A stretch of 64,000 nt of DNA, taken from contig MU001673.1 of NCBI GenBank assembly GCA_010093515.1, positions 1,311,320-1,375,319 on the forward strand, given 5' to 3'. Shown here piece by piece: positions 1 through 64,000 of this stretch (position 1 is its first letter; every line of letters starts with the position of its first letter). A program made the translations under genes and the position numbers. This DNA comes from Lineolata rhizophorae (taxonomy: Eukaryota > Ascomycota > Dothideomycetes > Lineolatales > Lineolataceae). The notes beneath the pieces were generated by a model, which had not been told where the DNA came from, made no database searches, and saw only the letters and a program-made list of their open reading frames with translations.

Positions 1-1447
1 TGGGCCAAGAAGTCGTTGAAGACTTGGCTAGGCTCGTGGACATCTGCAAACAATCACTCTCAGAGTCATATGTCACTAGACTTGGTCGGCAACAAACTTG
101 AGACACAGCAAACATGATTACGAACCGTGTAATCCCCGTCATCTGCCAACAGACACGACTCAATTCTATTTGAAGAAAGGAGGAACTAGCCGAGATTTTT
201 CAGAATACCTGACGGCTTGAGCTCCAGTGTCGTAAGTTACTGTAGGTTTATGCACTAGGCCTTCATGTTGGCCAGAGAAGGAATCTGCGTGGGAATTTAC
301 TTGGCCGGAACCGTCTAAAGGGTTTCAAATTGTCCATAACGAAATTTGAAGAGCCGACACCGGTCTAAGCGGTACAGGCTCCGAAGCTTTCAAACGCCAC
401 AAGGGTTGGGGAAAGCATTAGTTTTACCTCATTCTGAGTGAATAAGAGGAGAGGGACGAGGGTCATTAGATGTGCGCAGGTATAGATGCACAGGGAACTT
501 ATCAGTTTTAGGACCGCTCAAAGTTGAACAAGCCAAATCTTCGTCGTTGAGTGGTTCTCGATGAGTGCAGACCTTTTGCAGACTCACAAGTTCCGTATGG
601 GTGGATAGCATAGGACCTTTGATGATATTGATAAACTAAAGCCGAAGGAGATGACTACAAATATTGTCGCGCTCCAGCATGCTCCTCAAGTGCATTAACC
701 ATTTGCTCAATGAATGTGAACGTCAGCGAAGTCCACTTCATCAACCACCAGCCACGTAGAAAGAAACGCAAGTGCGTCTTTATCATGCGTCCTGCCCACT
801 AATATCCAAGGTACAGTCATTCTCACCATCGGATCGAGACTTCATGGATTGAACCTCGTCAATGAATTTCTGAACAAGCCTGCTCCGCTACTATGCAAGT
901 AGGATTTCAAGTCGGTATCCAGAGCTACACTGATACCCTCGATATTCTATTTGCCCAGCCGCTAGTAGAAATTCGTTAAGACATCGTCCAATTGTGCGAT
1001 CCTTTTCATCAGCACGCGAAAACTCTATATTTCTATAGTCGATCCCAAAACAGTCTTGCTCTCGGTCTATGCGCGCTAAGAAGGGACTATCTTTGGTACT
1101 CTTTGATACCATGTTGTTAGTCGCCAATCCCGCTTTGGTTGATAAAGAAGACGTTTGCCTCCAGTACAATGGCGTTACGGGGCTAAGAGTAAGGAATACG
1201 TGAGTATTCAAAATAATCAAAGAGAGAGGTACTTGGAAGCTTTGGACTTGCGATCTGGGTCCAAGGCTCTGCTTTTGACTTGAAAGAAACAGTGTGCACT
1301 TACTTTCGGACGGCTTGTTTGAGCTTCTTGTTCCCCACGTTCAAGGAAAACTGCACGGCGGACAAGAAGATTCAACCACTTTGCTTCCCAATCGTTAGCA
1401 GAAACGCGAATACTACGACTAAAACGGCTGCAATCTGCAATAAGTTG
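1..1447. other. Gene-poor stretch at left edge, nothing recognised
   Basis: No recognisable gene. The longest open frame is a 109-codon minus-strand frame at about 891-1220 with no family resemblance I can name; it lies downstream of the interrupted ankyrin gene and could be chance. No repeats or terminal inverted repeats of a transposon were seen. Confidence 0.4.
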
Positions 1448-4146
1448 CTATTCGAGCTCTTCTTGGTCCTCTCTCAGCGTGTTGATATCCTCAAAGTCGG
1501 AAGCAGCGGAACAACTATCTGATTCCTCCCAGGAATCAGACTGCCCAAAGAGAGACTCCTGGGATCTTCCGGTTCGTTCGGAAAGAATTGAACAGCAAGT
1601 GTGCGTCATTCCAAGCTCATCAAAACGCTGGAGTCGGTTGAGCAATGAAAGGGATCCCGGTACTTCGTCTCGTCGGTGTGCAACCAGAAGAATGTACCAT
1701 TCGATCTGTCGCGGTATTGTCGCAATATTTGCCCACCTTCTTCGACATGAATGGATGCCTGTAAAGAGATACCAAGTAGGCGAGCATCCGTTTCTAGAAC
1801 GTGGACAGCGACACCTATCTTAATGGTTCCGCTCCCGCTTTAAGTAGGGTAAAGGTGTCTTTCATCTCTAGTTAGTAGGCCTCTTTAGACAATGAATATA
1901 CCGACAGGTGAAGACAGGTCCTTTCTACTGAAGCAACTACGTAGTGTAACGCAGTCCTCCTGCAGTTGTCGGTCTCGTTCGCTGAAGCACCACGATTGAT
2001 AGCAGTTCCAAGGAAACGAGCATTGCGGAATCGTGTAAAGAGCATCAGCACAGTACAGCCATCAGAATCTTTTTGGTTGATACGGATATCATCGTGGCTC
2101 AGCAGTAGGTTTTCATCGTCCGGCTACTCGCATAATGCAACGCTTTCTGCCGTTTTCTAGCACCTAGTTAGGAGATGCCCCTAATTCGAGGACTTTCCGG
2201 GGTTCAAATGTTAAGATGCTAGGCAGTGATAGGTAGAGCGAAAGGCAAATGCCGAGCAGCTCCTGTGCATCATCGGCGTAGCCATTAGACGTATACCACT
2301 TTGAGTCTTCGTCTATTAGCTCGTAGTGATCCCTGGCCATGGCATAATGCAGGAAAGTGAAACTGCGAGCATCTTTCTCTAAGGGATGTGCACCTGATCC
2401 TAGGAACATGATAGTCGACTGGACTTGGCCATAAGCTGCCGTGTACATCAACGACGTTGTACCATCCCTATTAAGAACATCGACATTACTGAGGGTCGTA
2501 TAGGACAGCAAATGTTCCAGAATTTTGGTATTGTTCACCTCTAGACGAAGTGGAATTGGTCGGAGAAAGTTCTTTTCGATATTAACAAGTGGCGGATCGG
2601 TCTTGAGGATATGCACGACATATGCCAAGGACGAAGAGCAAAAGGCATTCTGCAGAGGACCGGTGTCGCCAAAGTCTTTTCACATTTGGCCATCAGTCTC
2701 CATTCTTCTCCAGTAACATAGGTATTCTCATCAGGATCATAACGCACAAAAAAAGGCATAGCGCAACAATATAGAATAGGTCCTCAGTGAACCACACACC
2801 TGCCCAGTCGAAGTCGAAAATTGGAGGCCAGTTCCGGGGTGATTGAATACCAGCTTCGGCTGGATCTGCCCATGGTGTACGATTGTGACATAGTATCCTT
2901 TCAAGTAATGCCATGTGGAGCTCTTCCCCTATCCAACCAACAATCCGTGTCAGAAATCTGTGTAAGGATTAATGCCTGACGTGACAGATGAGTCATGTTA
3001 CTAGAGTACTTGATGCTGTCCGCCGGAGCAACCATTCGAGAAGGCCAAATTGAGTGGCGCGGGAATTCAATTTCCATGGACATTAGACCAACATCTTTTC
3101 ACGTTGATCAGCTTACTACAATTTGTGATACGAATGGCAATGTGGGTATATAAATGCTTACATCTAATAAACTCTCGCAATCCCGATCGATATCATATAA
3201 ATAAGCTTGCTTTGTAGAGAACAACTCCCGCAAAATTGTTCACGCCTCATGGAATTCTCATGGAGTTCCATGGGTCCAAGCTGGCGCTTGAACAATACAG
3301 TGAAAGCAGGAGATGTTCGTGGAACAGTATTCTGATAGGATGGACTGAAACTTATTGAGAAGCCTCGCTTGTAAGTAATAGAAATTGCTAGCCGAAACTC
3401 TTTCTTCAGAGCCACAATGATCCAAGAGTAAGCCCGCGAGGAACAGCTGCAGTGGGTGAATACAGCAGAGCATGGCGATCCAGTCATTTTTCGCCCCTGA
3501 TAGTCAGTCTTTCTTACGGCATGGAAATTGCACGTACAAGTGCCACGGCTACATGTTGAAATGACAGCACGAATCAGACTCCTCCGATTGAGCACATTAC
3601 TTGTTTCTAGCCTCGGCTCCATAGTAATGCCGCATGAGCCTGAGACAACCCCAGTTGACGAGTTTGAGTTGGATCCATCTGTATCCATCGAAGCACCGTC
3701 ACCGAAAGGCATGTTCAGAGCACTGGCAGCTTTGCGCACCCTATAAAGCTCCAGAGACATCTGGAATAGCTTCCAGTTGCGAGTGAGCTCATCAATCGAA
3801 TCTCAATCTTCGTTGTTGTCTCGGGTTGGCGAAGCGCACGCAGTATACGATTCCTCTTTCCGGTGCGTTCTGGCGAAGTGATCGATTCTAGCAAAATCCT
3901 GAACGCTGTAGCTTGCTCTTGGATTTTGTTGAGAATTGTGAGGACCTTAGGCGACGAGAAGACCTGTAGCGCGCCATTGTCTGTCCGAAGCCCTCCTAGT
4001 TGTTCGAGCAGAAGATCTAAGGCAGTAATTTCGATAGCCGGCAGGCCATTTGGTGGGCCGAAACGAAGTGCGCGAGTGATCCTTTGGCCTTGGTTGATAA
4101 TTTGGGAGATGCTGGCAATGACGCTAAGCATCTCAAGTCCCGACAT
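1448..4146 (-). pseudogene. Ankyrin-repeat protein with fungal STAND-like N-terminus, apparently interrupted
   Basis: The start at 4146 gives MSGLEMLSVIASISQII, which resembles the N-terminal helical domain common to fungal STAND and ankyrin proteins. A cysteine-rich segment (TCSRGTCTCNF, THCSCSSRAYSW) follows around 3650-3400. Next come an LLERILC segment with FDFDWAGVW (about 2910-2790), ankyrin-like repeats (NRDGTTSLMYTAAYGQ near 2480, DSDGCTVLMLFTRF near 2050), and a tail with MTHTCC followed by an acidic end (1645-1448). The order matches a common fungal architecture, but the reading frame changes several times and some breaks have no obvious splice sites. I therefore read it as a decaying gene. 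A multi-exon gene with sites I failed to find is the alternative. The protein's role is unknown; such proteins are often proposed to act in non-self or stress responses. Confidence 0.55.
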
Positions 4147-5119
4147 TGAGTATGCACGTGAAGAATGAAGTGTATAGGCTATATGGATGGAGTAGAGGGT
4201 TGTCAGCGGATTGATTATCACAACAGAGAAGGTTCTTTCCGCTAGCTAAAACATTCTAAAGTGTCAAATGGACTTATAACTGTGCTGTCGTTCACTTCCT
4301 AAGCCCCATAGCACCTCCGGTCAGCTAGGATTCGTATGATTGACGAACCAGCAATAAGCCTGGGCTCATGGCCGTAGGTTTCTACCCCGAGACAGTGCAT
4401 GCAGCTATCCGGTGAAAGACTCCCCACTCTGCAGCACCGCGAATAGGATTTGTTGTTTGTGGCCACCATGCACCCTCAAAATAGGAGCTACGTCCAAACT
4501 TTCCGCGCTTGCATTGCATATGGTCCCAAAAAGCTCAGCCTAGACATTCGGCTGCCCCCCTAGCACGATACTGTGGGATCAGCCTCGGCGTGCGTTGGGA
4601 GCGTAAAGATCATTCAGCCTACTACGCAAGGGGCATCTGTGAACTCCGCCACGGTGATAAGGAGCTTTGATACAGCGAACATTTTAAGAAGAATCGTAGT
4701 CGACTCATCGAGTACGCTAGAAGTAGCACACGAACAAGGTTCCGCCCACGTGCAGGCAGTTCGGGGAAGACCGGACGAATGACTAAGCTGTCTTACGATA
4801 TATGCAATCTGATTGGTCGCGCCCTAACGGCCGCCCTCGCGCCACAGCATCGCCCGAACGTCCGATGACATCTGCTGAACGCCCCTCGGCCGTGCCCGTG
4901 GGCCAAACTCTCTACCGTCTTCCTTCCACCTTGCCTACCTGTACATTCTCCTCACAGCTGTCCAGGTAATCTTTCCGCATCCCCAACATACCGCCTACCT
5001 TTTCAATTGCACGCTCCGCGTCCGGCGCTCCTTGAATACGATAATTGCCTCCCGCGGCGACTTTCGCCCCTTCTCGCCGCCTCCGGCGTCCGCCGCTGGC
5101 CACCACACACCCGGCCACC
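4147..5119. other. Intergenic region upstream of the ISA1-like gene
   Basis: No gene seen. It separates the 5' end of the interrupted ankyrin gene from the ISA1-like start and probably carries the latter's promoter. The last 250 bases are pyrimidine-rich, as fungal leaders often are. No TATA box or known operator is convincing. Confidence 0.4.
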
Positions 5120-6039
5120 ATGTCGTTGCCCGCTACACTCCGGCGCCTCGGCAGCACCGCCAGCGCCGCTGCCGCGGCGCGCTCCCCACGCGGCTCGCTC
5201 TCCACGCTCTCCGCGCGCCCCTCGTCCGCATCATGTCCACGGTGCCGCGCGCCCCTGCCACCAGCGGCGTCGCGAAGCCTGTCCTCCCGCCGGCAGCTGC
5301 AGACCGCCACCGCGTACAGGCCGTCGAGCCTGCGGCCGGAGCCGCCCCCGATACAGCGCGACGGCGGCTTGGCGGCCGGGACGGCGGGGCCCGGGGCGAC
5401 GGCCGAGCGGGCGGACCGCACCACCGCCGCGCTCGAGGACGAGACGGCCGAGGACAAGACGGAGCCGGGCGGCGGGCCGTCGTCCAAGGCGGCGCCCGTC
5501 GAGCGGCCCTCGGCTTCGACTGGCAGCACCGGCGCCGAGCCCTCGTCGTCGTCCGGCACTAGCGCTGCGTCGCCGTCGCCGTCGCCGTCGCCGTCCTCGT
5601 CGCCGTCGGGCCGGCCCGCGCGCCGCTCCAAGCTCAAGCCACGCAAGGCCGCCATGACGCTGACGCCGACGGCGGTCGCGCAGCTGCGGCAGCTGCTCGA
5701 CCAGCCGGAGCCGAAGCTGATCCGGGTCGGGGTCAAGAACCGGGGGTGCTCCGGGCTGGCGTATCACCTGGAGTTCGTGGACAAGCCGGGGCCGTTTGAT
5801 GAAGCGGTCGAGCAGGACGGCGTCAAGGTTCTGATCGATTCGAAGGCCTTGTTTAGCATCATCGGGAGCGAGATGGATTGGGTCGAGGAGAAGCTGGCGA
5901 AGCGGTTTGTGTTCAAGAATCCAAATATTAGTGAGTCATGCGCCTCTTCTTGCAGATGTGATGAGTTATCAGTTATCTTATATGCTGACTTTGTGCAGCT
6001 GAGCAATGCGGTTGCGGAGAGTCCTTCAGTATTAGCTAG
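5120..6039 (+). CDS. isa1: Iron-sulfur cluster assembly factor, Isa1/IscA type (mitochondrial)
   Basis: Exons 5120-5930 and 5999-6039 give 283 residues. The A-type carrier domain starts near residue 178 (MTLTPTAVAQLRQLL). It holds all three family cysteines: C210 in NRGCSG, and C274 and C276 in TEQCGCGESF. The second pair exists only after splicing (intron 5931-5998, gtgagt...gtgcag), which supports the intron. Family knowledge: Isa1 works with Isa2 and Iba57 to make [4Fe-4S] clusters in mitochondria. The first 175 residues are Ser/Pro/Ala/Arg-rich, fit a mitochondrial presequence followed by a long disordered linker, and are much longer than bacterial IscA (about 107 residues). ATG 5120 has the good context ccaccATG. 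Start choice within the low-complexity part is less certain than the domain. Confidence 0.9.
5568..5595 (+). repeat. Hexanucleotide microsatellite in the ISA1-like coding region
   Basis: Tandem ccgtcg-type hexamers encode the Ser-Pro repeat (SPSPSPSP) in the linker between the presumed presequence and the A-type domain. It is likely length-variable between strains. Confidence 0.7.
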
Positions 6040-6706
6040 AGTAGACAGATACCGTGTCCTTGGCCTTCCCAGTGGAATACGCGCTTGTTCTTTTAATGGC
6101 GTAAAGCGAAATTTCATTGTACATACTTTAGAGAGAGCTGTCAGCTACGAGCTACTTTTGGTTATGGCTGGCATGCGAAATAGTCGCACGGTGTATCTCT
6201 ACGATTATGAATTAATAGTCGGAAATATTAATGACATCTCTGTGCTTGATGCTTTACATGCCCATGAAGAGTTCAGGACTAGTTTGTAGTATACTGTGGA
6301 GAGCGGTGCCATACCCTTCACTAAATCGGAAGGAGGAGACCGATTCGGGTAATGAGCCGTTTATATAGAACTTTACCCTTAACACCTGGTATATGGAGCT
6401 GGACTGTAATAAATTATTCCAACCATTAAGAATCATTACCACTTCAAGCGCAAGTCACACTCTGTACCTTGGGTGTAGCAAAATGGGGTTTATCTAGCCA
6501 CCCCTTCCTTTCTTTGAGTTCCTAGTTGTTGCTCATTGCACATGGCATACTTTTTAGTGTGGAATCATCCTCATATAGACCTACCAGAATACCCAGATCC
6601 TCAGTGAACGCCATGCAATCCTATGCAAGCCAGTCAGTCATTCGGCCCATTCCTCCCCCCCTTTGCCTCTCATCCTCCAACCTTCCCTGGCCCTCCCCCA
6701 ACATCC
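6040..6706. other. Convergent 3' intergenic region
   Basis: Lies between the stop codons of the convergent ISA1-like and PDCD5-like genes. I see no coding potential; it presumably holds both 3' untranslated regions. A pyrimidine-rich tract lies at about 6640-6700 beside the PDCD5-like stop. Confidence 0.5.
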
Positions 6707-7393
6707 TCACAGGTCCAAAAGATCGTCGTCGTCATCCCAGCCGCCCTTCCGGCGGCTGATGACGATGCGGTCAGCGCCCTCTTCGCGCTCCTTCTCGGCC
6801 ACGGCGTTGAGCAGGTCCTTGAGCTGGCCCTCGGTGACCTTGGCGCGCAGCTGGCCGGAGCGCGCCAGCATGATGAGCCGGTTCTCGACGTCGGTGGCGC
6901 GCGATTCCTTGACGAGGCGGATGCGGCCGAGGCGGTCGGCGGCCTCGGGGAGGAGGATCTGGTTCAGGATCGCGGAGCGGGCCTCGGCTGCCATCGGGGA
7001 GGGTCTGCGTTAGTAGCGCGGCGAAGGCTCGTGGTTTACGGCGCAGCCGTCGCGATATAAGCTCGTACCTTCGCGCCGCCTGGGAGGAACAAAGCGCCCG
7101 TCAGTCATCCCAGTCGCAAGCGCAGCTAGCTCGGGAAGGCGAAAGCATACTTCTGCTCATCTTGACCGGACCCTTCTCCTCCCCCGCCGGCGCCTGGAGA
7201 GCCTTGTTGCGCGCGCAGCTGCTGGAGCCGCGCCTTTCGAATCTGCAGACGGCGGTTGGTGGTCAGACGGCGGAGCTCGTGGCAGTCGCGTGGTCAGGTC
7301 AGGTCGGGGCTGCCTTGGGCCCGACTCGAAGTGGAAGGCAGACAGGCAGGGTAGGTTTGTTTTGCGCACCTCTTCTAGGTCGGCGTCGGACAT
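6707..7393 (-). CDS. PDCD5/TFAR19-family DNA-binding-like protein
   Basis: Exons (minus strand) 7370-7393, 7151-7242, 7069-7079 and 6707-6987 give 135 residues, the normal family length. The product starts MSDADLEEIRKARLQQL, has a short Gly-rich stretch, then QKRREAEARSAILNQIL and the core PEAADRLGRIRLVKE and ENRLIMLARSGQLRAKV, with an acidic end (DDDDDLLDL). All introns are GT-AG. The third exon is only 11 nt; leaving it out or starting at the internal ATG (6994) loses the conserved QKRRE link. Members of this family (human PDCD5, yeast Ymr074c/Sdd2) are small helical proteins; a link to tubulin/CCT folding and apoptosis is described for the animal protein, and the fungal role is poorly known. 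Confidence 0.88.
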
Positions 7394-9187
7394 GGCTTCT
7401 CTCGCTTGGGCTCGGCCGGTATCGCGGAGCGAGGCGTGTTGCTGCTGGCGATGATGGCAGCTTTCCCGGTTCGCTTGGTGGTGGAAATTTGCATGGGGCA
7501 GCGCAGTCGGGCGCCACGGCAGCTGGCCCGGGGGGACCCTGACGTCGGCGGACGGAGCCGAGACCGGCCGGCGCCCGCAGTCGCCCGCAATCCGGGCTCG
7601 CGGCCACGAGTCCGTCCACCTCCAAGGCAGGTCTGAACCAGGCCAATTTAACAGGCGGCTCCCAGAAATTCTTGTTATATTAACTGCCGGGCGTGCTTCC
7701 ATCGACTTCTCGCAGTCCATTCACCCGGGCGTGTGTAGGTAGCAAGCAAAGTGCTGCGCACAGTCTCCGCCCGGAAGCCCCCCTTTCGTCACAGAGGTGG
7801 ATTTGCTTCGCCGCAGAGAGAGGCAGTCAGACGCGCCGGGTCTGTTGCAAAGTACATACATAGCTACCTGGATATCGCGGCTCATCTCTGGCCGCCGGCA
7901 CGCGCGTGGCATTTCGGGCGGTTGATCCAGCAAGGGGCACGTTGCGCGGGCGTTGGTGCGTGGCGTGGGCCATTTCATGCGCTGCCAGCCTGGCGGGCCA
8001 AGCTTCATCATAACGGCAATGCGCGCGGTGAATCCTACGTAGTGCGTGCTACGCACGTATTCCGTGCATAGGAGGGGAGGAAGCGGGCGACCAAACGAAA
8101 CGGCCGTGCCCTTGTACATAGATGTGCCGCAGGCCGCAGGTCGGATGGCGCCCGGTGTCGCTGCGCCTTGGCCGCGCCGCAGCAGCGGCAGCAGGAAAAA
8201 GCTAAAACGCGGCGTCATAGATAGAGATGCGAGTGGTCGCGGCCGGGGCCCCAAGAGCCGCAGTTCCTGGGGTCATCCCCCGACCTGTCGCTCTTCCGGC
8301 GCAGACCCGGACGGCGACGAAGGAGCGACGAGGCTTCGAAGCTCCGCCTCGCCCAGGCCGCGCCAACGCCCAAAACACCTTCCCGCCCGACGGCGCGGCG
8401 CTTCTTTGTCCCGCCCGCCTCGCGCGAGTCGCCCGACTCGCCCTCGTCCGCTCCGCCTCCAGGTTGGCCTTTGCTTCTCCACTTAAGCGCTGCCCTTGGC
8501 GCCGCTTCTCCTCTCGGCCGTCATACCTGTGAGTTTCACTTCTCTCCCGTCCTCTCTTTCCTTCCAACTCACCCTCCGCCTTCCGCCCTTCCCACGGCCT
8601 TTAGCCCGTCGCTGCTCGGCCTTCTCCTCCGTCCCAGAGGCCCGCCGGCGGCTTCCGACGGCCTGGCTGCCCGCCTACTGACTGCTCTCTGGGAGCTCCC
8701 TTCCCGTGCTTCCACCCGGTCCAGCCGTCAAGCTGGCTGAGTAAGTCCCAGTCTCGTCCGGTCTTCGTCCCATGACCCGTGTCTCCGTCCCATCCCGTCT
8801 TTCGTCCTACGAATTCACCTTCGGCCCCCTCCCCCAGATCTCAGCTTACGCGCTTTCTCCGCGACCCCCGCTGTCTGGTCCCGCGGAGAATTGCTGTCTC
8901 TCGACGCGTTTCCTACCGTCGTCTTCACCGCACGCTGCCTCATACTATGTCGCACAACCGCATCGCAGCTCCGCGACAGCACCGCTAATTTTTAATCCTC
9001 CCCCTCAAGCAGCTACTTCTACGTCGGCGGTTGGGGCCACCGGCCCGGGGGAGGCGGAGGTAGCCTGACGCCATCCGGCCGCGCGACGTCGTCGCTGCGC
9101 TCCCTGTCCGCCAGCCCCAAGGCTGCTGCCAACGCCAAGAACCTGACCAAGTCGACCTCGACGCCGCAGCTCAACGGCGGCGGCAAG
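7394..9187. other. Divergent promoter and long leader of the sec2-like gene
   Basis: No gene is convincing. The region is shared by the divergent PDCD5-like and sec2-like genes. Candidate leader splice donors sit at about 8529 (gtgagt) and 8740 (gtaagt), with pyrimidine tracts and AG sites after them, so the sec2-like transcript may have 5'UTR introns. A perfect 6-bp inverted repeat with a 3-base loop (GTGCGT-gct-ACGCAC) lies at 8042-8056. GC-rich open frames here are mutually overlapping and look like chance. Confidence 0.45.
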
Positions 9188-11530
9188 ATGGCTGCGACGC
9201 TGGCGGCCCTGTCGCCGGCGGGCGGTGGTCCCACCTCGGCGCCCGCTCCGCCCCCGAACGGCCTGTATCGCTCCGACACGGACGCCATGAACACGATTCC
9301 GGACCCGCGGTCGCCGAGTCCCGCGGTGGGCGGTGCGAGGAACGGCGCTGGAAGCACCCCCAACGGCCTCTCTCCCGACGGCTCTCATCACCCCGATCTT
9401 AGCAGCGAAGTAGCCATGCTGAGCACCAAGCTCATCAACGCCATCAACACACAGACGACGTTGGACGACTCGCTGCAGGCGACGCGGCACGAACTGGAGG
9501 GTGCGAGGAAGCGGGTGGCAGAATTGGAGGGCCTGGTGAACGATCACAGGCGGGCCGTGGACCAAGGCTTTCTGGTTAGAAGAGAGGAGTTTACGAAGAT
9601 GGAGGGTAAACTAAAGGCGGAGCTCGCCGAGGAGAGGAAGCAGCGGGCGGTGGTGGAGAAGGATAAGAAGACTATTGAGTTCGAGCTGGAGAATTTGACC
9701 ACGGCGCTTTTCGAAGAGGCTAATACGGTACGTGTGTCCTGGAGCAAGTGGCTTTCAAATGACATTTTCCTTTCTTATTCCCCCCCTTATTTTGTTTCTA
9801 ACGGCTAGTAGATGGTCGCGGTAGCCCGAAGAGACACAGAAGCGGCAGAGAAGAGGAACGAGCAGCTCAAGACCCGACTGAGCGAGAGAGAAGAGCTTCT
9901 CAATTCGCAGCAAGAACAGCTCCAGGATCTCAAGGTCGTCATGGAGAAGATGAGCTCTGAACGAGACGAGAACGAAACCAACACGCACCAATCGACCGCG
10001 CCCTCGACGCCGGCCCTCGCCCCTCACGACCGCATGAGCCGCGTCCTTGAGGCAGTCAACCTCACGCCCAACACGCCGGGTTCCGACGAGGTCCCAGCCA
10101 ACCATCCGCTCCACTTCTCCCACCTCCTACACCCTGTACTTCGTGACGACATCCCTGCCTACGAGGACTTCCAAGCGCTGCTCAAGGCAGCGCGCAACGC
10201 GGCGCCGTCCAGCCGTGTCAACAGCGGCAACTTCGGTTCCCTGGCCAATGCGCTAGGCGCCCACTCAAGCGGGCGAGCCAACGCGTCCTCCACTTCGTTG
10301 CACTCGCAATCTCCCAAAACGCCCGGCGTTAACGGCAATGGCAATGGCAACGGCCACAGCAGCGGCGCCGCCGCGACGTCGGCTAATAACGGCGGCGGCC
10401 AGCCGGGCTCGGCCGCGGGATCCCCGCGTGAGTCGGCCTTCGTGCCGCCGCTTAAGGAAGCCAAGTTCTACAAGCGCGCCTTATCCGAGGACATCGAGCC
10501 GACGTTGCGGCTTGACATCGCGCCGGGGCTGTCGTGGCTGGCGCGGCGCACGGTGCTCAACGCCATGACGGCGGGCTCGCTGGCGGTGGAGCCGCAGCCC
10601 CCGGCGCCCAAGTTCCGGGGCCCCGTCTTCGCGTGCGCGCTCTGTGGCGAGAACCGTGTGGGCGAGACGTGGGCGCGTCGCTTCCGCTTCCGCACCTCGG
10701 AGCAGCCCGACGCCCAGCGCTACCCGCTGTGCGACTACTGCCTGCACCGGGTCCGGGCTGCGTGCGACTACGTGGCGTTTTTGCGCCTGGTCAACGGGGG
10801 CCATTGGCGGGCGGACACGCCCGAGGAGGAGAAGGCGGCGTGGGAGGAGGGCGTGAGGCTGAGGGAGCGTATGTTTTGGGCTCGCGTGGGCGGCGGCGTC
10901 GTGCCGGCTTTTGTCGTCGGGAGCCCAACGGCGGCGGCGGCGGCGAAGGGGTCGCATGGCAGGCTGAGCGAGGAGAAAAAGGGGGAGGACCCGTTTAAGG
11001 AGGAGGGAGGGGACAGCGCGGCGCCGGCGCGCGGGAAGAGGGTCTCGATTGGAAGGACGGTGATTTCGCCGGATCCGGAGCCGGAGCCGAAGCTGAAACG
11101 GGAAGGGGCGGAGGAGACGAAGGGCCATGATGCGGCGGCGCTGAAGGCACCGGGGGAGAAGGGCAAGGAGGATGAGGGCCGCAAAGTTTCGTCCGATTCG
11201 GCGTATAGTCAGGACGAGATGCCTCAAACCCCACATCAGCAGCCGGCCGAGACGATGCAGACGGCTGGAGATGACGACGAGCAGCGCGCGAATGATGCCC
11301 GGGCCGAGCAGCAGCTCCAGGAAGATGCGGCGCGCGCGTCGACGGCCGGAGATGGCGGTGACAGCGCGGAGGATGTCAAGGTGGCTTTCCCGGAAGGGGG
11401 GCAGGCGCGGCCGGAGGAGAGGAAGGATGAGGGCGAGGGGCAGGGCCAGCAGGCGCAGCAAGAGGAGGGGGCGAAGAAGAATAACAAGGAGGGGAGGTTG
11501 AGCATCACGATTCCGGGAGCTTTTGATTAA
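9188..11530 (+). CDS. sec2: Sec2-type guanine nucleotide exchange factor for a Sec4/Rab8-like GTPase
   Basis: Exons 9188-9727 and 9812-11530 give 752 residues. Residues about 77-230 form the long Sec2p coiled coil (LSTKLINAINTQTTLDDSL ... FELENLTTALFEEANTMVA), with the intron falling inside it at EEANT/MVAVARR. A low-complexity linker (NGNGNGN) follows. A conserved C-terminal module (about residues 400-535) carries CALCGE and CDYCLHR, which look like a zinc-binding pair, then WEEGVRLRERMFWARVGGG. The tail is charged and disordered. Family knowledge: Sec2 activates Sec4 on secretory vesicles going to growing tips. In frame upstream, residues SSYFYVGGWGHRP run back to about 9010 before a stop, so an upstream exon carrying the true start is quite possible; 9188 is the first in-frame ATG. 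Confidence 0.85.
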
Positions 11531-12681
11531 TATTTCGGAGAGGTTTAAATCATCTTATTTTTTTTCTTGTCTCTTTTTCTTTTATCTTTTCTCATATTCC
11601 TTTGCATTATATACCACTTGCTTTTCTCACTACTTCCGGTCTTTTTTTTTTGACTGTTCTTTTTTCGCGCCCGGTTTGGCATGCGTACGGCTGGCCGGAC
11701 TAGATGTTGCATTTTTGTCCTTTGGTGGGAAAAGTGAAAATGGTTTTCTTAGTCTCTATTCTCTCGCTGGAGTTATTGGGAACGGCGTCTTACCATGGGC
11801 TTCTTCCAGCTACTACTTATTGCTGGCCTCTCTATCCACTTTGGTCTTGCTTCCTCATTCTGTTTTGGATCACACAAGAAGGCAATGGGCTTTAGATGAG
11901 TAATTCGGTTTTCTTAAGGCCCTCAAAGTGGCTGGAGGAAGGAAGGCTGTCTGCTACTTATTAGCGGGAGCGTGGCTTGGATGGGGAATGAGCAAAGTCG
12001 TAGTAGATGAAACAACGGGAGGCGACGATGCGACGAGTATGGATTGGGCTGTCTAGTGTACGATATTTTTCTGTTAGTCGAGGGGCATTTCCTCGATGGT
12101 CGGTTGGCCTTCTTGATTCCTTGGAGAGGGACTCGCTGTGTTTTTTTGTTTCTCTTGTGTAAAGTTTTCAATGAGTGTGGGCCTGTTAGTTGTTTGCTGT
12201 ATGCGTGGAGCTGTATATATTGCTTGAGCTCTGCTGCGCCTTTAGCGGTCCTATGAGCGGGATATCTTTTTTGGCCCGCTAGAGCTATATAAATGGTGAA
12301 AGTCCCTGTAAATCTCTGATTTTGAAGGTGTGATGGCTTCTCAGAAGAAACCTGCGGTTCTCGTCCAACCGGTGCACGCACAAGTCACGGTAGTAGACAT
12401 AATGGACGTTGATGATTGTAAAACAAGAATAGCTAGCCTTGCCTTTGGTCATGCCATTCGGTCTAGTTCGATCCATGTTTCCCTTCCAGCCCTCGAAGGC
12501 AAATGTTGAAATCGCCCAGGGCACATATGCGCGTACAGTCGTTTCGAACCGCAAATAAGAAACGCACGTTTCTGTGACATCCATCCATGCCACGCCGGCT
12601 GTGCAAGTAAGCCGGCCGTCTTCTCTTAACTCCCTCAGCATGCCAAACCTCCACCGCGCGTTCCCTTCAGCCCCGCAATGC
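11531..12681. other. Convergent 3' intergenic region (sec2-like / ATP sulfurylase)
   Basis: No coding potential seen. The first 150 bases are strongly T-rich (several T and TC runs), typical of a fungal 3' untranslated region and polyadenylation zone for the sec2-like gene. The rest presumably includes the 3' end of the ATP sulfurylase transcript. Confidence 0.5.
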
Positions 12682-15187
<2,506 letters not shown>

Positions 15188-16279
15188 GGTTGGGGATAAT
15201 ATTGAGAGGCCCGGGGCCACTCGTTAAGACCGCGCGCGAGAGAGAGGAAGCGATCCCGGGGAGAAGAAAAAGAATTGAGGGTACAAGTGAGAGTGAAATG
15301 CTCGAATCTGACTCTTATAAGGACTCCAGCTCCTTCCTTTAAGGCTTCCCGTTGGCGATTACCGCACGAATGGCCTTAATGCGGCCGAACTAGACGTCAA
15401 ACGGGCTGGTAAGAATCGAACGGATGCTTTTGAGAGGGAGAGAGAAGGAGAGTTGTGAGGAGTAGAAGCTCACAAGGAAAAAGCGTTGCAACGAGAACTT
15501 AAAAGGGTTCCTCGACCACCCTCTTGCACAACGGTTTCGCTGACAGACTACGAAGAAAATTCGCTAAGAAAGGGTCGAGGTAGCAGTCCGTCCTGCTTAG
15601 CGGAGCTCTCGAGCTCTTTAAATTAATAATTGGGGAGGAGAACCGGGGGTTTTACCGGGAGATGCTATGTACGTACTGCAGTAAGTAAATAGCGACTTGA
15701 GCTTGAAATGTTCGCCAGGCAACATACCGGCAACACATTGGCCGGCACTTGCTCCAAGCCGACCGCATCCGAGTCCCTGACTAGAGGTGCATTTTTTTTT
15801 GTTTAAAATGTCCGTGGGCGGTGCTCGCTATGACGCCGACAAGGCGCCGATTGCGTGATTGCAAAACAGCCGTGCGCTCTGTTCCCTTTGAGCGGCGAAT
15901 AATCGCACTTGCGCGCACCGGACGATGGGACAAATCGGCCAGACAAAAAGGAACCTAGCTGAGATCTCGCCGCACAATTTGTAGCTGAGGAGCAAGAAAT
16001 TATTTTAGAAACCTATCAGAGACTTAATTGCATTCTATTTGCTAGGAATGGTATTCTAAGGCTTTGGGCCTCAGCAACAGTGTTCCACTCGTCGTTCGAT
16101 CGTGAAGCTCTTGGTGGCTTCAATGTGGCTCTACTACACACGGCATGCCACTGCCTAGCAATGCTACACGTACGCGCCTACCAAAACATAACGCCAAATC
16201 CAGCCATGCAAAACACAGAAAAAAAAAGTCACCGCCCAATGCAAATATCGCTGTCAAAGAACACAAAGCAGGCACGCTT
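15188..16279. other. Promoter region of ATP sulfurylase
   Basis: No gene. It lies between the PAPS reductase stop and the ATP sulfurylase start (both minus strand), so it should hold the sulfur-regulated promoter of the latter. I searched by eye for the CYS3/MetR palindrome (ATGRYRYCAT) and found no good match here. Alternating purine tracts occur near 15425-15460. Confidence 0.45.
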
Positions 16280-17230
16280 TCATGCCTCAACCTTCAGACT
16301 CGTCTCCAGGGCATGCGATAGCCCGTCTTCCGCCGTCTTAAGCTCCCTCTCACGCAGGAACTGCGCGTACCTCGAACCTGAATTGTGGATGCCGCACTCG
16401 GTCTTTTCGCGGCCCTTCCAGCGGCCCGCGCGCTCGTCCTCGCCCTCCTGGGTTGGCTGCGTCGAGTGCCAGTCGCCGACGCTCTTGTAGCCGCGGTCGA
16501 GCAGCTCGTTGTAGGGCACGTCGTTGTCGCGCACGTACTGCTGGACCTGCTGGAAGGACCAGCTGGCCAGCGGATTGACTTTGATGAGGCCGCTCTCCGT
16601 CACCTCGACCACGTCGAGGTCGCCCCGCTTGCCGCCTTGGCTGCGTCGCCGGCCCGTCAGCATCGCCTTGACCTGTAGCTCGGCGTACGCGCGCTCCGCC
16701 GGCTCCACCTTGGCCACCCAGTCGTACAGCTCCTCGTTCCTTTCCCAGAGGCGCTCGCCGTGCTTGGCAGCAAATTCTTCTGCCGTCTCCGTTCCAGCCG
16801 GCTTGTACACGTGCAAGTTGACGTTGGGATACCGCCGGCGGACACGGTCGACGAGCGAGAGCGTCTCCGGAAAGTGGTGAAGCGTGTCGAGGAAGATCAA
16901 GTCGACTGGGGATTTAGTTGGTCCGTCGATCTTCGATAACATGTCGAGGGTGACGAGACCGGTGAGGCCAAACGCTGTTGTTTGAAAGAGGGACGGCAGT
17001 GTGACCATGCACCAGCGCAAGATATCTAGGGACGTTGTGAATGGCGTTGTCTAATGTCATAATTGGCTGGAGAAGTTCCTACCTTCAGGTTCGAGCTCTT
17101 GCAGTTGTTGGTTGATGTGTTTGAGGTGTTGCTTGGTGAAATAGACGTCAGACAGGTCTGATTCGCTGGAGCTTGCACTGGCATAGCCAGACTCCACGTC
17201 CTTGTTGTCGTCGTATGCGGAGTGTGACAT
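16280..17230 (-). CDS. met16: Phosphoadenylyl-sulfate (PAPS) reductase
   Basis: Exons 17083-17230 and 16280-17025 (minus strand) give 297 residues. Splicing at EPE/DILRW restores the conserved run into MVTLPSLFQTTAFGLTGLV. Diagnostic motifs are LTGRRRSQGGKRGDL, the substrate site, and KTECGIHNSGSRYAQFL near the C-terminus with the catalytic cysteine in ECGIH. A short Ser/Asp-rich N-terminal extension precedes the domain. The enzyme reduces PAPS to sulfite with thioredoxin, in the cytosol. It lies head to tail with the ATP sulfurylase gene, about 1.1 kb apart. A minus-strand frame continues upstream of 17230 but that part does not look coding. Confidence 0.95.
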
Positions 17231-18333
17231 GTTGCAACTTGTGGCTAGCGTAGACGGCAAAGTTGCGGGAAAAGAGGCTCTAATTTTTAAAAAGCAGACC
17301 TTACAAAGGAACAATAGCTTGTTCAGGCACTCAGTTTGCAAACTAGACTCTAGCAAGCAGACCACTGGGAGCCGCAGCAAGAAGGAAGGTAGAAATAAGA
17401 AGAGCAATGCTCTACAAACTAAGCGCTATATCTGCTCCGGCAATAATCTTCGTAAGGAGTCTTTGAAATCACCGTTTGTGCGCTGCTTGGCATCATCGGA
17501 GTTGCTGAGCACGCAATTTTAGCGCCACTCTCGGAATGCCTGCACAATAGAACAACCCGTCGGCCGCGCACCTGGCCAATGAGAGCATCCGCCTCCGTTT
17601 AATTGAATGGTGACTGGGGCCTGTGATCTGGAGCAAGCGGGCAAAGTCCTCGTTTGACCGTCCGGCTGTGCCTGAGGGCCCCTTACATTGTGGCTGCCCG
17701 CCGCCACGAGAAAGATGGAGAGCCTCATTTGCCGACGGACGATGATCCGCCCGTGGGCACGCAATTCAACCTAGCGTTTGCGACTCATCATGACGATAAA
17801 GAAACGGCGTTCCCCAGCTGAACGAGAACGCCAAGAGAAAGTGACTGAATCACGGCAGCCGGGACGCGCTGCCATGGGCGTGAAGTAAGAATCGTGGGGT
17901 ACTTGACCCGGATGCCTGCAAGTGCATACCGCAAACCAGGTGGAGACCGCGACGGGCGCTCCGATACCGTGGTCTCAATAACGGGCGCCATTACTCGCTC
18001 CGCTCTCGCCATCGCACGGGATCACGCCGGTGACCGACGTCCCGGAAGCTGGCGCGGCCGATTTCGCTTGCCCAGTGGCTTGGAGGTGTCGTCCACGCCG
18101 GGCGTCGTCTTGTGAAGACGAGTGTGGAGGTCGCGTGGCGATTTTCCGCGGTTATGGAAGAGGGGCAGCAGTCACGAGTTGGATGCGCTCAACCTTCTCC
18201 TAGCGCCCTTTTTTGACGCGCATTGTAATTGGCGAAGTCAATCTCTCGGCGTGTGGGTGTGGGTGTTCAATATCCTAGAATATTTTGTAACTGCAATGCG
18301 TCTATATAAGCAACTCCTATCAGTCCATAGAGC
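17231..18333. other. Upstream region of PAPS reductase; 3' side of ketopantoate-reductase-like gene
   Basis: No coding region recognised. It contains the possible sulfur-regulator site at 17487-17496. The stretch beyond about 18200 is likely the 3' untranslated region of the next minus-strand gene. Confidence 0.45.
17487..17496. promoter_or_regulatory. Possible CYS3/MetR-type sulfur regulator site
   Basis: TTGGCATCAT matches the described bZIP sulfur-regulator palindrome ATGRYRYCAT at 9 of 10 positions, about 257 bases upstream of the PAPS reductase start. A single near-match in about 1 kb is weak evidence. Confidence 0.3.
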
Positions 18334-19566
18334 TCAAAGATCCATTTGGCCTGGAATTTGCTCAAACGGAACTTCGTTCAACTTCTCATAGTGAACGATC
18401 TCCTGCTTGCCCCTGACCAGATGTACCAGCATGTAATTCATGACGCATTGAATTCCAAGCTCTTCGCCTCTCTGCACGATATAGCCATTGATAAACTTGA
18501 CTTCATTGTGCTTGCGCCCACTGCGCATGTCTGCGAGCATGCTGCTGACATTATCCCGCGTCTTAGTGGCCACGCCCACCACCATTGTTTCAAGCCGTCC
18601 TGGAGAGAAACGGTTCTCGACGTTCGGCAGGCCCTTGAGCTCCGGCAATGACCGGATCACAAGCGAGATCTCGGAGATCAGAAGCCGCATCACCCGGCTG
18701 AGGGAGAAGTTGAAAAGCAAGGAGCCGTTGCGCGCGTCAACCAGAGCCGTGATCGGATTTAAAATGCAATTGACCGCCAGCTTCTCTAGTTGCAGTTGGA
18801 GCAGCTCGGTGGGCGGTTGCATCGTTGCTGCAAGGACTGGCGAGCGGAGGATGCATTGAGCTAGATACTGCGACGACTCCGGTAGCTGCGCGTCTGTTGC
18901 TGGACCATCCTCCACCGGCAAGACACCTAACGAGATGATGCCAGCGCCGGAGTGGATTGCACCAAAGCTGCTACCATCGGATTTGACGCCGTGAGAAACA
19001 ATGCCGACAAGATAGTTCGGCCGTTGCGCCGGATCAGAAAAGACCTTGCGGTTGACCGTCTCCACGATGCCCATGCCATTTTGCAAGAACAGAATTGTGG
19101 AGGAGGGCGTGAGGCGGTGCTTCACGGATAGCAATGCCTTAACCACATTCGGCGCTTTGGTTACAAGGATCAAATGGTGTATCGGGTCTTGAACGTCGTG
19201 GTCTTCGACAAGACCGAGCCCCTCGCTCACGCTAAACCGGTTATTGACCGAATACTGTCTGAGCTTGAACGGTTCGTCCTGCTTGACCTGCTCGTCCAAT
19301 CTCTCTGCCATACCTTTGCGTGGCTTTACCCGCTCTATGTCATATCCGTGTTGTGAATCCGCCACGCCATGCGTTGTAAGGGTGATCTTTCTTTCACCGC
19401 GAAACCATTCCTGAACCAAGTCAAAGCGATGGAAACAGAGAGTTATCGGCGGCGGGTTCGGGAGGGATCGGATGGCATGGGCGACGAGCTTTCCGACGTT
19501 GCCTAAGCCCAGAATATGAATGCGTCTGGTTTGTGCAAGTTCGCCGCGGGTCGGCTGGAGAGACAT
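18334..19566 (-). CDS. 2-dehydropantoate 2-reductase family (ApbA/PanE) protein
   Basis: A single exon of 410 residues starting MSLQPTRGELAQTRRIHILG. The Rossmann motif GLGNVGKLVAHAI sits near residue 21. Next come VTKAPNVVKALLSVKHRL, FLQNGMGIVETV (the conserved NG segment) and KLAVNCILNPITALVDARNG, the C-terminal domain signature with its conserved Lys and Asn. Known family chemistry is NADPH-dependent reduction of ketopantoate to pantoate for coenzyme A synthesis. Fungi often carry several paralogues and one relative (Cbs2-like) has a mitochondrial role, so assignment to pantothenate synthesis is probable, not certain. No adjacent pathway gene is present. Confidence 0.85.
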   Translation of the reverse strand: MSLQPTRGELAQTRRIHILGLGNVGKLVAHAIRSLPNPPPITLCFHRFDLVQEWFRGERKITLTTHGVADSQHGYDIERVKPRKGMAERLDEQVKQDEPFKLRQYSVNNRFSVSEGLGLVEDHDVQDPIHHLILVTKAPNVVKALLSVKHRLTPSSTILFLQNGMGIVETVNRKVFSDPAQRPNYLVGIVSHGVKSDGSSFGAIHSGAGIISLGVLPVEDGPATDAQLPESSQYLAQCILRSPVLAATMQPPTELLQLQLEKLAVNCILNPITALVDARNGSLLFNFSLSRVMRLLISEISLVIRSLPELKGLPNVENRFSPGRLETMVVGVATKTRDNVSSMLADMRSGRKHNEVKFINGYIVQRGEELGIQCVMNYMLVHLVRGKQEIVHYEKLNEVPFEQIPGQMDL

Positions 19567-20764
19567 TGCAGATCTGTCGTTTGCTGCGACTGCAGGCTGC
19601 CGCGACTTGGACTCGATGTGATTTGAACTAATGAACCATAAGCCAAGGCCTAGTAAAGCAACCTACAGGACATACGGCATCGTGTGAACGGAAGTTGATG
19701 GCTGGTACGAGTTTGGGAAGAGCTTGGCTCCCCTCGAGAAGAACCATGGCGCGTAAGCGGCCGCGCCGTTCGAGCTCTTGCTATCGAGAGCCCATGTTGA
19801 GAGAAGGCGCCGTATTCTGCGCGCCTGCCGCGCAGGCAGTCGGATGGGGGCGAAGAGTGACAGATTGGCTACCTGAAAATATGGCGAAGAATAAGTAGTC
19901 GAGGGCGAGAATCAGCGAACGAGTGCCATGAGCACGCGCGCCGAGTCTGACGGACAGTTGGGACAAGATTGTTGTTTGCAAATAGCCTGCTCGGGTTGGA
20001 TCCGCGCGCGACGAGGGGCTCTGGGATATAGATGCTGAAAGGGCAATCTCGCAGGTTGCATATGTAGAAACGCTTGCCGTCAAAACGGTGTTGATGCTTG
20101 TATCCTCGCGACCTCTGACAGCAAGTGATTCGGAGCAGCTCTGGGGGGCACGTGCTTCATCAAGTGGCCTTCCCGTTTGCTCCGTATCAATCCCTGCCAT
20201 CCACCACTTGGATACGGAGTGCAAACGTCCCTGTTGCTATCGCAATTCTTCTCGCTACATACGATAACGGATTTCATTCCTCCTCGGGGTGGAACATCTA
20301 TAGAAGAGTTCAGAGTGGGAGGAAGAGCAATAGGACTAAGAATTGTTTCAGTCATCTAACGCTCCTGAGTACTAAGATTCAAGGTTGCATTCTCCGGCAA
20401 ATCACCATCGGCAAGCGATCGGATCTCCAAGCCGAGCAAAACATGATGACGACATGCACATCCCACACTCCCCCCCTTGAGCCGCACCTGCCGCGCCTCA
20501 CTGGCACGGCAGGCCCGGGCCTCGTATCCAACGAAGTTGGAGCGTGGAAGGCACGCTGTGGCACTGGTGGCTGGCACTGGCCGGGCCAAGCCCGGACATA
20601 GCCACCGTCTCTACGTCCTCCATCTGTTTGACTCCGCTGACCCCCTTCGGGGTTATTATCCGTTGCTACAAGGGTCGAGGGCCTCTTTTTCACCCCTACC
20701 TGCCTACCTGACTAGTCATGCTGCTCACCCTTAGCCCTCTTCGTCTCTACACCTCTCCTGCACC
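19567..20764. other. Divergent intergenic region, no gene seen
   Basis: It lies between the starts of the divergent ketopantoate-reductase-like and GH76 genes, so it serves as promoter space for both. Open frames here overlap on both strands without family resemblance. A pyrimidine-rich leader (about 20620-20760) precedes the GH76 start. Confidence 0.45.
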
Positions 20765-22400
20765 ATGTTAATGCGGGCGTGGAGCTGGCTCCTTGTCGCT
20801 ACCGCATCTCTGTTGTGCCCGAGTACGAGTGCCATTGAACTTCACATCGAGGATGAAGGTATATCTACCCTCGCCAAACTGCGCCGAGCTTCAGGCCCGG
20901 GCTGGACGGGACTACTTCGACTCCGAAGGCTCCCTTAAAATTGCGACATCCGAGCTGACAATTCGCAATGACAGCTTCCATCCGCGATGTCGCCTCGACC
21001 ATTGCTTATGGCGTCATGAGCTATTACACGTTCAACGCTTCGGGGACCGATCCCAACCTTCTCGGTTCCTTCCCTCGGCCGTATTACTGGTGGGAAGCCG
21101 GGGCTGTCTGGGGCGGCATGGTCGACTATTGGGCCTATACCGGCGATCGGACGTATGTCAACACGACGATGCAGGCTTTGCTGGCTCAGGTAGGGCCCGC
21201 CGACAACTATATGATGCCATTTCGACAAGCAGAACTGGTAGGTTCCCCGGTTCGCATATCTGATGCGCAAACTTCGCTCGATTTAATTTGGAGGTCAAAC
21301 TGACGCAGATCAAATCACGTGAGCGCATCCACTGACATGACGTATTCTAGGGGAATGACGATCAAGCATTCTGGGGCCTCGCAGTGCTTTCCGCACTCGA
21401 GTATGACTTCCCGTCCCCTCCAGCGACGTCTCCCCAATGGCTTGACCTTATCGAGGCTCTTTGGAACACCCAGGCCAGCCGCTGGGACATGGAGACGTGC
21501 GGCGGCGGGCTCAAGTGGCAGATCTTCTCATCCAATGCAGGCTACAACTACAAGAATGCCATCAGCAACGGGTGTTTCTTCCAGATGTCGGCGCGGCTAG
21601 CGCGGTATACAGGTAATGGCACGTACTCGGAGTGGGCGGAGAGAGTGTGGGACTGGACCCGCGCCATCGGACTGATCGATGATAACTACTACGTCTACGA
21701 CGGCTCCGACGACACACTCAACTGCTCCGAGATAAACCACTTGCAGTGGTCATACAACGCGGGTGTCTTCCTGCACGGCGCCGCCGCCATGTACAACCTG
21801 ACGGGTGCATCGTCGGAGTGGGAGGACCGCCTAACGGGCCTCCTCGAAGCCGCCTCCGTGTTCTTCTCCCCCTTCGACAACGCGACCAACGTCATGTGGG
21901 AAGCCGCCTGCGAGGCCATCGGCACGTGCAACACGGACCAGCAGTCCTTCAAGGCGTACCTCGCCCGCTGGCTGGGCAAGACGGCCGTTCTCGCCGCTTA
22001 CACCTCGTCCGCCATCTCGACGCTGCTGCGCGCCTCGGCCGAGGGCGCCGCCGCTAGCTGCTCCGGCGGCCGCAGCGGCGTTGAGTGCGGTAGCAAGTGG
22101 TATACGGGCGGCTGGGATGGCATGCGGGGCCTCGGGCAGCAGCTCGCCGCGCTCGAGGTCGTGCAGAGCCTCTTGATCAATCGCATTAGAGATGCCCCGG
22201 ACACGGAGGGCAACGTGACGATCACGTACGGGCCCACGCAGACACCGACACTGGGAGTGCCAACACGGACGAGGGATGTCGAGACGCCAGGCACGAGCTC
22301 GGGTGTCGCGATGAGGCTGGCGGACGGCGATGTGCTGCAGCAGGTCATGCCTGCTATGGTCGTGGCCGGAGGATTAGCGTTTGGCGGGAACATGCTGTAG
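20765..22400 (+). CDS. GH76 mannan endo-1,6-alpha-mannosidase, Dfg5/Dcw1 type, GPI-anchored
   Basis: Exons 20765-20858, 20975-21237 and 21351-22400 give 468 residues. There is an N-terminal signal peptide (MLMRAWSWLLVATASLLCP). The body shows the family landmarks ASTIAYGVMSYYT, YYWWEAGAVWGGMVDYW, GNDDQAFWGLAVLSALEYDF, CGGGLKWQI and NGCFFQMSARLARYTGN. The catalytic acid pair of GH76 is expected in the ELGNDDQAFW segment, formed by the second splice. Multiple N-glycosylation sequons are visible, and a hydrophobic C-terminus (MPAMVVAGGLAFGGNML) fits GPI attachment. Family knowledge: these enzymes are thought to cross-link GPI mannoproteins to the cell wall. The first intron (20859-20974) is chosen because it yields EDEASIRDVAST; a GT donor for any shorter alternative is absent. 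Confidence 0.93.
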
Positions 22401-22770
22401 GTGCCGTATTGGTGGCGTTGGGCTAAGACGATTCCGCTATTTTGGATTTACATTAAGGATATTATTATGCATGCCCTTGTGGTGTCTTTCTGTCGTCGTT
22501 CCAAAGATCCTGACTTTTCAAACCCTTAGACTCTAGAGTCTAGATAGCTCTTAAATGGCCCAGCTGAGCAGTCTAAACCTCAAAACCTCAAAATCAATCG
22601 AAGAGTAGAACAACACTATTGGGCATAGGAACAGCACGATACCTTTCAAGCTTCGTTATTAATATCATACGCTTCGAGTAGAGATCATCACAAACACCTA
22701 CCGACCTATACCACATAATAAACCCGAATATCTTCCATACGCACCCGTATCCACCAATTCCACTCCAAGT
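22401..22770. other. Convergent 3' intergenic region
   Basis: AT-rich relative to its GC-rich neighbours, with no coding potential seen; it holds the 3' ends of the convergent GH76 and flavohemoglobin genes. Confidence 0.5.
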
Positions 22771-24087
22771 TCAAACCCCACCAGTGCTATACGCCTCCAT
22801 CCTAATCCTATCCTCTGCCACCCCCTTCCCCACCAACCCCCTCTTCAAATCCGCCATGAACCCCACCGGCCCGCACACAAAATACAGCGTCCTCGGATCC
22901 TCCGTAAAGAGCACATCCTCACCCAGCACGCCCAGATCCAACCTCCCTCGGAAATGATAATCCCGCCCCTTCACCTCCCCCTCCGCCGGCCTCGTCGCGA
23001 AGAAGACGTGCCGCACGTTCTCCCGCGCGCGCGCCAGGTCGCGCACGTGCTGGGCGAAGCCGCGCTCGGCGGCGCCGCGCGCCACGTGCACGAAGGCGAG
23101 CGGCCGCGGCGAGCGCCGCGCGGTCTCGTAATTGAGCATGGCCATGAGGCAGGTGAGGCCGACGCCGGCGGCGAGCAGCACGACGGGGCCCTCTTCCCGT
23201 TCGGCCCCGGGCGCGCCCGCCGGCGCGCCCGCCCCGAGGAAGAAGTCCCCGAACGGATGCGACACCAGCAGCTCGTCGCCGGCCTTCAACTCGTCGTGCA
23301 GCAGGTTGGACACCAGCGCCGAGGCCTCCCTGTGCGCCGCGGCGCTCGGCGCGGCGTCGCCGTTGCTCGTCGGCGGTGCGGCGGCGGCGGCGGCAAGGCC
23401 CTCCTCCCGCTTGACGGTGATGCGGAAGTAGTCCGGCCGCGGCGCGTCGCTCAGGCTGTACTGGCGCGGCTGCTCGTGGCCGAGGGCGGGGACGAACAGC
23501 CTGACGGAGACGAACTGGCCGGGCAGGAAGGCCGGCAGCGGCTTCCCGTCGGCGGGCTCCAGGTACAGCGACGCCAGGGCGCGGGCCTCCTTGGCCTTGC
23601 GCGCGACGCGGAACGGGCGCCAGGCGCCGGCCGCCCACCCATGGCTGGCTGCCAGCGCCGCGGCCTCCTTCTCGCGCGCCACCAGCAGCCCCGCGAGCTG
23701 CCAGTAGGCCGCGGCCCAGGCCGCGGTGACGTCGTCGGTCATGGCGTCCGGGCCCAGCACGCTCTTCATGGCGGCGAGCAGGTGCGTCGCGACGATGTCG
23801 TACATGTCGGCGGTGACGCCGAGGGAGGCGTGCTTGGCGACCATGAGGTCGACCGCAGGGGCCAGCGCGGCGAGGTCGTCGATGTGGAGCGCGTAGGCGT
23901 GCAGCGCGGCGGCGAGAGCGCGCGCCTGGTGGCCCGTCGCTTGGTGCGTTCGGTTGAAGATGCTGTTTAGCGAGGGGTTGGTGGCGAGCATTGTCGTGTA
24001 CATGAGGCGCGTGATGGCCTCGCCGTGCTGCTCGACCGCGGGAGCCGTGGCTTTGACAGTGGCTTGCTGGGAAGGTGTGAGGGCCAT
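22771..24087 (-). CDS. Flavohemoglobin (nitric oxide dioxygenase)
   Basis: A single exon of 438 residues from MALTPSQQATVKATAP. The globin domain (about 1-145) shows ITRLMYTTML with the B10 Tyr, NPSLNSIFNRTHQATGHQ, and the proximal His in MVAKHASLGV. The ferredoxin-reductase-like part has RQYSLSDAP (FAD binding), GVGLTCLMAML (NADPH) and YFVCGPVGFM near the C-terminus. It converts NO to nitrate using O2 and NADPH, protecting against nitrosative stress. An Ala/Pro-rich insertion (EEGLAAAAAAPPTSNG and what follows) interrupts the FAD domain and is longer than I expect for the family. The frame is open for 30 more codons upstream, but that extension has no ATG start. Confidence 0.95.
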   Translation of the reverse strand: MALTPSQQATVKATAPAVEQHGEAITRLMYTTMLATNPSLNSIFNRTHQATGHQARALAAALHAYALHIDDLAALAPAVDLMVAKHASLGVTADMYDIVATHLLAAMKSVLGPDAMTDDVTAAWAAAYWQLAGLLVAREKEAAALAASHGWAAGAWRPFRVARKAKEARALASLYLEPADGKPLPAFLPGQFVSVRLFVPALGHEQPRQYSLSDAPRPDYFRITVKREEGLAAAAAAPPTSNGDAAPSAAAHREASALVSNLLHDELKAGDELLVSHPFGDFFLGAGAPAGAPGAEREEGPVVLLAAGVGLTCLMAMLNYETARRSPRPLAFVHVARGAAERGFAQHVRDLARARENVRHVFFATRPAEGEVKGRDYHFRGRLDLGVLGEDVLFTEDPRTLYFVCGPVGFMADLKRGLVGKGVAEDRIRMEAYSTGGV

Positions 24088-26034
24088 GATTCTTTGCTCG
24101 TCGGTCAAGTTGAAGCGCGGCGTTGCGGAGTGCGAAGTAGATGTTTTGACCGAGTGAAGTGGAAAATTGGGATTCAATTGGACTGTCTAGACTGCGCCGA
24201 TTCTGATGTTGCTGCCATCGTGAGAGGCACTCAGAAGCTCATTTATATACGCCGTGTACTCAGAAGATAAGGCAACAGGACCCTGATAGCTCGCTCGGGA
24301 CTCAACAGCCGCGAAGAGGAGCGGTTCCGGACGTTGGGAGAAGCGCGACGCATCATGCCACCAAGAAACAGTCCCGACGGTGCTGGGTCTTGGTATAGGT
24401 GCTAGGAAGGGCCATTAGGAAATCTCCGCTCTATCCACGGCGACGGGATCGTCATCCTCGGAACCTTGACGGAACTCGTCAAGGCGTGTAAAAGAAAGAA
24501 ACGAAGGGAACGCTCAAATCGCAAAAGCAACGTTTCCCCGGAGATGGCGGAGAAGCAGAGATGGGGAGGGAGCGGACGTATAAGAAGAACTCGCTTCAGT
24601 CATGCAAGTAATCGGCAGAGGATGCGGCGCGCGCATGGGCTGCAGGATGGCAACAGTAGTGGGCGGCTTACAAACGGGTAATGCCCGAGAGGTTGGGACG
24701 AGATGCAGTGTGGGGAATCGCATCATGCGATTGTGGAGGGAGTATGATGAAAAGTGAAACTACAAACGTAGTATAAAAAAAAAGCGCACTCTCCACGTAG
24801 TACGCCTTACCCATATAGAGTAGTCGGAGTAGCCAGGCATGGGTACGCGCCTGAACATTCGCACGGTCTCTAGGCTGAGAAACAGGGCAATAGGCAGATG
24901 CTGGTGGCTCCGTATTACGTACGAGGAAGGAGAAAATTCGGCGTCCCCAAAGTAACTCAAGGACGACAATTACGAGAAGGGAATTCTTGACCTCTGGCAG
25001 GAAAGGCCACGGACGAGGGTGGTGCGTGACGAGAAAAGAAAAGAGGGCGGATCAAGAAGGGAACTGGTCAGGGCGTGGGACCTTTGACCGGCCCTGTGAC
25101 TGACGGCTACGTAAAAACTGAGGCTGGAAGCCAGGAAAGAGGCGGAAAGACACGGAGAAACCAAGTACTACGTACCGGGTGGGTACGGGGTGTGACTTGT
25201 GGAGACGGGGAAGGGACCACGATAGACTTCTGGGGTTAGACGAGCGTCGGGCGCTTCCGCAGGGCCGAAATCAAAGGCAGCAGTAGCCCTGCCGAATGGC
25301 ACATCGTGAAGGTCCAGCGCGGTGTCAGGCCGTGGTGGCGTGGGATTTTCGGAGTCGCCAATTAAAGGCTGAGGGCCGCAAAAGGGGCGAGGTAATTTTA
25401 GGACGCGAGCCGCAACTGCGCCGCGCTTCATCAGCAGCGACCCTCGCCCCGAGTGCCCCTGGAATACGGAACACAAGCTGGTGACCTTCTGTGTGTCGTC
25501 GGCAGGCCTTGGCGACGCCGGGTGCCCTGAAGGATAAGAGGCTCTCCGGCCTTGGAGGCTCAGAGAGGCCTGCAGCAGCAAGGCGGGTGTGGCGTGCCCC
25601 TGACGAGCCACCCGAACACGACGACGGTGGCGCAGCGCCAATTAAGGCCGAGTGAGCTCGGGGCAGAAGAGGCAGATCACACGGTGGTGGACGGCGGGGC
25701 CAGGCGTGGGCTGCGGTGAAATTAGAACGGCAAAGGGGGACCGTCCGGGGCGGCGTGCCCCTGGGAGCAGGCTGCGGTTGGCGCGCGAGCTTGCGCCGGC
25801 CGCACCAGCTGTACCACTACAACTACTACTGCTACTACCACCGCCTCCAGTCTGCCCGTGCCAGCTGTCCTCAACCTCTCACTCTTCTTATTTACTCCCC
25901 TCACTCTTGCATCGTGAACTTATCAGTCACTTTGTTTGAGCTTAAAGTTGTTCACTCGCTACTGCTTTGCGCTCGTTGTGCACTCCCCCGCCTAGACCAA
26001 ATCTTGACCGACATTTTCCTCACCATCCACCACC
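24088..26034. other. Long divergent promoter region (flavohemoglobin / GDP-mannose pyrophosphorylase)
   Basis: About 1.9 kb with no recognisable gene. The flavohemoglobin side holds a TATA-like element. The other side has an imperfect ACT triplet tract near 25810-25850, then a CT-rich leader running to the pyrophosphorylase ATG, as is common for highly expressed fungal genes. Open frames on both strands lack family resemblance. Confidence 0.45.
24242..24249 (-). promoter_or_regulatory. Possible TATA box of the flavohemoglobin gene
   Basis: On the minus strand the sequence reads tatataaa, about 155 bases upstream of the flavohemoglobin ATG, a sensible distance for an inducible fungal promoter. 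No expression evidence. Confidence 0.4.
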
Positions 26035-27492
26035 ATGAAGGGTGCGTTCTGCATGACAATAATGGCAATGGAGTTTAGCTGACACTGAGGAAAATCGGCA
26101 GCCCTCATTCTTGTCGGTGGGTTCGGCACCCGCCTACGCCCTCTTGTACGCACCCCTTGATTTCCCTCAAACTTGGCCGCCATTGAAGAACTCGCCGTAA
26201 ACCACCTAGAGGCCAGGAAAAAAAAAAATTCTTTCGCTATGATGGCGCTCACCGCTCAACCGCTGACCACCCGACTCCTGGATAGACCCTCACCTACCCC
26301 AAGCCATTGGTCGAGTTCGCGAACAAGCCCATGATTCTGCACCAGGTCGAAAGCCTAGCCGCCGCGGGCGTCACCGACATCGTGCTTGCGGTGAACTACC
26401 GCCCGGAGATCATGACTGCCGCCCTGAAGAAGGTGCGTGAGCCCAGCAGCCGCAACATCCAGAGGGGGGGAACAACCTCATTTTCTAAATCAATGAAAGC
26501 AAGAGCGCTGACAACAGGGCGGTATAGTATGAGGAGCAATACAACGTGCGGATAGAATTCTCGGTGGAGACGGAGCCGCTAGGGACTGCGGGCCCGCTCA
26601 AGCTGGCCGAGAAGATCCTGGGCAAGGACGACACGCCCTTCTTCGTGCTCAACTCGGACGTCATCTGCGAGTACCCGTTCCAGAAGCTGGCCGAGTTCCA
26701 CAAGGCGCACGGCGACGAGGGCACCATCGTGGTGACCAAGGTGGAGGAGCCGTCCAAGTACGGCGTGGTGGTGCACAAGCCCAACCACGCGTCGCGCATC
26801 GACCGCTTCGTCGAGAAGCCCGTCGAGTTCGTCGGCAACCGCATCAACGCCGGCATCTACATCCTGAATCCGTCGGTGCTGCGCCGCATCGAGCTGCGTC
26901 CCACCTCGATCGAGCAGGAGACGTTCCCGGCCATCTGCAAGGACGGCCAGCTGCACTCGTTCGACCTCGACGGCTTCTGGATGGACGTCGGCCAGCCCAA
27001 GGACTTTCTCTCCGGCACCTGCCTCTACCTGTCCAGCCTGACCAAGAAAGGGTCCAAGCTGCTGACGCCGGCCTCGGAGCCCTACGTCCACGGCGGCAAC
27101 GTGCTCATCGACCCGTCGGCCAAGATCGGCCGAAACTGCCGCATCGGGCCCAACGTCACCATTGGGCCCAACGTCGTCGTCGGCGACGGCGTCCGCCTCC
27201 AGCGCTGCGTCCTGCTCGAGCGCTCCAAGGTCAAGGACCACGCCTGGGTCAAGTCGACCATCGTCGGCTGGAACAGCACCGTCGGCCGCTGGGCCCGCCT
27301 CGAGAACGTCACGGTGCTCGGCGACGACGTCACCGTCGGCGACGAGGTGTACGTCAACGGCGGCTCCATCCTGCCGCACAAGTCGATCAAGCAGAACATC
27401 GATAGTATGTCCGCTCCTCTTTCTCTCCTCCGCCGTTGATATCTTGCTACTTTTGGCTAACTATTGGATTAGCTCCTTCCATCATCATGTAA
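26035..27492 (+). CDS. mpg1: GDP-mannose pyrophosphorylase (mannose-1-phosphate guanylyltransferase)
   Basis: Five exons, 26035-26041, 26102-26145, 26286-26432, 26528-27404 and 27473-27492, give 364 residues, the normal length. The first exon encodes only MK plus one base. Splicing builds the nucleotidyltransferase signature [24 protein letters not shown]. Other landmarks are [30 protein letters not shown] and [15 protein letters not shown] left-handed beta-helix of hexapeptides ([17 protein letters not shown]) follows, and the short last exon gives the conserved end PSIIM. It makes GDP-mannose from GTP and mannose-1-phosphate in the cytosol, feeding glycosylation, GPI anchors and wall mannan (yeast Psa1/Vig9). 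Intron positions near the start are typical of the fungal gene. Confidence 0.97.
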
Positions 27493-29605
27493 ATGCATTT
27501 TTCTTTTTTCCCTTCGGTTCGGTCAACGTGCTTGGAAACATGACCCTGCTTGCAATTTTCTTCTGCTTCTCTTTAAAACATTTTAATTCCGCCGCACGGA
27601 TGGGCATGTTCTTGCCGATTTTCGGTTGACTTTTGAACTTTTGTTTTCATGGGATTGTTCCGGTTCTGCCGCGCATTTCTAAAACCCTTTTAAGATTTTA
27701 CTTGTTGGGAGCAAATGGGGTGTTTTGCCATGCTCTTAGTGTATGTATGCATAGGGTCCGGGTCTTGGGGGAGGGGTTGTTAGCATGTCGAAAGATTTGA
27801 TTCATGTTTGGGCTGTCTTTTGGGGGAGAAAGGGTCACTTCGCCGCTCTGCACAGGTCAACGCGCTTTTACCAAGACAGAAAAGAAATCATCTTCGCCCG
27901 TCTTGGCGAAGCTTTTTTTGGTCTGCATCCCTACGGACTATGTCCAGAAGGGGAAAGGGGTGGGGAGGGAATCGGAGTCGGCTTGCTGAACGAATACAAA
28001 CGATGGACAAACATGGTCGAAAAAAGAAAATCTTGCATGGAGAGATTTCCTCGCCCGGACTGTTTTCTCGGTTATGGCTTCCTTGTTTTATCCGAGGCTT
28101 TCCCAGTTTTCCGTCTCGGTCAGCCACGTCCTATTTTCAGAACGCAAAAAAATGCGAATAGAGGCACGGCGTGGGGGTTCATACACCGAATTAGACGTTT
28201 CGGCGCAACAAAAATTTAATCGTAATTCCAAGATCGTTCCGCGTACCTAGCTGCTGTTTATGAGAAGTCGGTCTCGTGATTAGGGTCCAAGGAGCGCAGT
28301 GGTGAGACAGAAGGATAAGAATAGCTTGGTACGGAGCACCGAGCGAAGCTAAATCTAATGCCTTTCGAGAGAGCGCTCGAGAGGATCGGTGGATCAATAG
28401 ATCGAAAGATACTCTTCCAATATTGGAAATAAGACGCATAAAATTGGTCCTAGCCCTGTCACTGGACGAGAAAAATGGTGTAGTGCGTTTGAGTTCTACA
28501 AGAACTGTCCTACAAAGTAGGTAGATGCGTCCCTAAGGTGCCAATGACGTTGGGACATCGAACCGAAAAGCCATAATCGGTTCCCGAGCGAGTGAGCCTA
28601 TAATGGACGCTACATAGATGTCGTCAACACTGTTAAGCTTAAGTTTAGGTTAACTGGGCTTGATATTAAGAACCCGAGCAAAAAGCAAAACGCGCAGTCA
28701 CGTGTTCGTACATTAGATGAAAAAACCGGGCTGGCACACAGAAGAAGGGCCAATCATCAGCACCATGTTGTCTGCAGGAAGAAAGCGCTGAGTTTCATAT
28801 CCTTGCGAATATGGATATTTTTCGTATATGTGATGCTTTCTTTTTATTGGAAGAAAGCTCGCTGACGAATATAAATGCGAGAATGACAGGCTGTCAGCCG
28901 TCAGCTATCTGGCTACGGATACGCAGGAGAGATAGTAGGACAGGAGAGGATAGGTAAGAAAGACAGAAGACGGATGCGGAACGCTAAGCAGACGCAAAAG
29001 AGGTAGTGGCTACTTCGGCAACGAATAGCGCTCAAATAGTGGCTGACTGCTAAAAATGAAAATGCCCGCCCAGTCCCCTCAAATGACGTAGCCACCCTAA
29101 TAGGCAACAATGAAACTCCTGGAGGGGAACAATGAGAGAGGCTTCAAGAGAAGCTGGTGAAGAATTTGGGCCATGGTGGCGCGAGTATGGAGATGACCGA
29201 CTACAAAAGAGCTATTCGTGAGATGAAAATAAAATTCGTGGGACTCATGAAGCGGAGTCTTAGGGGACAAAAAACCAAGCAGTCGTAACATTCGTGGCAT
29301 CGTCATAACAACATGATCAACGAAAAAAAAAAAAAAAAAAGCACGCAAATCTTTTGCGGATCTACCGTCCTTCCAGTTCAAATCGGGGAAAGGAGGGGGC
29401 AAGATCCCACTTTTTCGGATTCTGCTTGTGAGAGCGCTATTCTAGTTTCGTGACTGTGAGTTGGAAACAACAGGAGAAAAGAAAAAAAAAGAAAAGGAAA
29501 CTGCGAGAAATAGAGACAACCCCAATATTAGTGGTCGAATAATAGAGGGCGCCTTGGACAAGTCGAAACGTCGTCAAGTCAAGGTCAAAACGAATCATCA
29601 GTCCT
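27493..29605. other. 2.1-kb gene-free stretch
   Basis: No recognisable gene, RNA or transposon. The first part is presumably the 3' region of the pyrophosphorylase gene. Composition is AT-richer than the flanks. Two similar short blocks starting ggaagaaagc occur near 28778 and 28850 but are too short to call a repeat family. An 18-base A run lies at 29323-29340. Confidence 0.45.
29323..29340 (+). repeat. A18 homopolymer
   Basis: Uninterrupted run of 18 A. It could be a nucleosome-excluding tract; no retroposed element is visible next to it. Confidence 0.85.
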
Positions 29606-30520
29606 TCATGAGTGCCACCGTAACTCACGCAAGCACGTGGAGCACTTATCGAAAGCCCGGATGCTGCCGCGGCCGCAGTAGCACAAAGGGTGCTGTCCGT
29701 GCGTCGACGACTTGGACGAGCGCCTGCTATCCCCGGAGCAACCGGACTCGATGCCCGAGTCGCTGATGCGCGGGCTGCTCCCGCCGGAGCCAGCCTCCGC
29801 GTAGTTCGAGCTGCCGCTGTCGTAGTAGTCGCCGGCGGCTGCGGCAGCGGCTGCGGCGGCGGCGGCGACGGAGCCGCAGGTGGCGCGGCGGCCCGTGCCG
29901 ATGGCGACGGGAATGCCTTGGATGACGCCGCCCTGCCCCGCCCGCTGGCCGGGATACATGCCGTCGTTGACGGAGAAGTTACGGCAGATCATGTAGGCGC
30001 GCGTGGCGGCCGCGTTGCGGGCCAGGTCGTCCGTCTCGTAGTCCGTATCCGTCGTGTACTCGCGGTTGTTGACGCGCACCGTGCAGCCGTAGCCGTGCCG
30101 GGTGCGGTACGTCTCGTACATTGGGTCGGGCCAGTGGCGGCGGTGGCAGAGCCCTACGAGAAGGAAACGGCGTTCAGAAGCCCCCGGGTTAGCCCAATGC
30201 ACAACGAATGGTGCGAGTTTCCGGGGAACGGGGCATGTCTGATTTGCATATGCACCACCGCGAGCGAACAGCTCGAAGCCACTCGGGTAGTGAATGCATA
30301 GCCCTGGTCTTTCGGCAGACCAAAGGGGCCTAAAGTCGAGAGCATCCAAAATGTCTCTACGCTCTGACAGGCCACAACTAGCAACGTTTTCTGACAACAG
30401 ATTGTAGAGTAGTGGCTACAAGGAAATCATGCTTGCGAATAGCGTGCAAGAAAATCCCGAACGCGGGTGAAGGGATATCCAATGGCAATTCTCACCTGTC
30501 AGGTACATGATATAGAACAT
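29606..30520 (-). CDS. Small dsRBD-like protein with poly-alanine tract
   Basis: Exons 30496-30520 and 29606-30153 (minus strand) give 190 residues. The first exon encodes MFYIMYLTG; joining at ...ctcgtag gives GLCHRRHWPDPMYETYRTRHG. The centre, YGCTVRVNNREYTTDTDYET followed by DDLARNAAATRAYMICRNF, resembles the beta-beta-beta-helix pattern of a double-stranded-RNA-binding motif. After it come GMYPGQ, a run of about twelve alanines, a Ser/Gly-rich stretch, and a C-terminal part with paired cysteines (CYCGRG, CSTC) that could bind metal. No neighbour hints at its job. The 342-nt intron is long for this window, so the first exon and start are uncertain; the second exon is more secure. Confidence 0.6.
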
Positions 30521-33392
30521 GGTGACGGTGTATGTTCCGACGAAACGGCCACTGGTCCTCGGCAAAACCAAAAAGAGCGATAATGGCCGATCGGTGCAGC
30601 GAGAGGGCTGACTTGTCAATCCCGCGTTGGTGGATTGAACCCGGGAACGAGGGCCTTGCTTAGCTCTACACAGCTGGCGGTGCCGATGGTTGTGGCTATG
30701 GGAAGATCCAGTGGCAACTCGTGGCCACCGTGATACGACGGAACGGCGTGGCTGAGAAGACCCGGACAACGAACACACGCTGGACGTGACAACTGGCTCA
30801 CGATGTTTGGGCGGCAGGCCTTGGGTACGGAGGACCGGACGGCAAGGGGAAGAAGACTTAGCGGGTCGCGTGGAAGGGGGGAAAAGATGGGGGATGGGCG
30901 GGCTCCCTCTGACCTCCAACGGCGGGATGCAAAGAGATTTATTGCAGGTAGGCGGCGACGCGGGCGTATCTGGAATATGCATCCGCATGTGGACGAGCAT
31001 CCCACCTGGAAGGGAGCGATTGGTTGCGTGAAATGAAGGGTCTGCATGGCCGGTTGAGGCTCTGTAGTGAGGGACCCATATTGATGCGTTGGCGGTCGTT
31101 TTGGCCAGTGGAGGCGAGGTTCCAGAAGTCGAGCTACTTGGTAGAGGTGGCTCTTAGGGTACCGGCCAGGGCCGCCGATCCAGAAAGTCGACCGTCAGCG
31201 AACGACGCACATAATTTTTTTCACCGACCGGGGCCGCGTCCATCGGGCTACGCTTGCAGCCGGGTGGCGAAACGTTAAGTTAATAATACCAGGCAAGACT
31301 TGCAGTGCGCAGAGAAGCCTGGGGGTCCGCCGGGAGATGGCGAGCGGAATGTTCAGGGCCGGCCACGGCAGGCCCATCAAGAACGATGGCTTGCCCTCCC
31401 GCGCAATCGGCCATGGACTTGGCTGGCGCCTCGTACTCCCCAGCACCCCAGGGCTGCCCTCGGGCGGCCGCTAATGCACCCGTTGCTAAGGGCTGGGGGG
31501 GAGGGGCGGAGGGGGTGTTTCGTCTGGCGGAAGGGGAGGAACGCGGCATCGACACCAAGGCAACGTCAGACGCTGCGATACACGCCCTTCCCGTGCTCCT
31601 CCGTACCTCCGGACCGCTGACCGGAGAGCGACGCCAATGCCTGCAGCAAGGCGGCTGCTCGGCTGCCCGGCGGCGGCGGCGGCGGCATCGGCGGCGGCGG
31701 CAGTGTGCCAGCAGCAACAGCGGTAGCGGCAATAGTAGACTGCAGAAGGAGGGACGAGGCAGGAGGGGGGCCCGAGTAGTAGGACACGCGGGCAGCCAGC
31801 AGCCAAACGTCCAAGGCATCTGCAATTGGACGGGCTGGCAAGACGAACACGCTATCGTGATGTTGACTGCAGGCCGGAGTGCTTAAGCGTAGCACCAACG
31901 GTGGTCGCTGAGCCGATGGATAAATTTGATTGAGCAGGAGGCGGACCGCAACGGGCGTGGTGCTACCCGCGTCGACCTGACAGACCCTGGGCCGTGCTCT
32001 CATGCAGAGTGAGTTGGCAGTCTGTCGACGAGGAGCTAATTGCGCCATGGACCCGAACGGGGCAACTGCAACGGCGGCGATGAGTCGCCCATCATCGATC
32101 TCGGCGGCGGTGACCGGGGCCTCATGCGGGCGATCTGGAATTGTGAGCAGCGGCAATCCTGGCAGCTGCTTTGCGTCCCCCGCCGTGGAGCCTGCTGTGC
32201 TGGCGCCGTTGACTTCGCGGTGGGCGAGGTGTGGGGGATGCGCGAGGAGGGCGCAGTCGGACGCCTCGAGGGCTCGACGGCGCCGTCGCCCGACGAGGCG
32301 CTGGATGGGACCTGAGAGGTACCTACCTTAGGCGCGCGAGCGGCGCGCTAAGAGCGAAAGAATGCGATCGCCGGTGTTCCCGCCGGCGAGGCGCCGGCAG
32401 CCGGCCGGTCGCGCGGGAGTCGAAGGGAGAGCGCGGAGACGTGCGTTGTTGCGACCTGCGCCGTCGGCCTCTCGGGGCATACGAGGACGGCCACGAAGAG
32501 GTACAGCGCGCCCAGTCGATGCAACGCCTCCGTCCTGTGGCTACCCTGCGGCCGCGTCGCGCCGGCGGGCAGGCGGCCTGCCCAGCAGGCGTCGGCGCTC
32601 TGCAGCCTGCGCCGCGCACAGTGTGTACCTCGTCCCGCGGGTGGAGTCGCGGCGCGCACGGGACCGAAGAACGACTGTCCCGGCGCGCGGCCCCTGGCGA
32701 GACGCCGGGACCGGCCGCGGGTCTCCATCCCCGCGCGGCAGCGAGCAAGCACCGGAGGACATTGTACATGCGCGCGCGGGGCCGCATGCCAGCAGAACGA
32801 GGGCTGCGGGTTACCACTCGGTGCAGCATATACGTATGTAGTATGTAGTGCGTGTGTACAACTGCGGAGCTGGGCGGTCGGTCCCAGGGCGGTGAGCAGC
32901 CACCCGGAGCCGGGCCCTGGCGAGGCTGCACGCCGCGATTTCGGTGTGTGCTAGTCGTCGTAGTCCCCGTCGCCGTCCGGCCCTCGGCCAGCTGCCGAAA
33001 CATCGTCGCCGCCGCCGCCGCCGCCCTCGGGCGTGGCAGCGGACAGTCGCGGCACGGGTTGGCGGTGGTCAGCGCCGGGCGACTGATGAGGGCGAGCGGG
33101 CTCAAGCCTCAGCCCTACGACGAGCCCGGGCGGACGCCCCGGATTGGCCGTCTGGCGCGCGCCGGGCCCGCGTCAGCTCAGACTGGCGGCCGGAGCGCCG
33201 CGAGGTTGAGAATTTGCACTCCCCGGCCGGGCAGCGCAGCCCACTACTTCAGGGCGCGGGATCCGGCGCCGGCCCTCACCACCCTGGAGCTCACCTCGCG
33301 CTCCGTCGCCTCTTGCTCGCGTCCGGCCGAAACGAGATCCCCACGCTCGCGCCCAGACGAATCCTGCGACGAAAAGCCACCCCCGCCCCGCA
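30521..33392. other. 2.9-kb GC-rich stretch without a recognisable gene
   Basis: The largest gene-free stretch. Several long open frames exist on both strands (for example minus 32323-33105), but they overlap each other, are Arg/Pro/Ala-rich and lack conserved motifs, as expected from GC-rich non-coding DNA. CGG-type tracts lie near 31668-31712 and 33003-33029. It is promoter space for the divergent dsRBD-like and Dabb genes and could hold a non-coding transcript. Confidence 0.4.
31668..31712 (+). repeat. CGG triplet repeat
   Basis: Seven or so CGG units, an interruption (atc), then further CGG units. GC-rich triplets of this kind can form hairpins or G-quadruplex-like structures and vary in length. 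Confidence 0.75.
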
Positions 33393-34232
33393 ATGGCTAG
33401 CCCGGTTGTCAGGCGCATCACGCTGTTCAAGCTGCCCGAGGCGGCCGACGTCGACGCCGCGCTCGCGAAGTACGCCACGCTCAAGGACGACGCGAAGAAG
33501 GTGAGCGAGCGAGAGCGCGAAAGCAGCCCGTCCAGCCCGCGCCGTCGATGGCGCCAGTCGCAAGGCAAGAGCTGGCGGGCGCCGCCGACGCGCCAACCCC
33601 GCCGCCGGGAGCCCGCGCGCGCTGTTTCTTTCGTGCCAGCGGCGGCGCGCGGCACGCGGTTGGTTCTTCGTGTCCCATGGCCCCGCGTCGGTTCCAGACC
33701 GGCAAGCGGCGGACCCGGAGCGGCGGGATTCGGCCGTTGTATCTGCCCCTCTCCCTCTCCCTCTCCCTCCCCCGCCCTCTCTCGCGCGCGCGCGTCATGA
33801 GATCCGCCTCTGCTTGCCCCCCTCAAACGGGCCCCCCCCCTTACCTGCCAGGCTGCGCGGGCAGATGCAAGCGCAGCCCGGCCCGCCAGAGAGGGGCATC
33901 ATGGGCCATTGTTTCGTCTCCCGGGCGTCGGGATCGCTCACCGCTCCTGCCGTGGACGCTACGTACCCGTGCTGCGCCGTGCTGTGCTAACCGCTCGTCT
34001 ACCACCCGTGCCTTTTTAGGGTGCCCAACCCTACATCCTCGCCGCGTCGGCCTCGCGCGTCTACGACGACCCCCGCTGCCAAGGCTTCACCATCTGCGCC
34101 GAAACCTCCTTCGCTAGCCTGGATGACATGAAGTACTACGACGACGAGTGCGCCGCCCATGGCGCCATCAAGGCTCTTATCAAGCCCAAGCTCCAGGGGC
34201 CGCCGTTGATCATCTACATGGACGAGAAGTAA
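33393..34232 (+). CDS. Stress-responsive A/B barrel (Dabb) domain protein
   Basis: Exons 33393-33500 and 34020-34232 give 106 residues, the full length of a single Dabb domain. It begins MASPVVRRITLFKLPEAADV; the intron falls after TLKDDAKK and the second exon gives GAQPYILAASASRVYDDP, GFTICAETSFASLDDMKYYD and an end at IIYMDEK. Such proteins form dimeric ferredoxin-like barrels; most fungal members have no known substrate, though some relatives are cyclases or decarboxylases. The intron is 519 nt, far longer than others here, and contains a CT tract followed by alternating cg/ct (about 33745-33795). The gene is convergent with the farnesyltransferase beta gene. Confidence 0.87.
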
Positions 34233-34736
34233 AGAGGTTTCCGGCCCGAAATCGCCCGAGGCGTGGTTTGTGCGGCCTTGGGCGTCTGCGAGATCTGCGA
34301 GATGTGGTACCGACATTGGGATCGGTGGAATCGGATGCTAAATCATTTCAAGATCCAACGGACCAATTGAACCGGTTCCACCGGAATCCACGATTTCTGA
34401 GATGGTGTCCGAGCTGTCGGAGATATCATTCGCGAACTAGCCGAAAGTGGTAAATACGCCAACAAGTTCTCGTACCAATGGTGCGCAATTGAATTCAGCA
34501 TGACCAATTGAAACGTCTGTGATGACCTGCCGCAACCCGAGAAACACTTCGCAAGCATTCGTTTTAGCGTTGGCACTCTTCAGAAGGCATCTGGCAGTGG
34601 ACGTCGTTGCAGGAGTATCCCCTGCTTCTCTTCAGCACCTGACCATGCTCCACCTCAATTTGATTGATAATGCTATCTCGCCTCAAAGCAAGGGGGGATT
34701 CGCACGTGCAATTTCAAGAGCCACCCGGCAAGAGCT
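34233..34736. other. Convergent 3' intergenic region
   Basis: Between the Dabb stop and the farnesyltransferase beta stop. No coding potential or stable structure recognised. Confidence 0.5.
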
Positions 34737-36785
34737 TCAGAATCCGCGTTTGCTCTCGAAGAATCGGCGAGCCCTTTCCGCCCTCCCGACAGGGACCACA
34801 TAGACTGGATTGATGGCACCAACTCTATCTTCATCGTCAAACACCCTTCCCTCTTCCTCGCGCTCGCCCTCAGCCATCATCACCCAACTAAATCCAGCCT
34901 TCAAGTTCCCTTCCATGTCCGGCTCCTGAGACGGGCAGTACGCGTACCGGTGCTGCGCCGCGCTCAGCCCGCAGATGTTATAATTGGTGTGATACGCATC
35001 CGGATTTCTGCCCCGCCGTCAACACGTGCCTCTTTCCCGTAGTCGCTCGACTCGCCTGCTCTCCGCACCACTCCCTCCATCGTCAAAGGCAGGGCGCCTC
35101 AGAGGTTTGGCGCGCGCGGGGGCGGGGGGGAGGGGAAGAGGGCAGAACTTAACTTGCTAGGTTTGTCCTTGAGGCCGCCCTGGGCGTTCTGGCAGCACTG
35201 CAGGATGTACGTGGCGAGGCCCTCGCGGCTCCATAGCCGGGGGGGCGGGGCCGCCGTGGGCGCGGACACGGGCCCGTGGACGGCGGCTTCGACCAGCGCC
35301 CAGCAGCCGCCGACCCAGTGGCTGTAGCAGCCGTCGACGAGCTTGTTGGTGCGGCCGGCGAAGCCGCCCTCGGGGGCGTGCTGGCGGGACGAGAGCCACG
35401 CGACGAGCGAGGGCACGTCCAAGGACCTGGCGCGAGGGGTGTTGGCGGGGTTAGCTCATGGTCGTCTGGGACGGTGTGGAATCCTGTCCGAGTCCTTGAC
35501 GGTCGGGGCCCGCTCGCTCGGAGGCGGAGGCGCGACGTACTTGTTGATGGTGGCGTGAGGCTCGCCCAGAATGCAGAGCGCGGCGAGGCCGCAGAATGTG
35601 TATGCGCCGTGGGCCTCGCATCCAGGGGCACCGGCGAGTCCGCCCTCGTATGTTTGGCCTGGTATTGGTCAGAGCAAAGCTTGAGAGTAGTACGCGGGAA
35701 GGGAACGCACACTTTGAGATCCACTCTAGGAGACCATCCAGGAGGGAGGTCATGCCGCTCTGCCTGGCGGGGGCTTCGGGCGGTAGCTCCAACGGAAGGT
35801 CAAGGATCGACAACATAACTAGAGCGCAGTAGGCTCCACTGCATGTACATTAGCTAGTTATCTTCGTAATGAGGCACCTCGCAACTTACCGCACGTCTTC
35901 CTCGCCTCCATGGCAGAGTGTGAAACCGCCATCGCTCTGTTTCATAGCACCTAGCCAGTGCCACCTAAAATAAAAGCAGGTAAGCTTTATGTTGTGGGCA
36001 GAGCACGAGAATGCATGAGGCTGTACATTGCCCTCCGGTCTATTAGGTTAAACCCTTCGTCTCCTCCGACTATGACGAGTGCGAGCACGATAGCATAAGA
36101 TGCTGCTAAATGAGAGATTTGCCCATGGCCTCCACCAAAGCCGCCATCTCTATTCTGGCACGGTGTGACCGTATCTGCGAGTCTAGAGAGAGAGATTAGC
36201 AAATTAATGCGGAATCGATAAACCTCGACTCTAATCAAGACATGTGGGTAGTCCTGACCTATCTTCAAAGTCGGTGATGTCTGTGGACCCGAGAAGCGCT
36301 ATACCGGACAGCGACCAATACAACAGCCAAGGTCTGCTCGCATCCATGAGGACGAACTTCCCCGGATAGTCCCCGAGCGCATCATGCAGGAACTCATTGT
36401 GCTTCGCTTTCCTCAGCCGCTGCAAGCCGTGCGAGTTCCTCGCCCGCCCGCTTCTGTCCGTCAGCCGTTCCAGACACTCGTCCACTGTCTTCGCCTGCTC
36501 CTTCGACGTCTTCGTCTCCACCTGAACCCGGATTTTCGGAGGCGTGGTGAACAGCTCGTTGATCACGGGCTCGGGCGGCGCCACGACTTCAGCTTCCGCG
36601 GCGCCGTCATCGGTGCCCCCGGCTTGGGTTTCCGAGTCGGACATCTCTTCGATGCGGGAGGCGCCGAGAAGTTCGGCCAAGCGCGTCGTTGGCGTGCTGG
36701 GTTCCGATGCCCGTGGTTGCGGCATCCTGGCTTTGAATTGGACGTTGCGGTGCTGTTTCTTGCTCACCCTGAAGGTGCCCGGCAT
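34737..36785 (-). CDS. ram1: Protein farnesyltransferase beta subunit
   Basis: Seven exons on the minus strand: 36259-36785, 36027-36182, 35890-35964, 35711-35838, 35541-35658, 35154-35426 and 34737-35007. They total 515 residues. Prenyltransferase repeats are clear: CQNRDGGFGGGHGQISHLA, MKQSDGGFTLCHGGEEDVRG, CQTYEGGLAGAPGCEAHGAY, PEGGFAGRTNKLVDGCYSHW and QGGLKDKPSKNPDAYHTNY. The zinc ligands of the family are present as Asp and Cys in EEDVRGAYCAL and His in DAYHTNY. With the alpha subunit it farnesylates CaaX proteins such as Ras and mating pheromone. The first 100 residues are a poorly conserved Glu/Pro-rich extension. Splice phases were checked at all six junctions. Confidence 0.95.
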
Positions 36786-37233
36786 TTGGGGTAGAAATGT
36801 TGGAAATTAGGCGGGAGCAAGACTTGTCTCAAAAGGAAAGGCGCCTTATTGTTCACATTATTGTTTGATCTCGTCGTTCCTAGGTAAGGAATGCATGTGC
36901 ATTGTCACGAGATTTACGTGAATGGGGAGTCCAAGTCTGGACCATTCTAGCGTTATTTTTAGGACACTAGGCCGAAATTGTGGGGCTAATTGCGCTATAA
37001 TCAACGAGGCAAGCACCAGCTACTATACTCAATCCATATTGGTAAATATTACTAAAGATAGCCCCTTGGGCCGCCCATAGACCATAGATTGCGCGATAAC
37101 CTTAACGAAGTTCAAACTACTCGATGATCTTAGGATTTGAGAGATACCCTCTCGTACATGCAAACTCTTAAACTCAGAGTCGTCCGTGCTTGGCTCAGTC
37201 GGGATGAGCTCGGCCACTCGCGGATCACTGAAA
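36786..37233. other. Promoter of farnesyltransferase beta gene
   Basis: Between two minus-strand genes. Markedly AT-richer than the coding sequence on either side. No gene or known element recognised. Confidence 0.45.
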
Positions 37234-37782
37234 TCACTCGGATGCCTTCAATCCATCGATCTTTGTCATGAAGTCTTCTTTCAAAGGCTTGCCATCAATG
37301 AGAACCTGCTCGCACGGCTGCAAGACGAACATCATGCGCGCCCACTCCGTCTTGTGCGGGTTGCGCCACGCGTGCATGGTGCCGCGCTGGACGGCCACGT
37401 CCCCCCTCTTCATGAGCTTGGTCTCGCCGCTGTCTAGGATGAGCTCGAGCTCGCCCTCAAGCACGACGCCGTAGTCAAGGCTGACGGTCCGATGCATTGA
37501 GCAGGTGGTGTCGGGCGGGAAGTCGACGTGCCGCAGCACCGTGCCGCCGGACACGGTCAGGCCCGGCGCGTCCGCCAGGAACGGCTTGTACGTTTCGATG
37601 TCGGCGTCGTCGCCGAGCTGGACTGGGAAAGTCTTCGTCGTGTAGCCGAGCGCGAATCCCATCTCCCCGACCGGTTTCATCGTGTTCTCCTCCGGCACGG
37701 CGTTCGAGAAGATGGCCTTGCCGTTCGCGTCGTGGGTGGTGATGTAGCGATGCACCTGCGGAAGCTTGCCAACGTGGGCCAT
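37234..37782 (-). CDS. Cupin-domain protein
   Basis: A single exon of 182 residues starting MAHVGKLPQVHRYITTHD. A conserved cupin barrel occupies about residues 85-160: CSMHRTVSLDYGVVLEGELELIL, then MKRGDVAVQRGTMHAWRNP. The first motif keeps one His rather than the usual HxH, and the second keeps His in TMHAW, so metal binding may be reduced or altered. HRTVSLDYG-type cupins are common in ascomycetes and bacteria; their substrates are mostly unknown, and some sit in secondary-metabolite loci, but nothing here suggests such a locus. The frame is open for 13 codons upstream without an ATG, so 37782 is the best start. Confidence 0.85.
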   Translation of the reverse strand: MAHVGKLPQVHRYITTHDANGKAIFSNAVPEENTMKPVGEMGFALGYTTKTFPVQLGDDADIETYKPFLADAPGLTVSGGTVLRHVDFPPDTTCSMHRTVSLDYGVVLEGELELILDSGETKLMKRGDVAVQRGTMHAWRNPHKTEWARMMFVLQPCEQVLIDGKPLKEDFMTKIDGLKASE

Positions 37783-38659
37783 GTTGATGAACGGGCTTTC
37801 GGGCCTTTTGAATGAAGTCAAGCTATAATACCGGCCGCAGTGTTGAAATTCCGGGTCTTAAAAAGAGCAGCAACGTCGTGGCTCCCTCCACCAGGTGAAG
37901 GGGAAAAAAAAAGATGAACTCGACCATCGCCCTTCGGCTCCGCACTCTCTGCAGCCGAACGGATCTCCGCCATACCATTTTATGCATGCGCCATAACATA
38001 CTTTCATCTTGCCCGCATCGGAGCCAAGTCCGAATGTTGAATCAGCTAGGAAAAAGACCGTCGGTCCCAACAGAGTCCAGGTCGTAAGAGTTCCTGAAGC
38101 CTCCTCCGCAATTTTAATGTTCCATGTCGAGGTATAGAGTACATATAAATAAAAGCCCTCCAGCTGCGTAGTTCTCTGATTGGAGCACGCAATGTATGCC
38201 AACTGACTCGTGTGACAAGATGCGGCTTCCCGCCCTGGCACTGCGGCGAAGCCAACGAACTAAATATACTCTACGTAGTTGATTAACTAGGATTGGACGA
38301 TTAGTCGCCGGGTACGGAGTATGACTGACTTCATTCGATTTTGTATAGAATGAAGGGCTTCACCAAAAATGCCATCTGCGCCAAGTCAAATAATACTTCG
38401 TATTTACTTACATACGAATGGCAGCCCGGATCATTTTTGCGCTAGGACTGGCATGGAAGCCAGACAGCCGCGCGGCACGAGCTGAGGGGCCACACGCGCC
38501 TCCCTAAACGTCGTCTCGAGCCTCGGTACCTAATCAGTTTCTAATACCGCAGCTTAGTTTCATCGAAATTTCCTCCGTTGCTTTGGAAAGACATCTTGGA
38601 GATCTAAACGCATTTCAGATTCTTATTTTTACGGTTGCCTCACGACCTTACTTATGTAA
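37783..38659. other. Divergent promoter region (cupin / YTH protein)
   Basis: No gene recognised. It contains a TACGGAGTA motif at 38313-38321, a word often seen scattered in fungal intergenic DNA, and ends with the start-stop ATGTAA described separately. The leader just upstream of the YTH start is unremarkable. Confidence 0.45.
38654..38659 (+). promoter_or_regulatory. Start-stop upstream ORF abutting the YTH gene start
   Basis: The sequence reads ATGTAAATG: an ATG directly followed by TAA, with the main-frame ATG at 38660 immediately after. If the leader is transcribed as drawn, this minimal upstream ORF could stall ribosomes and limit translation of the YTH protein. The signal is direct in sequence; the effect is inference. 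Confidence 0.5.
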
Positions 38660-41600
38660 ATGTATCCCTCCGGGTTCAACCCACAGCCCGCCGAATACAT
38701 ACCGTTCGATTCTATGGAATGGCAGCAAGACGGTAATAATGGCGACGTCTACAATTACGGATTTGCTAGCTACATTCCGCCGCAACATCTGCAGCCCGAA
38801 TCGTCACTCTCCTGCCGCGATGGTGGCCCTATAGTTCATGAACCAGACTTAGAAGCTTTGGAAAATGTCTACGGTGACAGCAGAGAAGATTTTCAACCCA
38901 ATTCCTCTACATTCTCTTCTGGGAATGTGAGAAGTCACGTCCAAGCCCAAACGGAAACTGTAAGTATGCCATCATGAGATCTAGTTTCGTCGACACCTTT
39001 GCTTCTCTGTCGGGACCTATATCGTAATTTAATGCTGCGACACGTTATGGTCCAAGGCCCAAGCGCATTCCTAGTACGATTGCTAACGACAGTCTGAAGA
39101 CTAGAACAACTCCTCTGCCCGGCATCGGTTCCGCGCTCCCCCTGCCCCTTAAACCCCCTTCCCATAAGCAAGACCATCGAGCTCCCGCCGATGAATTGCG
39201 AGCCAGATTGATCGCGAGGCGAAAGGAAAGGGAGGATTCTTGTGATAAGTCTGCAACCTCGAAACCAAGCACGCCCAAGCCCCCGACACTAGGAACAATA
39301 CAAACCGTAGGAGACAAGAAGAAGAAAAATGCTGGGGCAGCTGCAACGGTACAATTGACGCGGAATGAGTCTGCTAGCGACGTTGACAATCTCCTTGCTG
39401 AGGGTAAAGCGGCCGCTGAGGCCAAAGCAAAGCAAAGCAATACTGCAACGAAGAACCAAGGGGGCCTTGGTAGTACTGCACAAACTCAGGACCTAGTGGC
39501 TGAGGGAATCCAAGACCAGCCGCCTGCTCAAGGCCCAGAAAGCAGGAATGGAGACGGAAACAAGAGCTCAGGGCACAAGGCATCTGACAGCGTTGAAGAA
39601 GGAGAGATTTCGGACGACAAAACTGATTGCGAACAACCCCGACAGCCCGGAGAAAAAGATCCACCGCGCAAGGAAATTCTTCCCCGAGAAACAAATAATA
39701 ACACCCAGGAAAGGAAGGGCCAAGGGAAACCAAACTTTGAAAGCAGTACGATGAGAAGCTCTGAAGACAATCGACCAAGGATGCCTCCGAGGCAGGCCTC
39801 CGCTAGCTCAACTAAGCCTGAGCCGACACAAGGCAAAGGGTCAAACAGTGCAGCACGTTTTAGCCCGGTCGAGTATCAGAGGCATAGCTTTTACCAGCCT
39901 CCAAGAGTTGACTCCCTGAGTAAGGATCGTAATAATACTACTTACGCACATCCTGATTCATATCAGGTTCATGGAATGAGAGAAATGCCCAGCCAAGTAA
40001 CAGATGTGGGGGGGCGAAGCGCCGAAACATTCAACACAAACGATAGCCGGCTCTATCAGGTGGCGCATTCTGCTGCGTCGGCTCCAGTTCCAACAACTAC
40101 CCATTCGGAGGAACGGCCTTCTAGGAATGCCGCAGTGGCATCAAATTATTTCAAGGACTTGGACGAATGGCTCGATATAACAGGTTATCATGACCGTGCC
40201 TACCGTGAGAACACGCTCAAACGCCATCGCGAAATGGCAGAGTTGGATCGAAAAAAAGCAAAAATTCAACGCGAGGCCGAGATCGAACGGGAAGCTTTCC
40301 TGGCCCGTTCACAGTCCGTCCGCACGTCTTCAGCAGCACCTGACTCCCAATTAAGGCCATCATCTTCACTCCAAATGCCTCCTCCGCCAATTCCACCGTC
40401 ATTGCCACTGAATTCTAATGAGAACAGCGAAGACAAATCACAGAAAGCGGCCGATATTACTACACCATCTACTGGATCAAAGAGACCATACTCTCCGGCT
40501 CAATCCCATCATACCGAAAATGGTCGCCCGAAACATGCTCGAAACGAATCGGCGCCTCAAAGTGGCCGTGTAACTGAAATAGAAGATAAATCACACCAAC
40601 CAGTTACCCATCATACCTTTTCTAGTGGGCACCAGAAGTACGTGTTGTCGTTTCAAGCTTCTAGAGGGCGAGACTACTCATCTCGGGGGTAGCCGAAAGC
40701 ATAAAGACATCCTTCCAGCATTGTAGTTGGAATGCAAATTTAAGATCTCTCCTGCTAATGCGCAACTCTAGACGTAGTCCCAGATATCGGAATCAAGGTT
40801 CTGGCAGCGATGACGTAGATTCGAATCGCCGACCATATTCTCGGCCGCAGTCTTCCAGAGGTCGAAGCCCGGCACCGCTAGATCGGCGTGCTGTCGATAA
40901 TAAGCATGATGGCCGCCGGATCATGGAAGACGAGCCTAACCGTTTTCGTAGCATGACTGCTCACTTTAGTCACGGTAGGGTCATCGGAGAGATATCACCA
41001 ACCCGATCAGTGCGCGGGCGCCCATTTTCGCCTGTTCCACACGAATGGGTTCGCGAGGACAGATACGAGCATAGATTCCCTCGTGATGGCTACGATGATC
41101 ACCTCCGTCCGCCAAATCCAGAGAGTGGGCGATCGCGTTACCGATCTCGTGGCGGTCATCTCAATTCGTCAACCGGCCGTGGTGGTAGATCTGGTACGTT
41201 GAATTCGCGAGGAGATATCGACGATAGCAGAGACGTTTTACGACCTGTTATTTCTCCCTCCGTCAATGGTAAGAGTTATGTTGTAGATATTAACAAGTTG
41301 TTGCAAGCTGCTAATGAGGTGCCACCTTTCAAGGAACGAGATATTTCATGATCAAGTCATGGAATTTTGATAATGTCGAAGCGTCGCAACGCGAGGGGAT
41401 ATGGGCAACACAACCTCATAATGGCGATATCTTCGGCGACGCTTTCCGCAATTGTCGAGACGTCATCCTTGTCTTCTCGGTCAACAAGAGCATGGCATTC
41501 CAGGGATATGTAATAACCCATCCTTCCACCCCCGCCCCCTCCTTTTTATCTGTCTTGAGTCTAATGACCCACGTTATGTTATAGGCACGCATGGAGTCTC

Positions 41601-41842
41601 CTCCTGGCGAAGCCCCCAACCCTGGTTGGGTTAAAGACCTGTTGTGGCCATGCTCTCCTCCTTTCTACATTCGCTGGATCACAATTTGTGAAACGCGATT
41701 TCATAAAGTTGGACATCTGAAAAACTCTCTGAACGATGGTCAAGCTGTCCTAGTCGGCCGCGATGGACAGGAGATAGACCCGCCCTGCGGTCGAAGTTTA
41801 TGCGAGTTGATCGATGCCGAAAATACCTCGAGACAGTACTGA
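38660..41842 (+). CDS. YTH-domain RNA-binding protein (m6A-reader-like)
   Basis: Exons 38660-38959, 39064-40637, 40772-41268, 41334-41509 and 41585-41842 give 934 residues. The first 785 residues are mostly disordered: charged, Ser/Pro-rich, with an RS-like region (RRPYSRPQSSRGRSPAPLDR). The YTH fold begins at GTRYFMIKSWNFDNVEASQR, created by the third splice. It contains REGIWATQPHN with the first expected aromatic-cage Trp (about W814), VILVFSVNKSMAFQGYARM, a segment GWVKDLLW that may hold the second cage Trp, and VLVGRDGQEIDPPCG. YTH domains bind N6-methyladenosine in RNA; S. pombe Mmi1 uses the fold differently. The acceptor of the second exon (cccaag/CGC) has a weak pyrimidine tract and is the least certain junction. 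Confidence 0.85.
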
Positions 41843-42349
41843 TACGGCATTACGTACTCCTTGGATACGACTCAGAATGACGTGATCGCAACGGATTGCA
41901 GCCTTGAATACGTTTTTGGCCGAGTGCCATTCTATTCCCTTCATTTTCTCGCACAAATTGTCTAGTATCATGAAGACATATGTAGTTTGAGTTGAGACAA
42001 TACGACTAGCTTGCACCCACCATAGTATTAGAAGACCATTGTCGTGACGTCGCAATCTTTCAATTATTTACTTTTATTTTATTTCTAAGGGACTATAAAC
42101 GGTCCAGTAAGAAGTCATCTTTGCATTAAAACAGTGAAGTCCGAAGATTACGGTAGAGACTAAATTAGTTGACTCGAAGTGCGGAGCAGCCGGATAGGGG
42201 AAGGTCTCGGCTGCAAGTCGAAATCTTGGCACCCGCCACATCGCGGAACCCTGCCCGAACTTTTTGCTGATCACAAACGCAGCCCTCACGGAAACAACGA
42301 AGCCCGAATTCGAACCTGCGATGACTCTCAAAAAAGCCACATCATAACA
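41843..42349. other. Intergenic region between the YTH and utp7 genes
   Basis: Tandem genes. It holds the 3' region of the YTH gene, an AT-rich stretch (about 42060-42090) and the promoter of the utp7 gene. A T-loop-like string on the minus strand near 42308-42320 was examined and not accepted as a tRNA. Confidence 0.45.
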
Positions 42350-44082
42350 ATGGAGATGGACGGGATACTTGCTGCTCCGCCCGCGCGGCGGAATAGCTCG
42401 ACTCAACGACCCATCGCGAAGCCCACCTCCGACGGTGTACCTACCAAACCGCACCGCGACCGCAGTCCCGACGCCGCCCAGCGCCTGAAAGCCGCCAGCG
42501 ACAAGTATGGACGTGGGCAGAAAGCGCCGACGCGTAACGTGAAGGACAAGAAGCTACGAGGCAAGCTGCGAGAGACAGAACGCAAATACCGAGAAGCGGC
42601 GCTTCAGGCGTTGGACGCGGAGATCCTCCTGGAGAATGAACCCGGGTTGCTGGAAGCCGAAGGCGAGCTCGAGCGGACGTACCGTGTGCGTCAGGATCAG
42701 GTAAAGAATGATGTGGCGGTGGGAACGGCGAAGAAAGGATTTACATTGAAGCTGAATGAGCTAGGGCCGTATGTAGCGGACTACTCGAGGAATGGGAAAG
42801 ACCTGCTGCTGGCGGGCCGGAAGGGACATGTGACTACGATGGAATGGCGGGATGGGAAGTTGGGGTGCGAGCTGCAACTGGGCGAGACAGTGAAGGACGC
42901 GAAGTGGCTGCACAATAATCAGTACTTTGCGGTGGCGCAGAAGAAATACGTCTACATCTATGACAGCGCGGGAGTCGAGATCCACAAGCTCCAGAAACAC
43001 GTTGAGGTTAACCATATGGAATTCCTACCTTACCACTTCCTTTTGGCAACTATCGTACGTACTGCTGCACAAAACGACCAAAAAAAAAAACCGCACTGAC
43101 TTCAAAGTAGGGCAACCAAGGAGTCCTCCGATACACCGATACTTCAATAGGCCACATGGTGGCCGAATGGCCAACAAAGCTCGGCGCCGCCACTTCGTTT
43201 GCTCAAAACCCGTATAATGCCATCGTCCACGCCGGACACCAGAACGGTACTGTGACACTCTGGTCACCAAACTCATCGACACCTCTCGTCAAAATTCTCG
43301 CGCACAGAGGACCGGTCAGAAGTCTTGCTATGGACAGGGAAGGATATTACATGGTCTCGACGGGTCAGGATATGAAAATGGCTGTCTGGGACATTCGCAT
43401 GTTCAAGGAAGTGCACAAATATTTTCTGCGCCAACCTGGCTCGGCGGTCGCAATTAGCGATCGGGGATTGACTTCTGTCGGATGGGGCACGCAGGTTACA
43501 GTGTGGAAGGATCTCTTCAGAAAAGCAGCAAAGGATCAGGGAAAACAAAAAATGCCATACATGGGTTGGGGCGGCGAAGGTTATCGCATCCACGACGTGC
43601 GATGGTGCCCTTTTGAGGATATCCTGGGCACGACGCACGACGAGGGCTTCTCGAGCCTGATAATCCCCGGTGCCGGAGAGCCTAATTTTGACGCCCTCGA
43701 GGTGAACCCATACGAGAGCGTGAAGCAGCGACAGGAAGCCGAGGTTAGCTCGCTCCTGAACAAACTCCAGCCGGAGATGATCTCCTTGGACCCAAACTTC
43801 ATCGGAAACATCGACCTCGCGGCAGATGCACGCAAGAAGGAAGCGCAGTCGGATCGTAAACAGGAAGATGCGCTGGCCAATATCAAAAATCGTGGAAGAG
43901 GGAAGAACAGCAGTTTGAGGAAGTATCTGCGGAAGAAAAACTCGAGGAACGTTATCGACGAGAGGAGGTTGAAGGTTGAGGCGCTAAGAAAGGAGCAGAA
44001 CAAGAGGGAACAAGCCAGGTTGCAGCAGAAGCAAGAGCAATATGGTCCTGCACTTGCGAGGTTTGCAAGAAAAGGCGGGTGA
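42350..44082 (+). CDS. utp7: Utp7/WDR46, WD40 subunit of the small-subunit processome
   Basis: Exons 42350-43054 and 43111-44082 give 558 residues. A basic N-terminal part (PTRNVKDKKLRGKLRETERK) precedes a WD40 propeller with LNELGPYVADYSRNGKDLLL, GHVTTMEWRDGKL and LAHRGPVRSLAMDREGYYMV followed by DMKMAVWDIR. The family signature region MPYMGWGGEGYRIHDVRWCPFED is followed by GTTHDEGFSSLIIPGAGEPNFDALE. The C-terminus is Lys/Arg/Gln-rich. It acts in 18S rRNA maturation in the nucleolus. The 56-nt intron carries an 11-A run just before its branch region. Start choice: the first ATG giving the basic N-terminus. Confidence 0.95.
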
Positions 44083-44328
44083 ACGGCTAGAAGAGCTAAA
44101 ATATGATACGTGTCCTTAATGAATCATGTAAGTGGTTATAAGGTCAGACTGATAGCATACCTAGTGGTTACAGAGACCGCCTAACCTAAGAGTAAAACAT
44201 GTGGCGCACCCAGTGTATCCACCTTTTTATATCAGTAGTGTCCATGCGGCATGTTAGCGCTGTTAATTAATACCGCTATTCCACATATAGTACAATTATG
44301 TATCATTTGCATAGTGCTATCTTCATGG

Positions 44329-45308
44329 CTATCGAGCAGTATCCCTTCTTGCCACCAGATTTGCGGCTCTCTCCCTTTCCTCTCGTTCTCGTTTCCGCTT
44401 CTCCCTCTCAGCCTTCCTGATATCCCTCAAATCTGGTGGCTTTTCAATCCCGAGCCGTGCCCTCAGTTCATCGACATCAGTCTCCAGCTCTTCCTCCCAA
44501 TACACATTGATCATCTCTTCAGCACTGACTCCATTCCTGATCGCCCACGGTCCGTACACGTCCCAAAATCGCCTCCGTTCACCCTTTTTGAGCGTAAAGA
44601 CAGCCCCAACAGCCAGCCCAGCCATTGGCAACAATGTATTGGCAAATTCAAACGCCTTGAGCGCGACTTCACCCTCTCTCACCGTCGGCAGGCCCGTTAA
44701 TGCGTGATAGAAGTCGTGGCACTCGCGGTAGCGTTGCATGGCATACGCAGCCTCCTCATCGTCGATATAGCGCACGGCGTCGCGCGTGTCGGGCGAGACG
44801 CCTTCGCGGTCCAACCAGGTGACGTAGGCGTGGCCGAGCGTGTTGGACGGCAGAGCGCGCAGGTCCGGCAGCGAGAGCGTAGTCGAGCTTAGGCGGGGAC
44901 GGTCACGCAGAATGCGGCGGCCGGTCGGGTGCCGGAGCATTGCGTTTCGCAGGCGCTGGATGAAGTAGGGCTGCGCGGTGGCTTCGCCGCAGGCGGCGAT
45001 GAGGTCTACGGCGCCGGCGCGATTGGGAAATACCTTAGCCTTGCATCGGAGAGCTGCACCTGTCAGGCGGGAAGATGCATACCGGCTCGACGTGGGTTCG
45101 CGAGTGATATGAGAGCAGACCCGATAGCGAGAGCGCCGCGCTCAAGCTTGGTGAGCGGGACGTGGCCCTCGTAAGCGGGAGGCGGGCGATTAAGCACGGA
45201 GAAGGCGCGCCAGCTTGAGAGCAGGACAGGGTGGGGTTTTAGAGGCGATTGAACAGCCAATACTCGCGTCGCAGCTCGTGAGAGCTGGACTGGATTGTGC
45301 GGTGGCAT
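44329..45308 (-). CDS. coq4: Coq4, ubiquinone biosynthesis protein
   Basis: Exons 45083-45308 and 44329-45005 (minus strand) give 300 residues. A mitochondrial-type N-terminus (basic, rich in Arg and hydroxylated residues) leads to [20 protein letters not shown]. Splicing at [22 protein letters not shown] restores the family sequence. [18 protein letters not shown] and [21 protein letters not shown] follow. The metal site HDxxHx(11)E is intact in [19 protein letters not shown]. Coq4 is a membrane-associated matrix protein of the CoQ synthome; recent work links the family to oxidative decarboxylation of the quinone precursor. The C-terminal end is a charged Arg/Glu-rich tail. It is divergent from the tsr1 gene with a 358-bp shared promoter. 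Confidence 0.96.
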
Positions 45309-45666
45309 TATAGGAAATTCAACAAAAGACGATTTTTGAGTGCTGTTAGTCTGTGAGGAAGAGAGTTGGAGTTCGGTTTACTGCAGTGAGGTGATCCAAT
45401 GGCTGAAACGCGTGGCTGGCCTTTATCGATAAGAACCCACTTTTGTTCGGCACGCCGCCACAACACCAAAAATTATCCTAGTCGCTACCAATACAACGTG
45501 CAATTTACGACACGTTGTGGCACTCAGGACAAGCATTCCCCCCGCCCTTCTTCCTAAAAAGCCCCTCTATACCTTGCACGCGCTGTCCAGGAACAAAATT
45601 TACACGGGGTGTATACACATAGTGGCGACGCTTCCTTACCGTTTCAAGTCCAGCGGGACAGGCAAC
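45309..45666. promoter_or_regulatory. Short bidirectional promoter between coq4 and tsr1
   Basis: 358 bases separate the two start codons, so both promoters and leaders must lie here. No TATA box is evident. The tsr1 frame stays open upstream of its ATG to at least 45517 but without an ATG. Confidence 0.6.
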
Positions 45667-48211
45667 ATGGCCGCCGCCGTCACAGGTCCCGAACCTCACC
45701 ACCACCGCAGCACGGTCAAAACACCGCACAAACCTTTCAAATCGCGCCACGCGACCAAGAACGCGCGGCGACCAGAGAAGCGTGCCAGCCTAGGCAACGA
45801 CAACGAAAAAGGTGTTCGCCGTACTCCGCACCAAACTGTCATGTCAAAGTTGGACCGGCGCAATCAGGCCAAGCAGAAGCGGCTGGCGCAGCACAAGGAA
45901 CGCGAGCGCGCGTTGAACGTCTTCGCCGGGAAGTCTGGGGCGCCGCGTATTGTGGCCGTGGTGCCCGTATGCGACGGCCTTGAAGAAATTTGTGCTGGGG
46001 AAGACACTGTTTTGAACCTGTTGAGTGGCACTGGGATCGACAGATATGTGGGTATGAAGATGGGGATTGTGAGGCAGTACATCGACCGGTTCAAGCAGAA
46101 CATTCAGTTTTTGTTGCCGAAGCGCGGCCTGGTGGAAGCGTTGAACGCGTGTCGAGTGGCAGATTTTGTGATCTTTATGGTTTGGCGCACGGAGGAAGTG
46201 GACGAGTTGGGAGAGACAATTCTCAAGGCTGTGGAGAGTCAAGGGATCTCGAATGTCTTATTTGTGGCGCCGGTAAGTTTCATCCAAATCATTATGCCTA
46301 CAAGGCTCCTATTTGTCTCTAATCTTCCTTCTCTAGGCTATGAATGAACCTAAGAATCCTGCAACCCGTGCGAATAAGCGGAAAGCTATGGCCCTTCTTT
46401 CTCCCTATTTATCGCGCTACCTTTCCCGACGGGAGAAGATTCAATGCTTCGACTCGCCGAGTGATTGCTCCAATATCATGCGATCCCTGTGCACATCGAC
46501 ACCTAAAGGCGTCAATTGGCGTGAGGACAGAAGCTGGATGCTCGTCGAGAATGTTTCGTGGGCGGAAGGGGGGTCTGCAAGCGATAGCACTAAAAACCGC
46601 GGAGTCACTGCCGTGACTGGAGTGATCCGCGGACAGCCCCTAAAATCAGATCGCCTCGTGCAACTTGGCGACTGGGGCAGCTTTCAAATCGACAAGATCG
46701 TAGCCGCTCCACTACAGGCAAAGGGTAAGACTAGTGTACAAGGAATGGATGTCGACGACTCCGCGGGCCAAGTCGTCTTAGATACCCCCACAATTGGTCA
46801 GGACGACCCCGCCGCACTGGCTCCTGAGGAAGTGGCTATGGAAGATGCCGATTCGATGGCCTCAGAATCCCATCAGCGTAAAGGTGTGCTTTTAGATGAC
46901 CATCACTACTTTTCGGATGGTGATGAAGACGACTATACTCCTCCACGCCCAAAAAAGCTGCCAAAGGGAACATCAAAATATCAATCTGCCTGGTTTCTAG
47001 GCGACGTATCTGATTCTGGCTCCGACCTGGAAGACGTGGAAGAGAACGAGGACGAGACAATCTCCGTTGGTGGCGCTTCCGGCACTCGAGATACAGGTGA
47101 TATGCCGTACCGTACTTTAGACGACGAAGAAATGGCCGATGCAGGTCCATCTGAATATGCTCAATCAGAGATGTTCCTTGATCCATCTCCGGAAGAGGAG
47201 GCGCAACAGCTAGCTGACTACAGGTCAAGTCGGAAGAAAGCAGAGCAAGAAGATCTTGAATTTCCTGATGAGATCGAACTGCACCCAGGTGTTTCTGCTA
47301 AAGAGCGTCTTACTCGGTACCGTGGCCTAAAAAACTTCAAGACAAGCAACTGGGAAACCGAAGAAGATCGGCCTTACGAGCCCTCTGAATGGCGCCGTCT
47401 CCTTGAGATTTCGGACTACAAGGGCGCGAAGAGTCGTGTAGTCCGTGAAGCGCTTGTCGGCGGCGTTCAGCCTGGGACACGGGTAACGATCTACATCAAG
47501 GATGTCCCGTCTGCATTGTCCCAAACATACAGTCCGCGATCACCACTTACGCTCTTTTCTCTTTTGAGGCACGAACAGAAGTGGACAGCTGTGCATTATA
47601 GTATCAAATTGAGCACACACCTCGAAGGGCCCATAAAATCCAAGGAAGAACTCGTAGTCCAGTGCGGACCCCGCAGGTTCGCTATCAACCCACTCTTCTC
47701 ACAGAACGGGAATACGCCAAATGACGTTCACAAGTTTGATCGGTACCTCCACCCTGGCCGGACCGCGGTGGCCTCTTTCCTCGGCCCGCTGACGTGGGGC
47801 TCGCTCCCTGTCCTTTTCTTTAAGAAGGCCCCGGACAGTAAAAGCTCACTTGAACTGGTCGCCACGGGGACATCCCTCCCGCCAAACACTAACCGCGTGA
47901 TAGCCAAACGCGTGATCCTCACAGGTCACCCCTTCAAGATCCACAGGAAGCTCGTCACCGTCCGCTATATGTTCTTCAACGCCGAGGATGTGGCATGGTT
48001 CAAGGCGTTGCAGCTGTGGACCAAGAGAGGCCGCTCAGGCTTCATCAAGGAGAGTCTGGGCACACACGGGTACTTCAAAGCTACCTTTGATGGGCGTATC
48101 AATCCTATGGATGCTGTGGGCATGAGTTTGTATAAGCGGGTCTGGCCGAGGTCGGCGAAGATGTGGAGTGAGGAACAAAATGAGGAGCCCCCAGTCTTGG
48201 TGGACGCGTAG
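45667..48211 (+). CDS. tsr1: Tsr1, 20S pre-rRNA / 40S ribosome assembly factor
   Basis: Exons 45667-46272 and 46337-48211 give 826 residues. The N-terminal part is basic (KTPHKPFKSRHATKNARR). A GTPase-like domain lacking a proper P-loop follows, with RIVAVVPVCDGLEE and VADFVIFMVWRTEEVDELG, then the AARP2CN segment (WMLVENVSWAEGG, VTAVTGVIRGQPL). Acidic central stretches precede the C-terminal Bms1/Tsr1 domain: RYRGLKNFKTSNWETEEDRP, GVQPGTRVTIYIKDVP and LVTVRYMFFNAEDVAWFKAL. Tsr1 is a catalytically dead relative of Bms1 that shields the subunit interface of late pre-40S particles. The start at 45667 (aacATGGCC) is the first ATG in frame. Confidence 0.96.
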
Positions 48212-48827
48212 TTGAGGTGTTGCCTGAGAAAGTCTCAGTTCCAGCGTATGGAAGACAAGGCTATGAATGCTGTAGGCCGGATAGCGGGCGATCAACTTAA
48301 AAGTAATACCCATTCATGAATGAATTGATCTCAGATACGAAACTGTTTGGGGGCTATTTCCCAACTATTGCTGGCGTGGCTATACTGGCCCCCACTAGTC
48401 TGTGGAATCCAAGGCCATGAAGACCTGAAATCATTACTCCATGGAGAGCAACAACACGTAAGATGTCACAGCTTCACAAATTTTTACAACACTCTGCATT
48501 CATCCGCAAGGATCCGGACTTGGGAATTCTAATTTTGACATGCGTCTAACATGCGCTATTTAGACCGTTTAACCTTTGACACGTTAATGTGTTCAGCCGC
48601 CCTTTCTACCTTAACGCTAGAAGGAATCTTTTTTGAAGGCGAACCTTGGCGCTGAAACCGTTCAGTTAGACGGCATTGCAGAGTAGACACATACAGCATG
48701 AATGCGTATAAGTACGCGAGGCATGCGGATTTACCCCCCTGAACCTCAAATTTTATCCACAATTTTCAGTGTTTCCGATATTCAAAACTTTTAGGTGCAA
48801 GTGCTTGAGCAGAAGACACTCCTTACC
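48212..48827. other. Intergenic region between tsr1 and the GNAT gene
   Basis: Tandem genes; no coding potential recognised. AT-rich with no visible repeats or RNA gene. Confidence 0.45.
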
Positions 48828-50039
48828 ATGATGGATCCACTCGACTATACCATCATCTATAACGACTACTTTATAAGGCCAGCCAAGTCGCTGGAAGAGA
48901 TAACAGACCTATGTTGGCCTCTTATAATCGAATTGGGCTGGGTAAGAACACTTTCACTTGCTTTCATGTCGTGGTAGTTCAGCTGCGCTTTAGCGATCGA
49001 TCTGCATGACTTGTCAACCTCACTGAACACAAGACCTTTACATGAGTGTTTGTGCCAGGCACTTCGGGGCTACATGTATGTAGCAACCAGCGGCACGTTA
49101 AAGCGTCTCCTACGATCTTCTCATCCGCACCTCATACTGACGCATTCACCTTGCTCCCACAAGAATCGCTCTCGCCTCGACGCAGCAACCTACTACCGCA
49201 CGCTACAGCCGCACCCATGGTTTGTCGTAGTGCCGCTGGACCCCTCGCATGACGGCAAGCCCGTCGGCTGTGTCGTGGGCTACGTCCACGCCAACGGCGT
49301 CGGCTGGATCGCTCTACTCCTAGTGAAGGCGGCGTATCGGGGCCGCGGGATGGGCGGCGCGCTCGGCGAGGTCGTGCAGACTTACCTGCGGCAGCGAGGA
49401 GTGCAGCGCATCGGCCTGGACGCCTTGGAGCACATGACGGAGAAATATGGGAGGAGAGGGTTTGTAGAAACAAACAGTGTGACGTATGTGGTCAGGCAGG
49501 GGGTCAAAGACGTGCCGGCAGTCTTTGCTGAGGAAGACCAGGTGGCCAAAGGGCTGAGTGTTGTTGGACTGGACGAGGTGCCAAGGGAGCGGCTAGTGGA
49601 GAGCGATCGCGAGTGCAGCGGGTTGCTGAGAACGACGCTGTGGTCGCCTGAGGGACTCTTCGATCGTGAGGACGTATTTGGGTTGGCGCTAGTGGGAGAG
49701 CAGGGTGGCGTTGGCGAGAGCTTGCGTGGCTGGGTCGTGGTGCGCCAGTGTCACGATGGGTATCGCATCGGGCCATTGTACGCGGAGAGCAAGGTCGAGG
49801 CGAGCACGTTGGTCAAGGAGACGCTGAAGGCCATTGACAAGAAGGACAGAGAAGGGTCAGTGTGCGCGGAGCTGTTTGTTGGAAACCGGGATGCGCTGCC
49901 CGTATTTGAAGAACTTGAGTTCAATGCCGTTGCGAACTATAGGCGAATGTGGAAGCAGGGGGACGAGCCAGAGGAGCAGCGAGCTGGTGGGAAAGGTCGG
50001 AGGTGCATGTTTGCGGGATTCGATGCGGCGCACGGATAA
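48828..50039 (+). CDS. GNAT-family N-acetyltransferase, two-domain type
   Basis: Exons 48828-48941 and 49164-50039 give 329 residues. It starts MMDPLDYTIIYNDYF; splicing at ELGW/NRSRLDAATYY gives the LGWN segment typical of this group. The acetyl-CoA binding motif A is clear: GVGWIALLLVKAAYRGRGMGG (RGRGMGGAL, about residue 135). A second, weaker acetyltransferase-like half follows (LRGWVVVRQCHDGYRIGPLY and VCAELFVGNRDALPVFEEL), matching the Acetyltransf_18-type C-terminal domain. The substrate is unknown. The 222-nt intron is longer than most here, but no shorter alternative gives an open frame. Confidence 0.85.
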
Positions 50040-50447
50040 GCTAGCCGCGTGTGGCGCACTGCAAGAGGCTAGAGGTGACTACGCAATTTGCAGATCTTCC
50101 ACCACGAACATTTTGCAGCTCTTCCAAGCAAGTCTAGCTTGAGAGATGAGTATCAAAATATATTTTACGTGCATTATTTTGAAGTTTACTTGCACCTGAA
50201 GCTGCTGCAGTTGGATCTATCGGCTGCACTGATCTCCCGGAGCAGCTGCCTCCCGCAAGGAAAGCATGTGCCACACTTGACCATCCGCCACCATCTCTCG
50301 ACCTGCAGCAAGCACAACCAACGCTTGCAGCACTCCAGCTCTTCGCCCGCGCAGACGTAGGAAGGCGGTGCTCACAACCTCTTTATCTCTCTCCCCGGTG
50401 TGTGCTATGCTCGAACGCAACGTGCGCCTCCGTAACGGTCGAGCGTA
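50040..50447. other. Intergenic region between the GNAT and etp1 genes
   Basis: No gene seen. It contains the 3' region of the GNAT gene and the promoter of the next gene. Confidence 0.45.
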
Positions 50448-52722
50448 ATGCCCTCCTACTTCTTCCATCTAGGCTTTGAGTTATATCCACAACCTTTACC
50501 CGATTTGCCGCAGCGACCCCCGCCGCCCCAGATATACTTGCCGCCCCCTGGGGCCGACATATTCTCGAGCCTGCTTCCGGTCCATAGCATCGGCAGCTGG
50601 GGCGCGACTGTTACGCCGCGTCGGAGAACGCACCACAGGTCCAAGACGGCCTCTGCGAGCGAGTTTGACTTTCGTGCACGCCCTTCGCTTCCTGAGCGTC
50701 GATTTAGTCAAGCTACCAGAAGCGAGCTATCTGAGGTCCCAAAGCCGGTCGCTAGGGGCGATCAGGCGCCAAAGTCAGCTGTGGGTGCGAAAGACTGGCG
50801 ATTCGGCCCTGTGTCTATACAAAGCATCGACATGGAAGAGGCGCACCGCGGAAAGGATGGCTCAGAGCAGGGCAGGTCTCGCGGCAAGTCTGTGGATCAT
50901 ACAGGGCCGAGCTCAAGCGGGTTGACCACTCGGGGCAAATATATTCCATCCGACCCCAAAAACACGGCAGTTGGCTGGGGTGTCGTGCATTTATACCGCG
51001 AGGCCATCGACACTCCCGGACTACAGGACGATACCACGTCCAGCTCTGGGTCTGACAATGGCAAACTTGGGGATGCTTCAAGAATGGGTGCCTTTAACGT
51101 GGCCGATTGTACAACCCTATGTATACTTGCTGTACCATCGTACATGACACCCTCAGACCTCTTGGGCTTCGTAGGGGAGCAGACACGGGAGGAGGTCAGT
51201 CACTTTCGACTGATTCGAACAGAACGAGCGAACAAGTATATGGTGCTTATGAAGTTTCGGGACCCGACGAACGCCAAAAAATGGCAGAAGGAGTGGAATG
51301 GGAAACTTTTCAACAGCATGGAGGTAAGATCCCGCAATGCCACGTTCAAGCTGAGCATTTGCTGATCGTACACATAGCCTGAAAATTGCCATGTTGTGTT
51401 CATAAAGACGGTTCATTTCTCATCAGCAGATGCCAACCAGGATCCCTCGAGCTTTCCCCACATGAGCAACGACCCTTTTGCCCCTTCTTTCCGATCAGTA
51501 CCTACGGCGCCGCTTCCAACGTCACCAACTAGCCCTATCGGAACCGAACATTCAAAAAGCCTCGCATCATCTCTATCAACAAAGCCGCTTGCACCTCCAA
51601 CTCCTGCCCTCATAGAATTGCCAACATGCCCTGTATGCCTTGAACGCATGGATGAGACCACAGGTTTATTGACGATCTTATGTCAACATGTATTCCATTG
51701 TGCATGCTTAGAAAAGTGGCGCGGCAGTGGCTGTCCCGTTTGCCGCTATACACAGAACGACACGATGTTACGTCGAGGGCAATCCGCAGATGATACCACT
51801 GAGAATGAATGTAGCGTTTGCGGATCAACATCAAATCTCTGGATATGGTAAGGCATTCTTGTACTCTATCGTCTGGGGTATTGAGGCTAGCTAATACATT
51901 TAAACTAGCCTTATTTGCGGCAACGTCGGCTGTGGTCGATACGATTCCGCTCATGCCTTTGCGCACTACGAGGCTACATCTCATAGTTTTGCCATGGACA
52001 TCGCTTCACAGCACGTGTGGGACTATGCCGGGGACGGCTACGTCCACCGCCTCATACAAAACAAGGCCGATGGCAAGCTTGTCGATCTACCAGCAGCATA
52101 TGGCAACCACCCAAATACTGCCATGACTGGTGTGCCACCAGACACCGTTCCCCGAGAAAAGCTTGACAACATGGGCATGGAATATGCATTCCTGCTGACA
52201 TCGCAGCTGGATTCGCAGCGTGCCTACTTCGAAGGGCAAGTCGAGCGCGCCGTCGACAAGGCGAGCATGGCCGCCTCAACGGCGGAGGACTTGTCTCGCG
52301 TAGCCTCGGGCCTCGCCGCGGAGCTCACAGCCGTCAATGCGAGGGTCGACGAGTCGGCCGAAACAATCAAGTCGCTCGAGCGTGACCTGGCGCGGGCGAC
52401 AGCGCGGGCGGAGAAGTCGGAGAACCTCGCGCGCAAGCTGGGCAAGGACTGGCGCGAGGAGAAGACAGTGAGCGAGAGCTTGATGGAACGAATCTCATTT
52501 TTAGATGGGAAAGTTAAGGAGCTAGGCGGGCAGGTGGAGAGCTTGCAGTTGGAGAAGAGTGAGCTAGAAGAGCAGAATCGCGACTTGAGTTTCTTCATTA
52601 GTGGATCGAAGAAGCTGAAGGAGGAAGGGATGGGGGAGGAAGTCGTGGAAGGAAAGGTGGAGGTGCCAGCGCCGCCTCAGGAGGGATCAGGAAGGAAGAA
52701 GAAGGGGAAGGGGAAGAAATGA
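50448..52722 (+). CDS. etp1: Etp1/BRAP2-type RING and ZnF-UBP ubiquitin ligase
   Basis: Exons 50448-51323, 51378-51847 and 51909-52722 give 719 residues. A Pro-rich N-terminus leads to the BRAP2 RRM-like domain (about 215-315: TTLCILAVPSYMTPSDLLGF, RANKYMVLMKFRDPTNAKKW). The RING finger is complete: CPVCLERMD, LCQHVFHCACLEKW, CPVCRYTQ. The ZnF-UBP follows with CSVCGSTSNLWIC, LICGNVGCGRYDSAHAFAH, ending HSFAMD; its CLIC pair is formed by splicing. A long coiled coil runs to a Lys-rich end. Family members sense ubiquitin tails; yeast Etp1 affects ethanol tolerance and nutrient signalling, and animal BRAP2 affects Ras signalling. All zinc ligands I can check are present. Confidence 0.95.
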
Positions 52723-53043
52723 GTGCAGTAACAGTGTTTGCGATCTGATGTTTAGACTTGTCGAGTCCGAAGTGCAGGTAATAAGATACCATTTAATAAA
52801 ACGATATTAACCAAACATACTTTTTTTTTTTAAAAAAAAAAAATACTTAGCCGGATATTTCTCTCTGTCGTCTAGGTGTGAATATCACAATGTATTAGGT
52901 AAGCAAAGCTAAATCCCATCCCGCGGTTAGATGTTGCCATTCGCTCGACGTATCCCGGACAGCTTTTTTCTTCGGCTCGACCACCGCTGTGTTCCAGAGT
53001 GCTAGAGCACAGCAGTGTCTGACTGAGTGTTTACTAGCAGGTT
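52723..53043. other. Intergenic region between etp1 and ncs6
   Basis: Short tandem-gene spacer. It holds the T11/A12 tract at 52821-52843, probably near the 3' end of the etp1 transcript, and the promoter of ncs6. Confidence 0.5.
52821..52843 (+). repeat. T11-A12 symmetrical tract
   Basis: Eleven T directly followed by twelve A, a perfect self-complementary tract with no loop bases. It could stiffen DNA and exclude nucleosomes, or serve as a 3'-end signal read from both sides. Confidence 0.85.
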
Positions 53044-54446
53044 ATGCCGCCACCATGCACGCGCTGTCAATCCGAACGGGCAGTCATCGTGAGGCCCAAA
53101 AATTATGACAAGCTATGCAAAACCTGCTTTCTTGAGGTCTTCGAGGCCGAGGTGCACAAGACGATCACGACGAACGCGCTGTTCTACCCCGGCGAGCGCG
53201 TCGCCATCGGCGCCTCCGGCGGCAAGGACAGCACCGTCCTGGCAAGTGTGCTGAAGACGCTCAACACGCGGCACGGCTACGGGCTCGATCTGATTCTGCT
53301 CTCAATTGACGAGGGTATCACGGGCTACCGCGATCATTCGCTTGAGACGGTCAAACGCAACGCGGTCCAGTATGACTTGCCGCTCAAGGTGCTGAGCTAC
53401 ACGGAGCTCTATGGTTGGACCATGGATCAGGTTGTCGAGCAGGTTGGGAAGAAAGGGAACTGCACATACTGCGGTGTCTTCCGGCGTCAGGCACTGGATC
53501 GCGGTGCGGCCAGCCTGGGCGTGCGCCACGTTGTGACCGGGCATAACGCAGACGATGTCGCCGAGACGGTCCTCATGAATCGTATTTGCTAAGTCACTCT
53601 TGACTTTCTTCGTCGGAAAGCTAACATAGTAGCACAGTGCTTCGAGGTGATCTCCCACGCCTGTCCCGTACTGCGTCCATCGTGACCTCCACCCCTTCTT
53701 CAGCTCAGACCGATATAAAGCGAAGCAAGCCGCTCAAGTACGCGTACGAGAAGGAAATCGTACTCTATGCGCACCATAAGAACCTTGATTATTTCAGCAC
53801 CGAATGCATATACTCTCCCGAGGCTTTCCGTGGCTCAGCTCGCACCCTCGTCAAGGACCTTGAGCGCGTCCGGCCGTCCTCTATCCTCGATATTGTGCGA
53901 AGTGGGGAGGATATGGCGACGCTAGTTCCGGCGTCTGTGGCTCCAAAGGCTGCGTCCGGACGCGAATCAAGGTATGGTGGTGAAAATGTTAGCGTCGTGT
54001 ACGATCTTGATGAAGGAACTGGGGGTTGCGGTAGTGCAAATGGTAGGGATTCAGGCGGCGAGATGGCAAGAATGGAACATCAGCTTCGAACCGATCAAAA
54101 CGCAGCAACCCATGGACTGGAAACTGAGGTTACAATGGCCTCTTTGGGAACGCCGACATCAGGCTCAAGCATAGCAGTTGGAGTTCGACCTTCGCATGTG
54201 CAGATGAAGAAAGCTAATGGGAAAGGGCTTCGTCAGCAGACTGCTGGAGCTTGCGAGCGTTGTGGTTATATTTCTAGTCAAGCTGTTTGCAAGGCTTGTG
54301 TTCTGCTCGAAGGGCTGAATAAAAACAGACCAAAAGCGAGTATAGGTATCGAGAAGACGAATGACAGCGAAACGTTAGATAAAGGCCTTGCCAAAGTAAC
54401 TTTAGCCGAGAAAAAGCGTCAGCAAGTGGCACAGACCGAATTGTAG
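53044..54446 (+). CDS. ncs6: Ncs6/Ctu1, cytoplasmic tRNA 2-thiolation protein 1
   Basis: Exons 53044-53581 and 53638-54446 give 448 residues. The N-terminal zinc site [14 protein letters not shown] with CKTCF is followed by the PP-loop SGGKDSTVL (about residue 58), [12 protein letters not shown] and [16 protein letters not shown] with the catalytic-type cysteines. [14 protein letters not shown] precedes the intron, and the second exon resumes [10 protein letters not shown]. The C-terminal zinc site is [16 protein letters not shown]. With Ncs2/Ctu2 and Urm1 it makes the s2U34 modification of Lys, Glu and Gln tRNAs. An insertion of roughly 95 low-complexity residues separates [11 protein letters not shown] from the C-terminal zinc site; many homologues are shorter there. 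Confidence 0.95.
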
Positions 54447-54913
54447 ATTGTAAGGTACATTTCTGAGATTTATAAGTACTGTGGAGCATCCATCGGGGGG
54501 CACACGGCAATCTACGCCATGTAACGCCTTAGTATTGAATAAACAACTGGGTCAATATTGCTCACTAGGATGAAGTGAATGGCAACCTCGGAACTGTTTG
54601 CTCCAGAAATATAAAACTTGTTATTCGCTGTTCCATCACTGACTTTGAATACCAATTCTAGTTCTTAAACTTTGAAATCGCTCTATATGATATAGCCTAT
54701 TATGGTAAGCAAGGATGCTTCATAGTTTGAAGATCTCGGCAATTAGCTGCAACCAATAGCGCGCACCCTCTGCGCACATGCTAAGACCCTTACTTTCAAC
54801 GTGAACTCCCGGAAACTGCTGATACTACCATGCTCTTTTCCGACTCAAACGCTCGTAATGCTGTCCCTAACTTGGCAAAACTAACATTCCGCGCTAGCTA
54901 GCGCGCATAGATC
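54447..54913. other. Intergenic region between ncs6 and the SET gene
   Basis: Tandem genes. AT-rich, with no coding potential or RNA gene recognised. Confidence 0.45.
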
Positions 54914-56462
54914 ATGGCGGAACCTATGAATCCCGGACCTCTCCACGAGGAGTTCATGGACTGGGCCAGGGAGAACGAGGTGCAAATCGACGGTATCGCG
55001 GCGGCAAAATTTAACGGCAGAGGAATAGGCATTGTCGCCAAAAACGATCTCAAGGTTTGATGAATCAAAGTTCTCGAATCGATTGTCTAAATTAATAACA
55101 GCAAGTAGGAGAACGAAAGAATACTGTTCGTACCAGAGAAGATGCTCTTCTCCAACACGGTATTCGCTCTCAAGGACTGGAGGATGACAAAATCTCAAAC
55201 AGTCCACGGGCGCCTTGCATCAAGGCTCGCCCTTACTCATCGGGACTCCAATGAAAATAACCCTTGTGATAATAAGTGGACAATGGTCTGGCCTAGCCAA
55301 CAGGAAATGGAATTGGCGATGCCAATATGCTGGCCACCTCCACTGCAAGAACAATTGCCGCCCTATGCAAAAAGTGAGTTACCTATATCAGCCAACAGTA
55401 TTTTAAATTTGCTAATCGGAACTTGGTGCATAGGTCTCCTTGACAAACAGAAGCGGAAATTTGACAAAGATCTGGCGGAATTCGAGAAAGACGCACCTCT
55501 AAATCTTCGTGATGTCTTCAAGTATTACTGGCTCGTGGTGAATACAAGATGCTTCTACTGGAACTATCCAAACCGGAAGGACGGCAAATTGATGGCGAAG
55601 CGGATCAAGCAAAATCCCGACGACGCCATGGCTTTGGCACCGTTTATCGACTACTTCAATCATGCGGACGAAGGGGTGAGTTGTCCTCATTGCGCTTGAA
55701 TGTGTTCCGCACTTTAAGCTAGCAGCTGCTAACCCGCATAGTGCACTGTTATGGCAACTGAAGATGGGTTCACTGTGAACGCGAACAGGTATTACAGTAA
55801 GCTAAGGTGGAAAGAATCGACCAATTTACTCTCTCTAACAAATCATAGAAGCAGGGGAGGAAGTTTACGTCAGCTACGGATCCCATAGCAACGATTTCCT
55901 GCTTGTAGAATGTACAGCTCAAAGGCGTTCTAGTATTCAGGCGAAGAATAGGGGCTAACATCTTCTAGATGGCTTTATTCTCGAAAACAACAAATGGGAC
56001 GAAACAATACTCGACACATGCCTAATTCCGATGCTTAATGATGAGCAAAAGGATAGACTTGAGTCTCACGGTTTCCTGGGGTAAGTTCTATTTTGCAGGA
56101 GTTCATAAGTAGCCAGGAACTAGGGCTCCACTCATATGTTTCTTAAACATAGGAATTATACTCTGGACGCCTCACAAATTTGTTATCGAACCCAGGTTGC
56201 ATTACTGGTACTGGTTCTACCTGCTAAAGAGTGGCTTTCAGTCATCGAGAAGGGAGAGGATGTGGACCAAAATACCGTGAAGGAGCCATGCAGAGACCTT
56301 CTCTCAAGATATATTGTCAAAATCGACAAAAGCTTGGCTGGTCTCAGGAACGCGCCTGGGAATCAGCGGCGTCAAATCCTCATTGCAAGATGGAGGCAGG
56401 TTCGCCGGCTTGCAACAATTCATCTTCAAAAGGTCGAAGAGAGAGAGTCCGATATGACCTAG
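54914..56462 (+). CDS. SET-domain methyltransferase, Rubisco-LSMT/SETD-like class
   Basis: Seven exons, 54914-55054, 55109-55373, 55434-55675, 55742-55796, 55849-55911, 55969-56080 and 56153-56462, give 395 residues. The split SET domain starts with [20 protein letters not shown] and [12 protein letters not shown]. It has the inserted helical region ([18 protein letters not shown]), then the catalytic core [11 protein letters not shown] (NHxxx) and [20 protein letters not shown] with the conserved YGxxxN-type segment and Tyr. The C-terminal half ([16 protein letters not shown] ... [13 protein letters not shown]) resembles the Rubisco LSMT substrate-binding domain. Relatives methylate lysines in ribosomal proteins (yeast Rkm enzymes) or other non-histone proteins; the target here is unknown. 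Three exons are 55-112 nt. Confidence 0.9.
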
Positions 56463-56626
56463 CAAAGGTTAAATAAGGGATAATTAAAAAGAGAACCTGT
56501 TGCTTGGAATTGACACGGTTGTTCTACATCAGCCTAGGTCTAGAGTGCATCTGCTAGTATTGACTACCACTTTACCCGGGCTTCTCTTGTAGGTAAACAT
56601 CGGTACAACTCTCAAATTAGAGCGCG

Positions 56627-58888
56627 CTACCATTCTTCCGCAATCTTTTTCATTTCGGCCCATGCATCTGATTGTAGTGATCCTGCTTTGACAGCTTCCT
56701 TGAGTGCGTCAAGCCGCTCGTACTTCTCATTGTCCATTGACTTCTTCAGTACTTTAAGTAGCTTTGGCACGAATTGCCCTGTGGCGTACACAAGACCATC
56801 GTGACGTTTGCTTAACAGCACAACCATCAACGTCAGAAACAGCTTCGGCGCGTCTGTATCGCTATTCATGCTTCTTATCATGTCATGGATTAATGATTCC
56901 TTTCCCTCTACTAGGTCAGCTTCGTTTGGCGCTTTGACGTGTAGTTTTGCAGCAAAATGATCGTGTAATTTGTGAAGAGCTTGCAGATCCACTGATACGT
57001 CGCCGTTGCGGGTTTTCGAGCACTCTTTCACTCCAGCGCGCAGCTTCTCAGTCTGTTTCCTCGCCGTCGCACTTCGAAGGAGCCTTTTAGCAGCAACTTT
57101 GTTGATGTGATCGGGAATCATGTCCTTTGTTACGTAGGTAAATAGTAACTCCTTCAGCTGCGTTTGAAGCTTTGGCTCTGCATCTATCGTGGTAAGGCCT
57201 TGTTCGTAGAGTCGTAGTCGAAGGAGCACTCTGTCGCGCCAGAAGATAGCGAGTTGGGTATCCGCTTCCGCTTCCAACTCTGAAATCTGCTTTCGGAAAC
57301 AGCTTTTGATTCCCGTTTCCAGTTCTTGAGTAGAGACTTGTTGGACAATTGCCATGGGGAGGTTTAGTGTGTTTGCAACGCTCTCCATTATCTGTTCGAT
57401 GTTGATTGTACACTCTGTGCTGGTTTTTGGTGGGGCCTGGTCCCATTGTTCGTGCGCCTGCTGTATGGTTGCATCAAAAAGGCGCTGTGGCGCTTGATTG
57501 AACTGGTCTTTGCGGGTGAAGAAGGGATATATCTCTTCAATACCGGTTGTATCCGCGTCCGTGCCTAAAAACTCTTCGATCTTGTGACCAATTACTTCAA
57601 AGACCCTTTGTTTCCAGTCCTCTGGTATCGGATCCAGGAGATTCTTGGGGCATGTGTCAGTTATATCGACTAACCTGGAAGAATGGAATAAACTTACAGC
57701 GAGATTTGCAAACCCTTTTTCAGCAACTTCGACTCTGCATTCCTCAACAGCGTTGTCGAACCATGCCCGCGACACAATCGAATCCCCAAGGAATATGGTG
57801 TCCTTCGCTCGACTCGACAGGTAGTCCCATATGTCCTCTTCTGGAGTTCTAAACAGGTCATCGAAAGTAGACTTCAGGTAGTTCACTGTACAGAAAACCA
57901 TTTCGCCGGAACCAAGTTTGTCGAACAAGCTATTGAGTTCTTTCTCAAGATAGGTTTTCGGGACAAACCTGGGAAATTCGGTATCCATCTCCTCGACGCT
58001 GCCGTAACCTTTGAACTCTTCTTTTTCTGCCTGCAGTTCCTTGGCGACTAGAAGAACTAACTCTTTGAAAACTTCGGATTCGGGATCTTCAGTATGGTAT
58101 GAAAGAGTTTTTGGCCTATAAAGTGTTATTAGTTGGATATTTAGACGTGTCGATCTCCATAGTACCCACGTAGCGATCTCATGTGCCTCTACCATGGTGT
58201 TTGCAATGAATGCTTTAAGTGTTTCGATGAAATTTTCCTTAATGAAGTAGTCTGCTGGGTCGCCCCGGAAATTCCGCATATAATAATTGAATCTGCCATC
58301 AGTGTCGAGTTCTGGGGCAACTCTGGCACGCAGACTGTTCTCGTTTAAGTTGTACTGTCTCGCTACTGAAGCGTGAGACCTCACGGTACGGTTCAACTGT
58401 TCGTTGATACGCTGTATAATCGAATCTTCTTCGGACCTGTAACGGTTAGGGAATAGGTCTACAACTTCTGGAATTTTGTAGTGCAAATGGGAATCTACCG
58501 ACCTTGAAAGAACAATATCGGGATCTTGACCGCGAAGGATTGGCGGTGAGAGACGGTGTAGATAAATAGAGATAGAGATAGTTGGCAGACTGATTTCTCT
58601 AGCTAACTCACTGAGTCTCAGCCGACCATCTGAAGAAAACGGACTAGAATCAGCAATTTGCAGAAGCATGTGAACAACCCATTGTGACCATCGGGCCGGC
58701 GTGCAAGACCTTATAGGGAATGTAACTTAAACTATACCTGAACTGGATAACTTTTCTTCAAGATACTGTGGAATCCAAGAGGTCTTCACAAAAGCATTTT
58801 GGGAAGTGTTTGGTGTTAGATCTCGCGATGTAGGCGGGAAGGTCGAAAAAATTTCTTGCAAGTCGATAGGAGAGAACATGTCCTCCAT
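56627..58888 (-). CDS. UFL1-like protein (E3 UFM1-protein ligase 1 family)
   Basis: Proposed exons 58767-58888 and 56627-58709 (minus strand) give 734 residues. The long second exon has features I align by eye with UFL1. One is GRLRLSELAREISLPTISIS, against the winged-helix segment GRVNIVDLQQVINVD. Another is IIQRINEQLNRTVRSHASVA with RQYNLNENSLRARV, against the next winged helix. FVPKTYLEKELNSLFDKLG begins the region that matches FVPDIY in UFL1, and SSRAKDTIFLGDSIVS follows like KKRYKTTQLLFLKAACVG. The C-terminus (LFLTLMVVLLSKRH, ATGQFVPKLLKVL) parallels the UFL1 end. UFL1 attaches UFM1 to ribosomal uL24 at the ER, with DDRGK1. Similarity is patchy, and a fungal-specific scaffold is the alternative. 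The first exon (MEDMFSPIDLQEIF) and its donor (gtatct) were chosen for phase; the frame stays open further upstream. Confidence 0.55.
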
Positions 58889-59380
58889 TTTCGCCCCACT
58901 AGGGGCTTGCCTAATAGCAAGTCGAATCTTGCTGTTCTGGCATCCGAAGTTGTAGGCTCTAAGTTCAGCTGGGGAAAAGGCGTTGGTCGTTTGACCAATG
59001 TCTCCGGAATAGCGAAGGGGCTGGTTCGTCTGCCAGTCGCCAAGTGAAAAGCCGCCTCAAACTGCACATAAAATAGAAGAACAAATCTCAAGCAACAGGG
59101 CTCATCGATAGGATAATTTGCTGCTGAGACGAATTTTTGATTTCTAGAAAAACGCCTCGGGATCCCGTGCTGACGTGGATGGTTGTAGGAGGAGGTCAGG
59201 TTAGCACAGAACGCGAGGAAGAATTATAACGGTGCCACGCTAAAGCGCGATAATATCGCTTGGCCCTGCAAGCCATAGGGCTGCACGGATCACGACGGAG
59301 CGAAAGACCAGTTCCTATCACGCGCAACTCCTCCAGCCACCCGGGCGTCATCACCTTCGCACCCGCCAAACCATTCCATA
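58889..59380. promoter_or_regulatory. Bidirectional promoter between the UFL1-like gene and mitochondrial uS14m
   Basis: 492 bases between divergent starts. The UFL1-like frame is open upstream to about 58985, where ttttccccag could be a splice acceptor, so a further 5' exon may lie here. Confidence 0.45.
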
Positions 59381-59949
59381 ATGGCACCATTCCGGGCGAA
59401 GAAGCTCGATTTGGGCTGCTTCGTCAATGTCATGACGATGCGCGATCACACGAAGCGCAAGGTATTCGCCGAGAACGAGGTCGAACGGTGAGGGCCGCTT
59501 CCTTTCCCCGTATCCATTTTTGTCACCTCATGCTCGCCCGGTAATTGCAAGAATACGTACATGGTAGCCGGGTCTAATGGGATTGCTGGCTGACGACTGC
59601 GGATCTCGCTAGGCAAGCGCTGCGATACATTACACGGAACACGACCCTCCCTCAGCGTGTGCGCGCACAGGCGCAGCTACAACTCACTCAGATGAACTGC
59701 TATACGCGGTACACGCAGATCAAGAACCGGTGTGTGATGGGTGGCAAGGGGCGTGGCGTGTTGAAGGATTTCAGAATGTCAAGGGTAAGCATGACTTTCG
59801 CGGATTGCCTGGGCGGCTTTGGCACTCTGTTCTATCACATGAACCCCGGAAGAATATTTTGTGCTAATTGGGCTTGCCATATACAGTTTCAGTTCAGAAT
59901 AAATGCTTTGCGCGCCAATCTTCCGGGGGTAAAGAAAGCGAACTGGTAG
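59381..59949 (+). CDS. mrp2: Mitochondrial small-subunit ribosomal protein uS14m (Mrp2)
   Basis: Exons 59381-59487, 59613-59784 and 59887-59949 give 113 residues, the expected length. It starts MAPFRAKKLDLGCFVNVM, then RDHTKRKVFAENEVERQALR (spliced), YITRNTTLPQRVRAQAQLQL, NRCVMGGKGRGVLKDFRMSR and the invariant end RINALRANLPGVKKANW. This is the bacterial S14 family without its zinc cysteines, imported into mitochondria. Splice sites are all canonical. Confidence 0.97.
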
Positions 59950-60446
59950 ACCGGTGTTGCGCGAGGGCTCGCAAACAATGGACCTTTGACGACGAGATAT
60001 CCGCTTCTTGTATATGATGCCGTTGAGATGTGTGATTAGATCAGGGTAGGGTTAACTGGTGGAGCGTTTGAGCACTTCGGTTGTATGCGTGTGCCGGGCG
60101 TCTAGTTGCTAAATTGTAATATTAGCATCACGGCGTTTGCCATATCACCTAGAGAAAGCGCAGATTGGACCATGGCCGAGTCTTTGTTCAGGTAGCGGGA
60201 TGTGCACTCTGGAGTGAATTTCAGATCGGCCCTTGGCGGCAGCTGCAAATCGCAATTTTGGACAAACGAGGTGCTTGCTGTCTGAGGAAAATCTTGACAC
60301 AAACAGTACGGCCCGTTTACCTTCAATCTTCGCTAACTCTACAATCTACCTTAAACAGCCTGCTCCGACCTTCCGTCTGCCCTCCACCGCGCAGCCCTCT
60401 AAAGCATCACCCCATCTATTCGCTCGCAGAGCGGTAGATCGTCGCT
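59950..60446. other. Intergenic region between uS14m and the Arb2 gene
   Basis: Tandem genes; nothing recognised beyond presumed 3' and 5' flanks. A pyrimidine-rich leader precedes the next ATG. Confidence 0.45.
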
Positions 60447-62525
60447 ATGTTCCGGCGCCTCGACGAGGGTCTTCCTGAAGACGCCGAGCAAGTCGGTAGC
60501 TTCAAAGATCTCGGGTAGGTTTGCATGCCACTAGTCACGCTTGTTCTCTTGCCCTTCTGCTCCTTGCTAATTTACCACTCAGATTTTTCGTTACCGAGAC
60601 GGGCCATATCCGAAATATCGAGCGCCCGCACGAGGACTTCTACTACTTCCACACTACCAATGAGCGGTTCAACGAAGTCCGCTGCGAGTCTCTCCACGGT
60701 ACTCTCTCTTCTTTCCTTTGTGGTATTCGCGTTTTAATAGATCAAACTGACGCCATCATACTAGCTTGCACCCGGCGTAAAGTCCTGAACCGTCTCGCTA
60801 AGCTAGACGTCTACCCGATCTTCCTGCCATCGCTCTCGACGAGTAAACCGCAATCGGGGCCGTACGTCCCTATCTTAGCGACACCGCCAAAGACGCTCAA
60901 GACAAAGAAGAGAGTTTTCATCGTCGTCAATGACACGTACCAGGATTTGGGCATCTGGTCGTACCGGTCGCTCGTGCGCGAGGCGGGCCTAGAAGGCGGA
61001 TCGGCCATCTCGCTTGTTCGAGAGCTGCTTCAGCGTTCTGTGCCGGACTCCGTCTTGCATGGGGCCGATGGGGATGGCACCGAGCGGCGTGGTGCTGATG
61101 GTCAGGCCACTACCAATGGAGATGGCGGAGGCTTCGAGCACGGCAAGAAAGATGAATCGGGACCGAAGGCGAAGGAGAAGGTGACTATGCTGCACCAGGA
61201 TGCTCCTGGAATTATCATCCTGAACCCGGGCCAGCTTTTGTATTCGCCGTCTATGCACAAAGCCATGACTCGCGCTTCCTGGCACGGCCGGCCGCGTAAG
61301 TCAGCCGTGCATCCGCCAGTTTTGATCGACCAGGAACACAATACGGTGCCTGGCAACCGCAACCCGAGTGAGCACGTGCAATTCGTTTTTGAGAACATTG
61401 TAAAGAATCCGGAGTTTGTTTCCTCAGATGCTGAGCTTTACGTGGTTGCCCTTGGTGGTTCCTCCGAGGTCTTGACGGAGTACCTGGGAACGGAGAAAAG
61501 TGAGTGATTCCTGCTGTGCTTATTTATGACCAAGAAACCTTCATTGCTAAAGCATACTTATAGCCGGTCTGGCCAACGAACGCTTCGCTGCCGTCGCCTT
61601 CACTATGACCCATGCTGCCGCACTCGTGGACGACAACCATCCAATCGCTCCATTCCTCGCCAAGCGCTCTCGCATCTGGATTACTTCTCAAGCTCCCGTC
61701 GGTTACTGCCTCAATGTCCCCAAGATCCTTAAACCTTCGGATCCCACTCAAGAACCGACCATCGATGTTAAAGATCACGCTACCACGCCAGTGGAAGACG
61801 TCACCGTCTCTGCTCCGACCTTCTCGGCCGGGTGGCAAGTGCACTCAGAGAACATCTTCTCGTACACGCATAAGCACATCCTGGATTGGCTTGAGGCCGT
61901 CGCTGTGCGCTCGTTCGGGTACAACAATGCTCACGAGGGTCTCACTGTCCAGTGGACTATAGCGGATGTGGAAGCGCTGGACAAGGAGAATGCGCGGCAG
62001 GCGGCTGAGGAGGAAGCACGTATGAAGGAGAGTAAGGATTGCAATGTGGATAAGGACAAGTGCAAAGAAGAGGAGCCCCTGATTGCGAAGCCAGGCGATG
62101 TCTTCACGGCGGCAGGAATGGTGCCGGCCGGTGAGACGAAACCGAAGCTGTTGGGCGTCAAGATTAATCAGCAGGAAATTGATGAGACCGTCAAGGAGGT
62201 CATGAAGAGTGAGAAGGAAGTTGAAAAGGTCCAGGCGCCGGAATCACAGCCTAAGTTTAAGCGTGCAAGTGCGACCAAGGTTAAAATTGCAGGTGTGGAG
62301 GTTGACCGCGACTTGGCCGCCAAGGCGGGCTTTGGGAGATTAGCAGGTGCGGAGGGATGTGAGGGTGGGAACGGAACCGGCGAGGACATTCTTGATGTGG
62401 TGGAGGCCCAGATGAAGGGGCTGAGCGTGAACCATACAACGAAGAACGGAATGGACGGCGGTGAGACAGAGTTGGCCAAGTCCAAACAAAAGCTTAAGGT
62501 GGAGGATGTTGTGGAAGCAAAGTGA
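60447..62525 (+). CDS. Arb2-domain protein (Argonaute-binding / HDAC-associated fold)
   Basis: Exons 60447-60514, 60583-60698, 60765-61499 and 61564-62525 give 626 residues. It begins MFRRLDEGLPEDAEQVGSFK; the first splice gives LGFFVTETGHIRNIE. The Arb2 domain continues with DFYYFHTTNERFNEVRCESL, FIVVNDTYQDLGIWSYRSL, GGSAISLVRELLQ, GIIILNPGQLLYSPSMHKAM and VFENIVKNPEFV, ending near YLGTEKT and FAAVAFTMTHA. The last third is charged and disordered. In S. pombe, Arb2 works with Arb1 and Ago1 in the siRNA chaperone complex, and an Arb2 domain is fused to the Clr3/Hda1 deacetylase. Whether this gene acts in RNAi or in histone deacetylation cannot be told from sequence. Confidence 0.87.
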
Positions 62526-63071
62526 TTGAAGCTCAGCTTGGGCTTTAGCAACGGTGAAGATCTCAATCGAGAGCGCTTGCGGAGGGGCTGTGGATGCAGT
62601 GACGCATGGGGTATATCCTGGCTAGGGAACTTAGTTCCTGCCGAACATACCTCATGATTTTTCCTTTTAGTCTTTACCATAGGACTCACTTCTGTGTAGT
62701 GGGATACTAAAATTGATTGATGAATAGTTCGTGGTGCAGTTGTGTTTTTGAGCGAGAGCTTGTCATTTGTGGATCCGCGTCCTACCTCAGTTTTCCAGGC
62801 GCGGCACTTCTAGAGCTATTAAAACTGTAAAGAAGCCGCTCCCCGCCAATGTTATAGCCTATTACGAGTCATGGGTTTAGAGAAAGTACTTTGCGATGCA
62901 CCTACATTATTGGCTTGTGATAGTGTCACGTGATAGACGATCAATGGGTTAGATAACGTAATCCGTCCCACCGCTCACTGCCCTCCACAATTTTCGGTCG
63001 GACGCCAAGACTTCAGGTCTTCAGAAACCTCACATTCGCCTCGAGACGCGAGAGCGTCCCTAATCGCCACC
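62526..63071. other. Intergenic region between the Arb2 and nsa2 genes
   Basis: Tandem genes. No coding potential recognised; holds the 3' flank of the Arb2 gene and the nsa2 promoter. Confidence 0.45.
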
Positions 63072-64000
63072 ATGCCTCAAAACGAGTATATTGAGCGGTT
63101 TCAGAAGCAACATGGCCGGCGGTATGCCCTCCTAACTAATTTGTGCCTCTCCGACGTTTTCTAGGAGAGAACGATTGGATGGGATCGATGACTGACATGG
63201 CATTGTCTACGTATCCAGGCTCGACTACGAGGAGCGCAAGCGGAAGCGCCTCGCGCGCGAGTCGCACAAGCAGTCAGCGGATGCGCAGAATCTGCGCGGG
63301 CTGCGCGCCAAGATGTATCAGCAGAAGCGGCACAAGGAGAAGATAGCGATGAAGAAGGCGATCAAGGCGCACGAGGAGCGGGACGTGAAGGGGTCGGGCG
63401 CCGGGGACAAAGACGACGGACAGCCGCTGCCGCAGTACCTTATGGACCGGTCCGATCAGACGCGCGCGAAGGCGTTGTCGTCGGCCATCAAGAACAAGCG
63501 CGCGGAGAAGGCCGCGAAGTTCCAGGTGCCGCTGCCGAAGGTTAAAGGAATTAGCGAGGAGGAGATGTTTAAGGTGGTGAAGACGGGCAAAAAGACAAGC
63601 AAGAAGGCGTGGAAGAGGATGATCACGAAGCCGACTTTCGTCGGGCCGGATTTTACGCGTAGGCCGGTTAAGTACGAGCGGTTTATCAGGCCGATGTGAG
63701 TTCGCTTGATGCCTTTAGCTTTTAGACCTATCATGGCGACCAACTAATGTGTCACTCATATAGGGGTCTTCGTTATAAGAAGGCGAACGTTACGCATCCC
63801 GAGCTAGGCGTTACAGTACAGCTGCCAATCATTTCGGTCAAGAAGAACCCGCAGAGCCCTATGTATACCCAATTGGGCGTTCTTACTAAGGGTACTATCG
63901 TGTAAGTCAAATGTAGACGCAAGAGCATGGATGTTGAACAGCGGGCTAATGAGCATCATCAGCGAGGTCAACGTCTCTGAGCTAGGTCTTGTAACGGCTG
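63072..64000 (+). CDS. nsa2: Nsa2, 60S ribosome biogenesis factor (cut by window end)
   Basis: Exons 63072-63121, 63219-63695, 63764-63901 and 63963 onward; the gene runs off the right edge. It begins [17 protein letters not shown], and splicing gives [73 protein letters not shown] and [41 protein letters not shown] leads into [11 protein letters not shown] in the last visible exon. The family is about 260 residues and roughly 35-40 are missing here. Nsa2 joins pre-60S particles in the nucleolus and is needed for 27SB pre-rRNA processing. Confidence 0.97.

Follow-up and report, generated by a model that had tools for sequence, protein, structure and literature searches.

A diverged UFL1-like gene in an ascomycete genome in which no UFM1 pathway was detected

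Does an ascomycete keep a relative of UFL1, and what would such a protein do there? Ufm1 is described as missing from fungi in the available text of PMC4327156, and the same is stated in the consulted portion of PMC4092871. According to the accessible part of PMC10183829, fungi lost UFM1 and C53, certain fungi retain components of the pathway, and UFL1 and DDRGK1 are frequently retained without UFM1, which suggests further functions. The question is raised here by a gene in a window of 64,000 nucleotides from Lineolata rhizophorae, the window being the whole stretch of DNA that was analysed. The initial annotation had noticed a UFL1-like protein in it and proposed that either the pathway persists in this lineage or the protein was kept for a UFM1-independent scaffold role.

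The UFL1-like gene at 56627-58888 of the minus strand is real and consists of a long frame and a short first exon. The minus strand is open without a stop over 56627-58669 (680 residues), and the ATG at 58888, the first in the upstream open stretch, opens the short exon. Several candidate introns could link the two. The initial annotation used the intron 58766-58710 (acceptor AAG), giving a product of 734 residues; judging from the alignment with human UFL1, we prefer the intron 58737-58630, which gives a predicted product of 717 residues. The N-terminal region of the 717-residue model scored 47 against human UFL1 28-130 (reached by 11/500 shuffles), compared to 34 for the 734-residue model against human UFL1 28-120 (matched by 108/300 shuffles) and 38 against human UFL1 60-180 (66/300 shuffles). 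The intron 58766-58710 is probably wrong on this comparison, which has to be read with a predicted gene model and with an intron chosen partly for improving that same alignment. In the preferred model, exon 1 (58738-58888) encodes residues 1-50 and the first base of codon 51, with the start codon at 58888-58886. The 108-nt intron (58630-58737) has the donor GTATAG, a branch-like GCTGAT and the acceptor TTTTCTTCAG, all identified by eye, and exon 2 (56627-58629) runs in an open frame to the stop codon.

The profile of the UFL1 C-terminal region, UFL1_C (PF25041, Pfam curated cut-off 24), matched the 680-residue frame with 26.1 bits (E 7.8e-6), the 717-residue product with 25.9 bits (E 8.9e-6; residues 637-704, encoded at 56669-56872 of the minus strand) and the C-terminal 121 residues with 29.5 bits (E 6.9e-7). 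Genome-wide (30,968,845 bases, 48 contigs), the gene at 56627-58888 was the sole UFL1_C match. The UFL1 likeness that had been noticed by eye is thus above chance. Unrelated NCBIfam models scored up to E 0.0012 on the same protein. The UFL1 N-terminal domain model PF09743 (E3_UFM1_ligase) gave no match at E up to 10 on the whole protein or its pieces, an absence to be read in the light of the HMMER filters, which discard most matches above E of about 0.1; in the genome search it gave 0 matches, despite the UFL1-like gene being there. The middle domain model PF23659 reached 15 bits (E 0.033, cut-off 27) on one sub-piece and was absent from the whole-protein match lists of the 680-residue frame and the 717-residue product. 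Only weak HTH-type matches appeared in the profile scan of the product and its pieces, and phmmer against PDB chains did not return human UFL1 for the fungal protein. Because PF09743 finds nothing, assignment to the UFL1 family is based chiefly on the C-terminus.

Four segments of the fungal protein (anchors) were colinear with human UFL1: residues 33-108, 272-381, 522-592 and 642-690 aligned with human residues 56-128, 244-333, 551-631 and 679-728 respectively. Their summed score was 182, compared to a shuffle mean of 133 (sd 10), and was reached by 0/500 shuffles; this last figure is optimistic, as the four anchors were picked after viewing the alignments and the intron partly by alignment gain. 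The human order was kept in 13/500 shuffles, and the reversed protein gave a sum of 136 with the order not kept. The score of the C-terminal anchor (human UFL1 650-760) was reached by 0/300 shuffles, and that of the FVPxxY anchor (residues 272-381, encoded at 57638-57967 of the minus strand, aligned with human 244-333; score 43) by 7/300 and 4/300 shuffles with two choices of the human piece. The third anchor (human 540-660) was equalled by 30/300 shuffles, and the reversed protein scored 42 against 41. The first anchor, covering the surroundings of the first winged helix (58457-58792, minus strand, spanning the intron), is weak alone: against human UFL1 1-120 and 1-250 the reversed protein scored 51, compared to 43 and 47 for the real one. 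The regions that the initial annotation had aligned by eye fare unequally: the C-terminal region holds, the FVPxxY match is present, and support for the two winged-helix segments is weak. Whole-length pairwise alignment with human UFL1 was weak, with a z of 3.5 for the local and of 4.2 for the global alignment, each exceeded by the highest-scoring of 200 shuffles, and hhalign of the two single sequences gave E 0.12, at the C-terminus. Judged from its sequence, the protein is related to UFL1, a relationship that is well supported at the C-terminus and weakly in the rest of the protein.

The C-terminal piece also matched PSMD12-CSN4_N weakly (14.5 bits, cut-off 27, E 0.028). This would fit another PCI/winged-helix scaffold, of the kind found in the proteasome lid, CSN or eIF3; the likeness of its C-terminal helices to UFL1_C would then come from a distantly shared fold. 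The PCI subunits of the proteasome lid, the COP9 signalosome and eIF3 have the same winged-helix and helical architecture, and the winged helices of UFL1 are themselves called PCI-like (both in the available part of PMC9627666); a protein of this kind would also agree with the silence of PF09743. However, on the same C-terminal piece UFL1_C is above its cut-off with an E value about 40,000 times smaller (6.9e-7 vs 0.028), leaving the PCI match far weaker, and the remaining three anchors follow the UFL1 order. We regard a scaffold of this other type as quite unlikely.

The structure predictions speak neither for nor against the UFL1 relationship. AlphaFold without relatives gave a mean pLDDT of 39.0 for 693 residues and 52.7 for the C-terminal 261 residues, and these single-sequence models are too poor to judge the tandem winged helices by. 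Foldseek of the C-terminal 261-residue model against the PDB returned 113 matches with an E value of 10 or less, 0 of them at E ≤0.001; UFL1 was not among the best 50 of the 113, the query being a low-confidence single-sequence model. One scan of viral contigs gave 2 pattern matches and one scan of prokaryote genome contigs gave 28, with 0 confirmed as relatives in either.

Human UFL1 (E3 UFM1-protein ligase 1; PDB 8ohd, 8qfc), which the fungal protein resembles in UFL1_C and in the four colinear segments, offers a list of parts to look for. Its partial winged helix pairs with UFBP1/DDRGK1, a complex broken by L45R (PMC9627666, available part), and its N-terminal helix binds UFC1 (I8, F15, Q19; accessible text of PMC10937380). 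An 88-residue loop (388-476) enters the peptidyl-transferase centre (PTC), and the C-terminal domain fills the tRNA sites, or tRNA-binding groove, of the 60S subunit (both in the consulted portions of PMC10937380 and PMC9627666). The first winged-helix match of the fungal product has about 32 residues ahead of it, compared to 55 in human UFL1. The three-frame translation of 58738-59420 contained no peptide like human UFL1 20-60 (score 20; 263/300 shuffles as high). With a short N-terminus and no upstream peptide, the partial winged helix around Leu45 was not found in the predicted gene model. The fungal N-terminus is short and hydrophobic, and when residues 1-60 are compared with human 1-80, the best alignment omits the hydrophobic part. 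An Atg8-interacting motif at the N-terminus was considered and rejected, as 17.3% of 1000 shuffles have one within their first 30 residues.

The PTC loop was not found either. The interval between the second and third anchors is 141 residues, compared to 218 in human UFL1 (77 fewer), and that between the second and the fourth, a stronger anchor than the third, is 261 compared to 346 (85 fewer). Nothing as basic and glycine-rich as the human stretch was seen in the protein, whose highest K/R/G count over 40 residues is 13, compared to 25 in human UFL1. The DDRGK1-docking partial winged helix and the PTC loop thus appear to be missing, a reading conditional on the gene model and on how the sequences are aligned. 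Compared to human UFL1, then, the fungal protein has no recognised PF09743 domain and apparently neither the UFBP1-docking part nor the PTC loop.

Next, we analysed the UFM1 pathway by six-frame profile searches of the source genome (31 Mb). With E values of up to 1 allowed, no match was obtained for UFM1, UFC1 or CDK5RAP3. The DDRGK profile had one match (24.1 bits, below the cut-off of 27.8), which was rejected as DDRGK1 because the frame is RPN6-like, a proteasome-type subunit named by eye. Peptidase C78 matched a single gene, in two pieces. This gene (L020, about 95-2299) carries two zinc-finger-like motifs together with a very long run of aspartates; it was rejected as UFSP2 by eye, as the motifs give it the look of a ZUFSP-type deubiquitinase. 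For Aspergillus nidulans, the available text of PMC6627422 states that no ZUFSP was identified. Among the 15/15 ThiF matches inspected by eye no UBA5 was recognised: 11/15 correspond to seven genes (Uba1, Uba2, Uba3, Aos1, Ula1, Atg7 and Tcd1) and 4/15 to dehydrogenase- or oxygenase-like frames. This is a weaker negative, since Uba4 was also missed.

Uba4, the E1 for Urm1, was not recognised by eye among the 15 ThiF and 7 rhodanese matches, yet Urm1 and a Ctu1/Ncs6-like gene (window 53047-54446) are present. The pathway negatives are accordingly imperfect, as the six-frame search also missed Uba4. Diverged pathway genes can escape a search of this kind, and UFMylation could persist with UFM1, UFC1, UBA5 and DDRGK1 too diverged, split by introns or unassembled. 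Such persistence would agree with the missed Uba4, which Urm1 and the Ctu1-like protein imply, and with the 0 matches of PF23659 in the six-frame genome search; moreover, the 14 control genomes of the search tool are prokaryotic and UFM1 itself had no positive control. The RPL26 tail (L004 1456-1827, minus strand) ends in GREAVKKGKMVA (KKGKMVA), retaining KGK, which would also agree with persistence. Against this, UFM1 is described as highly conserved (consulted portion of PMC4092871), Urm1 and RPL26, similar in size to UFM1, were each recovered in two pieces by the same search, UFM1, UFC1 and CDK5RAP3 were all unmatched, and the DDRGK1-docking part appears to be missing. We consider persistence very unlikely, and the first proposal of the initial annotation finds no support.

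The RPL26 tail itself was dropped as a test of UFMylation. In the alignments with 5 of 56 sequences, KGK is also present in two plant-type RPL26 sequences and missing from the aligned part of the closest PDB sequence. The best PDB match among those aligned is 7r81, from Neurospora.

The neighbourhood of the gene bears on its constraint. Within 54000-59000 of the window, GC is 0.445-0.480 over the UFL1-like gene and its neighbour, compared to 0.494-0.566 in the surrounding kilobases. A GC content below the surroundings, together with the high divergence from human UFL1 and the apparently missing modules, is what would be seen if the gene were a UFL1 remnant under weak constraint, drifting towards loss. 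However, the low GC extends over the neighbouring gene too, and the gene keeps a 680-residue frame without a stop and a plausible intron. We judge a drifting remnant unlikely.

Several further genes were observed. A uS14m-like gene (a mitochondrial ribosomal protein, by eye) starts at 59381 of the window on the plus strand, 493 bases from the UFL1-like gene and divergent from it; it is possible that the two share a promoter. At 54915-56462 of the plus strand lies a multi-exon gene whose product looks by eye like a lysine methyltransferase with a SET domain, of the Rubisco-methyltransferase type. Arb2, Tsr1/Bms1, Sec2 and a Ctu1-type zinc ribbon are matched by neighbouring frames (Ctu1 was also recognised by eye), a set that, like the RPL26 match to 7r81, agrees with a fungal source, although these neighbours are not specific to fungi. 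A 589-residue frame in L024 resembles a CoA-disulfide reductase that carries a rhodanese domain and has a bacterial look, possibly through transfer or contamination.

The gene probably encodes a diverged UFL1-family protein kept in an ascomycete-type fungus after the loss of the UFM1 conjugation system; it may have a UFM1-independent role in recognising 60S subunits or another partner. Of the two original proposals, the UFM1-independent role is favoured: colinear similarity to UFL1 is present where no partners were detected, and the role itself is inferred. The conjugation system would have been lost and a diverged UFL1-family protein retained, in which the helical C-terminal region and parts of the winged-helix array were kept, and from which the partial winged helix for UFBP1/DDRGK1 docking and the PTC loop would have disappeared. 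Needing no modifier, such a protein would bind free 60S subunits at their intersubunit face, or a different winged-helix partner, and would act as a recognition or anti-association factor. The 60S-binding step is drawn from the structures of human UFL1. We do not class the protein as a UFM1 ligase, since searches for the docking part and for the pathway found neither.

That some fungi retain UFL1 in the absence of UFM1 has been published before. The present case resembles those discussed in the accessible part of PMC10183829 in that UFL1 is retained without UFM1 and a UFM1-independent function has been proposed; unlike the UFL1-DDRGK1 pair of that text, the fungus here has no detected DDRGK1, and the part of UFL1 that binds it is apparently missing. 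It also differs from the human UFL1 system, as no UFM1 pathway was detected in the fungal genome. No report naming an ascomycete UFL1 was found in the literature searched, as far as the text of these sources was available, and a database annotation may still exist.

UFL1 often survives the loss of UFM1, and its role in such lineages is open, according to the available text of PMC10183829. A fungus with a UFL1 relative and no detected modifier, E2 or DDRGK1 would make a UFM1-independent role testable without confounding ligase activity, and a UFL1-derived protein of this kind may act in such a role, perhaps on 60S ribosomal subunits. A bolder reading, which we put forward only tentatively, is that in an ascomycete lineage UFL1 became a 60S-binding factor that acts on its own, without a modifier, DDRGK1 or a PTC loop. 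If true, this would be a natural split of the ribosome recognition of UFL1 from its ligase role, and the function of the fungal protein would possibly be close to that of UFL1 relatives before UFM1 arose.
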